64,000 nt of DNA from Apostichopus japonicus (taxonomy: Eukaryota; Echinodermata; Holothuroidea; Aspidochirotida; Stichopodidae), in the NCBI RefSeq assembly GCF_037975245.1, contig NC_092568.1, forward strand, positions 26,036,501 through 26,100,500, given 5' to 3'. The notes under the pieces are model-generated. The model had not been told where the DNA came from. It saw nothing but the letters and a program-made list of their open reading frames with translations, and did not search any database. The first letter of the stretch is position 1; each line of letters starts with the position of its first letter. Below, in pieces: positions 1 through 64,000 of this stretch. The position numbers and the translations under genes were made by a program.

Positions 1-109
1 CAACTTTATTTACCGTCTATATAACAACGGTGTGTGGTAACTTCATGAAATGCTTTAACAAATGACATAATTGTAGATCGGTGGATGAATATTACGATTC
101 AAAACTTAC

Positions 110-3100
110 CATGCGTTTCACAAAAATAATGTTGCCAAAGTGATCGAACTTTTTGTTGTCCTCCAACGTCCCAGACACATAGAGTTACGTTAGGTACCGG
201 TGAGACCGTCTCGACGTTAAAGCCAATGGTGGGAATGGTATTCACTGTCTCGTTAAATTTTATTCTGTATAAGATTGTAGTTTTACCTGGAGATGAGAAG
301 AGAAAACAACACCGTAATGAGCGATACCAAGAAACTAGGTTATCAAGTTCTATAGTGCTTACTGTGTTAGGGTGTTGTCTGCTTAAATATTGTTTGTGTA
401 CAAGAACGACATTATATCATGGGAAGAACTTAAAATTAAGAAAAAAGACGTCAAAGCAATTCAGAGAAAGATAACTTTACAAAATTGTTTATCGATATAC
501 ATAGAACATGCATCCTGTCGGGTAGTATAAAATATCAAATGTACAAATCCATCTACGTAACCACTGATTGAGTAACCATATTATGGCTCAGAGGAAGCAA
601 TATATGTTTCAGTTCGCGGAATCAACCGTCAACGGCAGTCTCTTCTTTCGCTTTGTAATATAAAACGACAACAACAACTTGTACATGATGTTCATGATTG
701 TATGTACACTCTGTCTAACTATAGTCTTGTCTTTGATGGAAAGACTGGCAAAATTGGTCGCATGAAAACATCAACAACTTAGGGACATAAAGCAGAAAGA
801 GACTTCATTCAACTAAACAGTTCACGGAGAGTCTATACGTATAATTTAAAAATAATGCACAGGAGCAAATTGGTGGTTAGGAAAGATACGTGATAATGAT
901 TTTCAGAAGAAAAGAGTAGTACTGTGGTATAGATATGAGGTAGATACGTTGTAAGCAGTTTACCATTAACAATATATGCTTAGTGCTGTTGAAAAACAGA
1001 TACGGACACACGTATACCCAAACTACTGTGTTGCACATTAATTGCTGTCTCCACCATGGATTCTGAGTATGTGAGATAACGCAGATACTGATAGCAGTTT
1101 CGACACACTGAGTGGGTACACGCAGTATAAATCAGATGTTGTTAGAAGTGTAGCGGGCGTGGTATGAATCAGATACTTGAGGCAGTGTTGTCACCATGGG
1201 AACGGCGGGTATATGAAAATGAACTATGAAGCATATACGTATAGTGCCGAAACGTAGGGTACACTTTTCATAAAGCAGATTCTGTGCGATGGATACATGA
1301 TCCGTTCGTTCAAGTATGTATGTTCCTTACCAGAAAATAATTGTAAATAATCGTTATGAAATGTAAGTCAATTGATAACCGGGACTTGACAAAAGCAAAC
1401 AGCGACAACCGTGACGTTGGTGGAAGTAAGGTATGGCGGGCCGTCTGTATCATATCAAGGTGAATCGATATAAGACCAATATAAATCAATATATATATAC
1501 CAAACTTCAATCGGTATATACTTCGATTCCCAGTGATCTGTTACGGATGGCCCGCCATAGCAAGGAGCCCACAGAGAGTTGCTAGAAGCTCTCTGCATGG
1601 AGGAAACAAACTTCCACCTTATCTATGACGTAACTCTGACAATGAGGAAGTGATTTTGTTGGTCCAGTGCTACAGTCTGACAGTCATATTTCTGTGTAAT
1701 CAATACCAGAGTGTGTACATAATTGTAAACTGAACAATAACAATAACCGGTGGTATCATATGATGTCTATATATGTGTAGATCTATAAATACACACATTA
1801 TTTCTAGGAAGTATATATACACAGAACAAACAAAGCGACCGCATCACGCAATGCTCACATCAGGTTAAGGACATCAGCTGTGTGGTCTTATGTTGTGCTT
1901 ATTTTCTTTTCCTTATATTTCTTTATTTATTACATTGATTATTTCTTCAGAGAGATGGTGCTTGCAAATGCTGATTCTAAATTATTGTTTCTTTTTAAAT
2001 GACTTGCGATAGTTTCTTTTTTTTACGGTAACGACACTGTTTCCTTTTGATCAATATCAAAAACGGTAAAACAAAGGGAGAGCATAAAAAGGGTCAATAA
2101 AGTGACAATATGCGTGACGTCACAAATAGGCAAAATGGCAGCCCCCAGGCTTATGTCTTTATGGAAGAAACAACCTCCCCATAAGTTAACAAAATTTCTC
2201 AGCTGCTTGGGGGAGTTGTTCTTCATAAACTTTCCCATTTGTGTGCTCATTTACCACTTTAGTCCACTCCACTTATTCATGAAAAGGATACTTAGAAAAC
2301 ACTTAATCAACTTGATACGTGATTGCCAAATACTTCAACGAAAAGTTTAAAGCGTTTGTTCAACGAGTGAACTAACGGGGCGCAAGCTCCACGCTTTTCT
2401 GATGTTTCCATACCATATACATATCTGCATGTGAAACGTGGAGGTGCATGATGCTTATGTCAACAACTCTGCAATTCTAGCTACCTGACACAATCGTCCC
2501 GTCGAGAGTAAAAAAAGATATCCATCGATAGTCACTTTTACATGCACGCTTAGATAATGTTTTATTCGCATAGCTTAGGTTATAAGTACTACAACATTCT
2601 TATCGCAACAAGGAAGTATACAAGTCGATACAGGTACATGAATAGACTTTAATCGACAAACAGAATCATTGACAGGCTAAAACAATACAGTTTTGTGCAA
2701 GAAAATGAGACGACAGCAATATCTGAAAGTATTGAAAAGTTGTGAATACTTAAACTATTTAAATAGACACAAAGAAACATTTTGTGAGCAAGTTTTCGAG
2801 TTAAGTTTTTATTTGTACTATTTTTTTTTATGGTCTGTACTTTATTTGGTTACCAGGCAGCTGTATACACCAATGTATAGACTGTGTATATGTAAGAGCC
2901 ACAAAATCTGATTTTATCGTAGTTCCCCTCACTTGATCAAAGTTCAACATGAAGTGAAACGACGTGTACCATGCGTAACGTAACGTAACTTTTCTGCAAT
3001 CTGTTCGTTTAGAGCAGGAATCATACTTTGACTCAGATTCCAAAGTCATGCTGCTAATTCCCCCTCCCCCCTTCCCCTTCCTCCCCACACACCGCATAAT

Positions 3101-6100
3101 ATCCTCCCGTGGATTATAATATCAAGCAAACAAGAATATGTTCAGCATTTCACTGGCAGAAATTTTGCAAAAACAATGAAGAACTACATTTTTTTCACAG
3201 AAGCAACATACATATATATATATATCAGTCACATATCACTTCATAAATGATCCATATGGACATGTCGTTTAGAACATGGACATATATTTTTCAGAACATC
3301 GTCATATCCTGAATGAGTCATTCGGCGTTCCATAGTTGAAACATTGCTTGTCCCGGCCCTGTCTGTCTGTCTGTCTCGATACTTGGTTCAAGACACAATT
3401 CGACCATGGACAATTTATAATACAATATCAGTATGTAACGTACAAGAACCCTTGATAGGCCCCCTAATTAGAACTATATGCTTTCATGTTGATGGCCTCG
3501 ATTGTTAACGAATGAAAGTAACCGTTTTATCCAGTGAAGATAATTGGATCTGGATTTGAAATTAATATTTCCCTTTCCCTAATTTGTTGCGGGACTAGTT
3601 TTCCTGAAGTAGTTTATTTGTGTGAGTGTGGCTACCAATGATAAGAATGTCACTAACATAAACTCAGTTTTGACCCACATGAACTGTAATTACCTATCAA
3701 TGTCTCGTGTCAAGACACACCTCCAGGGGGAGGAGGTGGGGTACGGTGTAGGGCGCAAATAGAGAGAGAATCGGATCTCGGGGAAGCTGTGGAGAGAGGA
3801 AGTATGCAAATATATGGTATGGAATCTTCACTTTTCTGGTATACCGGTTGATGTTGGAGGTCTTCAGAAATGAAAACAAAAAAGTGTGGGTATGGTGTCT
3901 CGGGGTGGAGAGGCGTTAAGAGGCAGGCGCGTAACTCGGGCAGATGTTAAGGCTCATAATGTTGGGTAGGAGTGGTAAAATGCGGTTCAATTGCAATTTT
4001 CCTATACGAAATGATACATTCAGACCGTGACGTCATTGGTTTCATCACGCCTTCATGTTACAGTAATAATAGTTCTATGTCAGGGTATATTCATTTTATG
4101 ATAATATTATACCGATATAACGTTGAAACGCATCACCGGGTGTATTTTTTTCACTGGCACGAAACTTTAAATGAGGACAAAAATTAGTAGTATGCACCCT
4201 CACACTAAGAAGGCTGGCTACGCGCTTGGTACGACACATGAGTGATGCATTTTCTGTTTTTCTCATTTTCTCTCTCCCCCCTCTCTCCAATTTCTGTTCT
4301 TATTCGGTTATGTATTAGGACACTAAAGTTCAAATCTATTTTTGACATATTTTGTTACAATTGTCCGTTTCAAAACAAACTGGCTGCCGAGTTTCTCCTC
4401 GACAGACCGTTATCACCTTCAATATCTATGATATTTGTAATGTTCACGACTTGAAAACAGAGTAACCGACAATCTTTTTGGGGTCAAAATTCCACACACA
4501 TTTGGCTTGCTAGCAACTACAGGACATTCCCGATACAACCCAAAATTCCCAATATATACTTTAAATTTCTCGCTTATGGGGTTAAACCTTTGTAAAAGAC
4601 ACCAACTATATTCACACAGCTGAGTTCACACTGTGTATAGGTCTGCTACGTACAAAGCCTCTCGTGTTTACAATTAACAATTCATAACTTCATTAAGCAT
4701 TACCCTTTTACAGTATCATGGTTTTGACAAAGACATTTGACGGTTACTTGCCATTGAGAACTACATGTCACCTGGTCACATGACGTCACTGTATTGAAAA
4801 TTACTGTGCATTAACTATCATTGAACGTGTTCTGATGTGTGTGTACTGCATACGGTACTAAATGATGGCTTCACGATAAGTAGTCTAACTGTCGCTCATT
4901 TGAATTAACCCCAAAATATGGTAGAGAGACCAAGAACTGTCAGCCATGTTGTCGACTTTCATCAGTCTCAGCCTACTGAGCTTGTTAAATCCGACATTGT
5001 TAATTTCCTTCGGTACGCTGAGTATCACTTGCTACCGTTCGTTAGATATTTCTCAACCCCTTTGGAAACATTTACACAACAGCTGAGCAGAGGGAGCAGC
5101 CATTATAATTAGTGTTAATGCACGTTTGATGAGGCGAAGGTCGAGGTAGGAATAAGGCAATTTCGCCTAATCACAACTTACAAAGAATACCTTCAGAGTA
5201 ACCTGCCACACTGAGACATTTTACTGTCAATATTGAACCCGCCCGCCCCCCAAACCAACCCCCACCCCACCCTACTTAACGTCTGAAAATAAATTGGAGA
5301 GGATGGATGTCCTAGAATATTTTATCCCTTATACCTTTTATACTTCTAACATGCACTGACACATATAGGCGTAGGATCAAATTGGGCTCCTACGTCTATG
5401 CACTGACATGTAGGTCTAATAGCTACAGTAGTACGACATTCAAACTCTCTGTAGATATCGATAAACGACGCACCACCCTTAACTTTCAAATCAGCTTTCA
5501 AGCTGCTTCCCCTGACACGGGTCAACTATAGTAAATAATAATTAATCTTAACTTCCACTGAAACTTTAATGAACGACAGCGAGTCATAATTCCAACGTGG
5601 CTACATTTCAACATACATCAGTTGCCATAAAAATGAACAACGGCAAGAGCAGTAAACTAAAAAAAAATGGGTTATTAAATTAACAATTTTTTTTTTCATT
5701 TGCTCTCAAAGAATAGAGACCATAACAAAGGCACTGTTTCTCTCTCTGAATGATTCACGTGCAATGAAACAGAGAGGGAGAAGAACTATAGTAATACTTC
5801 GACGGTATAATTTAAACCACTTCTGTGACAAATCAATGTTCGTGCGAAGATTTAGATAGAAAAGACAATGATATGAACTAAATCAGAAAACCAGTATGTT
5901 TTGTGATTCCTGGCCATATAATTTGTTCAAAATCCAAATAACCATCTGACTAATGTAGAGCAAGTGAATTAAAACTTGTCCAGGAATTAAGTGAGAACCA
6001 GAAAAGATCAGACATCCGTCTGCTCTCATTTGTAGCCCTCCTCTTGTGGGCGTCAACCATTTCATTCACTGGTAAGGATTTTGCAGTATAGAATTTTTAT

Positions 6101-8820
6101 TCCAAAATGTTTCAATATACAGAAAGGACAGTCTTTCTATACGTGAAATCTAGACACATAAATATATGAATAAAAGAACATTTTCTGTAACTTACCATCA
6201 GTTTGGAGCTATAGCCAATCAGCTCTGCCACCTAATTACAACTATCCCTTTAAATAATTGTTATTGATGAATGAGAGAGCTATACATGACATTGTTTATA
6301 CATTGTGAAATATTTGCACAACTTACCGCCAAAGCTAAAGTCATCTAGTATAAATCATAGAGAAAATACCCAATTTTGAGACCATTTGTGATAACCTCCA
6401 ACTTAATACTTGAAACTGAGTTATCGTGTTCGCAAGGTTTTCAGTTTAACATCTGGTGACCTATTATCACCTTTGATCCCAGACAAAAACAATAGCAACC
6501 GAGAACGCAACATGGTGGTGCATCTACATACAAAGTCAATAAAAAGCACTAACAACAATAACAACAATTCAGCGCTCGAGCAGAAATCAAAGTCAGCATT
6601 TCTTGAAGTTAGGGGCAGTGAGTATGTGCCATTACCATCGAACTCTCGCCTTCAAGCCGATGAAATATTTCAGCTAACCAACACCGCCATTATATCCGAA
6701 GTGGATGTTGTTCCCTTTTCGCCATTTTCAATTGGGGGAGGGGAGGGTGAGGCTGGGGTTTGGGAGACTGGGTATGATGAGGCTGGGGTTGGGGAGGTTG
6801 GGGAGGGGGAGGATGGGGTTGGTGAGGCTGGGTGAAAGAGTTTCAAGTACTTCGATTGCCTATATTTAAGACATTCGGCACGCAATAGTTTGAGTAGCCT
6901 ACAAACTATATATTGTTATTATTCTCTGCTCACATATATTCGTGCGTTGTGGAACCAGTTTAGCGATACGGTAAACCAACTGCTTTGAAGGAGATAAAAA
7001 CCCAACCATCATCTTTACTTTATACAACCATGGAGGTAAAACAGGTTTATAGCTCCATGATACAACAGAACTCTGAGTGATGAATAACTTCCCCCAATAA
7101 GCTAAGAGAAATCTTGCTCCATTTGGGAGATATCGTGGTTATAAAGGTATGTCGTGTGGCGGAGGGGGGGGGGCTGTCATTTCGTAAGTCTGTGATGTCA
7201 TAGTGCCACTAGGATTTGAACAGTTAACTTTCTCTTTGTTTTTGCTTTCATAATTTTCAAGGTATGACTGTTAACAATATTGATACTGAAACCAGTGATG
7301 TTAGGAGCTTTTTAGCATTTGCGAAATATATCTCCATTACAAAAAATAACTACATTTCTAATAAAGAATGAAGGGGAAAAACATTAAATTTGGACCACAA
7401 TTGGCTCAATGTTGTGATCGTTGTTTTGGGGAAGATGTTCACTTACATATATCTCAATTAAATATGTAGGCAAGTGATAACTGATGGGTTTGTGTCTCCA
7501 TTAAGCTACATATATTCCATTCAATACACACAATGCAGTATAGGGCCTATATCAAATATTGCCAACAATAGCTTTCAGGACAGAGATTGTTGCTGTTTTT
7601 CAAAGTCCTAGACCAGACAATTTCTCTTCAAATAAACACTTGACTCTATTATTTCAATCTGCCTCAAATTTCATTTTCAAGAACTTTGTTATGAGTCATT
7701 AACTATATAGCATTTCAATGACGCATTGGAATTTATGCATTAACGCTTTCTTTTTCTTCTGTTTCGAAAAGCCTTCGAACAATTCAATTGTTTCCTGTAC
7801 AATTAACATCAATGTAGTACTACAGTGTGTGTGGGTACAGTATAGCTCATCGGGAAGGCTTTATACACTTAAGAATTGTAGTCCTATTCTGCGAATGATC
7901 AATACAACTGCAATCATTGTGCGAAAACAGTGTTCGAACCGATACTTTGTCTGCACTATGCACAGCCAATGTGAATGTTAAGACCGTACCGCTATCAAAA
8001 TATCGGCAAAATTTATCGGCAGAGCAATCGCATTCGAGATTACATGAACTACTGTACACACTGAAAGTTGAGACACCGAAACACCTCTCTGAACGAGGGG
8101 TGTGAAAAACCTGACACCCTGAGTGGTGACTCAAGTTATTCGTGTATACATTGCCAGGACTCTTCTGTTAGTACACTTCCGTGAACTTAGGCTCGGGCAC
8201 TTTTAGTGCAACTTTAGTACACTGTGGTGCAAAATGCATATATTGAAACGACTTACTGTAATTCACTGTTATTTTCACACCAGCATTCATTTTATCTTAT
8301 TTTTATCACACACGGTCACACAATCTCCGTTCAAACCCTCCCCCATCCTTCCGCTCCTCACTCCTCCCCCGTGACCCTATACCCCTCATGAGAACTTACA
8401 ATACGATGGCATTTACCCATTCTAATGTATCCTGCCGCCCGCCCCCTCCCCCTCTCTTACTCAGTGTATACATACAGTAGACTCAACGGCCGTATCTTAC
8501 CACCATCGGCCAATAAGACTTATTTTGTATGTACCATATAATACAAAGTAATCACACCTACGCAAGGATTATATATAATCTTGTTCTATGAAAATAAAAA
8601 CTTGGACAAATTTTCGAGAAAGAAAAATATAACTTTTATTATAAGGGCAAAGTCACCCACAAACATTTCCCATTTCATTGTATTTTGCTGACTTCCATTT
8701 CATCCGTTAATCACACAGACTGAATTCTATGAAAGGTTGTACAATTGAAAGGTTAACTTCCACTAAAAAGTGATTCAACCATGCAGGGACAATTAGAAGC
8801 TAGTAATATTTCACACCATG

Positions 8821-8863
<43 letters not shown>

Positions 8864-10755
8864 ATATCTATCGAAACGAACTTTGCGGTGCAGGAAACAC
8901 AAGCAAATGCCGTTTTCTGAATAGAGTATTTGGGCCTTATTGGAAGTGGTAAAAACCGGGAATAGATGACAGATATACACATATTGTAGGGTATACATAT
9001 ACATATACAAACACAAATGCATATACATATGTACCTATACCATGGAACTATTACAATACTTAACTACGTATAGGCTTAGTAGGCAAAACGATAACAATAT
9101 ATAATCGAGAGAGACGAGGTCCGGAAATCACCGCAAGGTGAACGGTGCTATCAAGGCAAACGAAAGGTGAGAGGTGAGCAGATTCGGCAGAAAATAGCTT
9201 AAAATGACAAATAAAGTAATCCATCATGTTTATCATTTTGTTATTACATCATTGGGTTGTTATGAAATGCATGAATGTACAGAGTTTGAAATAAGAATGG
9301 TTTTTAATAGTATTTAATTAAAGCAGTATATTCCACCCCCACCTCAGGCTTGAACTATCTGAAAAAATACAACATTCTGGCCGATAATCAACATATTGGA
9401 GGCATCTACCTTAGTTATCGACTCCAAAAGTAAAAATTTTTACGGACGACCGTCTAAAATCCTCTGCTTCACAACACAGCTGCTATCTTGGTAATGATCA
9501 TTCGGCAACCCTTCACAACAAACAATGCATGTATACATGACCCTTGTTCGAATTTTAGGTTCTTCCCAATATTTGTTATAATCGACAAAAGATGGTCACC
9601 TACTGTATAGATCCAATGTCGCCCAGTTTAGTGACCTTCGAGCTATTGGTGCTCATTGGTGACTAATATGTGGACCCTTGGCAGTCGAAATGGAGTCGAA
9701 AAGGGCATGCAGAGGGTTAAGGAACTTTTCGCGAAGACTACGAATGAATTTAATTGGCAATTCGAGTAGTTGGTCTATAACGACTAAATAAATGTGACCG
9801 TTAGCGAAACCGAAGGGAATATGGGAAGGGGGATGTAGGAAGGCCTGGTGAAGAAGGGGGGGAGGAGGGGGACAACCGAGATGATGAGCTCAGAAGGGAA
9901 AGGAAGGGAAATGATAGAGGAAGGAGATGGAAGAAGATGGAGAGTTAGGAGTGGAGAAGGAAGGGAAGGAAATATAGGAAGAAAAGGGATGGCGAAGAAT
10001 GACAGAGGACCTTATAGACAGGAAGGGGACGCTTTCCTGAGTTTTCTCATTTAACCTGAATTATTATCTTGCTATAGCATTCAAACTGTACGTTTATATT
10101 CAAGGGTCTTTATTCTATACCTATATATAACGATGCACGATGCTGCAAAATTCACATTGCTTTGTGTTTAAAACTGTAAAGTAACACGCAATTTATTTTT
10201 GTATTTTTACATTACTCGACATTTCCATTCCATGGCAGTTAAAGGTACTGACTTTGATGTACAGACTAGCATGGGACCCATGACTGATGTTAATGTCGGC
10301 ATTCCATTGTTTGGTATATTCTAAATCCTATTTTTAGAATTCTAACAGTTGCTGAATATGATCGGGACTCTTTTTGCATAGCCTATATACGATGACCCAC
10401 TAACTACGTAGTGCATTAAAATTCCTGAATTGGAAATTAATATCCAAACATTATTAATATGCAGGCAAATTTCAAGTATATGGCAGAAATTCTAAGCAGC
10501 CTATATGCATGAAGACCATTGACTTGCATTTAGAAAACTACAAATTAAATGATAACGTCTAGTGAAAGTTCGACGCGTGTCAGGCCTAACCAAGATGCAA
10601 ATATCATATTCCGAGTTTGTTATTCTTAACGGATGACTTTACTCACCAGCTGCGTCCAATCCAAGCATCAGAATCCGCGACTCCTTCCCTCCAGAGATTG
10701 GAAACTTATAATCCACATTAAGAACATCCGATAGTTTTCCCATAGCCTTCCCCAT
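110..10755 (-). CDS. ARF/ARL-family small GTPase, 5' two exons (partial, runs off left edge)
   Basis: Two exons are visible. Exon 1 is 10647-10755 (ATG at 10753-10755, donor gtgagt). Exon 2 is 110-286 (acceptor ctccag, donor gtaagt). The phase-1 junction falls in the last Gly of the P-loop, and the joined frame gives residues 1-95. Visible motifs: Gly2 for N-myristoylation (MGKAMGKL), P-loop GLDAAGKT at 32-39, switch I PTIGFN near 55-60, and switch II WDVGGQ at 75-80 with the catalytic Gln. Members of this family are GTP-dependent switches that recruit coats and effectors to membranes. The N-terminal segment is about 8 residues longer than in ARF1. The [12 protein letters not shown] stretch recalls ARL4, while switch I is ARF-like, so the subfamily is open. 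Exon 2 ends in phase 1 (ETH-G), where the NKxD exons should follow beyond the window. Family membership is sure; orthology is not. Confidence 0.9.
1432..1559. repeat. Short inverted-repeat element with TA ends
   Basis: TATGGCGGGCC at 1432-1442 is exactly reverse-complemented by GGCCCGCCATA at 1549-1559, and the match weakly extends inward. The unit is about 128 bp and begins and ends in TA. That would suit a small Tc1/mariner-type MITE with TA target duplication, but only one copy is seen here. Confidence 0.4.
6727..6835 (+). repeat. G-rich low-complexity tract
   Basis: Repeated GGGG runs in GAGGCTGGGGTT-like blocks occur on the plus strand. The sequence has G-quadruplex potential. The open frames on both strands (Gly/Glu/Val-rich on plus, Pro/Ser-rich on minus) are products of the base composition. 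Confidence 0.6.
8824..8861. repeat. (TA)n microsatellite
   Basis: An uninterrupted AT dinucleotide run inside intron 1 of the ARF-like gene. Confidence 0.9.
9811..10010 (+). repeat. Purine-rich tract
   Basis: About 200 bases of mostly A/G on the plus strand, with runs such as GGGGGGAGGAGGGGG. It lies about 0.6 kb downstream of exon 1 of the ARF-like gene in the transcribed direction. The open frame across it (Gly/Arg/Glu-rich) is compositional. Confidence 0.6.
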
Positions 10756-12568
10756 GGTTGGTAAATCTTATCCAACTGTTTCTTAACTTTTTATGTATGT
10801 ATGTCCATATCCATAAACGGTAAGACAACCCGTGCAAAACAAAGTCTCAAAATTCTAGCCTTGCTTAGATTTAATGACGTAAAGAGAGAAAGGTGAAACA
10901 AACAATCTTAATCTTTTAATCCCGGTCGACACAGAGAGATTAACCAAATGAAGGGAACAAGTCCCTGCTCTCACTGCTCGAAACACTGTAGCAGTATGAT
11001 AACGACACGCTAAAACAATAACCAGCGAATTAATGAGATATTCCCAGACTGAACCAGCAAGTAAACACTTCAAGTCGAGAGCACGGTTACGCAATCTAAG
11101 TAGCTAAGTGCGTAATGTGGTCCTATACTTGACTTGGAAGAAAGCTGAAGCTGTGTTATAAGTTTCTTAGTTCCGAGTAGTTTTAATTCCTACAGACTAA
11201 ACCAGTTTTGCAATTAGCTGCAAGATATGCCGGTTTATTTCTCTATTGCAGGTCTAGCTCAGATGGTAAATTAGATAGGGAATAGAACACTTTACTGAGA
11301 GCCTTGATCCACTATGGCTAACAACTCTTACAGTTGGATGAAGAGCTTGCAGCCACGTACCGGTATTGATGGTCAGAACTCGACAAGAACTCATTGAAAG
11401 TAAAGACAAACTACAGTTAAAATTTCAGGCAGCTTTTCCATTCACCATTTTTTATTTTCCAATTTCAATTCCAATGCCAAAAGTGGTCTTTGATATTCTG
11501 AAACAAAGTTTTTATGCAAGCTCAGCGCTGAAAAGATATTCCGTGTGAGTAGTCTGTACACACACTGTGTATCATAGACAGTACTGTAGACAGGCGACAC
11601 AATACAAAATTACGACTCTATGGTACAGACAGTCTGGCACGATCCCCAAATCGAAAATCTTCAGAATATAAAGAAAATCCCACTGCGTATCCAAATATAT
11701 ATCTCTTTTATTCCGAGACAAGAGATTATTTGTGAACGCTTTTCACCGTTTGTATATATCAGACCGACCGACGCGTGGCTTTCACAATAGGCCTATGTTA
11801 ATTCACGATAGCACCCCACTCAACTGTTCTAAACCGCAATACCGTAAGATAGACTGATTCGAAAACACGAACTGCGATGATATTCAGTAACGGGGAAGTC
11901 AACCCAGGTACATTACACTATGACTATTCGCCTAAAGTTAAACATTGAAAATGACTACACTGTACTACGTGTTTGTACGATACAGTTTAAGTTCCTGTAT
12001 AAACCTGCACCGTATCATACGTTCCAATCGATACGGTATCATCAACCCTGCGAGTAGTTTGCATGCGTATTACGGACAGTTGATCTATTTGACCTGCGGT
12101 TACCGCATTTAGGAACTGGAAGGTTATCAAACAGATCAGCGATGAGTGACTGCCATCAGCAAATTCCTTTTGAATTCCAGGGGTACACAAGTCTCCTTAC
12201 TTTACTGGTTAATTAGATTGTCATAAGCTATAACCCGAATGTTAAATTGGTGATATATTAGTAACAGTACGTAATTATGTCATATATATATATATATTGC
12301 CTTCGACTAAGTTGGAACTAACACTATATGCGTCAACATATAAAATGTTATGACTTATGTTGAATGGTGTGTTAATACCTTTGTATATCTTCCAATCGCA
12401 GACTATATGTGACATATTTTATACATTTTATTGAAGCAGTGTACAGACGAGTGTCTCCCAGTGAAGGTTGGTATATAAAAAGAACTTCGAAGCATCCGTT
12501 AGGCCAATTTGTCATCTGTAAAAACTTATTTACATCATGACCAAACTCAGCGGAAACTCAGAAGACCG

Positions 12569-12618
<50 letters not shown>

Positions 12619-13192
12619 TTGTGCCAAAACTTGCGATGAATTATCCAAATTTTTGGATAAATTGTTACTGAAATGAAACGTTACCATTTAGAGATGAAAC
12701 TTATCAATTTGGAAATGATACTTCAACGGGATAAAAAGCCTTATTTCGAGACAAATATCCAAATTCGATCTAAAACGCCCACATGTGGACATTAAACATT
12801 GCGAATCTTAAGAGTCAAGATATTGTTATAAATGGTCGAGTTTCAGAGTCGACGTAAAGCTTTTGAAATGGAACTTAGCCCTGAATATAAAAAACAATTG
12901 TAACGTCATTATTTTATCACAAGATGCAAGATGATCTGACCCAACGGCAAACAATTTCTGGTAGTGCTAAATTTTTAGCGTTGTTTTGAACTTAAGGTTC
13001 AGTCTCGTTTTCTGTTTTATTATTTCTGCTAGTATATACTTAGTACTATGAGAATTTTCTTTTCATGAAACTTTATTCTTTTGTATGGCCGTACATGTTT
13101 TCCGTACTTTGGTGCTACTAACTTCAATATGAAAATACCGTGTGGCCAGCCTCGGATGACAATGCTACGAGAAGTATATTTAGGCGGATAGA
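10756..13192. other. Divergent intergenic region, ARF-like gene to Kelch gene
   Basis: About 2.4 kb separates the start codons of two divergently transcribed genes, so it must contain both promoters and 5' UTRs. I see no clear TATA box for either. It includes the TA microsatellite at 12572-12614 and a short one near 12282-12297. Just before the Kelch start is a short upstream ORF (ATGs at 13156 and 13162, stop TAG at 13189-13191). Confidence 0.6.
12572..12614. repeat. (TA)n microsatellite
   Basis: An uninterrupted TA dinucleotide run about 0.6 kb upstream of the Kelch gene. Confidence 0.9.
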
Positions 13193-16100
13193 ATGCAGTC
13201 GTTAAAAGATGATGATTCCTTTCCTGTCGCCAGAACTGGTCACATTGCCTGTGCAGTGAATGGAAATATGCTCATATGGGGTGGATTTGGAGTAATTATT
13301 CTTATTTGCATGTAGTATTTCCGCTTTAAGTACTAATAGTTCATGTGAACCAGTTTCGCGACAAATGGCAGTGCGAATTATCAACATTGCTATTTGTTAT
13401 TGTGTAACATATTTTTATTGAATTATGGCAAGCTTTGTACTATGAAGTGACAATTGTACCTATTGCCAAGCTAGTTTCTCAAAAGTGATGTGAATTCCGC
13501 AATAATTTTGCTCCATTTGCAGACATATATTTATGTTTTTTGTTGTTGAAACTGTAGGCAATTTCACTTCACTTGTAAGTTGTAGGCATACCACTTGTTG
13601 TAGGCCTATAGCCTTTGCTATGATGTAACAGTCTAATTTAATCAGTGTAATGCATCAAACTTTAAAGTGGTCTGTCTCTAAGGTGTAACAATGACTGCTC
13701 TATGCGATAATGCAAATATAATTAGTAACATAGGACAGGCTTAGAAAGAATTACTGGGTGAGTTTTATTCATTCTTCCTATTGGACAATATTCACAACAG
13801 CTCACGAATATATGGCAACTTCTTGTTAAATTTCATGTTATTACATAATACAAGAACTTTTAGTACAAACACAAGGAGCTAAAATGTCATTTTTAACTCT
13901 CCTCACGCATCGTAATATTGTCCTAATCTGAAAGCTATGATTCATAAGAATATTCCCTTTTGCTTCTAAAGCATGTACCATACAGTACTACAGTGATGAT
14001 GTTTTAAAAGTATGACTGTTTTGAGAATGTTGATTCCTGTTAGATTACATGTCATTGAGACCACCTAGGTTGCCAGACTTTCGAGACCTCTGTCCACTGC
14101 AACAGCTATTAAATACTGCAACATCCCCTATCTGTAAGCAAAATTGACCAATGAAAATTGTCCACTTGGCGCATGACATCACTACATGTTCAGGGTTCCC
14201 ATGGGTGCTTGAAAGTCCCTGAAAAGTGCATAAATTCTGATATTTTCCAAAAAGTTCTTAAAAGTGTAAAGAGAAATACTGGAAAAATCTTTGAATTACA
14301 TTATTATGTTATGTACTGTGGGGTTGTCCAAAGCCATGGCAGTCTTCCAGTTTAGTTACTTCTGCCCTGCTGTAAGCTATTACTTCTCCATTCCTTGGTG
14401 AGGGCCTATATTCCTTCTTTGGTGATTCCTTCATATTGGAGACCTACATGTATATGTATCTATAGTCTCTTGTAATGGGCATCAACCTGCTAAAGAATTG
14501 GAAGTAAGAAAGGGGGTAGCATTCCCTTGTTGCCAGAGCTAATATAAGTCCCTTACAGTACACAGTTTATATATCCACAGACCATCATGTGGTGAAACTG
14601 GTGTCTGCCCTATGTTCCGACAAACGTATGTTTGGACATCTTAATGATCTGACAACCCTGTGTTGAAAATCTTATTTTCTATGAGGGAAGAACAATATAA
14701 CGATAAATCAGCTGAAAATAACAATTAAATGTTTTATAAATTTATTTAGTTAGATTATCACGTCTATAGTAAATTGTGGCAAGGACTAGTTCATCTCAGT
14801 CAAAATAGTGTCAGATAGTCCTTGAAACCCCCCCCCCCTCGGCTATTTTGTCCTTGAAAAGTCCTTGAATTATGTTTAAAGATCATTTGGGGACCCTGAT
14901 GTTGCTGTTTAAGTGTAATTTTACCTAATTATTTTTTTTTTATGTTATTCACTGTTACAGCAAGCTGATAATGGATTTGGAGAGAAGTATGTTCCCTGTG
15001 AAAGCCTCTGGGTGTACAATCTTGAACTGCAAGAATGGTGAGTTAGTACTGTATATATTCACAAAATGAATCGTCTTGCAAACATGAAAAACTGGTGCAG
15101 AAATAGAGAGGGTTAGGGGGGGGGCTGTTGAAATGTGTGTGGGCGTGGGGATTAGAGAACTGGTGTTCTGTATATTTCAATAATCTACCTTAAATTCAAG
15201 GAGTATCACCATGTACCAAATTCTTGACTAATCAGTTTGCCATCATAATTAAGAAATGTCAGATTTACTCCATCAATAGTTAAGTTATTTGAAGTCTGCA
15301 TAAAGAATATACACTGCCGTTCATTTCCCCAGTGCTTTGTGTATATTTTAAGAAGAATTTTTTATATGACAATATTGAGTAAAGCCGTTTCATTCAGAGT
15401 GCCATGCTATTCATAACTAATACGCTCTATCTAATGGGAGTTGAATCTACCCACATATTACGATAAATTTGTTATCACAAAATCTGTTCACACCTCAATT
15501 CATAGGACCAGACATGAAGTTCCTGGATTGAATATGATTGGTCGATCAGGCAGTGGATGTTTCAGTCACAGAGGCAAGATGTATGTCTGGGGAGGCTTTC
15601 CAAATCATACAAAAGAGGTACCAAAACTACAACTATTTTGATTGTCCAGTTTTTCTCATTGTGTTTATGTCCATCTTTCATCTGTCAGGGAATGCTTTTA
15701 ATGTAGTATCTTGCTACGTAAACATATTGTCTAAAGTTGTTCCGTTCAAGTATGTTTAGTTGGGCACGACTTACTATGTCGAATGTTTTATGTCCCAAGA
15801 GTTCACTAACATTTTATCTAGATACTGTTGGTGATACAAATGTGTCTTGTACCCTCTACTCATTTAGTTACATACAGTAGATACTACTGAGAATAGTTTT
15901 TCACCTTTTAATAGGGAGAGTTTGACTAAATAATGTACCCCCTATCACCTGCTAGACTTCAATTTTAACCTCTTTTGCCCTTTTTATTTAATTTTAAATT
16001 TCGCCATGCATATGTTGGTAGAACATACCAAACTTGTCAGTAGTACATCAATAGCTGATAGTTTAACAGTTGTTACAAAAGATTAATAAAGCAACAATTA

Positions 16101-19100
16101 CTTGCTCAAGTTACAATTTTTGAATTTTCTCTCTCAGGTATATTGTCTTGATACAGCTGGAATTTCTTGGCAGACCATAGAGTCAGAAGGGGAAGTCCCA
16201 GAGTACAGAGATAAATTCGTTTCCTGGCAATATCATGAAAGGTGATTTTGAATTTGGCCACTGGTCAAAAACCAATTTGAATTTCTACTGTTATTTCTTC
16301 CTGCATAGAAGAAGCTATCATGTTACAATGAATTTGTTTCATTAGAATATAAATTGCCATAAAATATTTGGCATTGGTGTCCTCTAGTTGCATTTACAAT
16401 TGTTATGTCATTGGCTGTGAACAAGCAAAAGTACAAAGTGTTGTTCATTTTTGAAGAGTGATGTGGACATTTATGTTTAATTTTCAACACAATACTGGTT
16501 GAGATGTATTCAGTCCCACCTTAATTTGCATATGAAACTAGGTTGAAGCTGTTAGTTAGCTGTTATTTAGTGATTATCAATGCTAATTATCAACTAAATT
16601 CATGTCTTTGGTTGGCTTGAATTGCATTCTTGACATTGTATGTCATTTTGCAACAGGTCACATCGATGAGAAATGAATGGTGAATTTTCCTACTTTCAGA
16701 AACACGTGGCGAGGTTGAAATAAAACAAATTCCTATCGATGTAAAGAAATAAGACTGTGGGTTGACCAAAAGCTGGATCAGTATTTCTGACATATTTAGG
16801 GCAATAGTCAGTAATTTTAAGCTTCAGCGTTTCATCAATTTCGTGCCAAGCAATTTGCCAATTATTACCGATAAATGTCCATGTGCCTTTGGGCAATGTT
16901 AGTTACAACTTTGTATGTACATCACCAAAAGTCAATGTAACAGATTCTTGTTGACATGATATGTCAAGATTCTCTCTCGCTACTCTAAATGATAAAATGT
17001 GTTTGACATTGAAGATGGTTTAATGTTAGTCACATGTACATTAGGCATGCAACCATCTTCTGGCTCGTATCATCTCTTTCAGACTGATAGTCTTTGGTGG
17101 ATTTGGACCTCAACCAGTTGACGCCACCAAGGACTCTTGGGTGCTGGATCCAAGTAGCATAGTTGAAGGACTTGTAAGTAATCTATGTTTGTAGCGATTA
17201 GATCAGATAAAGATTTTATGAAATGGAACCAAATATTTAAAAGGTGTCAGCGCAATATATTTCAACATTAGAATGGCTAAAAAATCAATACAAATTCTGA
17301 CGCATAAAGTCACAATCAAAAATGGTGCGCGATTGCATACCCCTGTTGATTTGTTGGAGCCTAGTCAGTACCTGAAACTGATGTATTACAGAGTATAAAT
17401 GTTAGTGGGCTTGAGGCTTCAATCCTAGAAGGGAGCTTCTTCAGAGACAGACTAAAATAAAAACAGAGGAAACAAGCTAATTAGATATATGGGACAGACA
17501 AGTTAAGTGGAATGCCGACCAATGAACAGAGTAGAAGGGTGTAAGACATATTATTCTGTTCATTAGGCATGTTTCTTAGCTTATTCTAACAGATGGGGAA
17601 TTTCAAGAATAAAGATACGAAAACATAAAAAAAATATTTTAATTGATCTGTAATTTATATAAAAATTGAATATTATGCAATCCCCAAATGATTATTCGTC
17701 CATATCCCATTTCAAATATTATGCTTGGTATTTTAGTTCATTTTTGTTTAATACTGCTTTTCACTCTCAGCCTCAGTCAAGAGGTTGGAACAACGACCTG
17801 TTTGAATATAACATTGAAACCAATAGGTGGAGAAAACCGAAAACTAAGGTAAGTATCGCTAACCTCGCTGTCTCCTTAAAGACAATCATTATTTTTTACA
17901 AGAGAGTTATTATTAGGTTTGTTAACCTTTAACAGCATTTTTCAATACATGCACACTCAAGGGCGTAGGAACCGGGGGGGCTGGGGGGGGGGGCGCCAGC
18001 CCCCCAGTGAAAAATTTGGGGGGGGCGGAAGTATCATTCCGCCCCCCCCGCTTCGCAAGTCAGAAAACCCCTTTTTCATTTCCAAATGAGAAAAAAATCT
18101 CATTTGGAGCACCAAATTGCATCTAAAGCCAGGTGAAAATGCAAACTTATTTACAAAATGGAGTGGGTGTTGAAGTGTGCTATATTGCACCAAATTGCAT
18201 CTGAGGCCACCTGGAAATGCAAAACAATTCCAAAGGGGAGGGGGACACCCCCTCCCCTTACACCCCTCCCCCAGGCCGGCCATCAGTCTTCAGCCCCCCC
18301 ACTCAAAAGTACCTTCCTACGCCACTGTGCACACTTGATTGAAATTAAAGAGATAGTCTGGTTTGCTGACCATGATCGATTAATAATTTTGCAAAAATAA
18401 TAATAATTTTAGCATGATAATTAATCCATTGTTCATTTTTTTGACTATTTATGACCAAATCCATGCTCTCTTTCAAAGAGTGCTTTTAGTTCATTTTATT
18501 GGTTGTATTGTGTTGCATTCTTCATTTCTGTCCGCAGGGTCCAGTTCCATGTCCCAGGGCCTCTCATGCAGGTGCAATTATTGGGCAAAGAGGCTTTATA
18601 TTTGGAGGCAGGTTTAAGGTGAGTTATTCATATGAAATATAACAGGAATAACAAAAAGAACAAAATCTATCTGGACTTTATCCCTGGTGTACTTTATAAA
18701 TATTGAATGCTGTTTTAGTATTCAGTGTAGTTTGGCTTTTTTTTCTTTCTTTCTTTTGTATTCAAATCCAAATCAAGGGCTACAGAAATATGTCATTGTG
18801 ATTATTCATCATGTATTAAAGGGAACTTACAGAAGTGAATTTTTGGAACATTGCTCTCTAGGCTGTCTTCCATCTCTCTCATTGAGTGTCACTTTACATT
18901 CATGCCTGTTTTCATATCAATCATTGCCATTTTGCCTCAATATGTTGGAGATGTCTTAACCTTTTGGTAGTTTTCACAGTACATTCGGTTGTCCAGGAAA
19001 TATTTAGCAAATGTTTGGTGAAAAGAATAAACACACTTTGGGCCAGTAAACCTCCTCTTCAGGTGGATTTCAATATCTCCAATTTGATGGAGGGAGGTAC

Positions 19101-22100
19101 AAATTTATCTTTTAACCTGTTGAGGTGTTCCAATGCAGTCTGCATAGAACAAACAAGCTTTAGGCCAGTAAACCTCCTCTTCAGGTGGATTTCAATATCT
19201 ACAATTTGATGGAGGGAGGTATTAATTTATCTTTTAAGCTGTTTAGGTGTTCCAATGCAGTCTGAATAGAACAAACAAGCTCTGGGCCAGTAAACCTCCT
19301 CTTCAGGTGAATTCAATATCTCCAATTTGATGGAGAGGGATACAAATTTATCTTTTAACCTGTTTAGGGGTGCCAATGCAGTCTGAATTTGGTGTAGACA
19401 ACTAGTCGTCCACCCGACAACCTCCAGAGTTGATTTTGGTCGTCCGATCAGAAATTCGGTCGTCTTGATAAATGGGATGACTGTTTTTAGATTTGTCCTG
19501 GCTGATATTTATATCGTCAGACCTGCTGTTTTATCTTTTGCAGGAAAAGAGGAGAAGTGACATGCACTGTATTGATCTTATCACATTTACTTGGAGTGGC
19601 AGGTAAGCTTACTTAATTAAAGTACCCCATCCTTTTATCATTTCATCCATACGATCAGTTGCATCCGTCTCTCAGCTTCTCTTCTCATCCATTCAACTCC
19701 TGCTGCATTATTTAAAGTATCACTATACTTTGTGATCTAACGTTGATTTCATTTATAAAATACAGAGTAAGAATTTTGCCTGCACTGTAGCTTTTCACTT
19801 TTTTTAGTGATTTTTATTGTTTTCTGTCACAGATTAACGATCCAGGGTCCTATGCCAGAGGGTAGATCATGGCACTCATTGACTACCGTAGGACCTCATC
19901 ATTTACTCCTGTGTGGAGGATTTAACACCACCTGCAAACCATTAGGTAATTTTATTTAAATCTGCCTTCATTTAAAGCAGCAGTCAGACAATTGAGTTTT
20001 CTAATTTTCAGCAGAGTGGCAAATTTCTGCAATTTGCATAAAAATTAATAACAAGGAGCATTTGGGTATCTTTGCAAACTTTGAGGAAGTAAAAAAAAAA
20101 AAAAAATTCTTGGCCTGATACAAATTACCAGTATAGCAAAACACTTGCTTATCTATGCTAGATACTACTTTAACTAGAATTGGAGAATTGGAAGAACTTG
20201 GTGCAAATATTTGGATTGAGAGTTTTAGCACTCAGTGTTGTCAGAGTTTTGATAGTTTTATAGCTTCTCTGAAACAGAAAGTAACATTGGCCATCTACCT
20301 TGGCAACATTTAATCTCCACTATGTTGCCATTCTAACTGTGCAGATGCTTGTTAGTGTTTCGGCTTGCACTTAACATTTTTATTAGGTCTTTTTGTTTTT
20401 TTGTTACCAACATTCCTTACTTCACAATGCAGATGATATGTGGTTATTTGACACAAAACAGTTACTGTGGAGAAGATTAGAATGGGATCTGCCTACACCG
20501 AGGTAAGTATCGATGCTTCTCTGCCGTTTGGATAAAATATTGTCACCCTGATCACTGATCACCCTGTCACCACTGTCACCCTGATCACTCCGTCACAGTC
20601 CTAGTTTACACGGACTGGGGCTAAGAGTGTGTCAGTTCAGTGAAACTGGCCAACCTTTACCTTGGGTGACTTTTCTTGAAAAGGTATCATGCATATGAAC
20701 TAAATGTTTACAAATGCAATTCTGAGCAATGACAATGTTCACAAATAGCAAGGAACCTGACAATGTTAACAAATAGCAAGTAACATGACAATGTTAACAT
20801 ATAGGAAGGAACGTGATAATGTTAACATATAGGAAGGAACGTTACAATGTTAATAAATAGCAAGGAACCTGCCGATGTTAACTAAAAGCAAGGAACCTGA
20901 CAATGTTAACAAATTGCAAGGATCATTTCACATAAATGCTGTTGCCTTTGTTTAATATTAAGCAAGAAATACATTGAGCTGTTCCATCCCATCAGTGTTC
21001 TGTTTATTCCCTCATAATTATGATAATGTGAAAAACGTGAATTGCAGTGGGTCCTGCTTCAGTTCATCAGAGACTAATCGAAACTGTTTCAATTCCAATG
21101 AGCCTAAGATGTAATACGCCAGACGTATTTGGTTCTCAGAAACAAACTGATTTTGACTACATATCGATTTTAATGAATTTATTACAATGTGACAAAGTTT
21201 TAAGTTGTTTATCTGCTGCAGCAAAGAGTGATTGTTGAGGCAGGTATTAAAGACTAAGAACAGCCCAATGACAACAAACTTTCCTTACAGATAATGTGAC
21301 TGCCATCATACAGTATCGATTCTCTTTGATCAAAGGTTGTGGCATACAGCTGTGGCAGGCCTGCATCTCGGAGAGGTGGTCATCTTTGGCGGTTGCACCA
21401 ACAATATACTAGATAGACATGAAGATACAGTGTACACTAACAGTCTTTTACACATATCAGTCACCGCAAAACCATTACTCAGGTAATTCTTTCTTTGATC
21501 AATTTAAACACCCTTTGATCTCAGCAAAACTGAGGATCGATATGTTCTTTATTCTTTCTTTTCTTTGAATTTTTTTATTTATTTTTTGAATGAATTTGTC
21601 TTTGAATTTTTTTGATCCTAGCATAATCTTCTTCATAGGTAAATAACATCTGAAGAATACCAAACTGGGATAAAAAAGGTGTGACTTGAACCTTTTCATA
21701 TAGATACCTACACAGATTGGCTAATTTAGAAGGAGAATTTGTTTGGCCCTTTTATTTATTTTTCATTTATCTTAATATTTTCTTATATTTGATGAAAAGT
21801 TTTACAGTTATGACTTGTAGTTAGCACCCAAATCAAAACCTAAAACAGATAACTTTCCATCCCTGAGGTTGTCGACTAATTAGTATTAAGAGGGGACGGA
21901 TGAGAGGAGTATCGTTAGTTACCAAAATAACTACCCAAATATGGATAAGAATAGAACTGTACAAAGTAAAACAATGACATTACTGTGTACCTTGTTTTGA
22001 GCAAGAATTATGTTTGCAGCTAATTTTGCTGATGAAAAGGTTCAGAAAAGTCTTCCCCCTAATCCATTCCCGATGTCAGCCTACGCCGCGAATTCACAAT

Positions 22101-22659
22101 ACTCACATACATAACTCTCAAAATAAAATAAAACAAGAACTGTTAGCAAACTGCTTATCCACTAAAGAGCCTGTGTAAGAGAATGTGTAACGGTAAGTTG
22201 GCCTGACGTTTCAATGCTAAGCAGGATCTTCTTCAGAGTTTTCAGACATACATAATTCTCATTAGGACGTATCATTCTCTTCAAGTATGGCATTCTCCTT
22301 ACACTCATACATAGTGTGTAAATCTGATGGTACAATCACGTTGTGAGTAAGATATGGATTAATGTTAATTGGATTTTAGTGTGAAATGATGGAATTAAGG
22401 TATAGATTCAAGCCATTGCTATTGTGGTGGTATCTACCCAATAAATCCAGGACATTTTGAACACCATAGCTTTATTCGTTATTAATGTAAATTTACACCT
22501 CTTTTTTCCTTCCTCTCCTAATTTCTTCTTCATTTTCTCGTACATTGTAGGATATGCTACGAGATGATATGGCAACACGTCGACCGATTCAGACAAGAAA
22601 TAGAAAACCTCCCTCCTTGTTTGAAGAGAAGAGCTTTGAAGATGACATCACCAAGGTGA
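13193..22659 (+). CDS. klhdc2: KLHDC2-like Kelch-repeat substrate receptor, 12 coding exons
   Basis: Exons: 13193-13291, 14961-15037, 15506-15617, 16138-16241, 17083-17173, 17771-17848, 18538-18618, 19544-19602, 19833-19945, 20433-20502, 21336-21482, 22551-22659 (TGA 22657-22659). All junctions are GT-AG, phases agree, and the product is 379 aa (human KLHDC2 is about 406). Kelch blades show GG pairs at WGGFG, WGGF, FGGFG, FGGRF, CGGF and FGGC. KLHDC2 is a CUL2-RING E3 substrate receptor that binds proteins ending in Gly-Gly. Matching residues here are Arg212 and Arg217 (in GGRFKEKR) and Ser246 (in GRSWHS), aligned with human R236, R241 and S269. Human Tyr163 appears as Phe138. The C-terminus has a BC-box-like PLLRICYEMI (341-350) and a Cul2-box-like LPPCL near 364-368. 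KLHDC1 is the alternative ortholog. Confidence 0.92.
14191..14898. mobile_element. Putative non-autonomous DNA transposon in Kelch intron 1
   Basis: The ends are imperfect inverted repeats: CAGGGTTCCC on the left, GGGGACCCTG on the right. Inside both ends lie related AGTCC(C/T)TGAAAAGT blocks in opposite orientation. ATGTT flanks both sides (14186-14190 and 14899-14903), a possible 5-bp target duplication. I see no 8-bp duplication, so the superfamily is uncertain. Confidence 0.5.
17958..18327. mobile_element. hAT-type MITE, copy 1, in Kelch intron 6
   Basis: This 370-bp element begins CAAGGGCGTAGGAA and ends TTCCTACGCCACTG, which are inverted-repeat termini. It is flanked by a perfect 8-bp duplication, TGCACACT, at 17950-17957 and 18328-18335. 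Eight-base duplications and CAGTGGCG-like ends are typical of hAT elements. It has no coding capacity and G/C homopolymer-rich ends. A second copy lies in inverse orientation at 53401-53766. Confidence 0.9.
19021..19388. repeat. 122-bp tandem repeat, about 3 units
   Basis: Units beginning GGCCAGTAAACCTCCTCTTC start at 19041, 19163 and 19285, a period of exactly 122 bp, with a partial unit before. Units differ by few substitutions and one 1-base deletion. The array is in Kelch intron 7. Frames across it are not coding. Confidence 0.9.
20733..20928. repeat. 28-bp minisatellite, 7 units
   Basis: Units resembling CAATGTTAACAAATAGCAAG followed by GAACCTGA start at 20733, 20761, 20789, 20817, 20845, 20873 and 20901. 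The period is exactly 28 bp throughout. It lies in Kelch intron 10. Confidence 0.9.
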
Positions 22660-23968
22660 CAAGATGAATTTATGGATGCTATAGGTGGCAATCATTCAGC
22701 TATTTCTTCAGGAGGTATGTTCCTCAAGCCATCCGACTCTAAATCTCATCTGTGGTCAAGAGGTCATGTCATATGGACAAAGGCCTGGTGTGAAAATATC
22801 AGCACTCGTTTGAGTTAACAATCTGGGACATCCAAGATGACAGTTGCCATATTATCAGACTATTTGGCGAGGGGGTGACTCACTGAGGGGTGGGGCATGG
22901 AAGTCGACCATTGTGAGAAGTGGCCAGATACTTAAGAACACTAGTTTAGTGATTATGAGGTTTAAACAGAATGAATCTCAAATCTACAACTACTGTTTTA
23001 TTGCTGTTTTTTCCAGTTTTGTAATGTTTAAGATCTAGTCATTGCTGACAATGCTCTGAATATTCAGTAAGATCTGGAGGCTTGATTAATACACACATGA
23101 TGGAGACGCAGTTATATATGTGGTCTTAACTACCAAGGTACTACTACTGTTGTATACAAGCATACAATGCATATTGTCTGGTGTGTAGTTTCATCCTTCT
23201 CCTCTAACATTTCAAGTTGTATGCTGACCTTCTCAACTCTGTAATGCATTTGAATCTGGTGGGAATGTTTTGAGCATAAACTTCTAATATGCATTCTTGA
23301 AAGATTCTAGAGAAACCCCAAATAATATAACATTGAGATATGGGTGTGGGGAGAGGGTGCGGTGAGGGGGGTGGAGCAGATTGGAAGGTGTTGTATGGGA
23401 GGTACACTGGGAATGCATGTTTTCTCACAAATCAAATGAAACCTTGTTATTCAAACTATTTACGTCACATGTGTTTATTTATTACATGATCTGCGTTAAC
23501 AAACGAACAACATGTGTTTATGCTTTTATTTACCTTTTATTCATTATTTATGACAGAATTTATTTATTTTGATGTTGCTTGAGAAGAAAGCCTTTACTCT
23601 GGACCTATAATGCAATGGCACAAATTGATTATCTTGCCTTGAACAGCATCTCCTTGAAGGCAGTGTTTTACTCCGCAATCAATGAAAAGGCGCGGGTCAG
23701 AAGCATCACCTTTTCAAGTTTCTCTCTTATCATTGGTGTGTTTATAAAGTACCTATTACAAATGTTTACAAGGTTATATATTTAAACAAAACAATGATAT
23801 TTCCTCTTCAGTAATTCATTATAATTAAATTGAGAAACCAATGCTTGATTCTTTTGTTTTCTACACTTTAGAAATACTCAATTTAAAACGGTACAAGAAA
23901 TACAAGTATAAGGGTGATTTGACGTCATCAAAGACACCCAACGGAAAGTGTTATAACAGCAATGATCG

Positions 23969-24030
23969 TAACCGCCCCCACCCTCCTCCTCCCCCCTTCC
24001 CTCCCCCTCCCCCTTCCCTCCCCCTCCTCA
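23969..24030 (-). repeat. C-rich/pyrimidine tract (G-rich on minus strand)
   Basis: About 60 bases almost entirely C and T with many CCC runs. The minus strand has quadruplex-forming potential. Confidence 0.65.
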
Positions 24031-24177
24031 CTTCAGAACAATGACAGATTTGACAAACAGTGATCGTCACGCCCTTCTCTCTCCTTTTCCTTACGTTTTC
24101 TAAGAAAAATCTTTTTTTTGAAAACTAACATGCCCTTCAGTTTATCAGTTTGAATCAGACTCTAATGCAGGGTTTCC

Positions 24178-24513
24178 CTAACTTTATCCCCCCACGAACC
24201 CCCTGTGGATGTCAGAGTTGTCCACGAATCCCCAACTTTTCGAGACACGATCTGAGTCATTATTATACTATAATACGCATAAACAGTGCTTTATAAAAGA
24301 TCAAGTTCATAGTGCAATATTGTAATAAAAAAAAAGAAAGAAAAGAGTTTGTCGATAAGTACAACTTTTTTACATTACTAAATTATATGATATATCAGAT
24401 TTAAGTTCAACAAAATGTACTCTAGCTTTGACTTTCAGAAACGTCTCACGCACCCCCTGGGATAGACTCATGCACCCCCTGGGGGTTCATGCACCCCAGT
24501 TAGGGAACCCCTG
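24178..24513. mobile_element. hAT-type MITE, second family
   Basis: This 336-bp element has inverted termini: CAGGGTTTCCCTAACT on the left and AGTTAGGGAACCCCTG on the right. The right end also carries repeated CACGCACCCCCTGGG-like blocks. Flanks are CTCTAATG (24170-24177) and CTCTAAAG (24514-24521), an 8-bp duplication with one mismatch. It has no coding capacity. Confidence 0.85.
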
Positions 24514-24729
24514 CTCTAAAGTGTCTCTATTGGCGAATTTGATCTGTTCCTACATAGGCGTTGTATCTCCATTTCTTGCTCCATTGACTTTCACATTAAT
24601 GTTGGTTGGTAGAGCGTAGATATGATTTTTCGACTGACATTTTGGCCTTCCATGCTATTAAATTTAATAACCCAAGTTACTTGTGTGATATCATTCTTGC
24701 ATCAACAAACTTAAAAATAGGCCATCTAC

Positions 24730-25005
24730 ATCACGATATCTTGACCAACTTCATGTTCCAGTGACTCGAATGAAAACGATTTCGGATCGCAGCTTTCATC
24801 ATGCTGCCCCCCTGTTTGTGGAACTCACATCTAGTAGATATTAGGTCCCTGGACTCACTTTGACCAGTTTAAGCTTCCTCTTAAAACTCATCTTTTTTTC
24901 ACATTAGTTATTACATGTGTTCTTTTTGTCATCACCTGTAAATCGCATTGAGCAACTTTTGTTGGATTCTGCACTATATAAGACTAATTATTATAATTAT
25001 TAAGG
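24730..25005 (+). mobile_element. 3' end of a decayed non-LTR retrotransposon
   Basis: With one frameshift, the plus strand reads like the C-terminal end of a LINE reverse-transcriptase polyprotein: SDRSFHHAAPL, then WNS, then a LKTHLFF-like segment. It ends in a tail typical of CR1/L2-like elements (CACTATATAAGACTAATTATTATAATTATT, given here in part). The rest of the element is missing, so this is a 5'-truncated, inactive copy. Confidence 0.6.
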
Positions 25006-27357
25006 TAGCTGATAGTTTCTGGTAAATTGCGCAGTGACATTTACCCACCATGACGGCAAGGACTCCTTCCGTAAGTTTTCTTGCTCACATTGTTACCTCA
25101 TCCGCCTGTATTAACCTTTTATTTAACTCTTTAAAAAGTCATGGTTTCCTGTTCTCAATGCCAAGAATATCCGCATGTGAAATGACTCATGCTTCCGGAT
25201 TTTCAATGTTGGAGATATTTTGATGATATGAGAGCGTCACATTAGCCTGCTCACATACATCTAAAGACGGTTCCATTTATGACGTGTATGTGTGTGCTTA
25301 AAAACACACCTCCACCCCGTCCCCTTCCCCACCCCTTCCACCATTCCCATACCCTCCACACGTATGTACACACTGAAACACAATCAGAACTGTACGGTCC
25401 TTTCGACTTCGAGACTATGGTCCTCGTATTCTGTTCAGGTCGGGTGGCGTTGCTGTCGATTTTTAGTATTGGTGATAGAAGCATATGTTTGTTCACGGTT
25501 TTCCGTGTTATCCGCGAAGAACGAAGAAATAAAATCACTGTTAAGAGCTTCTGTACTCGTAGAACTGTTTTAGGTTACATGACAACAATGCTCGCTCAAA
25601 TTACGCCAAGAAATATTAGATTCATTAAATAACTCCAAAACGAAAAGAACAGATGTTTGCAGAACGGTGATTGGTGCATTGGTCAGCCGATATAAGAAGA
25701 TCACATGACTTCATAACCCATTGTGATCGTGATATACTACTATAAATGTTAGTACTTAACGTCATTTGATGGTTGGTTTTATGAGATAGGATATGTAGTC
25801 GGATTTGTTGATTGGATGTATGACGTAGGATATGACGTCAGATTTGATGGCGGGTTCCAATTTATGATGACCGACGGGGGTGACTCATTCATCTTGACAA
25901 CGCCTGGTGGGATGAGAGAACTGTGACCTTGGGAAGTAAAAATAGTAAACATGAGTGATTTTATAATGAGCTGAAACTGGATTCTGAAGGAAATATTGTT
26001 ATAAATACTAGTAACAATACGAACATCTGCTCAATTAGGAGGCCCGGCAATCACGTGATAAAGAATAATATATTCTCATTTTACATAACATATACTTAAG
26101 GGAAAATTAATATTTCAAAGAGGACGCCTGCTGACACCCTTGCACGGGGCCCGACCTGGGTCAATACCGACCCCCATAGGTATCTCAGCCATATTTATGT
26201 TATAATCCGCGCTAGCTCGTTTGACTAAAAAATATCTCGTGAAAACATAAGCATTCAAATTATTTCATAAAGTAGAAATGTTGTCTCATATGGTGAAAGT
26301 TCCTGTATGTTTTTGTTTTGTTTGGACACACTTGACGTATTTTCTATTTACATTATTCACTACAATGTCTCTACGCAATCTATAGTACACATGTATATAT
26401 ATACAGTGGCCACGTTATACTCAAATGCCATTGTCTGTATATTTAATCTCTTTGTACATACGTACTCTCTGGGTCCAAATGAAAATATGACTCTGCACAG
26501 TTAGGCCTACTGTTCGTAGAGAACACAGGTTTTCCCCTCGGGATGAGACTAAAAGGAAAGTCAACAAAGAGAAATGTTAATAAAATAATAAAAAATATAT
26601 ATAAAGTAGGCTGGATATAGCGACATTCTCATGTAAATTGTATATATTTGTAAATACTTTGTGGCTTAAAGCGCTCCCCATGGGCGGAATCGCACAGTCA
26701 CCTGATTGTGTTGTGTATATGCAACAAATATGTTTACTTATCTAGTCTACGATTTGATTTTTGATTTGATTTTATTCGCACTCAGATTGTTCAAAATACA
26801 AAACTATTACAAAGACAAAATGGACAAAAAGGACGGAAAAGAAAAGAACAAAAAGAGTAACAGGAGCTAAACTCATTAGGCTGACTGAACGTCGGCCCAT
26901 TTCCAATGGGGCCCTATAAATCTACATCATGATACCATATAAAATCACCATGGTTTTACCCTATGTTTAGACGATAAATAAAGCCAGAGATTTGCCGATA
27001 TTTTATGGTGACGAATTGCTTTCAGGCGAAAAACCAAACATCGAAATGTTCAAACTATTTGCCTTCATTACTCTCGAAAAAAAAGGTAAAAAAGATTGCC
27101 TCTCGGTGGCGCTATACAACTTTTCTGTTTGTTTCTTTATAGTCGCTTTGCTCTTTTTTTTCTTTTTTGTTGGATGTCTCTCTTCATTCCTTTTCTTTTC
27201 TATTGTTTTGCTTGTAAATTCATTCTATACGTTAGTTTAAACATTTACAAACTATTATGTAATAAGTAAATGAAAATCTGAACGATTACGTAATTTACTC
27301 ATTAGAATTGAAATAAACTTGATTAGAGTCCTAACAAACAAAGAAAAGAACCTATAC

Positions 27358-27726
27358 TCACCATTTATCTTGTCTATCAATGGTTACACTTATGGGATTG
27401 GCACGAAACATATTCATTATTTTTCCTTTCTTGATCACCCTTCTCATTGTCGTCCCTCCATTATTCGTAGTATTTGCCATCGCCGAATCTCTGCTTCTAA
27501 GTTCTTGCAATAACCCAGTAAGTGTCCTGATATAATCAGTCACCCCACGTATCACCTCCACTTTAGTCGCAAGACCTTGAAACTCTTGCGGAACAGTATG
27601 GCTTAAGTTGTTCAATAAATTATTTATCTGAGCCAATCTTTGTCTCTCTCTGACGGTCGCATTAGCCCTACTCCTCGAGAGACGGATATTGAACGGTTCT
27701 TTCTGTACTTTTCGTGATGACGCCAT
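27358..27726 (-). CDS. Group A-like bHLH transcription factor (divergent)
   Basis: The frame opens at ATG 27724-27726 and reads 122 codons to TGA at 27358-27360. The bHLH is at residues 20-76: basic region RANATVRERQR with the E-R-x-R core that contacts E-boxes, helix 1 AQINNLLNNLSHTVP, a short loop, and helix 2 KVEVIRGVTDYIRTLTGLL. Helix 2 resembles achaete-scute proteins, while ANxTVRERQR recalls Twist/Ptf1a types. It would act in the nucleus, likely as an E-protein dimer. The stop sits inside AAATGGTGAGT, a strong splice donor, so in a spliced transcript the protein could lose its last residue and continue in an exon I could not find. A TATA box lies about 100 bp upstream. Subfamily is uncertain. 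Confidence 0.8.
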   Translation of the reverse strand: MASSRKVQKEPFNIRLSRSRANATVRERQRLAQINNLLNNLSHTVPQEFQGLATKVEVIRGVTDYIRTLTGLLQELRSRDSAMANTTNNGGTTMRRVIKKGKIMNMFRANPISVTIDRQDKW

Positions 27727-27828
27727 TTCCAAGGTAAAATTCAAGCTATATTAAGAAATAATATCATGATTTTTTGCCTACGTTGCCAAGTTACCAACAT
27801 ATAATAGTTACCTTTATATGTACTAGTG

Positions 27829-27837
27829 CTATTTATA
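27829..27837 (-). promoter_or_regulatory. TATA box of the bHLH gene
   Basis: On the minus strand this reads TATAAATAG, a full TATA consensus. It lies 102 bases before the start codon, so transcription would start near 27800 and give a 5' UTR of about 75 bases. Confidence 0.55.
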
Positions 27838-30445
27838 TACCAGTGTTACCCCTATATACCAAGGTAACCTAAAACGTCGCTCCCGTTCCACGTCTGGTTA
27901 CCGTGACACAAAACTCTATATAAATGATATCAAAATTCTGTTTTGAACCGTAGCAAATGTTGCATTTTGGGAAAAAACCTCCTGGCATACATACAAATGC
28001 ACCAGCTGGGCGAAATCCGATAAGCTATAGAATATTCTTCCATCTATGTAAACCGCTCATATACTACGATAAGCCTATTTTGTATGTGAGAAAGCAATAC
28101 CTACGTTATCTTGCGAAATATGCGAGCAAGAACTCACCTGGACCTAGATCAGTTTAACTGTAGGTCTTTAACAAATTCTCAGTGTGTACTATTCCCTGGC
28201 CAAAGATAAGAAATAGCTCCATATAGTTCATCAAAATGTCAAAATATAATCTCTCTTCTCCAACACGTTTTGCTTTCTAATGCGTTTGTTTTTTTCGTGA
28301 TACGTTTGGATACATTTCATGAGCCAATAATAAGGTATAATTAATCATTTGACACTCTGTGCCAAACCGACACGATAAAGTAAACTGTTTTGTAACATCC
28401 AGTCCTACATTACAGATAATGTTACATTAGGGTATCATGATTTGACGATGATTTCACAGCTTTCCAGATTTGGCTGGCCTCGTTTTTTGTGAACACGCAA
28501 GATTCTGAGGTAAATAAACTTTTTATAAACATGACATGTTTTTTGCCTTTCTGGTGACTTTCAAATAACGTCAAAAACTTTGAAAAATTTGTGAAAAGCT
28601 TTAAGAAACCATCCGCCATTGTTGTGTTTCAGTTCTTACCTTTCTTTTATGAACTAAACGAGCAACATCAACATTCTAAACTATTTATAATGTTTACCTT
28701 CTTTGATAAAACTGCATTTTTAAGTCGCAACCAAGCTGTTAGCGAACGAAGTTCGGTTTACTGTTCGCGACATGACACGTGACCAGTTTCACTTTTGGTA
28801 TTGAGAAATTGGTCAGTATAGTTTGCAATAACTTGAAGGGAGTGTTTATAGTCCCAATATTACTAGGATAGCATATACGTAGGAACGATGGCAGAGGGAG
28901 CAAACCATTTCAGGCAACAAGATGGTGCGCCAGGCAATAAAGGGGGGGGGGGGTGGGTGATGATATATACCGAAAACCTCATACTCCCTGTCTCTCTCTC
29001 CTCCTTTTGTTTTCCTGTATTCCGTAAACATCATTAGTTTTCATGCTCGGATATTGACAAGTAAGAAATTAGATAATAGCATCATAAAAATTCATTACGA
29101 ATTAATGATGATTTTAAGGCATGTTAGAAATGCATTGGCGAAAAAGGAGGTTACGTACTCGAGGTGTGGCACATTGGGTGGGTATTAAGAAGCTTTAAAA
29201 GAAAAGAATAATTTAGCGCAATTAATTAGTATGACACCACCAGGTGGCGTAAATTGGCAACTCGCCACTCATCTATATACTAACTCACAACATATTGAAA
29301 TAAAAAAGCTGCAACCAATCGGCACTTTGTCCGAAGTAGAGAAATCTTCAGTCTCTGTTAGTGATTGACATGTCACACCGGATGCCGATCTTAATTGACA
29401 CCCGCCCTCTCTATTGCAAGAAAAGGTTCACTGCACCTTTAAGCGAGTTACAAATTTGCAGATACTTTGACAAGTACCCTGAACATATTAAATCGTTTCC
29501 TTGCTGTATTGAACTGTTTTTCAAGGAGAGATGTCACACACCTAACATTTTTACTTTGGACGTGTTAATAAAGCCTTTAGCTTTGAACAAATAAAATGCT
29601 CTCTCCCACGACGAAGGAGTTCAAATAAGTTTTGTTTGCAGATTTTTAGATCAGACTGTGGAATCTGTATCTATTCGTTAGCTGTGGGACTTGTCCATCA
29701 AATTTATAACTCATTAGACCTACCTGACTTGTCAGACAAACATTCGTTTTTCTTCAAACACTTTTAAGCATTCTTGGTAAGAGGTAAAATAGAAACCCGT
29801 GTACAGGAAGCAATACAAACATTAGCAAAGATATTTTGTATATAAAGGACTGAAATGTGAAACAAGCAAATACTCAATATAGAATAATTCCTAGTCCACC
29901 AAATGACCATCTATACCATTATATTTTTTGTAAGCTTTAAAATGCGTAGTTTGCGTTAACTTTATACATGCGTATCAAATATATGTGAGTTGTGGATTAA
30001 GTTATTACACTGACGTATTTGAAGGATAGTGTTAGGCTGAAAATTACAATGGAAATGTTTTGTCCTATATTCTGTTTAACCGTATTGTTCTTTCCCGTCC
30101 TGAGTATGTTTTCTTTTTCTCTGTAAAAGGGGATTCACATTCCACACGCTTTTAGTAGCTTCCTTGCGTAATCCCCTCAACCATCTATCATGTTTTAAGT
30201 CTATTGTCTGAACACATCACTGTAATTTCTTTGAACATTGTTGGTTGAAATAAAGTTGAAATTGAATTAAAATTGAAATGTTATAAAACATTAAACACAT
30301 ATACATATCATTAACTTGTAATACAACTTATGTTTTTTTAAGAGAATCATCAATGAATAAAATTGGTTGGACTGCATAATACAGCATAGCACAGCATACA
30401 ACACCATCGGCTCTTCACATGCAACTTACCGAACTAATTATGTTC

Positions 30446-30475
30446 TCATATAACAATGAGAACATTGTTATATGA
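30446..30475. repeat. Perfect 13-bp stem hairpin
   Basis: TCATATAACAATG (30446-30458) is followed by loop AGAA and the exact reverse complement CATTGTTATATGA (30463-30475). No T run follows. Function is unknown. Confidence 0.7.
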
Positions 30476-31621
30476 AATACAGTGTTTACATTTACGAACA
30501 CTTGGACAAATATAGAGAAATTTATCCTCCAGTCGGGTTGTCCCGTTGTTTATAGTTGATATATGAAAAAGAATCATATAAGTGTCTATATCAAACATCT
30601 CGATTAAGCTTAGAATGAGAATTTAAAATTTGCGTTAGCAGAGCATTTTATATATCTATTCAAGTTTAATTAGATGTATGTCTTGAAAATAAAGATAAAT
30701 CTACAAAGTAAACCAGCGCTACTTATTTTGTTCTATTTTAACAAAAACAATTCTGATAGCTATAAAACATAGTTAAATGCAGAGAATCTTGTATGAGTTT
30801 GTAAGCATGCATTTGCATCGGATACCCGACAAACATACACATTATAATCGAAAGTTATTCGGAGGTCATATATACAGGAAGTGAATGCGAACAGATGTTC
30901 ATGCAGTAATTGCAGAAGTGTCCTCGACTTCTGAAAATGCAAATTCGCAATTTTTCACGGGAAGTACTGTACTTCACGATAAAGGTCAAAAGTCGACTTT
31001 GATACCGGTAAGGTGTAATATGGAAGTGGGGACCCATCCGTCCAATAATGTCACACATCGTCTGTATGGAGATAATATCTTCACAGTACTACCACAGTTT
31101 CATTTTCATTCAAACTTCACGCCAACTCTGTAGTGTTACATGGGATAATTGCTTGCGTAAACGACAAACATAAATACCACATAAATAGGATAAGTAACTG
31201 TCTGATGCTTCATTTTTCACACAAATAAATGTGTATGTTCATTATACAGATCTGAAGATATATGGGATCGGTGGACCACATCCCCCAGATCCGCGGTCAA
31301 TTAGGATGCCTGTCTAAATATGGGATGAAAACTAGACCTAATCCAATATCATGTTTTACTTAAGGAATAATCGGCAATATGCATAAATGTCATTTTCCGA
31401 AGCACGAAATAATGTTAATCTTGGTTTCTCTTTCATCGTGTTTTTTTTTCTCCAGAAAGGCTTAATAATTGGCAATGGTATTCCATACATTCAACACATT
31501 TATAAATTAAAGATATTAATATATTTTGTGACGAAACGAATAATCTTATTGTAAGTCTGTTTATTTATGTATTTATAAATTTATTATGCTTCATTTATTT
31601 TTCTTTGTCCTGTCCGTTTTG

Positions 31622-32720
31622 CAGTGGCGGCGGAACCGGGGGGGGGGGGGCCTTGGGGGGCTCAGCCCCCCCAATGAAAAAGTTGAGGGGGCAAATGCAT
31701 GATAAGCCCCCCCAATATTTACCAAGGCTCCGAAACGTGCATCTGCCCATTTTTCAATGCATACTTGTCGATCTGTCCGATGCACACGTATACTATATAG
31801 GTGTAATAATTTTAGTAATTGCTGGGGGACCCTGGTCCCTCGGACCGTCCCCTGGCTATAGACCACATTGTCACCCCAACCGCGTCTTCACGCCCCGTGA
31901 AAAGTGGAAGCAGTTAGTGTGAGTACCGGTAAGCGTAACACAACTTCGTCTTAGGCCAATGACTTGCCTCATTTCAGCCAGTTCTCCAACATCCCCTTAC
32001 TTAGTGGCCGAGCGTCCATATATACAGTCAGGGGGCGGATCCCCCCCCCCCCCCTCCTGACGGACTCAAATGGACTGCTGGCGCCCTTTTCAGCTTTTCA
32101 CTACTTTTAACTTATTCGCGATTATTGACTATTTTATTGCGCTCTCATATACCTATTGACATTTGTCATATTCTGTTGGTGTAATTTTCTAACAAAATGG
32201 CGACGACACCTATTTATTCTCCGTTTATCTGCAAATTAGCAAGGCCCGGAAAGGGTCATTTCCTGCAATCTAGGGAGTAACTTTACTCAAAAAATTTCTG
32301 TACGCTCCGCGCCAACCTGTGGTGGCGCTCCGCTTAGATAGTGTCGAAAGCGCCCCTACAGACCATTCTTGCCCCCCTGACCAATACCCTAGCTCCGCCA
32401 CTGCCCTTACTACACTCAAAAACGTCTTTGCGAGTACACTTCGAGTAATAGCTACTCTCTTAAAACACCATCGAATATACAAATTACAATGTTTTTACAG
32501 ACTTTTACGTGCAATCTGAGAAATTGCAGGCTTGAGACCCATATTTTAGGGCTAGGTATTCGCAGCATAAAACACTCGGGAAGTGCCGTTTCCGGCCATC
32601 TGGGGGTTTGAAAAAACCCAAAATTTTCTTGTACGCTCCGCGCCAACCGATGGTGGCGCTCCGCTTAGATAGTCTCCACACATTAGCCCCCCCAATATTT
32701 TTTCCGTTCCGCCGCGCCTG
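31622..32720. mobile_element. hAT-type non-autonomous element (outer element of a nested pair)
   Basis: It begins CAGTGGCGGCGGAACC and ends GTTCCGCCGCGCCTG, an imperfect terminal inverted repeat. The flanking 8-bp duplication CCGTTTTG is perfect (31614-31621 and 32721-32728). Length is 1099 bp including an inner insertion at 32002-32403, about 690 bp without it. No transposase frame is visible. Confidence 0.88.
32002..32403. mobile_element. Nested hAT-type MITE inside the 31622-32720 element
   Basis: The left end TAGTGGCCGAGC and the inverted right end CAGTGGCGGAGC match at 10 of 12 bases. A perfect 8-bp duplication CCCTTACT flanks it (31994-32001 and 32404-32411). It shares an internal block (GTACGCTCCGCGCCAACC, then TGGTGGCGCTCCGCTTAGAT) with the right arm of its host element near 32630-32672, so the two are related families. 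Confidence 0.85.
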
Positions 32721-35700
32721 CCGTTTTGAATGTATTTTCCAAATATCATATATGAACCTAACCTATACGCACGTGACGTTATACCATATGGGTATCAGAT
32801 CCTATTTGGATAAGACACTACCGTTTACACCCAACTGCACCCCCCCCCCCCCCACACACACACATACATCTACATCCACACGCACGATCGGAACTGGAAA
32901 CAAACACTGTAAAAAAAAAAACTACACTTCAACAGAATATTATTTCTCTATTGTTTCCTGTTTCTAGTCGATCATTTTTCTGCTATCCATGCGCAGTGAG
33001 AACGGTCAGTGGTTGCAAGTTCAATCGGGACTTTAGACATTTTCTTCTTCTTCTCTGGGCAGCTTTGCAGGTAACTTAATCTCGAATTAATAATTGTAGG
33101 TGGACAGTGTCCCATTTGCAGGTGGGCTGATTCATTACATTAAGTCATGAATGGACTGGGCCGCCTCTTGCCATTCTGTTTCTAGAATTCAAGCCTATGG
33201 ATAAATGCTCAATCATTCAAGATTTTCAGTTGTCAATTAAACACTTTTCTCACCTGTACGTTGGCCCTGTTTTCAAAGATTTAAGCAAACGGACATTTTT
33301 TCCACTTAAATCCTTAAAGTAAATTAATTCTAGACAACTTTTGAATAACTGGCATAGGAGTGCGATGTTCTTCAGCACTAATCTTACTGATCATGAGACA
33401 AAGGAACGCATTTTGTTGGCAAATGAGGTTTTTGATCATTACACAATTGAGTTACAGAAGAGACATTAAGCTTCACTTAGTATCACGACGAGTGATTTCT
33501 TTAACTAAACCCTCTTTGCGACAAAAGAATCTTGAAAAGGACCTGCCTCTTGAAGATCAAGCCGTTACAAACAGGGAACTAAACTATCAATAAAAATGAG
33601 GTATTGTGTAATCTATGCTTAAGTCTTCAAACAGAGGTAATCTCTGCCAGGGGGCAGACTGGGAATAAAGGATGTTTTTCTCTGCTTTTGGAAAGATTCA
33701 GAAAAGATCGTATATTGATCGCCGTCTCACAGTGGGCAGAGTCTTTAAGAGGATCTTATGATTGTCAAAACCCCAGCTATACATAATATATACGGTTGTG
33801 AATAATAACATTAAGCGATGGGTGGTATAACGAAATCACTCATCATTTAATACACATTGGTGATAGTTTTACAAATAATAAATAAATGGGGGAAAATCTG
33901 ATTGAGTAGATTTTGTAGTTTTATTTTGGGATCAACCTGAGCTTTTTTAATATAATCTTAAGATGATGAGATTAGATGCAAATTAAACTCTTGTTCTTTT
34001 TGTTTATTTTCTAATCTTTCAACGATTCACATTTGCAACATTGAAGTCAATGACACGAGACTGAACATATGTAAAACTAAATAAATATTTCTTACCTATT
34101 TACGCCAAAGACGAAATAAAGTCGCGAACTGTCGAATTTTGCATTTAGCTATTTTCTTTTAGTGCACAAAGCTATTCTGGGAGAATGGAAGTGGGGATGG
34201 GGGCGTTTGGTAAAGTAGGATATTGTGTGTATTTTTATGGCTAATTTGTTGTTGTTATTTATGTTCTTGCTGTTTTTGGTCTTATATTGTTGCTCTATTA
34301 TTGCATTCAATTGAAGCTGTCTAGCAAGATTCAGATCTGGATTTTCTAATGACATACCTATTTTCCTGCGTTCTGAAATCTTAGCAAGCAATATTACTTT
34401 CTGTTTATATATTTTCATTTTTTTTTATGAGAAAAGGTAAGGAAATACATCAAACTACTGAATTCATCGAGACCTAAAAGTAGGGGGAAAATACTACAAA
34501 ATATAATACACTGTCTCGCGCGAATTTTAGTTTTAACTTATTTTGCACACATGCATTTCTTTCGCTGACATACCAAATAATGTTGATTACTTATGTAGTA
34601 CAGCAAAGCCCAGGCTTCATAATGTGATTCTTGAGCTGAGACGAACCCTTAGTCATACTTTAATGTAACTAATCAAAATGATGTTCCGTTTCTTATTTAT
34701 TTTGGGAAAAAATGACGGTTATTGCAATAAAAATTATGTACTTGTATGATACTGCCACGTTTCGTATGTAGACGAATCCTTATAGCTTTCATATCACCGT
34801 AACTAATCAAAATACTTTAAATCAATGTAAATGATAATGAAGTTGACGAAACTACCAGATAGTAACTTTGCCGGGAGCCGACTAACATTATTGATATATC
34901 ATCTCAAATACGTTATTAATGTAGTAATGGACATGCCTGATAAGAATGTATAAACTACCATTGACGTTATTGATATATTAATGTAACTATTACATAATTA
35001 ACTTTTAGTAATATATTAAATGTTGTTTTTAACTATTATTAATTAGTTATTAAATCTTTATCTGTTGAACACAAAGCTGAGAAATGTTTACCAAATCACT
35101 GTTTTACATTTACCCCCTTACCCAACCCACCCTTTCCACTACTACCCCTACTGTCGAATACAAAAAAAAAGAATGAATTCGGTATAAAATAAAAGCAAAA
35201 AACAAGCAGTAACGGTTCAAAGGTGAAGAAAAGGGCGTTGCAGGCCGTTGACTTGACTTGATTATATAGGCCTACATAATATCTACATATTTATTTTTAT
35301 AAGTTTTGCTACTGAGCCTCTGGAGATATATAAATGTCCGGCTTTGTCAACAATAACTAAAATTATTAGTTTTCTTCCATCTCATTCGCGAAATTTGCTG
35401 ATCGCATTATGTACATATATAACAGCAGTGTAACGATCCGCTTATATACAAACAATATAAAAGTTATATACATATCTATATGATTTCGCTCTGAATTCGA
35501 AATTGACCACGTAGGACGGGGAAAATATATCTTGCTTAACAAAAGAAAAAAGACTTAATATGTTTCTGAATACAATATTAGGCAACCCCTTGCTGTTTGT
35601 AGCAAGAGCATGGAATGATTTGAACATAAATCATAATCTTACAATAATAATATGACGTGAGACATAAGACTAAAGACTAAACCAATAATGACCGCCGCAG

Positions 35701-36015
35701 TTTGATATATAATTTATGATTCGATTTGATTTAATCTTCCTCAAAAATCGTTTAACAAAGCCTTTAATATCCATTTTGCTACGGTTGATCTGATAACCCC
35801 ATGCTAGTAAAAGCAGCAAATATTTGCATGATTATGTATATCCCATCGGTTTTGATTTATGGAAATAAAAGTCGGTAACGACTTTCATTACTTACCTGAC
35901 TTAGCTTAACTTTTTCTTATGTCGAATATATAGTTTTGGTATCTCCTGTTTCAACTCTGTAAAACATGCAATGTTGCGATAGTGGTAACTTGTAAGTTTC
36001 TGTACTTCATAACTA

Positions 36016-36204
<189 letters not shown>

Positions 36205-36992
36205 AAATATAACTATATAGATAACTATATATAACTCTCTCTATATATATATTTACATATAACTATATATATATACTTATACATACATATCTTTATATAA
36301 TTTTATATATATATAGTTACATATAGCTATAGTAATAGTTATAGGTTAGTTACAGTTATATATATGTATATAGTTATAGTTATTCGTAATTATATATGTT
36401 ATACATCGAGTTATGTATTGTCTAGTTATGTTTATACACGAAATATGATCATATCAGTCTCTATATATGTGTTTATAATACACAATCGTATTCATACCGT
36501 TGATTTATAATGTCCTCTTGGTAATGATATTTATTCCACAAAGACTACATCGACATAACGGATTCCTCATCGATTATGACAAGTAAGATTTAGCCTAGGC
36601 TACTTGTACTAAATAGATCGTGTAAACAGACCACTTGAGAATAATAATTGCTCAATGAATATGCATTACATGCGTGACATTCACACACGCTTTCTTTCTT
36701 CTTTTGAGGGACAGAAGGGCGGGGCTTGTGGGTTGCACCTGCGTTACGGTAATGACTGTCTAACTATCGCAGCTATGTGTGTCTAATCCAGTAAGTGACA
36801 GAGGGTTTGACTTCCAAATCTGCCAATTACTTTAAGAGCACCTTGTCGTATAGTTCCTTTTTAACCTGGAATTCTTGAACGGGAAGAGACACAACTCTAA
36901 ACAAGTGTTTCCGCTGATATATATGTATAGTAAAACCCAACTTTGTATTGTGGGTTGATATCCTACTTGCGCGTAGATTTCTGCTGAAGGAC

Positions 36993-36999
36993 TATATAG
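36993..36999 (+). promoter_or_regulatory. Possible TATA element of goosecoid
   Basis: TATATAG occurs 132 bases before the first in-frame ATG of goosecoid, at a workable distance for a short 5' UTR. TATA-like strings are common in this AT-rich DNA, so support is weak. Confidence 0.3.
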
Positions 37000-37124
37000 C
37001 GATAAAAAACAGGATAACCGGACATTTTATTTTTCAAACCAAGAAACGAATTTTGTTTCTTTGACTCGTAAGTCTGAACTGTTAAAAGATTCTTGGATAT
37101 CCTGACCTTGGCTACGTTGTTAGG

Positions 37125-40100
37125 ATGCATGCGTTACAGAAGACACCTCATCATTGCATCGGGTCTGGTTTATTTAGTGGGTGTTGTTCGTCCTGCTCAA
37201 TGACGACGATGCCCGCAGCATCCTCCTTCTCCATCGATAGCATACTCGCGAACAGAGCATCCATTCCTTCGTCACCTCTTGGTACCACCGGCAGACATCA
37301 CCATTACCTTCCTCCGTTTCCCCATCCACACCCGACTTTCACCACCTTGCTCCCTCCGGAATATCACTTAGGTAAGTTTCTCCTCGTCGTCACCAACATT
37401 TCAAAATTAAAACGATGTTTTATTTATACTGTTATATGAGTTATATTTCTGCATGTTTTTATCCCTATGTATTACTGACAATATGAATACAATCAATTCA
37501 GGAGCAATGTAGATTGCATTATTATATATGGAACAAAGTGGGTTAATAAGTTGTTCACTTTTGTCACCAAGGTCCTGTAAAGATTATTCACAAAACTGAA
37601 AAAGTATGTCCCTTGGTTTCTTGGCGGACGAAAAGTAATATAAACCGGTACTTCTTAAAATGTGGACTGTAATGAAAACGTTAAACTTTCAAGGTAAAGT
37701 CATCTTTCTTTGACTTTAAAAGTTTCTTCAATGAAAAAAAAAATAATAATAATATGTTAAAGTCTTACATTTTGCCCTTCACATGAATGTAATAGTTTCC
37801 ATTTTTTTGCACGTTATGTCATCGTAAACTCTCATTTGGGAAACTGTTGATGTGTGAAAGGGAAAAAAAAATCATCCAAACGGAAGAGAATTTTAACTTG
37901 TTGTCTTCCTTCATACAAATCCATTAAACCTCGAATCATATCTAACAAAACCATGTAGCTCTGAAAAATATGAAATACTATTTTCTCTCTTATTTCTATT
38001 TTCTCTTTGCTCGAAATCCTCGATAGAACCTTTTCAATTATAATAAATAGTGGATAAGGTTGTATGTTTTCAAGTTTGCCTTGCTTCGAATGAGTTAAAG
38101 CCCATGTAAGCTCCATTTGATTCGATTCGTGATCCAATCATTTGATTAAATTTGCTATCAAAGAAGAGTTGACAAATTAACTTTCTTCTTATTGATTAAT
38201 ACCATTTTGTGTTGTAAATAGTGAATCAATATTGTAAAGCAATTAAGTATATGGTATGATTAGCTGAAAGGTACCACATGAAAAATAACTCGAAATCTAT
38301 AGATATACCAGAAATTTCACTAATACACTAATTATATATGTTACTCAGAGAGAAATAGTAAAACAAATGTTGAAATGATTCTTCTTGGATCTTATGATCT
38401 ATCTAATTAGCATTTCGTTCAAAATGTTGCATAATTCAGCAATTTGTATAAATTATTAAAGAGATGGGATGCTGGACTGTACAATTTTCTTTACAGACTC
38501 CTAGTAATTTGAACTAATTACCAAACTGCAAAGTTCTATTTTAATATGGATACGGTTGAATGAAGACCGAAAAAAATTGAACATTTTGTCGTGATGTTGT
38601 GAATATATTCAAATCTTAATATGCATGAAATAATCAATTCATTAGTTTATAATTGTTTTCTTAAATTCAGAAAAAAACACTATAGTTGATGTTTTTCTTT
38701 GGAAAAAAGGAAAATATTCGCACGGAAATGTCATTTAAGGGATTCGATGACTAGATAAATCATACGTTTTGCAACCGCACTTAAGTGTATCATATGCGTT
38801 TGCTGTTGTCCAAAGAATGTGGTAGAAATGTTAGCAATTTTTATGAGGTTGATTTATTAAGATACCATAGGTCACTTGTAACCTGAATGAACATTCGCTT
38901 CTTACAAAAAGTTATATTACAATATTTTCTATGATTTGAGTCTTATTATACAATTCACGTGTTCTATGTGCTAATTTTTATTATACCCCTGCTGTATTAG
39001 GCTAAGAGAAATTCACGTGGATGATTGCAAATAAGTTTGAGTTCCGTTAACAAAGTTATCAAGGAATTCTGCTTTACCCCCCCCCCCCTTTTTCCCTTTC
39101 TGATTACAAACATTATTTTACTAAAATGAAATTGATATAGAATTCTATGACCCGTGTTTTTTCCTTTTTTACATTTAAAAGTTATGCTACACGGGGATTA
39201 CAATTTCAGTTCAAATTGCTAGATTTGTTAAGACGACGGAGAGTTCAATGCTCTTTTATTGATATTTATTTGCATGTTAACCATAGATTCGAATTAGAAC
39301 ATAAATTGTACACAACATTCACCTAAAGTCACAAATTGAGCAAGCCAGTTCTTTCTTACTGACTCCTCGAAACCATTAGCTTTCACTTAGTTTTGATTGT
39401 CTCTTTTGAGGATTAAAAGTTAAGAACATTAACCCTAACGATTAGTATAGAGTATAGAGATCACTTATACATGAAGTTGTGGTTTATCGAACGTTATAGA
39501 AAACCTGAGGATAAACCCTATTAACGTAGAGTACCATCAATTATAACCGAAGTGTAATTCTTATCGATGTAACGCTTGAGTTCTATTCTACCTGATGAGT
39601 TTGTATTGATACACACCTGTCGTGTATCAGTAGGGGTTGGTGAGAACTATTGTTAAGACTAATGATCATTTCATGACAATTAGCTTGTAATCTCACTTCG
39701 CAATTACTGAATCAAACACAAGTTTCTTATTCCTTAGTTACTAACCCTTTTCATCACTTGTCGAGCCGATGTAATGATAAAGTGAATCTAAGATTGTGCA
39801 GGGTTAAAGTCAAAAGTATTCTGAGTTTGTGTAAAAGAACCCATACGAATTAATCGGCTTGTTTGTGGGATAGTGCATGGTGGATGGGCGATGATGGGCT
39901 GGGGGAAAAGGACCATTACTTATTATGAAGCTAAGACTGAAGCGTGTGTTCCTAAGAAGGGGAGATATGATTGTTCCATTAAATTTGTTACTACTCTCTT
40001 TCGCAAAAGATTACAAATGTCGACGTTAAAAAATTGTGACACCGTTTAACTTGCAATGCTAATACTCTTACTTCACGGCCGCCAGGTTCGCAACAGTTAA

Positions 40101-43100
40101 ATTTAAGTCACTAAACCGGGTAAAATTGATGTTCTTCAACTATATTTTCTTTTGTCTATGTTGCGTATAGGTTGTTCACTCCCTTTCAATCTACATTATT
40201 GACACCAATACAGTAAACTTTTCCCTTATTAAATAATGTTACATCAATTTTTCGTAGAGGTTTTCAATATTAACTTATATTGCTGTAAAATTCTTCTTTC
40301 CTTCCAAACTGCTATTCTGTTTTAAGATTGAGTCGGGTTCAGTCTACACCTATAGTAACGAAATTTAATGAAATACGGTTCTTAAAAAAAATATCTCGCT
40401 TACGTCTGAATTATGAATTCGCGATTACAATCATTCTTGGAAACGAAAAACAGCAATTTATGATAAATGAACATTATCCATATCGTAGTTCATAAGCTGT
40501 GCTCCGTGCTAAAAAAAAACACTAAACATATAAATAAATAAATCATAAAAACATCCCAATCAGTATTGATAATAGGCCATATATGACATAGGTAGAAAAT
40601 CTACTAGAAATTTCTTTTCTACAATAAATATATCGGTGAGACAAACATCATAATTATTCATTAATTTACGTTATTAGGCTAAACGTACCCCAATCTTTAA
40701 AAAAAAGAAAGTATTTTGAAGTTGGAAGGAAAGCAGATTACCAAGTACTCCATCTCACATCTCACTAACTAGTCTCTAAACTTCGATTTATTGAAAACTC
40801 TTCACAAGGGTATAGATGATCTGGACTAAAATCTTCAAAGGAAACCTTGATAGGAGAACAAGCGAAAGCAATTATCCCTCATCATGAGAAATAGTTTTTG
40901 AATCTTTTTCACAAACTTTTTAACAATCTACTTACTCAATCTAACAATCAAGTATAAAGAAGATGAACGTATTTACTGTATCTCCTAAGTGGAGAGCTTT
41001 TGGAAACTCACCACAAGAGACCCAGATACCATTAAACAGACACAAAAGAATCAACAATGGGACCAGGGATCGTGGGCTGTGGTCGTGAACCCAAAGTCCA
41101 TTGTAATAGGTCCTTCTCTAAAGGAACCGTTTCACTTGTCCTGTATAAAATGTTCTGTGCGGTGTGAGCAATCGGGGGTATTAGCGAGACCACTTAACCA
41201 GTCGTTTTAATCATCTAAACTCTTTTCAATATGTCAGCTTCACCCCTAGAGTCAGTTTTAAAGATTTGGCGAAAAGGACGTTTGATACAATCTTTGAGGT
41301 TTCTCGGTTTAAATAACAATCGTTGCTTCTGATGAAGTCCCCGCAGGCCGAAAAAACGGACGATCTTCTAACAAATTGTTTTGAAAAGAGAGAGAATGCC
41401 ACCTTTGAACGTATATATTGAAAAAAGAAACTTAATCTCTACAGACGTTGCCTCTATCCTAACAAACGTTGAGAGGAATGGATAAACTTTTTTTTCTGAA
41501 GTAGATAAACCTAAGTGATAACACTTAAACCAGAGAATGCCACACAAAGACAACCTTTATACTTCATGAAAAAACAGAGTTGATAAAAAGACGAAAAAAT
41601 CCATTTCACTGCAGGAAGTATTTATATCTCTTAGAGACACTTACAGAGCAATTACAGATTTAACTGTTAACCAATGACCTACACTCTCGCCCCCCCAACC
41701 CCCCATCCACATTGAAGAGGGCTTTTCGTTTCTTTTTATTACAAAACTCTTGGTGTTGCCCCATGCTTGTTACTTTAGAAAACAAAAAGTACTTTTAAAA
41801 AAATAAAAGGGTAGTGACAAAATTAACGTATCCATTCAACACAGTACAGTATGGAAATAATTTAACTAATTTAACAAATATGTCACAAAACGTGGTAAAT
41901 ACATATATCTTAGCACGGATTATGGTCCATTAGGATTATCAATTATTTATTCGTGTTTGACATGCTCTTTCTTATTCAAGTAAATAATCAATGGGAAATT
42001 GACTGGGAATTTATTCTCATATAAATTACCAAATAGATTTCTTTTTTTTAGGTACTGAGTATTAACGTTAGCAAATGTGATTGGTAGCCAACATAAGCTG
42101 ATAGCTTCACTGAGTAGATATTATGCACCGTCAATGTGATAATTTGGGTATTTATTTTGAACTGTTCGTGAAAACAAATCAATGTCTCTTTATAGACACA
42201 TTCTCGGGTAGTTGGTAGTCTTTTTAGTATATTTTAAAATATTGTTTTTATTTCAAGATGTTATTTCTGATATATTTCAGCTGCGTACCATGCTTATCAT
42301 GGTTACCAACCTGCAGACCTGATGATGGGCCGCAATCAGAAGAGAAAGCGACGTCACAGGACAATCTTCACCGAGGAGCAGTTGGAGCAACTGGAGGCGA
42401 CTTTTGAGAAGACACATTACCCGGATGTGATGCTCAGAGAAGAACTTGCTTTAAAGGTTGATCTTAAAGAAGAACGAGTTGAGGTAAAATATCAATATGA
42501 CAAATTTTAAAGCAATCGGATGAGTTTCATAAAATAATATTGTAATATTTTACCCATATATGGTATTCACTGAAAGAAATGGTGATGTCATCTATTTGAA
42601 ACAAAACAGATGTAATAAATTGCATCCGCGACGTTTTAAGTCTTTGGACCGGGTTACTAAAGTAACACACGTTACGTTTGCGGACAACAAAACTCATAAT
42701 TGTACTGTTGATTAGATTGATTTTTCGAGAGAAGTAGAATTCAAACAATAAAACTAAAATTTATATTATCGCCCTTGGTTTGATTTTATTATCAATATAA
42801 GTTTGTACCAACATTGCTAAAATAACTTTTAATAAATCACAATAACAAAGCTACGATCTAAGAATTATTACATATCAGTACTGACACTGAGTAACAAGAG
42901 TCATACGTTGAAACGAATCGTGGATCGTATTTCGATAAACAATTCTCTATTTCCCTAAGCTTTTCAATTGGTAATCTAAACTGAACAAATTAACATACTT
43001 GACTAATCTGGCTTCACTTGTACTGTAATTTCAGGTTAGCTATAGCCGAGGACATCTCTTTAAACATACAATTTAATCGTAACCAATTTCTCCGACTAAC

Positions 43101-43615
43101 GAGCGGGCAACATTTATTCAGGTATTAAAGTTGTTTACTAGTTGAAGACCTGAAGCAATCCCCAATCTACTTGGGTTGGTATAACCCTCCGATTCTTTTC
43201 TTTAATGGGACATATATTTGTTCGAAGAATCCTCATAAATTCCCGGTGTTTAAAGAATTATATTCAAAAGGCGCAAATCGTTGCGAAAATAGGGAAACCT
43301 GCCTAGTGTTTGAACATTCAGCCGTCATCTCTAGCTTTCTATTCATCTTGTTCAACAATTTGTGCAAGCGACTGACTTGCCACTCTAGCTTGCCCCGAAA
43401 TCTTTTAGAGCTTAAGATATTAAAGGATTAAAAACCGAGGCCTAGTCACTCATCTTTATTTATGGCTAAATGGAAAACTACCAAGGTTGTAGTGTTACCA
43501 TGGATATGTTTACATATATACATATATAAATATACACACACATGTAAATGTATATATATATATATATATATTTATTTTTATATATTTATATATATTTTTA
43601 TATATATTTATATAA

Positions 43616-43647
<32 letters not shown>

Positions 43648-44065
43648 TTATATAAAGTTATTATGGACATCATTTTAAGCTTCTCATCAGAACTAATTAA
43701 TATGACTTTATTCTTTTTTATCGTTCCAGGTTTGGTTTAAAAATCGGCGAGCCAAATGGAGGAAACAAAAACGTGAACAACAAGAAGCAACGAAACGCGC
43801 GGCTGCGGCCGCCGCAGCAGCTTCGGCAGATCGAGCGATGAGAGATCGAGAAGAAAAGGCCGCTGAGAAAGATTGCCCGGTCGAAGAAGTCCCATCACAG
43901 AAACCTCTTAGAAAAGCAACTCGTTTAACAGATTTCAGCATAGCGAAAACATTAGAACATATTAAACACGACCGGGTTGAAGTTAGCTCCAGTTTACAGG
44001 ACAATCATACAGATGATGCTTTGTCATCTTGTTCATCTGATAGCGGTTCGGAAGACGAGTCGTAG
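37125..44065 (+). CDS. gsc: Goosecoid homeobox transcription factor, three exons
   Basis: Exons: 37125-37371, 42281-42483, 43730-44065 (TAG 44063-44065). All junctions are GT-AG (phases 1 and 0), giving 261 aa. Goosecoid is a paired-like K50 homeodomain repressor that binds TAATCC-type sites and controls axial/organizer and foregut-ectoderm fates. Residues 35-41 are FSIDSIL, the eh1 motif that recruits Groucho. The homeodomain is residues 105-164 ([16 protein letters not shown]..., ending [15 protein letters not shown]), with Lys at position 50 (residue 154). The intron at homeodomain 46/47 is a conserved site of the class. A poly-Ala run follows, then an acidic Ser-rich tail. Homologs usually start a few residues before eh1, so ATG 37200 (MTTMPAASS) or 37209 may be the real start; ATG 37125 gives the longest frame. 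Confidence 0.95.
37372..42280 (+). other. Goosecoid intron 1
   Basis: A 4.9 kb AT-rich intron, donor gtaagt, acceptor ttcag. It has no tandem arrays or transposon ends that I can see, in contrast to the flanking DNA, and no other exon. This relatively repeat-poor stretch could hold enhancers, but that is inference only. Confidence 0.65.
42484..43729 (+). other. Goosecoid intron 2
   Basis: A 1.25 kb phase-0 intron inside the homeodomain coding sequence. Its 3' half contains the TA/TTTA microsatellite at 43551-43656, which ends about 75 bases before the acceptor tcgttccag. Confidence 0.85.
43551..43656. repeat. TA-rich microsatellite in goosecoid intron 2
   Basis: TA dinucleotides interrupted by TTTA and TAAA variants. 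Confidence 0.85.
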
Positions 44066-44290
44066 GATAGAATTGGCTCTTCTTATAATCAGGAAACAAA
44101 CATTAGCATAAGCATTCCATATAAAAGCAGCAGGAAAACATGATATAGAATAAACTCGATGCTGCTTAGAAGCCATTAGCCTATGAAACATGTTCATGAG
44201 CTTTGGTGTGGTCAATATCTATAGCGCACATGCAGGCTTAAATGTATTTGGTCGATTTGGGTCGGTTCAAGTGGACAGTTACCTTTTTCA

Positions 44291-44296
44291 AATAAA
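44291..44296 (+). terminator. Poly(A) signal candidate of goosecoid
   Basis: AATAAA lies 226 bases after the goosecoid stop codon, a usual distance for a short 3' UTR. No other canonical signal precedes it. Confidence 0.5.
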
Positions 44297-47200
44297 AGTA
44301 ATCTAATCTAAAGTTCAATCTTAAATGTAGAATGGTCGCGACAATATTTTTGATACAAGAGAGGAACCCCACATTACTGTGTGTGTTTCAATAATGACCT
44401 TCTTCACCTCTCTCGCATATAAAGTGGAAAAATTTGAACCGGTCACCAATGATCAAAAAGTTTACACAATGGTCTACTGCCACATATACGGAATATTTCC
44501 GTCTAGCATAGTAAGGTACTTCACTTATCAGTCAAAAATTACCGTCTTCGATATTTATAGACATAATCCGGAGAACGAAAACCTCGAGAAAAGATATATA
44601 GAGATGGAACTTGTAGCATTTTTATTTTTGTATAAATTCCGGGTGAATACAAATGACCTTTAAAGGTTGTACAGTGATTGCTGAGAAAAGCTAGGATGAT
44701 TGTTCAAATAATTTCACCAAATAACTAAAACCAAACGATACGAATATTTATAAATATTCTCAAGTAAGGAAAAACAGTTTTAATAAAAAGTGCTTTAACG
44801 TAGTTCAAAGAAAAGATGTGAAAGGATGCAGTAATAGTTTTCTGTGTCGAAATATGTAGAAAACATATGAATTTTTAAATCATTTGCATGAATGCAAATC
44901 ATGAATCTGAAAACAATGCAATGTCTGTACGGAATATTGTTACTTGAATAAATATGAAGTTGGTATGATGATGATGATGAACATAAGTGAACCCCAGCTT
45001 TGAGCTTATATCTTAGTACTCTCTATGAAAAATACTCTCTGAATAGTGGTAACTTATATAGCACGGTAGGCTACAGTGGTACATCTACTACACGTAATAT
45101 ACATAATCATACTGTATAGGTCTAATTTGTAGCATTAAAAGTTGATTATATCGAGAAATAATCACAGGCCACCTAACATAGCATATACAAAGAACTGGAT
45201 CTTTGTGGAATAGGATGACGTAATAATCAACTCAATACGAAATTTGGTTAGTCCTTTACCGTTAGTTTATGGTCATTCTCAATAGCCATGTTATCAGGGT
45301 GGTACCATACAGTCTCGTTCATTGAAGTATCGCATACCATGTCTAATCTCAGTTATAGGACGGGACTATGTGTAACTTAATGCGTATGTAACCACACCAT
45401 TTAAATCTTTGAACGATATGAGTTTCTCACAGCAGTATACATGGTGGGTTGCTAAGTATTTCGTTATAAGAACCAGTGACTGCTATTTCGTTGTTAAGTA
45501 ATCAGATTATTTATAATGCAGTTCAGATGCTGTTCTATAGTTTTTCTTTTACGTAACGTTTATTACATTCAGTTACGTTATATACACATTTAAGTTTCTG
45601 AGAGTTCATTTCAACAGTGCAATATTATTATTATTTTATTATTTTTTATTATTTCTTTATTTTAGAGCAATTTAATGTGTACGGTGGATAATTAGGGGCA
45701 CGTAAAAAACATGGAAAAATACATTTCCACTCTTAAAGTCAAAATTCCGACGAACTTTCTACTTCAAATCTTGAAATTTTTTCTCTAATTCTCAACGTTT
45801 TACGAGATTAAATCGTAACAAGTTCGCAATTTGGAGTTAAAAGTCGAAATGACAAAAATCGAAATTTCTGGATTAATCGGCTTGTAAAGTCGACACTTAG
45901 ACTCTCAATCTAGAGATATTGAATTTCTTTTCTCAGTTTTTCTTTTATTTGACCAAGTCCCTAAATAAATCACCTTAAGTATCAATCAAATTATCAAAAC
46001 TTTAATTTCTTCATCTAAATAGATTCAAAATACAGATCAATACATTTGTGGGTATTTAACCTGACCTTGGCAACATCTTTCATAACTTTCGATAATTCAG
46101 CCCTAAACATTCCAATTTTGTGATTTATGTAAGATCAACTAAGCCACAACGTTTTTCGTCAGACGTATGGATGATATTTACTGTACCTTTGACCAGTTTT
46201 ATGATCAGTACTTTGTGAAACCATAAGGACACGTTTGACATTTATATAAATTTACGAACTGACATCACACTGCGCTGGTATATTGTTCATGTCATTCGCC
46301 TAATCGTATGGGCCTAGTCGCTTAACCGCACATGGGCTGTTGGATTGAACAGTTTTGCATCACAAATGCTGCTGTGGTGTAACTTCTTATTTTCACCTTA
46401 ATATACTTTGAGCGGTTTACACACATTATTGACGTGCTATCTGTTTACGTGTAATACATTGCTAAACGTTATAAATTCCTAAGAGGAAGTTTTTGAAAAA
46501 GTATTTTTGTTTTGAAATTATTCGTTATGAAAGAAACAAATCCTTTTTTAAGAAGTTTTGGTATTTTGATTTGAAATTTATTGCAAAAAACAAATTTATG
46601 TTGCTTCCTTTATACTTTGTATAATATTTCTTACATGATGTGAACGAAATGAAAAAAAAAATTATAATGTCAATACCAATGATAAGTTTTATGTCATTTT
46701 TTTTTTCTTATCGTGCTTGAAATAACTTACTTGTGTTTCAGTCTACATTATTGTATGATATAGGCTAAGTTAGCTCAGTACAAAGTTAGGTCCGTGTGAA
46801 AATTTTAGTGAGATAAATCATCCGTATTAATGGGTCAAAAAACCCGCAGCAATCACCCGATCAGTTATGGATCCATTTTTGGAATTTAGTATTTCAGACT
46901 CAAATTATTTGATACCCTATACTGTCTGCTAAAGTAGCGAAATTTAGGATGGGAGCAGGACAATTGATATGGAGATTTGTGTGGACCTCTAAATGACCTT
47001 CACTCGTCGCACTTTGAAACTGCTCTCCGTAAAATCATCATACCACATGAAGTTCCTTCATGGAAATGTATAACGAGCGTCTTCCGGAAAGTCCAGTGCA
47101 ATGTTTAAAGCAGTCATGACGTCAACCTATAAAATACAGGAACTAATTCATGCATATCTTAATAATTACGCTATAGTAGTTGGATGCTATATGCACATAT

Positions 47201-48155
47201 TCTTTTAAACAATAATTGAAGCTACGGCAGTGAATCAGAATAGCCAAGAGCGGAAACTTTTTAAGCTCTATTTAACTGATATTTCTAGCCGTTACGGAGA
47301 AGGTCATGTGTGAAACCTAACCTAAGAAATGTTTTCCTCAAAGTGCATATATAGGTGCTAAAGCTTCATGCCTTGCAACGCAACCTCATGTCTGAGATTA
47401 TAAACCCGAGTCACCCTTCTCCCCTTCCTCCCTGTCACCTATACTCTCCCCCAACAAAATCGACTACATCCGTAATCTCTCTCAGTAATGAGACAACCGG
47501 CCACATTTAAGCTCCTTTAATTCGTCCACAAAAACTATATATTTAAGGTATACTTTGCGATATGTTACGTCAAAGTACCTCTAATTGTCTCAAAACTGCT
47601 GCAGACTAACTAATTAAAAAGATTGGTACAACGGAATTATTGTGATCTTGTCGTCTGTCAAGATTTCTTTTGATCGCTCTAAAAGCTTCTTGGTCTAAGA
47701 GCACACCGTTGAAGAGGGATTAAAGCTACGTTCAAGTATAGCGACCTAAACCGTAAAAGTTAATTAAACCTATAACTGGTGTTACCAGTTTATGTGTTGA
47801 TCATCTTACTAAGTGTGACTGAAATACAATAAGTACTACCGCTAAGAGCATAAGAGGTATACTTAAAACTGACAAAGAACTCATTAAAAACAAAGAGAAA
47901 AGATTTCTTTGAAGCTTAATTTAAAACTAGTATCTTGACTTTCTCGACATCAAATGCATGCTGCTAGCCGTGTGTAGTTTTGTTAGAGAGCTAATGGAAG
48001 AAAGAAATCATTTATTCATTAGAGTTTGATAAATATAACCTGTTCCCTCTTTAGGGATATACGGAGATAAATTAAATTGTACTATAGTACACCTTGAATA
48101 GCATCACATACCCTGTGTGTTAACTGATAAAATAGACCTGAGTATGGTTTATTGA

Positions 48156-48419
48156 TATGTATGTATGTATGTATGTATATGTGATCTTCCCGCAAGCAGG
48201 AACTCGCGAAAGAAGCCATGGAGGCTTATAGACTCGCAAGCTGACCGAAGCCAATCTCTCGGCACACATCCATTTAACGTCCATGTCGGGAAGTTGTTAT
48301 TGAACAACACCCTTGCCAGACGACACACATTGCTGTCGGCGGGGAATCGAACCGGGGATCTCATGACTGGGAGACGCCGGCGTTAACCACTAGGCTATAC
48401 ACTCCGCCGTTATTTATAT
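48156..48419 (-). mobile_element. tRNA-derived SINE
   Basis: The minus strand begins GCGGAGT and contains a tRNA A-box (TAGCCTAGTGG) and, about 40 bases later, a B-box (GGTTCGATTCC), the internal promoter of RNA polymerase III. A tRNA-unrelated body follows (AGCAATGTGTGTCGTCTGGC onward), then a short (ATAC)n tail at 48156-48182. This order of head, body and simple-repeat tail is diagnostic of a SINE rather than a working tRNA. It carries no protein. Confidence 0.85.
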
Positions 48420-48935
48420 TTGAAAGTATTTGAAAGTTCATATTAGGCTACAAAATTACCAACTTATTTGGGTCCATTAAATCTTCTCCGACGAACTTTT
48501 TCGATCTCAATTTTCAAGCCATTATAAGATGGACAAGATCGTGATACGTGGCGGAGGTTAATCACTGCAGCATGTCGGATAGACGAGACTCAACTTACTA
48601 CTACTACTAAGATGGAAAAGACGATTAACAATAGCTAACTCTTCATATACGTGCAGGGCAAACTGGGGCATAAATTGTTATAACGACGCAGTCGGCCCCC
48701 AACCTGGGGCATTGAAACAATTGGGGCATTTGCCGGATCGGACAAAACTAGCTACAAATTCGATACTTCAGCACCTCAAAATTTTCGCACCTGGTGTCGA
48801 GTCAATGTGTCAGTATATAGGTTCCATCCGCCCATTTACTTTTTATGTCAGTGTTCCAACCAATGTCAAATTAGAGGGAGTCGGCCGATCAGATTTGAAT
48901 ATATATATATTCCCAACTCATTACGATTTTCATTT

Positions 48936-48959
48936 ATATATATATATATATATATATAT
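48936..48959. repeat. (TA)n microsatellite
   Basis: A short uninterrupted TA run. Confidence 0.85.
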
Positions 48960-50177
48960 CGGTACCATACGTATGTCTAAGTACGGATGTACCGTAATGT
49001 CCAGGTACACTTACGAGGTTGCTGCTAGGTCATATGTTTAGCAAACATCCATATGAAGTTTATCACTTTTAAGCGTTATAATAGTTATATAAATGACATT
49101 CTGATGTTCGTGAAATTTCTTACTAAATAACAAAATACGATAATGAACAAGCTAAGTCGGCAAATATATTCTACTCAGCCTTCATGTTTCAGGTTTTCAC
49201 AACATAAGAAATGCTGACAATACCATACACGTTAGGGAAGTATTGCGAAGTATTGCGTCAAGTTTTCTGACTAGTCACTCTCCTGTTGCCATACCATAAA
49301 CCAAATTATTCGTGAAGCGTGCTACATTATGCGATTTACACTGCAAATCTGGTGAACAACAATCCCTCTGCAGAGATCTAGGCAACAGAATAACACACCT
49401 GGTTTCAAGATAATACCTTGTTTTCGCTCTGAAAATGGTGTTTATTCGTTCCCTTTTACCATCTCCCTGAAGAGGCCTGCTAAAATCCTTAGATACTATT
49501 AAGGCTCCTTCAGAATCTCAAGACGTTTGTTCCTTAATCCTAAAAGCTATCAAATTAGAAACTCGGAAACTGGCCACCAGTTTCATCCCATCCGAAATGA
49601 ACAATTGACGATAACAATGGAATTGAATAAAGAGGGCGCTGTGTACTTAGAATCTCATGTCGGACCACCAACGAATACACAGAGCATTCATAGGCTATAT
49701 GTATACAGTCAAGTCCTGAGGCGAAATTTAAGTATCTCTTCTAGATACTTACACCGTGGAATCCATGCATAGGCTTCATCATCTTCTGACGTGTACTAAA
49801 ACTAACCGTCATGAAGTTATTTGTTAATCTGCCTCTGAACGTATTGAAAGGATTCGAACAGAAGGGTAAATAGCTTCAAATAGTTTTGTTCACTTTTCTC
49901 TTTTATCTTATCAAGAACTTTTGACAATATCTTGAAGAACAACCCAGAGATTAGAGAATCCTACTCAAGTATAGTACTAAAGGATCGCCATGTTTTTCCA
50001 ATTGGGTAAACCTATCGGGACAAGAGATGTTGAAATCGAACAATAGAGGTTATAAATGGTCAAAGAATGCCGTTTGCAGATTACGTATGTAAGCTATGTC
50101 GAGAGTAACTTGTTTATGACAAGTTTCTATTCGTAAATGTCTGTGACCAGTCAGACAACTTGCTAGAAGGCTAGCAT

Positions 50178-50402
<225 letters not shown>

Positions 50403-51172
50403 ATGTTATTGTTAAATTAATTGTATGCAACAAGAATACTATGTTTATAAACGTACAAAAAGGTGAACAACTAAGTAACTTAGTATATAGAAATCTCTCC
50501 ATAGCCGTGTGAGATAAAATCGATGCTAATGCACACCACACTGATCTATACTTCAGTGCTTTAAGACAGGCGGGTCAAGTATTCTTAAACTTGGTGGTCA
50601 GTGCATGACCGATTCTGCTCCATTCCGTTATAAACGAAAAAAAAAATAAAACTATTTATAATTAAGCCATGTATATTTATTATTTATTTAAACAGAAAGT
50701 AGTGCAGTGTAGTTCTTTCTGGTATTATTCAATACCAAAATGTAGATAAGTAGAAGCATAATTATTGGCAGCATTGCATTAAGTTAATGAAAAGAAAAGT
50801 TCGAAATTTGACGCATTTGATGATCACTGTATGAAAAGTGTCTGAGATACTATGACTTTGGTGTTCTTGTTCCGACCGAAAGGTTTACTGATAGGAATTT
50901 ATAAATGTTTAGCTTTCTTGTTCATATCCTACCTTCGTCTCTCTCTTTGTCACCTCCTTACATTGCACACAAAACTGATGGCATCCATGCAAATTTAGTT
51001 TCATTCAGTCTTATTTACAATTTAGGTAAATCAGAGTTTTACATGAGACTTAATATCTCAGTATATGTTAGTAACAAAACACTAACACTAAATATATGTA
51101 TAATTGATCTATTACATTGTACATTCAACATATAAATAAATTAAGTTATTTCGCAACAATTAACGTCATATA

Positions 51173-51232
<60 letters not shown>
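51173..51232. repeat. (TA)n microsatellite
   Basis: An uninterrupted TA run about 60 bases past the stop codon of the minus-strand homeobox gene, so it is probably in its 3' UTR. Confidence 0.9.
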
Positions 51233-51235
<3 letters not shown>

Positions 51236-51290
51236 CCAAAATATACCATTGTTCAAATTGCACATTTACGTCATATTTACGTCACATACA

Positions 51291-53935
51291 TCAAAAGTGT
51301 TGTCCTCCGTCATGATAAGGTCCTCCTTCGGTGCAGGGGAGATTGTGTCGATAGTTGTACTCCGGGTGGGCTGGAATCCACCTCTGTGGTACATTAGGTG
51401 GATTCAGTGGTATCATCGGGTCCACATGCGTGGTACTGATTCCTGATGCACACCAGTTATTGGTACAAGTTTGGTTCATGTGTAGTTCAGATGATGTCAG
51501 TCTATCTCTCTTTCTGTGACGAGCTCTCCGATTTTGAAACCAAACCTGTTGAAGAGGAAAACATTAGAAATGCACGAAGATTCAAATTACCGAGGAGTTA
51601 CCAAACAAAGCAGAAGTTCGGGTTCGAACAGACGCTGATACAAGGTGGGGGGGGGGGGGCAACCTCACATGTAGATTCCGAAGAAACCTTGCGCTGATAC
51701 TAACTTATATAGTCTAAGTAAATATGCCTGAGAATCGGCACCACTGGACGTCTAAAATGTTATGGGTTTTTCTTCTGGTGAAGGACCACAGATCCTGTAC
51801 ATAGGAGTCGGTTTCAACGACCTCAAGGCCACGTCCCTCCCCTTTAAAAATCATGGATCCGCCCCGATTTACAAGCAGTGAAGACTTGAAGTTAAAAATA
51901 CAACTTCAACTCGAATAAAATATGTAGTTTTATTTTCAGGTAAACAGAGCCACAAAGACTTATTGATTAACATTTATCTACAAATTTGACGCATTTACGT
52001 AGTACGTTTGCATTGGCCTTAAGGTCATTTTCATTAACAGTGACTGTAGATTTGGAACACTTACAATAAATATAAAGTTACTGTCTGTTATTGCTCAATA
52101 GTATGTACATGTACAGTATGCCCCCATAACATAGATCTAAGCCCCACCACCCGCACCATCAACAACGAACATCGACCCTCCTATTTCCCCGACATGATGC
52201 AAGTAACGTCCCTGTGTGACGTCATTGTGTGACGTATACATTGTGTTTAGTTTTTGGCTGAAATTGTTAATCCAAGGAAGCTTTTCTTTCCGAGAATCAA
52301 CTTCCAAATTATGAGAGATTTCACCTATTTTATAAGAGAGAGAGAGGGGTGGGAGGGGGGAAAACAGAGGTGGGAGCACAGGTGGTAGGGGTACCTCTTT
52401 GTATTTGATGACACGTACCTGTATTCGGGATTCTGGGATCCCTAAATCCAACGAAAGTTCTTCTCGTTCTTGTATTCCCGGATAAGGTGAGCGTTTGAAT
52501 ACCTTCTCTAGTGTTACAAGTTGTCCCACTGAAAAAGAAGTTCGTCGTCTTCTTCGGGCTCTTTTCTGCTTCACTTGAAGTAACTTGTTCTCCTCCGCAA
52601 CCGGGATTCCGTTGTCCATGACCGTTTCTACATGCTGCTGCCTTCTATTGGTGTCGCCGCTATATTGACTTTTATCGCCAACTTGAATATAAAGGAATGA
52701 AGAAGTAACTTGTAAATGAAAGCAAAATAGTGTGCGTATGTAGGCGACGTTAGAGGTTCCACTTTTCTTACCAAAGGTGTAAAATACAGTAGCTGTGTGT
52801 CAGAATGAATGAATGAACGAAAATCAAAAGGGAAACGAACGAACGAGTAGATAAATAAATATATAGATCTATAGAAACGATAGAAAAAAAGTAATTTTTT
52901 ATGAAGAAATTGTTGCTGAATGGAACTCGTTAGTTGTAAAACATAATAAAATTGAGTATAAACTAGCTGATAGTTGAACAACTTGTGCAAAGTAATTGAC
53001 ATGGTCTTTTACGCATCCCCCCACCAACCCACCTTACGTAATAGAATCATAATTCATAAGTTTTGATGAAGAGAAAGTAATAATATAGAGAACAAAATCA
53101 ACTTATTTTTATGGAATTTCGAACGAAAATCATACAATGAGTTTAGACCATGATATTACTTGGTAGAAAGTGAGCCCATCTCACTCCCATACACACTACA
53201 ATCCCTCCATCTGAAAATATTTATACTGCATTACGTATAAAGGGGGTTGTGTGTAGTCACCAATAGATAACCATGTCAGCGAAAAGGGTGCACTACCCCC
53301 CCCCCCGGCCCACACTCAATTCATAGACATGCTTGTACTTTTAAGACCACACCGTGATAAAGGTTTTGTAGTATAAACCTTTGTATGTTATACCCTTACT
53401 CAGTGGCGTATGAAATTACTTTTGAGTGGGGGGGCTGAAGACTGATGGCCGGCCTGGGGGAGGGGTCTAAGGGGAGGGGGTCTCCCCCTCCCCTTTTGAT
53501 TTTTTTTGCATTTCCAGGTGGCCCCAGATGCAATTTAGTGCAATATAGCACACTTCCACCCACCAGATCCATTTTGTATATAATTTTGCATTTTCACCTG
53601 GACTTAGATGCAATTTGGTGCTCCAAATGAGATTTTTTTCTCATTTGGAAATGAAAAAGGGGTTTTCTGACTTGCGAAGCGGGGGGTGGCGGAATGATAC
53701 TCCGCCCCTCCACATTTTTCACTGGGGGGCTGGCGCTCCCCCAGCCCCCCGGTTCCTACGCCCTTGCCCTTAATTTCATCCAATAGGCTAAAGACCATAA
53801 AATGTAATCTCTAAATTAGAATGACATACCTGTTGTGTGAGGTTGTTGTGGTTGTACAAGATGGTGGTCCTTCCAGGCAAATGGCATCCGTTCTGAACAC
53901 TTAGCATTATCATTCAGCAAGGAAGAACTAAACAT
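51291..53935 (-). CDS. Paired-like Q50 homeobox protein, Sebox/Mix/DUX-type
   Basis: Three exons on the minus strand: 53830-53935 (ATG 53933-53935, donor gtatgt), 52419-52681 (acceptor attcaag after a good pyrimidine tract, donor gtacgt) and 51291-51545 (acceptor tcaacag, stop at 51291-51293). Phases 1 and 0 agree, giving 207 aa. The homeodomain is residues 78-137, with Gln at position 50 (WFQN) and a basic RRRRR start. The intron at homeodomain 46/47 matches goosecoid's. SFSVGQL recalls Sebox; PYPGI, EREEL and GIPESRIQVWFQNRRARH recall DUX and Mix homeodomains. No paired domain, OAR or eh1 motif is seen. It is a likely nuclear DNA-binding regulator of TAAT-type sites. A closer acceptor (gtag, exon start 52627) also keeps frame but has a poor tract. 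Exact family is unresolved. Confidence 0.88.
51546..52418 (-). other. Intron 2 of the minus-strand homeobox gene
   Basis: An 873-base phase-0 intron inside the homeodomain. Reading through its donor stays open for 93 more codons, but the translation is low-complexity and breaks the homeodomain after RIQV. A GGATCCGCCCC string near 51856 resembles a transposon end but has no partner. Confidence 0.8.
52682..53829 (-). other. Intron 1 of the minus-strand homeobox gene
   Basis: A 1148-base phase-1 intron containing MITE copy 2 (53401-53766). The 124-codon open frame at 52628-53002 in this region lacks any recognisable domain. Confidence 0.75.
53401..53766. mobile_element. hAT-type MITE, copy 2, in homeobox intron 1
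   Basis: This 366-bp element begins CAGTGGCGTA and ends GGTTCCTACGCCCTTG. Flanks are CCCTTACT (53393-53400) and CCCTTAAT (53767-53774), an 8-bp duplication with one mismatch. It matches the element at 17958-18327 along its whole length in inverted orientation, sharing for example the CTCATTTGGAAATGAAAAAG and GATGCAATTTGGTGCTCC segments. Confidence 0.9.
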
Positions 53936-56900
53936 TAATGAATTTGATATCTCCATTACAAACTATAAGTTTTTTAAGGTCTTAAAAAACAATATTAGTT
54001 ATCATCTCTTCTGCTGTATGGCACCATCTCCACCAAAGCTGTAGCTTTATATCCATTTTGTGTGGGTGTCTTTTTTGCTCACGTGATTGGGTGCATACAA
54101 ATATCCAACTTCGTACATCGTATCACCTTCATTGAGGACCATTATGTTTAGATCACAAAAGAAAAACAAGTATGTCGTAGATGAAAAAAAATGTAACAAT
54201 AGGCTTTTAATTACACACTTCGACATCTCCTTGAAAATTTGTAATATTGAAACAACTGTGATTTTCTTTCCCGCAATTTATTGGCTATTGTTCGATAACC
54301 TGATTATCGTTCGACAAGGTAAGGTTTACGGTAATACCGCTAAATGCCAATATATGGAGCTATGAAAGAAGAAAACTAAACGATAAAAGCTAAAAAAAAA
54401 AAGAATAAGCAGAAAAGGGTTCAAAACGAAATAAAAGAAAAATGACCATCATAATTAACAATAAGAGCTCGCCTCCCGCTTGGTTGACCATTGTTGGTAA
54501 AACTAGAAAACATCTGCTATCAAATACTAATAAAAAAAAATGCGAAGACTCACGTAGTCTCTTTGTGTGAAGATAAGTTAATTAACTGACGAATAATTCT
54601 AACAACTGAGAAAGGGAAAATGTCTTGAAAGAAAAACAGGATGCAGGGACGGATTTATGAATTTTTAAATGAGATTGTGTAGTCCCGGGGGTCGTTAAGC
54701 TACACTCTATTCTCCCCATAATGAATCCGTGGATGTGATATAATATATAAACTTGAAAAATTGGGACACATTTGAGATTCTCGACCACGCAATCATATGT
54801 AACCTTTATGTGTTTTTTTAGCGCATATTTGTCTTTGGGTGTGAGTTTGTTGTTATTTGTGTTATTTGAATGTAGGGTATACTTATAAAACATCATAACT
54901 CAGTGATAACTTCTGTTCTTGAACCCTCCGAACCAAACTACGGGCCACTCAAACACGATTGCTGCTCTTGTATATATCATTTGCCAATATATTATATATA
55001 TAACCTGTCTGCGTGTCAATACTACTTCTGGCGTATTAAACAAAACTAAATTACGCTTTGTGGCTTGTCTGCATTCAGACAAAAACCAAATTGCTTAATT
55101 GAGGGCTCTATCGTAATTCGTGTAACCCTTTTTGAGGGTGGGGTGCATGGGCCGGGGAGGGGGAGTTTATGGGGAGGGAGTTGGGGTTGCCTTAAGTTTC
55201 GCATTGTCGATCATTCGTAGACGCCTGAGTAGACGTCATTTTCCTCTTTATTTGGAAACTTTCATGCCGTGTTTTTATTTCAAATACGTCCCCTCCCCTC
55301 CCGGTCACTCGCTTTTGTCACCCAATGTAATCCCTACGGTGATCAGGACAGGCTACGACTGAAGGCATCTTTCATTTTGCCTTGCTAAAAGTACAATGTG
55401 ACGATGAATGAATATCACAATTTTAACTATCATTTTATTTTCGTATCGCTTTCATCATGAAGGCAAATTTTGAACTGAAAACAAAATGCTATAGAACACA
55501 TAGATTTAAATTCCCGCAAAATCATTTATTCCATGATGAAACGATAGATGGCATCAAATTTACAAGATGTATAAACTGAAGAGATGAGCAAGTATGATGT
55601 CAATATCCCTACGAAATATCACACAAATTACAACATTCTTGACATAAATTCATTTACAAAGAGTTCAACGTATATCCCTCCCAGAGAGAAGTCAATATAA
55701 CAGAGAGGAAGGAAATATCAAAGTTAAGATTAGATATTCTCAAATCCCTCTCTCTAATTCTTTAAACTGACAAAGTTTTGGAATGCATGGTTTGGCATCA
55801 ATTTATAATAACGATCAATTGATGAAATGAAAATAGGATAAGTTACGATAAGGTTTGTAAGTCTAAGATAGCGGTTACAGGCTTTCATAGTCTGAACATT
55901 AGACATTATATATGTATAATTTTTCTTCATAGTTATTCAAACATAGCGTCATTAGAAATATTTAATAAAAATGCAAGATATAATGACCTTTATTGTCTAC
56001 TACTGAAATATGTTTTCACGTCACATTGTTTAACACTTGAAACAGCAGACCTCATGAACCAAGACCAAGACCTATCTCTTGGCCATTAATAGATACTCTG
56101 CATTGACACGACAGGCATTATTTGACTGAATGAAATATGGGCGGCAAAACAAACTAACATTCTTCATTTATGAACTGAACAAACCACTAATTTTTTATTA
56201 TTTCCTCAAGACCTATATTATATCTGAAATAATTATTTTTCAAGTTATACTTCCTTCTCTGTTTCCCCTGCAGCTAGTAATTTCGGTTTCAGATCAAGTG
56301 ACCACGTCACAAAATACTCCATACATATGATATTATATTTTAGTAAAAAAGAGATTTCTTTTATAGAAAACTATAACACTATTCTCATAAATGATTTTTT
56401 AAGTAATATCAATGTAACATTTTAATGGAGGGCAATTTAATGGCTAATTCAGAAGATATAGAACCAAACGATTATCCATAATACCACATGCAATATGAAA
56501 GAACTTAAAATTAAAAGTCAAGGTTTAAACAGATCTTTTAAGTTATTGAACGGCTTATTGTGATTTTATCGAGTTTTGTCTATACAGAATAGAGCTTTGT
56601 CAAATATACACAGCCCATTTTTTTTTTAAATACAAGAAATTATATGAATAATTACACATGGATCAACAATATTTCCAGCAAGGGACATCAAGAGCCAAGT
56701 CAGGCCCTGGGGACAATCATGTCAAAGGATCCCATTTTTCCAAGTATATTATGAAAATGAGAATACATTGTTATTTATCCCATATTTCCCCGACCCCCTT
56801 GTTGACCCAAGGCCCCAGTCTGTAGCAACCCTGACCTGTTCTTATCAGGTCTGCATATGGCCCACATAGAAACATTGCTACACAAACTGAAGATCAATCA

Positions 56901-57039
56901 CACACTGATTTAGTGGAACCATATACTTCAATATTAGTAAACACCATTTGAGTAAGGTATCTGTGTACTTAAAAGTTTACGACTGGTGAACGTCATTAGC
57001 ATTTGCCTTTGAATTACAGCAAGCGGAAAACTGCACCAA

Positions 57040-57470
57040 GGTTTTAAGCATACTTTCCCTCAAGGTTTTAAGCATACTTTCTCTCAGGGTTTTAAGCATA
57101 CTTCCTCTCAAGGTTTTAAGCATACATTCTCTAAGATTTTATGCATACATTCTCTAAGATTTTATGCATACCTTCCCTCAAGATTTTCAGCACACTTTCC
57201 CTAAGGGTCGTAAGCATATTTTCTCTAAAGGTTTTAAGCATACTTTTCCTCTAGGTTTTAAGCATACTTTCCCTATGGGTTTTAAGCACACTTTCCATAA
57301 GGGTTTTAAGCAAACTTTTCCTCTAGGTTTTAAGCACACTTTCCCTAAGGGTTGTAAGCATACTTCCCTTAGGGGTTTGAAGCACACTTTCCATAAGGGT
57401 TTTAAGCATACTTTCTCTAAAGGTTTTAAGCATACTTTTCCTTCAAGGTTTTAAGCATACTTTTCCTGCA
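57040..57470. repeat. 24-bp minisatellite, about 18 units
   Basis: Units resembling CATACTTTCCCTAAGGGTTTTAAG repeat with about 24-base period; two units near 57120-57160 are 23 bases and one near the end is 25. From about 57164 to 57425 the units are all 24 bases, so a plus-strand frame stays open with an 8-residue repeat (HTFPKGFK) and a minus-strand frame stays open too. No splice context or start supports translation. Confidence 0.85.
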
Positions 57471-58591
57471 AATCCTGACACTGCCAATTATTGCCACACA
57501 TCAAGGTGTTTAATAAATGAAGTTCAATTTGTGAATGGTTTCAATTTGGATATGAGTGACCATTATTTGATTTTCTAGCATATTTGGTACCAAAACCTGA
57601 TGAACTTTTGTAATCAACTGATAACCCTTTCAGTACTTAACTTCATTCCTTGTGCAATCCCAACCAGAACAACATAGGGGAAAAAATATATTGTATGACG
57701 TTTAGGTATGTGCGATGTAGAAACATCATTCTTCCATACGAATGCCATGTATCAACTGACATTTGCCACGATTATTTGATGACAATATCAAATTTGATTT
57801 GGGTGTGGGAAAGTGCAAATTAGGCTAGGCCTAGTATGTCTACTATAGCAATGGTGTTTGCCTGACAGTTAGGCTACAAATATGTAAATATAACTATAGA
57901 AGATAGAGAGAAATAGAGAAAGAGCATACTGACTTTCTCAAAGCTACGCAGCTGTTGTAATAGTCAGGTAAACATAGTAAAAAATATACTCTCTGACATC
58001 TACATTACATGGTGGGAGATGCTACAATGTAAATGTCATGAGTTTTTGTTAACCTAAAGATTTAGTTAAATTGTGACAGTCGATCTCTGCTACCGTAAAA
58101 AAAGAGAAAAAAAAAGAAGGAATTATTGTCAAAATGTTTGGATACCACTGGAAAACAAATATGGAAGACAAAAGTAATAGTGGCAGTATGAAAGGAATTA
58201 TCAATGTAGAAATATTGGTAAGGCACGGCTGTGACTGCATAGTGATATAGGCACTCTGTCAATTATTAACTTAGGTGAACTGTTTACAACACACATATTT
58301 TTACAAAGGAAGAAAAATCTGATCAAAATTGTAGCACATTTAAAGATGTCTTTTGAGTTGAATTTGAGAGAAACACAATCTGGTGGTTCAGTAGTCCACC
58401 CTCAGAGGAGATCAGAGGTATTTGCAAACAATACATGTTACTATCATAGGTTCATTAAACTTGTACCAGGAAAAATGACATTTGGGCATAAATTTAACAA
58501 CTGAAGCAGAATACCCTGGAATGGATTAAAATGTTAACAACTTGCTGATGAGGACCAGGATTCAGATAGTTGCAACCACACCAGATTCTTT

Positions 58592-58664
58592 GATTGGGGA
58601 GGAGGGGGGAGGAGGGGGGTAGGAGCCAGATTGGGGAGGAGGGGGAGGAGGGGGGTAGGAGCCG
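58592..58664 (+). repeat. Duplicated G-rich block
   Basis: Two copies of a 37-bp unit (GATTGGGGAGGAGGGGG and on to TAGGAGCC) start at 58592 and 58629. Many GGG runs make it a strong quadruplex candidate. Confidence 0.75.
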
Positions 58665-59133
58665 GGGTATCTGACATCAGAGAGTTATTTAACATGGCTG
58701 TCTAGAATGGCACAGAGTTACAAACCAACTTGCATTTGGCACTCACCCAATTTCCAACACTATTTGCCAAACACACCAAGAATTTACTCAATGTGAATAA
58801 ATGTTACCGGTATCTCGCATTGATACCGCTTACATTGATTAAACATACGGCTAATAATATCATGCCTCTGGCTCTAGTTCCTATCTTATCCATATCCGAC
58901 TCTAAGATGGAAGACCTACTTGACTGAGCTTAGTATCCGGAAACGATAAAGCGAGCTGTTTAGCATATGAAGAGGTGCAGTTGTTGTGGGTGCAACACCA
59001 TTGTAGCAACCACAATCAGCAGGAAACCCTTTCCTTTTAAATATTGATGTGTAACAGTTTCTGCAATACAGTGCATTTGTTTTTATCTAATTTCTTCCAA
59101 AAACCTACATGAAGCTTCAAACGTTGTGATCTA

Positions 59134-59425
59134 TCATACTTTGTTGGCTGCAAATTCTGGATAATCTACGAAACCGTCTTTGTTCTTGTCATCTTCCTCC
59201 AGGATAGGGTCTATGAGCCGCATCAATTCATCGTCGTCTAACGGCGTAGAGTCATCGGATGCGCCCTCGTGGTGAAAGTGAGACACGGCTTGCATAATCT
59301 CCAGGCCGTCTAGTTTCATGTTGTTATCGTAGTCGTGCATTTTGAAGTAATGTAATTCCAGCTCCTTCTCTGACATGTCTTGCCCATCTTGATCGATAAC
59401 ACCATTCAAATGAAGCTTTATGTGT
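59134..59425 (-). CDS. mcfd2: Distal alternative last exon (3b) of the MCFD2-like gene
   Basis: The acceptor is preceded by a long T-rich tract and ends caatacag. The exon enters in phase 2 and codes for 96 residues to TGA at 59134-59136. It has two canonical EF-hand loops, DYDNNMKLDGLE and DKNKDGFVDYPE, with acidic residues at positions 1, 3, 5, 9 and 12 in the usual pattern. HYFKMHDYD is the segment most like vertebrate MCFD2, so this is probably the ancestral version. Confidence 0.88.
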
Positions 59426-62400
59426 CTGTATTGAAAGAAACAAAAAAAAAACAGAAAAAGTCACAATCAGCTCTAAAGCAGCTTTCTTAATTACTTTAAT
59501 AATTTCCAATACTATTTACATCGCAAGTAAATGTAGTTAAATAACACATTTCAAAAACACAAAGAATTGCTAACTCTGGAAATTTTCAGAAAATTTCAAC
59601 TTTCAGTGAGAAAATGAATTTGGATTTTAAGGTCATACATTCTCTCTCCCACCACACTACTCCCTACCCCCCCCACCACCCCCTCCAACACACATCATAT
59701 TTCATCACTGTGTGAACCCTTTTAACATTTAAAAGAAAACTGTCTTCAGAATGATTAGAACAGGCACTGTGGGAAAAGACAAGATTACATTAAGTATAAA
59801 CTAGCAGATATGATTTTCACAAGCATGTGCACCCACCACCAGATGTATGAAATAGTGTATTAAAGATGAATTTGGAAACAGGTATTGCAAATGCAGATGG
59901 AGAGGAAATATTATTGATGCTGAAAAAATGATTTTAAAGATCTCAACCTGATAAAAAAATATATATTTTGGGAAATTCTAACCTATACCACCTTACAAAC
60001 TAGTAGAAAAGTGCAAAGTGTTGTTCCACCTTGCATCATTTTTTTGGGTTCTGCTAAGGGCCGTGTCATTCAAACAAATTTAACCTATGGATCCATAATG
60101 GCAAAGACCTTCAAGTTTAGTCCAGCCACAAATGCATGAAGATGTATGAAGTCACAAACTTTTCCTGCTTCCCACATGCAGTCAAAGAAGCCATGTCCTC
60201 CACAAAAAAATATATGATCTCTCAGCCAAGACCTTCATTCCACAATGGTGGCCACACAGGATACATCTGGCAAAAACATATATTGCATCCACGACATATA
60301 TCCTTCTATAGGGATCACATATGCCAAGAAAATACCATCTTTATCTTCATGACCTACAGTTAGGACACTTAGTGCCTTACTTCCCAGCCGGCTATTGTTT
60401 AGTTTCATTTTGTTATGTACTTCCTTACTACTATAGTGTTTGTACCCACACAGAAATTACTAACCTATGTGCTAGTTTTATGAAGGAGTGACTTTGAGAA
60501 TTCAAGGTAATCTATGTATCCGTCGCGGTTTCGATCATCGTCATAGAGGACGGTGTCTACCATGTCTTCGAGTTCTTCTTCAGATGGGCTTTCCCTCTCT
60601 TTGCTGGGGTCTGCATCATGAGAGCTATCATAATGGGACACGGCTTGCAATACTTCTAAGCCATCCAGTCGGTTATTGTGGTCAGTGTCGTGAATTTTAA
60701 AGTAGTGGAATTGTAACTCGTCATCCGTCATCTCCTGAAGGAAGTTTCCGAATTCGGCCACTCCTTGCAAATCGTGCATCATGTGTCTGAAGGGGTAACC
60801 ATGGAGTTAACATGGAAATGCCTCATACTCAGAGATCGAGAGTGGATGGTTGAAATTGCAGAAATTGCCTTTAAAAATAACACACCTTATTAATGAATGC
60901 TATAGTTTAGATTATGAAAGTGACAGTACTAAGGAATTGGGGAAATCTTGTCAATTTGATAAAGATAAGAAAGATGTTTGCAGTAAAGAAGCATTAACAA
61001 GACATGCAGAAAATAGCAAAGAGAATGAAAGCGAACAAATGAGAAACATGGAGAATCCCCCCCCCCCACCTCCCGTACGAGAACAAATACATGAACAGTG
61101 TTATGGAGAACTATACAAGTGTTAATGTGGTAGTCTTGTGCAACTGTAAACAGGTCAATAGTAGAGTGAATTTGTAAAGAAGAGCTTTGATGATATAGTT
61201 CTGTATGATTTATCAGTAACATCGTGGACACCAAATGAAATTGCAAAATAAAGTGACAGTAGAAAGCTAAAGGTGATGGATGCCTTTGTACCCCTCATGT
61301 GTGCCTAATTACTGACCTTAAATTGTTGTTACAACTGATTTAAACAGTCCGATGAGCTATGAAATGAAGCAAGGGCATATTTGCAAAAGCAAAGGAGAAG
61401 ATACAGTAAGTAGGTGAAGCAGGGCCAAAAATGACTAGTTTATAGTGAAAACCATAATAAATGTTACTTACTCTCTATCCTGTATGTGGGTCTTGTCTCT
61501 GATAAGATTACGACCACCGCCACCGGCTACATTATTAACTACTCCATGCTAGGGAAGAACAAACATAAGATCCCAAATTAATGAGTCTTAAATTCTTTAA
61601 GTTAGGTTCCTCCACTTTGAGGGTGGAAACCCATGGAAAAGACCTTCCCAAAACACTGTTGAAGATAGGACAAATGATATAACATGACATGATATTTGCA
61701 GAAAGCGCCAGGAAATTTTCACCTCGTGTTTGCAATCTATGTAATCATCATGTGATGGTTTGGCCAATAAACTTCTAATCTTTTCACTTTGTAGACATCT
61801 TTTCACAGACCAAAACAAACATATTTAATAATATCCACATAGATATGAAAGATTAAGAAGTTAAACACTGTGCATGATACTTCAAATGATGCATTTTAAA
61901 ACTGTTGAGACTGTCATTATTAATAGGGATATTCAGCTGGCTGAATCTGAGAGCTGAACAACATTGCTGAAAATTCTCTGCATCTTTACGCCAAACTGCA
62001 TATTGCAAGAGATATTCATGAATCTTACAATTTTTTTGAATTCATCTCGAAACAGCTGGGAAATGATGTCATATTCGCAATTGTGCCTAAAACATCTCCT
62101 GGCTTTCTTTAAAATATTTAGATCGTTCATCCTCAAGGGAAAATCATACTTCTACGCGAAAAAATGACGAAAGTTTAAATACAGTGAACTATGAGAATTG
62201 AGCAAACATTTCCAAATACATATTGTATCACATTCCAATGATAAATCAGCAAGATTATGATAGAAAAGTAAACCTCTTGGTATATGTCATGATGACATTG
62301 CAGATCACCTACTTTGATCCACGTCCTACAGCATGGAAGGAGTTTTTATCCAATACAAACTATATGACAATCAATCATCCATATCAAAATAAATATTAAA

Positions 62401-62786
62401 ACAAGTGACCGAAGTCTTTATCTGAATAGTACAAAATATATTTGTACAATAACACGACTTATTATTATCCGCCCAGTTCAGTAACTGATAAAGGCCAGGG
62501 TAGATGCTTCATACATGTATTCAAAATGACATCTTGTATATTGTACCTGTCCCTGAGGTTGCTGTTCCATTTGTTGTTGCTGTTGTTGTTGTTGTAGTTG
62601 CTGTTGGGCCAATATTTGCTGCTGTTGTAATTGCACTTGCTGTTCCTGATTTAAATGATCAATCTTGATTTGTTGCTGTCCTTGGTTTTGGACTGGGACA
62701 CCTTGTTGCTGCTGGACAGGTACCTCATTATTTTGTGCTGCCACAATGGCTATTGTGGCAACCACAAAGAAGAAAACCTTCATCAT
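59134..62786 (-). CDS. mcfd2: MCFD2-like secreted EF-hand cargo-receptor subunit with alternative last exons
   Basis: Minus-strand coding exons: 62547-62786 (ATG 62784-62786), 61472-61548, then either 60465-60786 or 59134-59425, each with its own stop. Isoforms are 212 and 202 aa. MCFD2 partners with the lectin LMAN1 (ERGIC-53) to carry glycoproteins from ER to Golgi. Residues 1-18 look like a signal peptide (MMKVFFFVVATIAIVAA). Residues up to 80 are Gln-rich, which vertebrate MCFD2 lacks. Exon 2 gives 81-105, ending DKTHIQDRE before the H(I/M) of the last exons, as in the vertebrate VHDQEHI region. All junctions are GT-AG with matching phases (0, then 2). An acceptor (ttacag) two bases before the start codon implies a 5' UTR intron whose upstream exon I did not find. 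Confidence 0.9.
59426..60464 (-). other. Interval between the two alternative last exons
   Basis: About 1 kb of non-coding DNA. It must hold the 3' UTR and poly(A) site for the proximal form, though no canonical AATAAA is obvious. It also contains the T-rich tract of the distal acceptor. Confidence 0.6.
60465..60786 (-). CDS. mcfd2: Proximal alternative last exon (3a) of the MCFD2-like gene
   Basis: Acceptor ccccttcag, the same entry phase and the same first codons (A CAC AT) as exon 3b. It codes for 106 residues to a TAG stop at 60465-60467. EF-hand loops DTDHNNRLDGLE and DRNRDGYIDYLE are complete. Between them is a longer acidic linker (DADPSKERESPSEEELED). It aligns with exon 3b along its length, so it arose by exon duplication. 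Its extra tail is SLLHKTST. Confidence 0.88.
60787..62546 (-). other. Introns 1 and 2 of the MCFD2-like gene
   Basis: Intron 1 is 61549-62546 and intron 2 to the proximal exon is 60787-61471. Neither shows repeats or other exons that I can support. Confidence 0.75.
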
Positions 62787-62788
62787 TG

Positions 62789-63807
62789 CTGTAACAAAGC
62801 TTTCTTCAACCTTCAAAAACGGTGAAAATACTAAATGAGCTGCAAGATATATTAACGTAACTAAACAATTAAAGACGGTTACCACAGAACCTCACCACAT
62901 TCAACCTTATTTTTCATGGAAACTTGCTATACGATATGTTACATATCACACTTATGTCACAAAGGGTGTTTATTACTTCAAAAGTACTTATGTTAGGTAT
63001 CAACGCAAACATGTAGAAGCAAGGCTAGCTTACACGTTTTCAGAGCTCGTGCTAGCGAAAGAAACTTTGAATATTATCATTGTACAATAATCTGAGCTCA
63101 AGCTGTTAATTGCATTGTTCAGGCAAACTAACAGCACCTGTTTGGACAAGGAGCAATCCATCATAATTTCTTTTTAGTAAAACACACTGTAGTAACTTTG
63201 GACCATCTACATCTACAGTACAGTAAGCTTAGAAGATTCTGTCTTAGAAAGCAACTTATCCTAGTACTAGTAGTACAGAAGTATTAGTATTACATACTGG
63301 ATTACTGTTGAAGTCAAGAGTGAAACATATGCATATGCCTGTATGAAAGTATTTCATACCCTGCTTGAAATATTTCATGGCCTCATATCCATTCTGGGCC
63401 ACACACCGACATATGCCTAGTATTGAGTTAATAAAGTACACTACAGTAACGTGTTAATACATAACAATATAACACTAACAAGTAGGCTAGGTTTTATCTG
63501 ACATCGTTAGGCTAACAATAATAAACGTGTTTCAGTAAATTCAACGCGATAGATGCAGTGATCCTCTCGGAAATACACTGCTGCTAAGGAGTGATAAGAA
63601 GCATACCATGTACCTTTCTACTTTAGATCAGGGAATATCGGGTTTTTTAACCGAGATTTAAAGGTCGGACTCGGAGGTTATCAGCAGGAGGTAAGCATTA
63701 CGTGTAGTTTACACAAGAACAGCTGATGAAGATTTAAAGGCTGCCCAGTTTGCCCAATGGTGCAGTTTGCAGTTTGCCGGTGCTGTTTGCAGTTTGCCCA
63801 ACGGTGC
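62789..63807. other. Upstream region of the MCFD2-like gene
   Basis: It should contain the promoter and a 5' UTR exon, neither of which I can place. Near 63743-63804 there is a short array of CAGTTTGCC-like motifs. Confidence 0.5.
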
Positions 63808-64000
63808 ATGGACCTTATTCAATGTCTTTTTGACTACTCTTCTTGTTCTTGGTTCACATGCCTCAATACAACTCTTAAAAAGGAGCTTCAAATTACACAC
63901 AATAAAGTGGCTTGCTTCATACTTAGCCTATGCAGCGCCAAAGATTCCATGTTGGGCAGGAGGAAATTCCCGGTCTTGGATTTTTATCCGTAGAGAGTAC
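63808..64000 (+). mobile_element. LINE reverse-transcriptase fragment at right edge
   Basis: The plus-strand frame to 63993 reads like the C-terminal part of a non-LTR retrotransposon reverse transcriptase: FDYSSCSWF, then LNTTLKKELQITHNKVACFIL, matching the common YxxxxW...L.KKLQ..QNK..R.IL pattern. It ends at TAG (63991-63993), so the copy is decayed, and upstream parts are absent. Confidence 0.6.

Follow-up and report, generated by a model that had tools for sequence, protein, structure and literature searches.

The homeobox gene described here is a single-copy, intact-looking gene of the PRD class, which lies next to goosecoid in the sea cucumber Apostichopus japonicus and, in relative terms, is more similar to DUX and mouse Sebox than to any other PRD family sampled. 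The homeodomain belongs most probably on the DUX-Sebox side of the class. The gene lies in a stretch of 64,000 nucleotides (C8:26036501-26100500, hereafter the window), and the genome-wide searches covered 671,581,487 bases on 35 contigs. As an explanation of the whole, we lean, by a little more than even chances, towards a PRD-class gene with a homeodomain on the DUX-Sebox side and, by analogy, a probable role in the early embryo.

The gene is encoded on the minus strand from 53956 to 51291, in three coding exons with a coding sequence of 645 bases, corresponding to 214 amino acids and a stop codon. Coding exon 1 (53830..53956, 127 nt) starts with the first in-frame ATG at 53956, has an in-frame TAG 9 nt 5' of this ATG and ends at the donor CAACAG/GTATGT. 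A TATAAA motif on the same strand (54046..54051), 95 nt upstream of the ATG, might serve as core promoter. Coding exon 2 (52419..52681, 263 nt; acceptor TTCAAG/TTGG, donor ATACAG/GTACGT) was recognized by its homeodomain match and carries a linker and homeodomain residues 1-46, and coding exon 3 (51291..51545, 255 nt; acceptor CAACAG/GTTTGG) continues the homeodomain from residue 47 and ends, after the C-terminal tail, with the stop codon TGA. Both intron 1 (52682..53829, 1148 nt) and intron 2 (51546..52418, 873 nt) follow the GT-AG rule, the latter in phase 0 between homeodomain residues Q46 and V47, all on the minus strand. The frames of the three exons connect without a stop codon, and from the splice signals and the homeodomain we infer that the exons are spliced together. 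The preliminary description of a three-exon, single-homeobox gene is thus borne out by the introns, the open joined frame and the single homeodomain. The span that it gave, 51291..53935, agrees with our model in frame and 3' end but not in its start, since 53935 corresponds to Met 8. Within intron 1, a repeat at 53401-53766 is 91.7% identical to window positions 18327-17958.

The Pfam Homeodomain model matches the gene product over 57 of 57 positions (E = 1.8e-22), and at E <= 0.01 homeodomain models are the only ones that match; the class is PRD-like with Q50. The landmark residues R5, I28, S43, V47, Q50, N51 and R53 are kept. The motifs SFSVGQL, PYPGI and EREEL, quoted in the preliminary description, were recovered in exon 2, and GIPESRIQ/VWFQNRRARH spans the junction of exons 2 and 3. 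Pfam found neither a PAX nor an OAR domain in the 214-aa product and no match in its C-terminal tail, and the sole eh1-like string sits within the homeodomain. This combination, no eh1 motif outside the homeodomain and no OAR domain, weakly suggests that the protein would lack the usual short effector motifs of its class and would not be an obvious Groucho-type repressor. As a control for chance, the window was scanned in six frames with a PRD-class profile made without the gene under study and without goosecoid; the profile reached 57.5 and 19.4 bits on exons 2 and 3, whereas the complete window, shuffled ten times by mononucleotides, gave at most 11.5 bits.

The intron between residues 46 and 47 is common in the class. 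Of the 16 other PRD-type loci searched, 15 showed a homeodomain exon that follows an AG and begins at residue 47, and the available text of PMC2938728 reports the identical position 46/47 for an intron of otp, rx and hbn in Nematostella; therefore, this intron is no mark of DUX. The genome search with the homeodomain of the gene (hereafter the query) returned 75 matches, two of which are its own exons and all the others of which show no more than 51% identity. In scans of IMG/VR and GTDB, none of the pattern matches was confirmed as a relative (0 of 247 and 0 of 595, respectively), and among the best-ranked literature matches, mostly from open-access journals, no description of the gene was found.

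The similarity of the query was assessed against the PRD homeodomains of its own genome, which were named by eye, together with 25, later 26, reference homeodomains, of which DUX4 HD1 and HD2 were taken from PDB alignments and the other 24 were provisional versions of the known sequences. Ranked among the non-members of each family, the query came first of 42 toward each of DUX4 HD1, DUX4 HD2, DUXA HD1 and DUXA HD2. Toward Sebox it ranked 1 of 44 for the mouse protein, 4 of 44 for human SEBOX and 3 of 44 for the Sebox mean, and toward the three Mix proteins it came 12th, 14th and 26th among 43. Its places for Prop, Hbn, Al, Otx and goosecoid range from 18th to 38th of 44-45. In 1000 column bootstraps the query was the top non-member 795 times when compared with the mean of DUX, 277 times for Sebox and 18 times for Mix, and masking of the PYPGI stretch left its DUX rank unchanged. 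Over 57 homeodomain residues, it shares 35 identities with MIXL1 and equally 35 with mouse Sebox, and 24 with human GSC, the lowest number among 25 references. Repo was also considered as the family of the query and rejected (31/57 identities, query rank 31 of 46).

In BLAST searches with the references against the homeodomain exons compared from the same genome, the query was the best match for DUX4 HD1 (46.6 bits; next 46.2) and DUX4 HD2 (46.2 bits; next 45.4), with margins below 1 bit for both, as well as for DUXA HD2 (58.9 bits; next 52.0) and mouse Sebox (54.3 bits; next 51.2), and it was only sixth for MIXL1. As a yardstick, GSC found goosecoid by a margin of 11.5 bits. In a raw phmmer search against the PDB, the single homeodomain that the query matched best was Aristaless (66.9 bits), followed by PHOX2B (64.9), ALX4 (64.5), 8ejo (63.5) and Prd (62.7); a single DUX4 homeodomain scored below all of these, with 58.8 bits in the double chain and up to 62.1 bits alone, and DUX4 heads the list only when its two homeodomains are summed. 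Some of the residues that the query shares are rare among the 45 rows compared: P24 occurs in five Sebox/DUX rows (and in Repo, which was added later), while four DUX rows and HESX1 carry G27, two Sebox rows G11 and two DUX rows H56.

Trees were calculated from 60 columns with 46 rows, then with 47 rows including Repo, 24 of the 47 rows being provisional; the rows contained neither Phb/Pmar1 nor sDUX in any tree. In the 46-row tree the query, Sebox, DUX and HESX1 made up a weakly supported group (76/80), with an unsettled bootstrap, and after the addition of Repo the query joined DUX at 99/89 and then Sebox at 94/80. Four variants gave the query with DUX at 97/86 (no long branches), 94/85 (own genome and PDB only), 94/87 (mixed set) and 96/89 (LG+G4). 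Altogether five of the six trees unite the query with DUX at an ultrafast support of 94-99, and then mostly with Sebox; since most rows are common to all six, the trees are not independent. The terminal branch of the query is short (0.28 and 0.17 in two trees). The plain FastTree bootstrap was more sober: the query grouped exclusively with DUX and/or Sebox in 222 of 300 replicates, with DUX only in 124, with Sebox only in 88 and with Mix only in 3, and on own-genome and PDB rows alone it grouped exclusively with DUX4 HD1, DUX4 HD2 or both in 228 of 300. Of the affinity to DUX, Sebox and Mix that had been proposed at the outset, the part on DUX and Sebox is thus upheld as a measurable likeness, and the part on Mix is not supported by ranks or bootstrap.

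Topology tests discriminated less. AU tests of 12 groupings, including DUX and Sebox, gave p-values of 0.08-0.22 for 11 of them and 0.039 for Pax3/7, the sole rejection; the column profiles of the model were probably derived from the free tree, which may favour that tree. A second AU run under LG+G4 with ten constraints yielded p-values of 0.18-0.51 and rejected none, and these values are rough, since the constrained searches were shortened and the tree constrained to join the query with DUX scored lower, by 8.7 units, than a free tree containing this very group. The smallest loss of likelihood in this run, 5.9 units, was that of Mix, and the goosecoid-constrained tree was excluded by bp-RELL and c-ELW and retained by AU. 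Since AU retains the rivals and the plain bootstrap is more restrained, the DUX/Sebox placement is favoured without being proven. The light on the origin of Sebox, Mix and DUX that the preliminary description had expected from the gene is accordingly tentative, with a single placement rejected by AU, 24 of 47 rows provisional and trees built without Phb/Pmar1.

Among known families, DUX shows the highest relative homeodomain similarity, and the query carries PYPGI, GIPE and R55 H56 as DUX does. The gene has one homeodomain, whereas DUX genes in the strict sense have two closely linked homeoboxes. According to the accessible part of PMC3004920, an intron interrupts the homeodomain in the single-homeobox sDUX genes of chicken, lizard, platypus and marsupials and in the intron-containing DUX genes, which the sea cucumber gene resembles in this respect, but sDUX second exons average 989 bp (PMC3004920, same part), compared to 255 nt for the last exon here. 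DUX4 also possesses a conserved C-terminal domain, and Pfam gave no match in the sea cucumber tail. With Sebox the query shares P24 and also G11, which both Sebox rows have, as well as V10 and V14 of mouse Sebox, but its G27, R55 and H56 are DUX-like. Sebox is treated as an orphan family with no invertebrate members listed, and DUX, Sebox and Mix stand together among the families without invertebrate orthologs in the 2007 listing, as far as the available text of that survey extends (PMC2211742). A literature search for sebox with amphioxus returned, among its best-ranked matches, nothing beyond the human survey. The DUX/Sebox likeness of an echinoderm gene hints, without proof, at a pre-vertebrate age of such genes.

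The most serious competitor to the DUX-Sebox reading, with which it overlaps, is that the gene is the sea cucumber Phb, a member of the ambulacrarian family behind sea urchin pmar1/micro1/hbox12; we give this about one chance in three. Phb is described as an echinoderm paired-like family and as the source of sea urchin pmar1 in the portions available of PMC4709884 and PMC7719182, and Phb/Pmar1/Micro1/Hbox12 proteins are paired-like and devoid of a PAX domain, like the gene product studied here. The species abbreviations explained under a published pmar1/phb tree include A. japonicus (legend text of PMC11310086, Extended Data Fig. 5A), and the query and the Prop-like gene on C20 described below are the clearest PRD-type exons that carry no obvious family name among those read. 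We read 61 of the 93 homeodomain matches in the genome (59 and the two in the window), with a few fragments unplaced, and one Pax6-type exon turned up outside the listing; the listing is therefore incomplete and the argument by elimination weak. Micro/Pmar are named as the invertebrate homeodomains nearest to Anf/HESX1 in the excerpt available from PMC5180219, and one tree has the query weakly grouped with HESX1. The structure points the other way: Pmar1/Hbox12 genes consist of two exons and encode a homeodomain close to the N terminus, with repressor repeats or eh1 motifs in the C-terminal part, as stated in the available parts of three papers (PMC5370098, PMC4273433, PMC4709884), and occur in several copies, whereas the sea cucumber gene is single-copy, has three coding exons, carries its homeodomain centrally and shows no eh1 motif outside it, a comparison made by description. 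Moreover, the published forward qPCR primer for starfish phbA would, provided that it falls within helix 1, read TAEQRH where the query has SVGQLV. These counter-points rest on Pmar1 or on one starfish gene rather than on a sea cucumber Phb. If the gene were Phb, it would be a known early regulator of endomesoderm and the sole news would be the DUX/Sebox likeness of Phb, and the question would become the kinship of the echinoderm endomesoderm trigger with vertebrate DUX and Sebox.

With about one chance in four, the gene might instead have arisen from an ordinary PRD gene as a divergent echinoderm copy, for instance a local one linked to goosecoid or one of the Prop, Hbn or Aristaless type, and have converged on a few residues of DUX and Sebox. 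The AU tests retain placements with Hbn, Prop, Otx, Repo, HESX1 and goosecoid, the best single homeodomain in the PDB is Aristaless, and goosecoid adjoins the gene; against this origin speak the short terminal branch, the low ranks toward Prop, Hbn, Al, Otx and goosecoid compared with first place for DUX, the minimal identity with human GSC, and the exclusion of the goosecoid tree by bp-RELL and c-ELW. An invertebrate Mix-family ortholog, its goosecoid linkage explained by the MIXL1/GSC paralogon, appears improbable: the identities with MIXL1 that equal those with mouse Sebox, the smallest likelihood loss among ten constraints and the presence of PSEN with Otx and Vsx on the chromosome of the query would fit it, but not the Mix ranks, the three bootstraps of 300 and the location of LIN9 on another chromosome. 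Even less probable, in our judgement, is a decaying copy that has lost its expression. The repeat inside intron 1 and a reading frame known from the genome alone are compatible with decay, but frame, splice signals and homeodomain landmark residues are all intact, and the genome search with the homeodomain found no closely similar copy elsewhere.

The neighbouring goosecoid gene, which the preliminary description had overlooked, is the only other homeodomain in the 64-kb window. Its homeodomain exons, read directly from the sequence on the plus strand, lie at about 42281-42483 and 43730-44065, with limits set by eye, and a plus-strand reading frame at 37086..37436 with the motif SFSIDSILA at 37227, a likely eh1 motif, is a candidate for the first exon. 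Goosecoid and the query gene are 7.2 kb apart and convergent, tail to tail. The identity of goosecoid is supported by the reference GSC, for which it is the best own-genome match in BLAST among the homeodomain exons compared (64.3 bits vs 52.8 for the next), and by its grouping with human GSC at 100/98 in the 46-row tree. Goosecoid has K50, whereas the query has Q50 and its protein no eh1 motif outside the homeodomain. The window further contains, on the minus strand, a bHLH exon at 27361-27750 (Pfam HLH, 1.3e-9) and two similar EF-hand exons at 59137-59460 and 60468-60806, MCFD2-like by eye and probably tandem duplicates.

On a larger scale, presenilin (PSEN), Otx, Vsx and goosecoid are all located on C8, the chromosome of the query gene. 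Human PSEN1, OTX2, VSX2 and GSC all lie on 14q, the human PSEN copies are at 14q24 and 1q42, and MIXL1 (1q42) and GSC (14q32) belong to one vertebrate paralogon. LIN9, a neighbour of human MIXL1 and the one such neighbour tested, is on C7, however, and an orthology with Mix by way of the 1q42/14q paralogon was rejected on this location together with ranks and bootstraps that do not favour Mix, despite PSEN, Otx and Vsx on C8. PIGS, a neighbour of human SEBOX at 17q11.2 and likewise the one neighbour tested, is on C15, so a linkage to SEBOX neighbours was not found. The sDUX genes share synteny with CJ057 (TMEM254) and ANXA11; searches for the SDE2 and TMEM254 families gave no match in the genome, and both are uninformative, since their controls were likewise silent.

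As its class suggests, the protein would bind TAAT-type sites, and its I28, small residue 43 and Q50 suggest that it would dimerize on palindromes in the manner of other Prd-class homeodomains. If Sebox, DUX, Phb/Pmar1 and goosecoid are a guide, the gene would most likely be active in the early embryo, in endomesoderm specification, and it perhaps shares regulatory DNA with goosecoid. Zebrafish sebox (mezzo) is in use as a pan-mesendodermal marker, as the consulted portion of PMC10911127 indicates, and the mRNAs of starfish phbA and phbB peak at midblastula according to the text available from PMC8505446. It is conceivable, if rather doubtful, that in this gene the lineage behind vertebrate DUX and Sebox survives in Ambulacraria, still with one homeodomain and beside goosecoid. 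In that case the DUX-type homeodomain would be older than vertebrates, and the early-embryo regulators DUX of mammals, Sebox of fish and possibly Phb/Pmar1 of echinoderms would be descendants of one deuterostome gene. A single-homeodomain echinoderm gene with the best DUX and mouse-Sebox affinity among the sea cucumber homeodomains compared makes the origin of DUX, Sebox and Mix testable.

The genome search also revealed several other homeobox loci. A divergent paired-like gene at C20:22870300-22873300 (RTIYNGMQINGLEACFKVNRYPDIETRE, RARMRRQER), Prop-like by eye, is a second candidate for Phb. Three Pitx-type homeodomain exons within 76 kb (C6:9255324-9331493) are apparently tandem Pitx genes, and two Uncx-type homeodomain exons lie 55 kb apart (C19:4450453 and 4505783). 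Five near-identical homeodomain exons (KKYLGLHERCVLATRLGLEEAQVKTWFQNRR) are spread over 1.1 Mb (C22:23754572-24852279), apparently a recent homeobox expansion. On C13, a Homeobrain-type and a Rax-type exon are 22 kb apart (21440267 and 21462512), with an Otp-type exon at 0.5 Mb of the same chromosome; in sea urchin the Homeobrain-Rax spacing is given as about 22 kb in the available text of PMC2938728.
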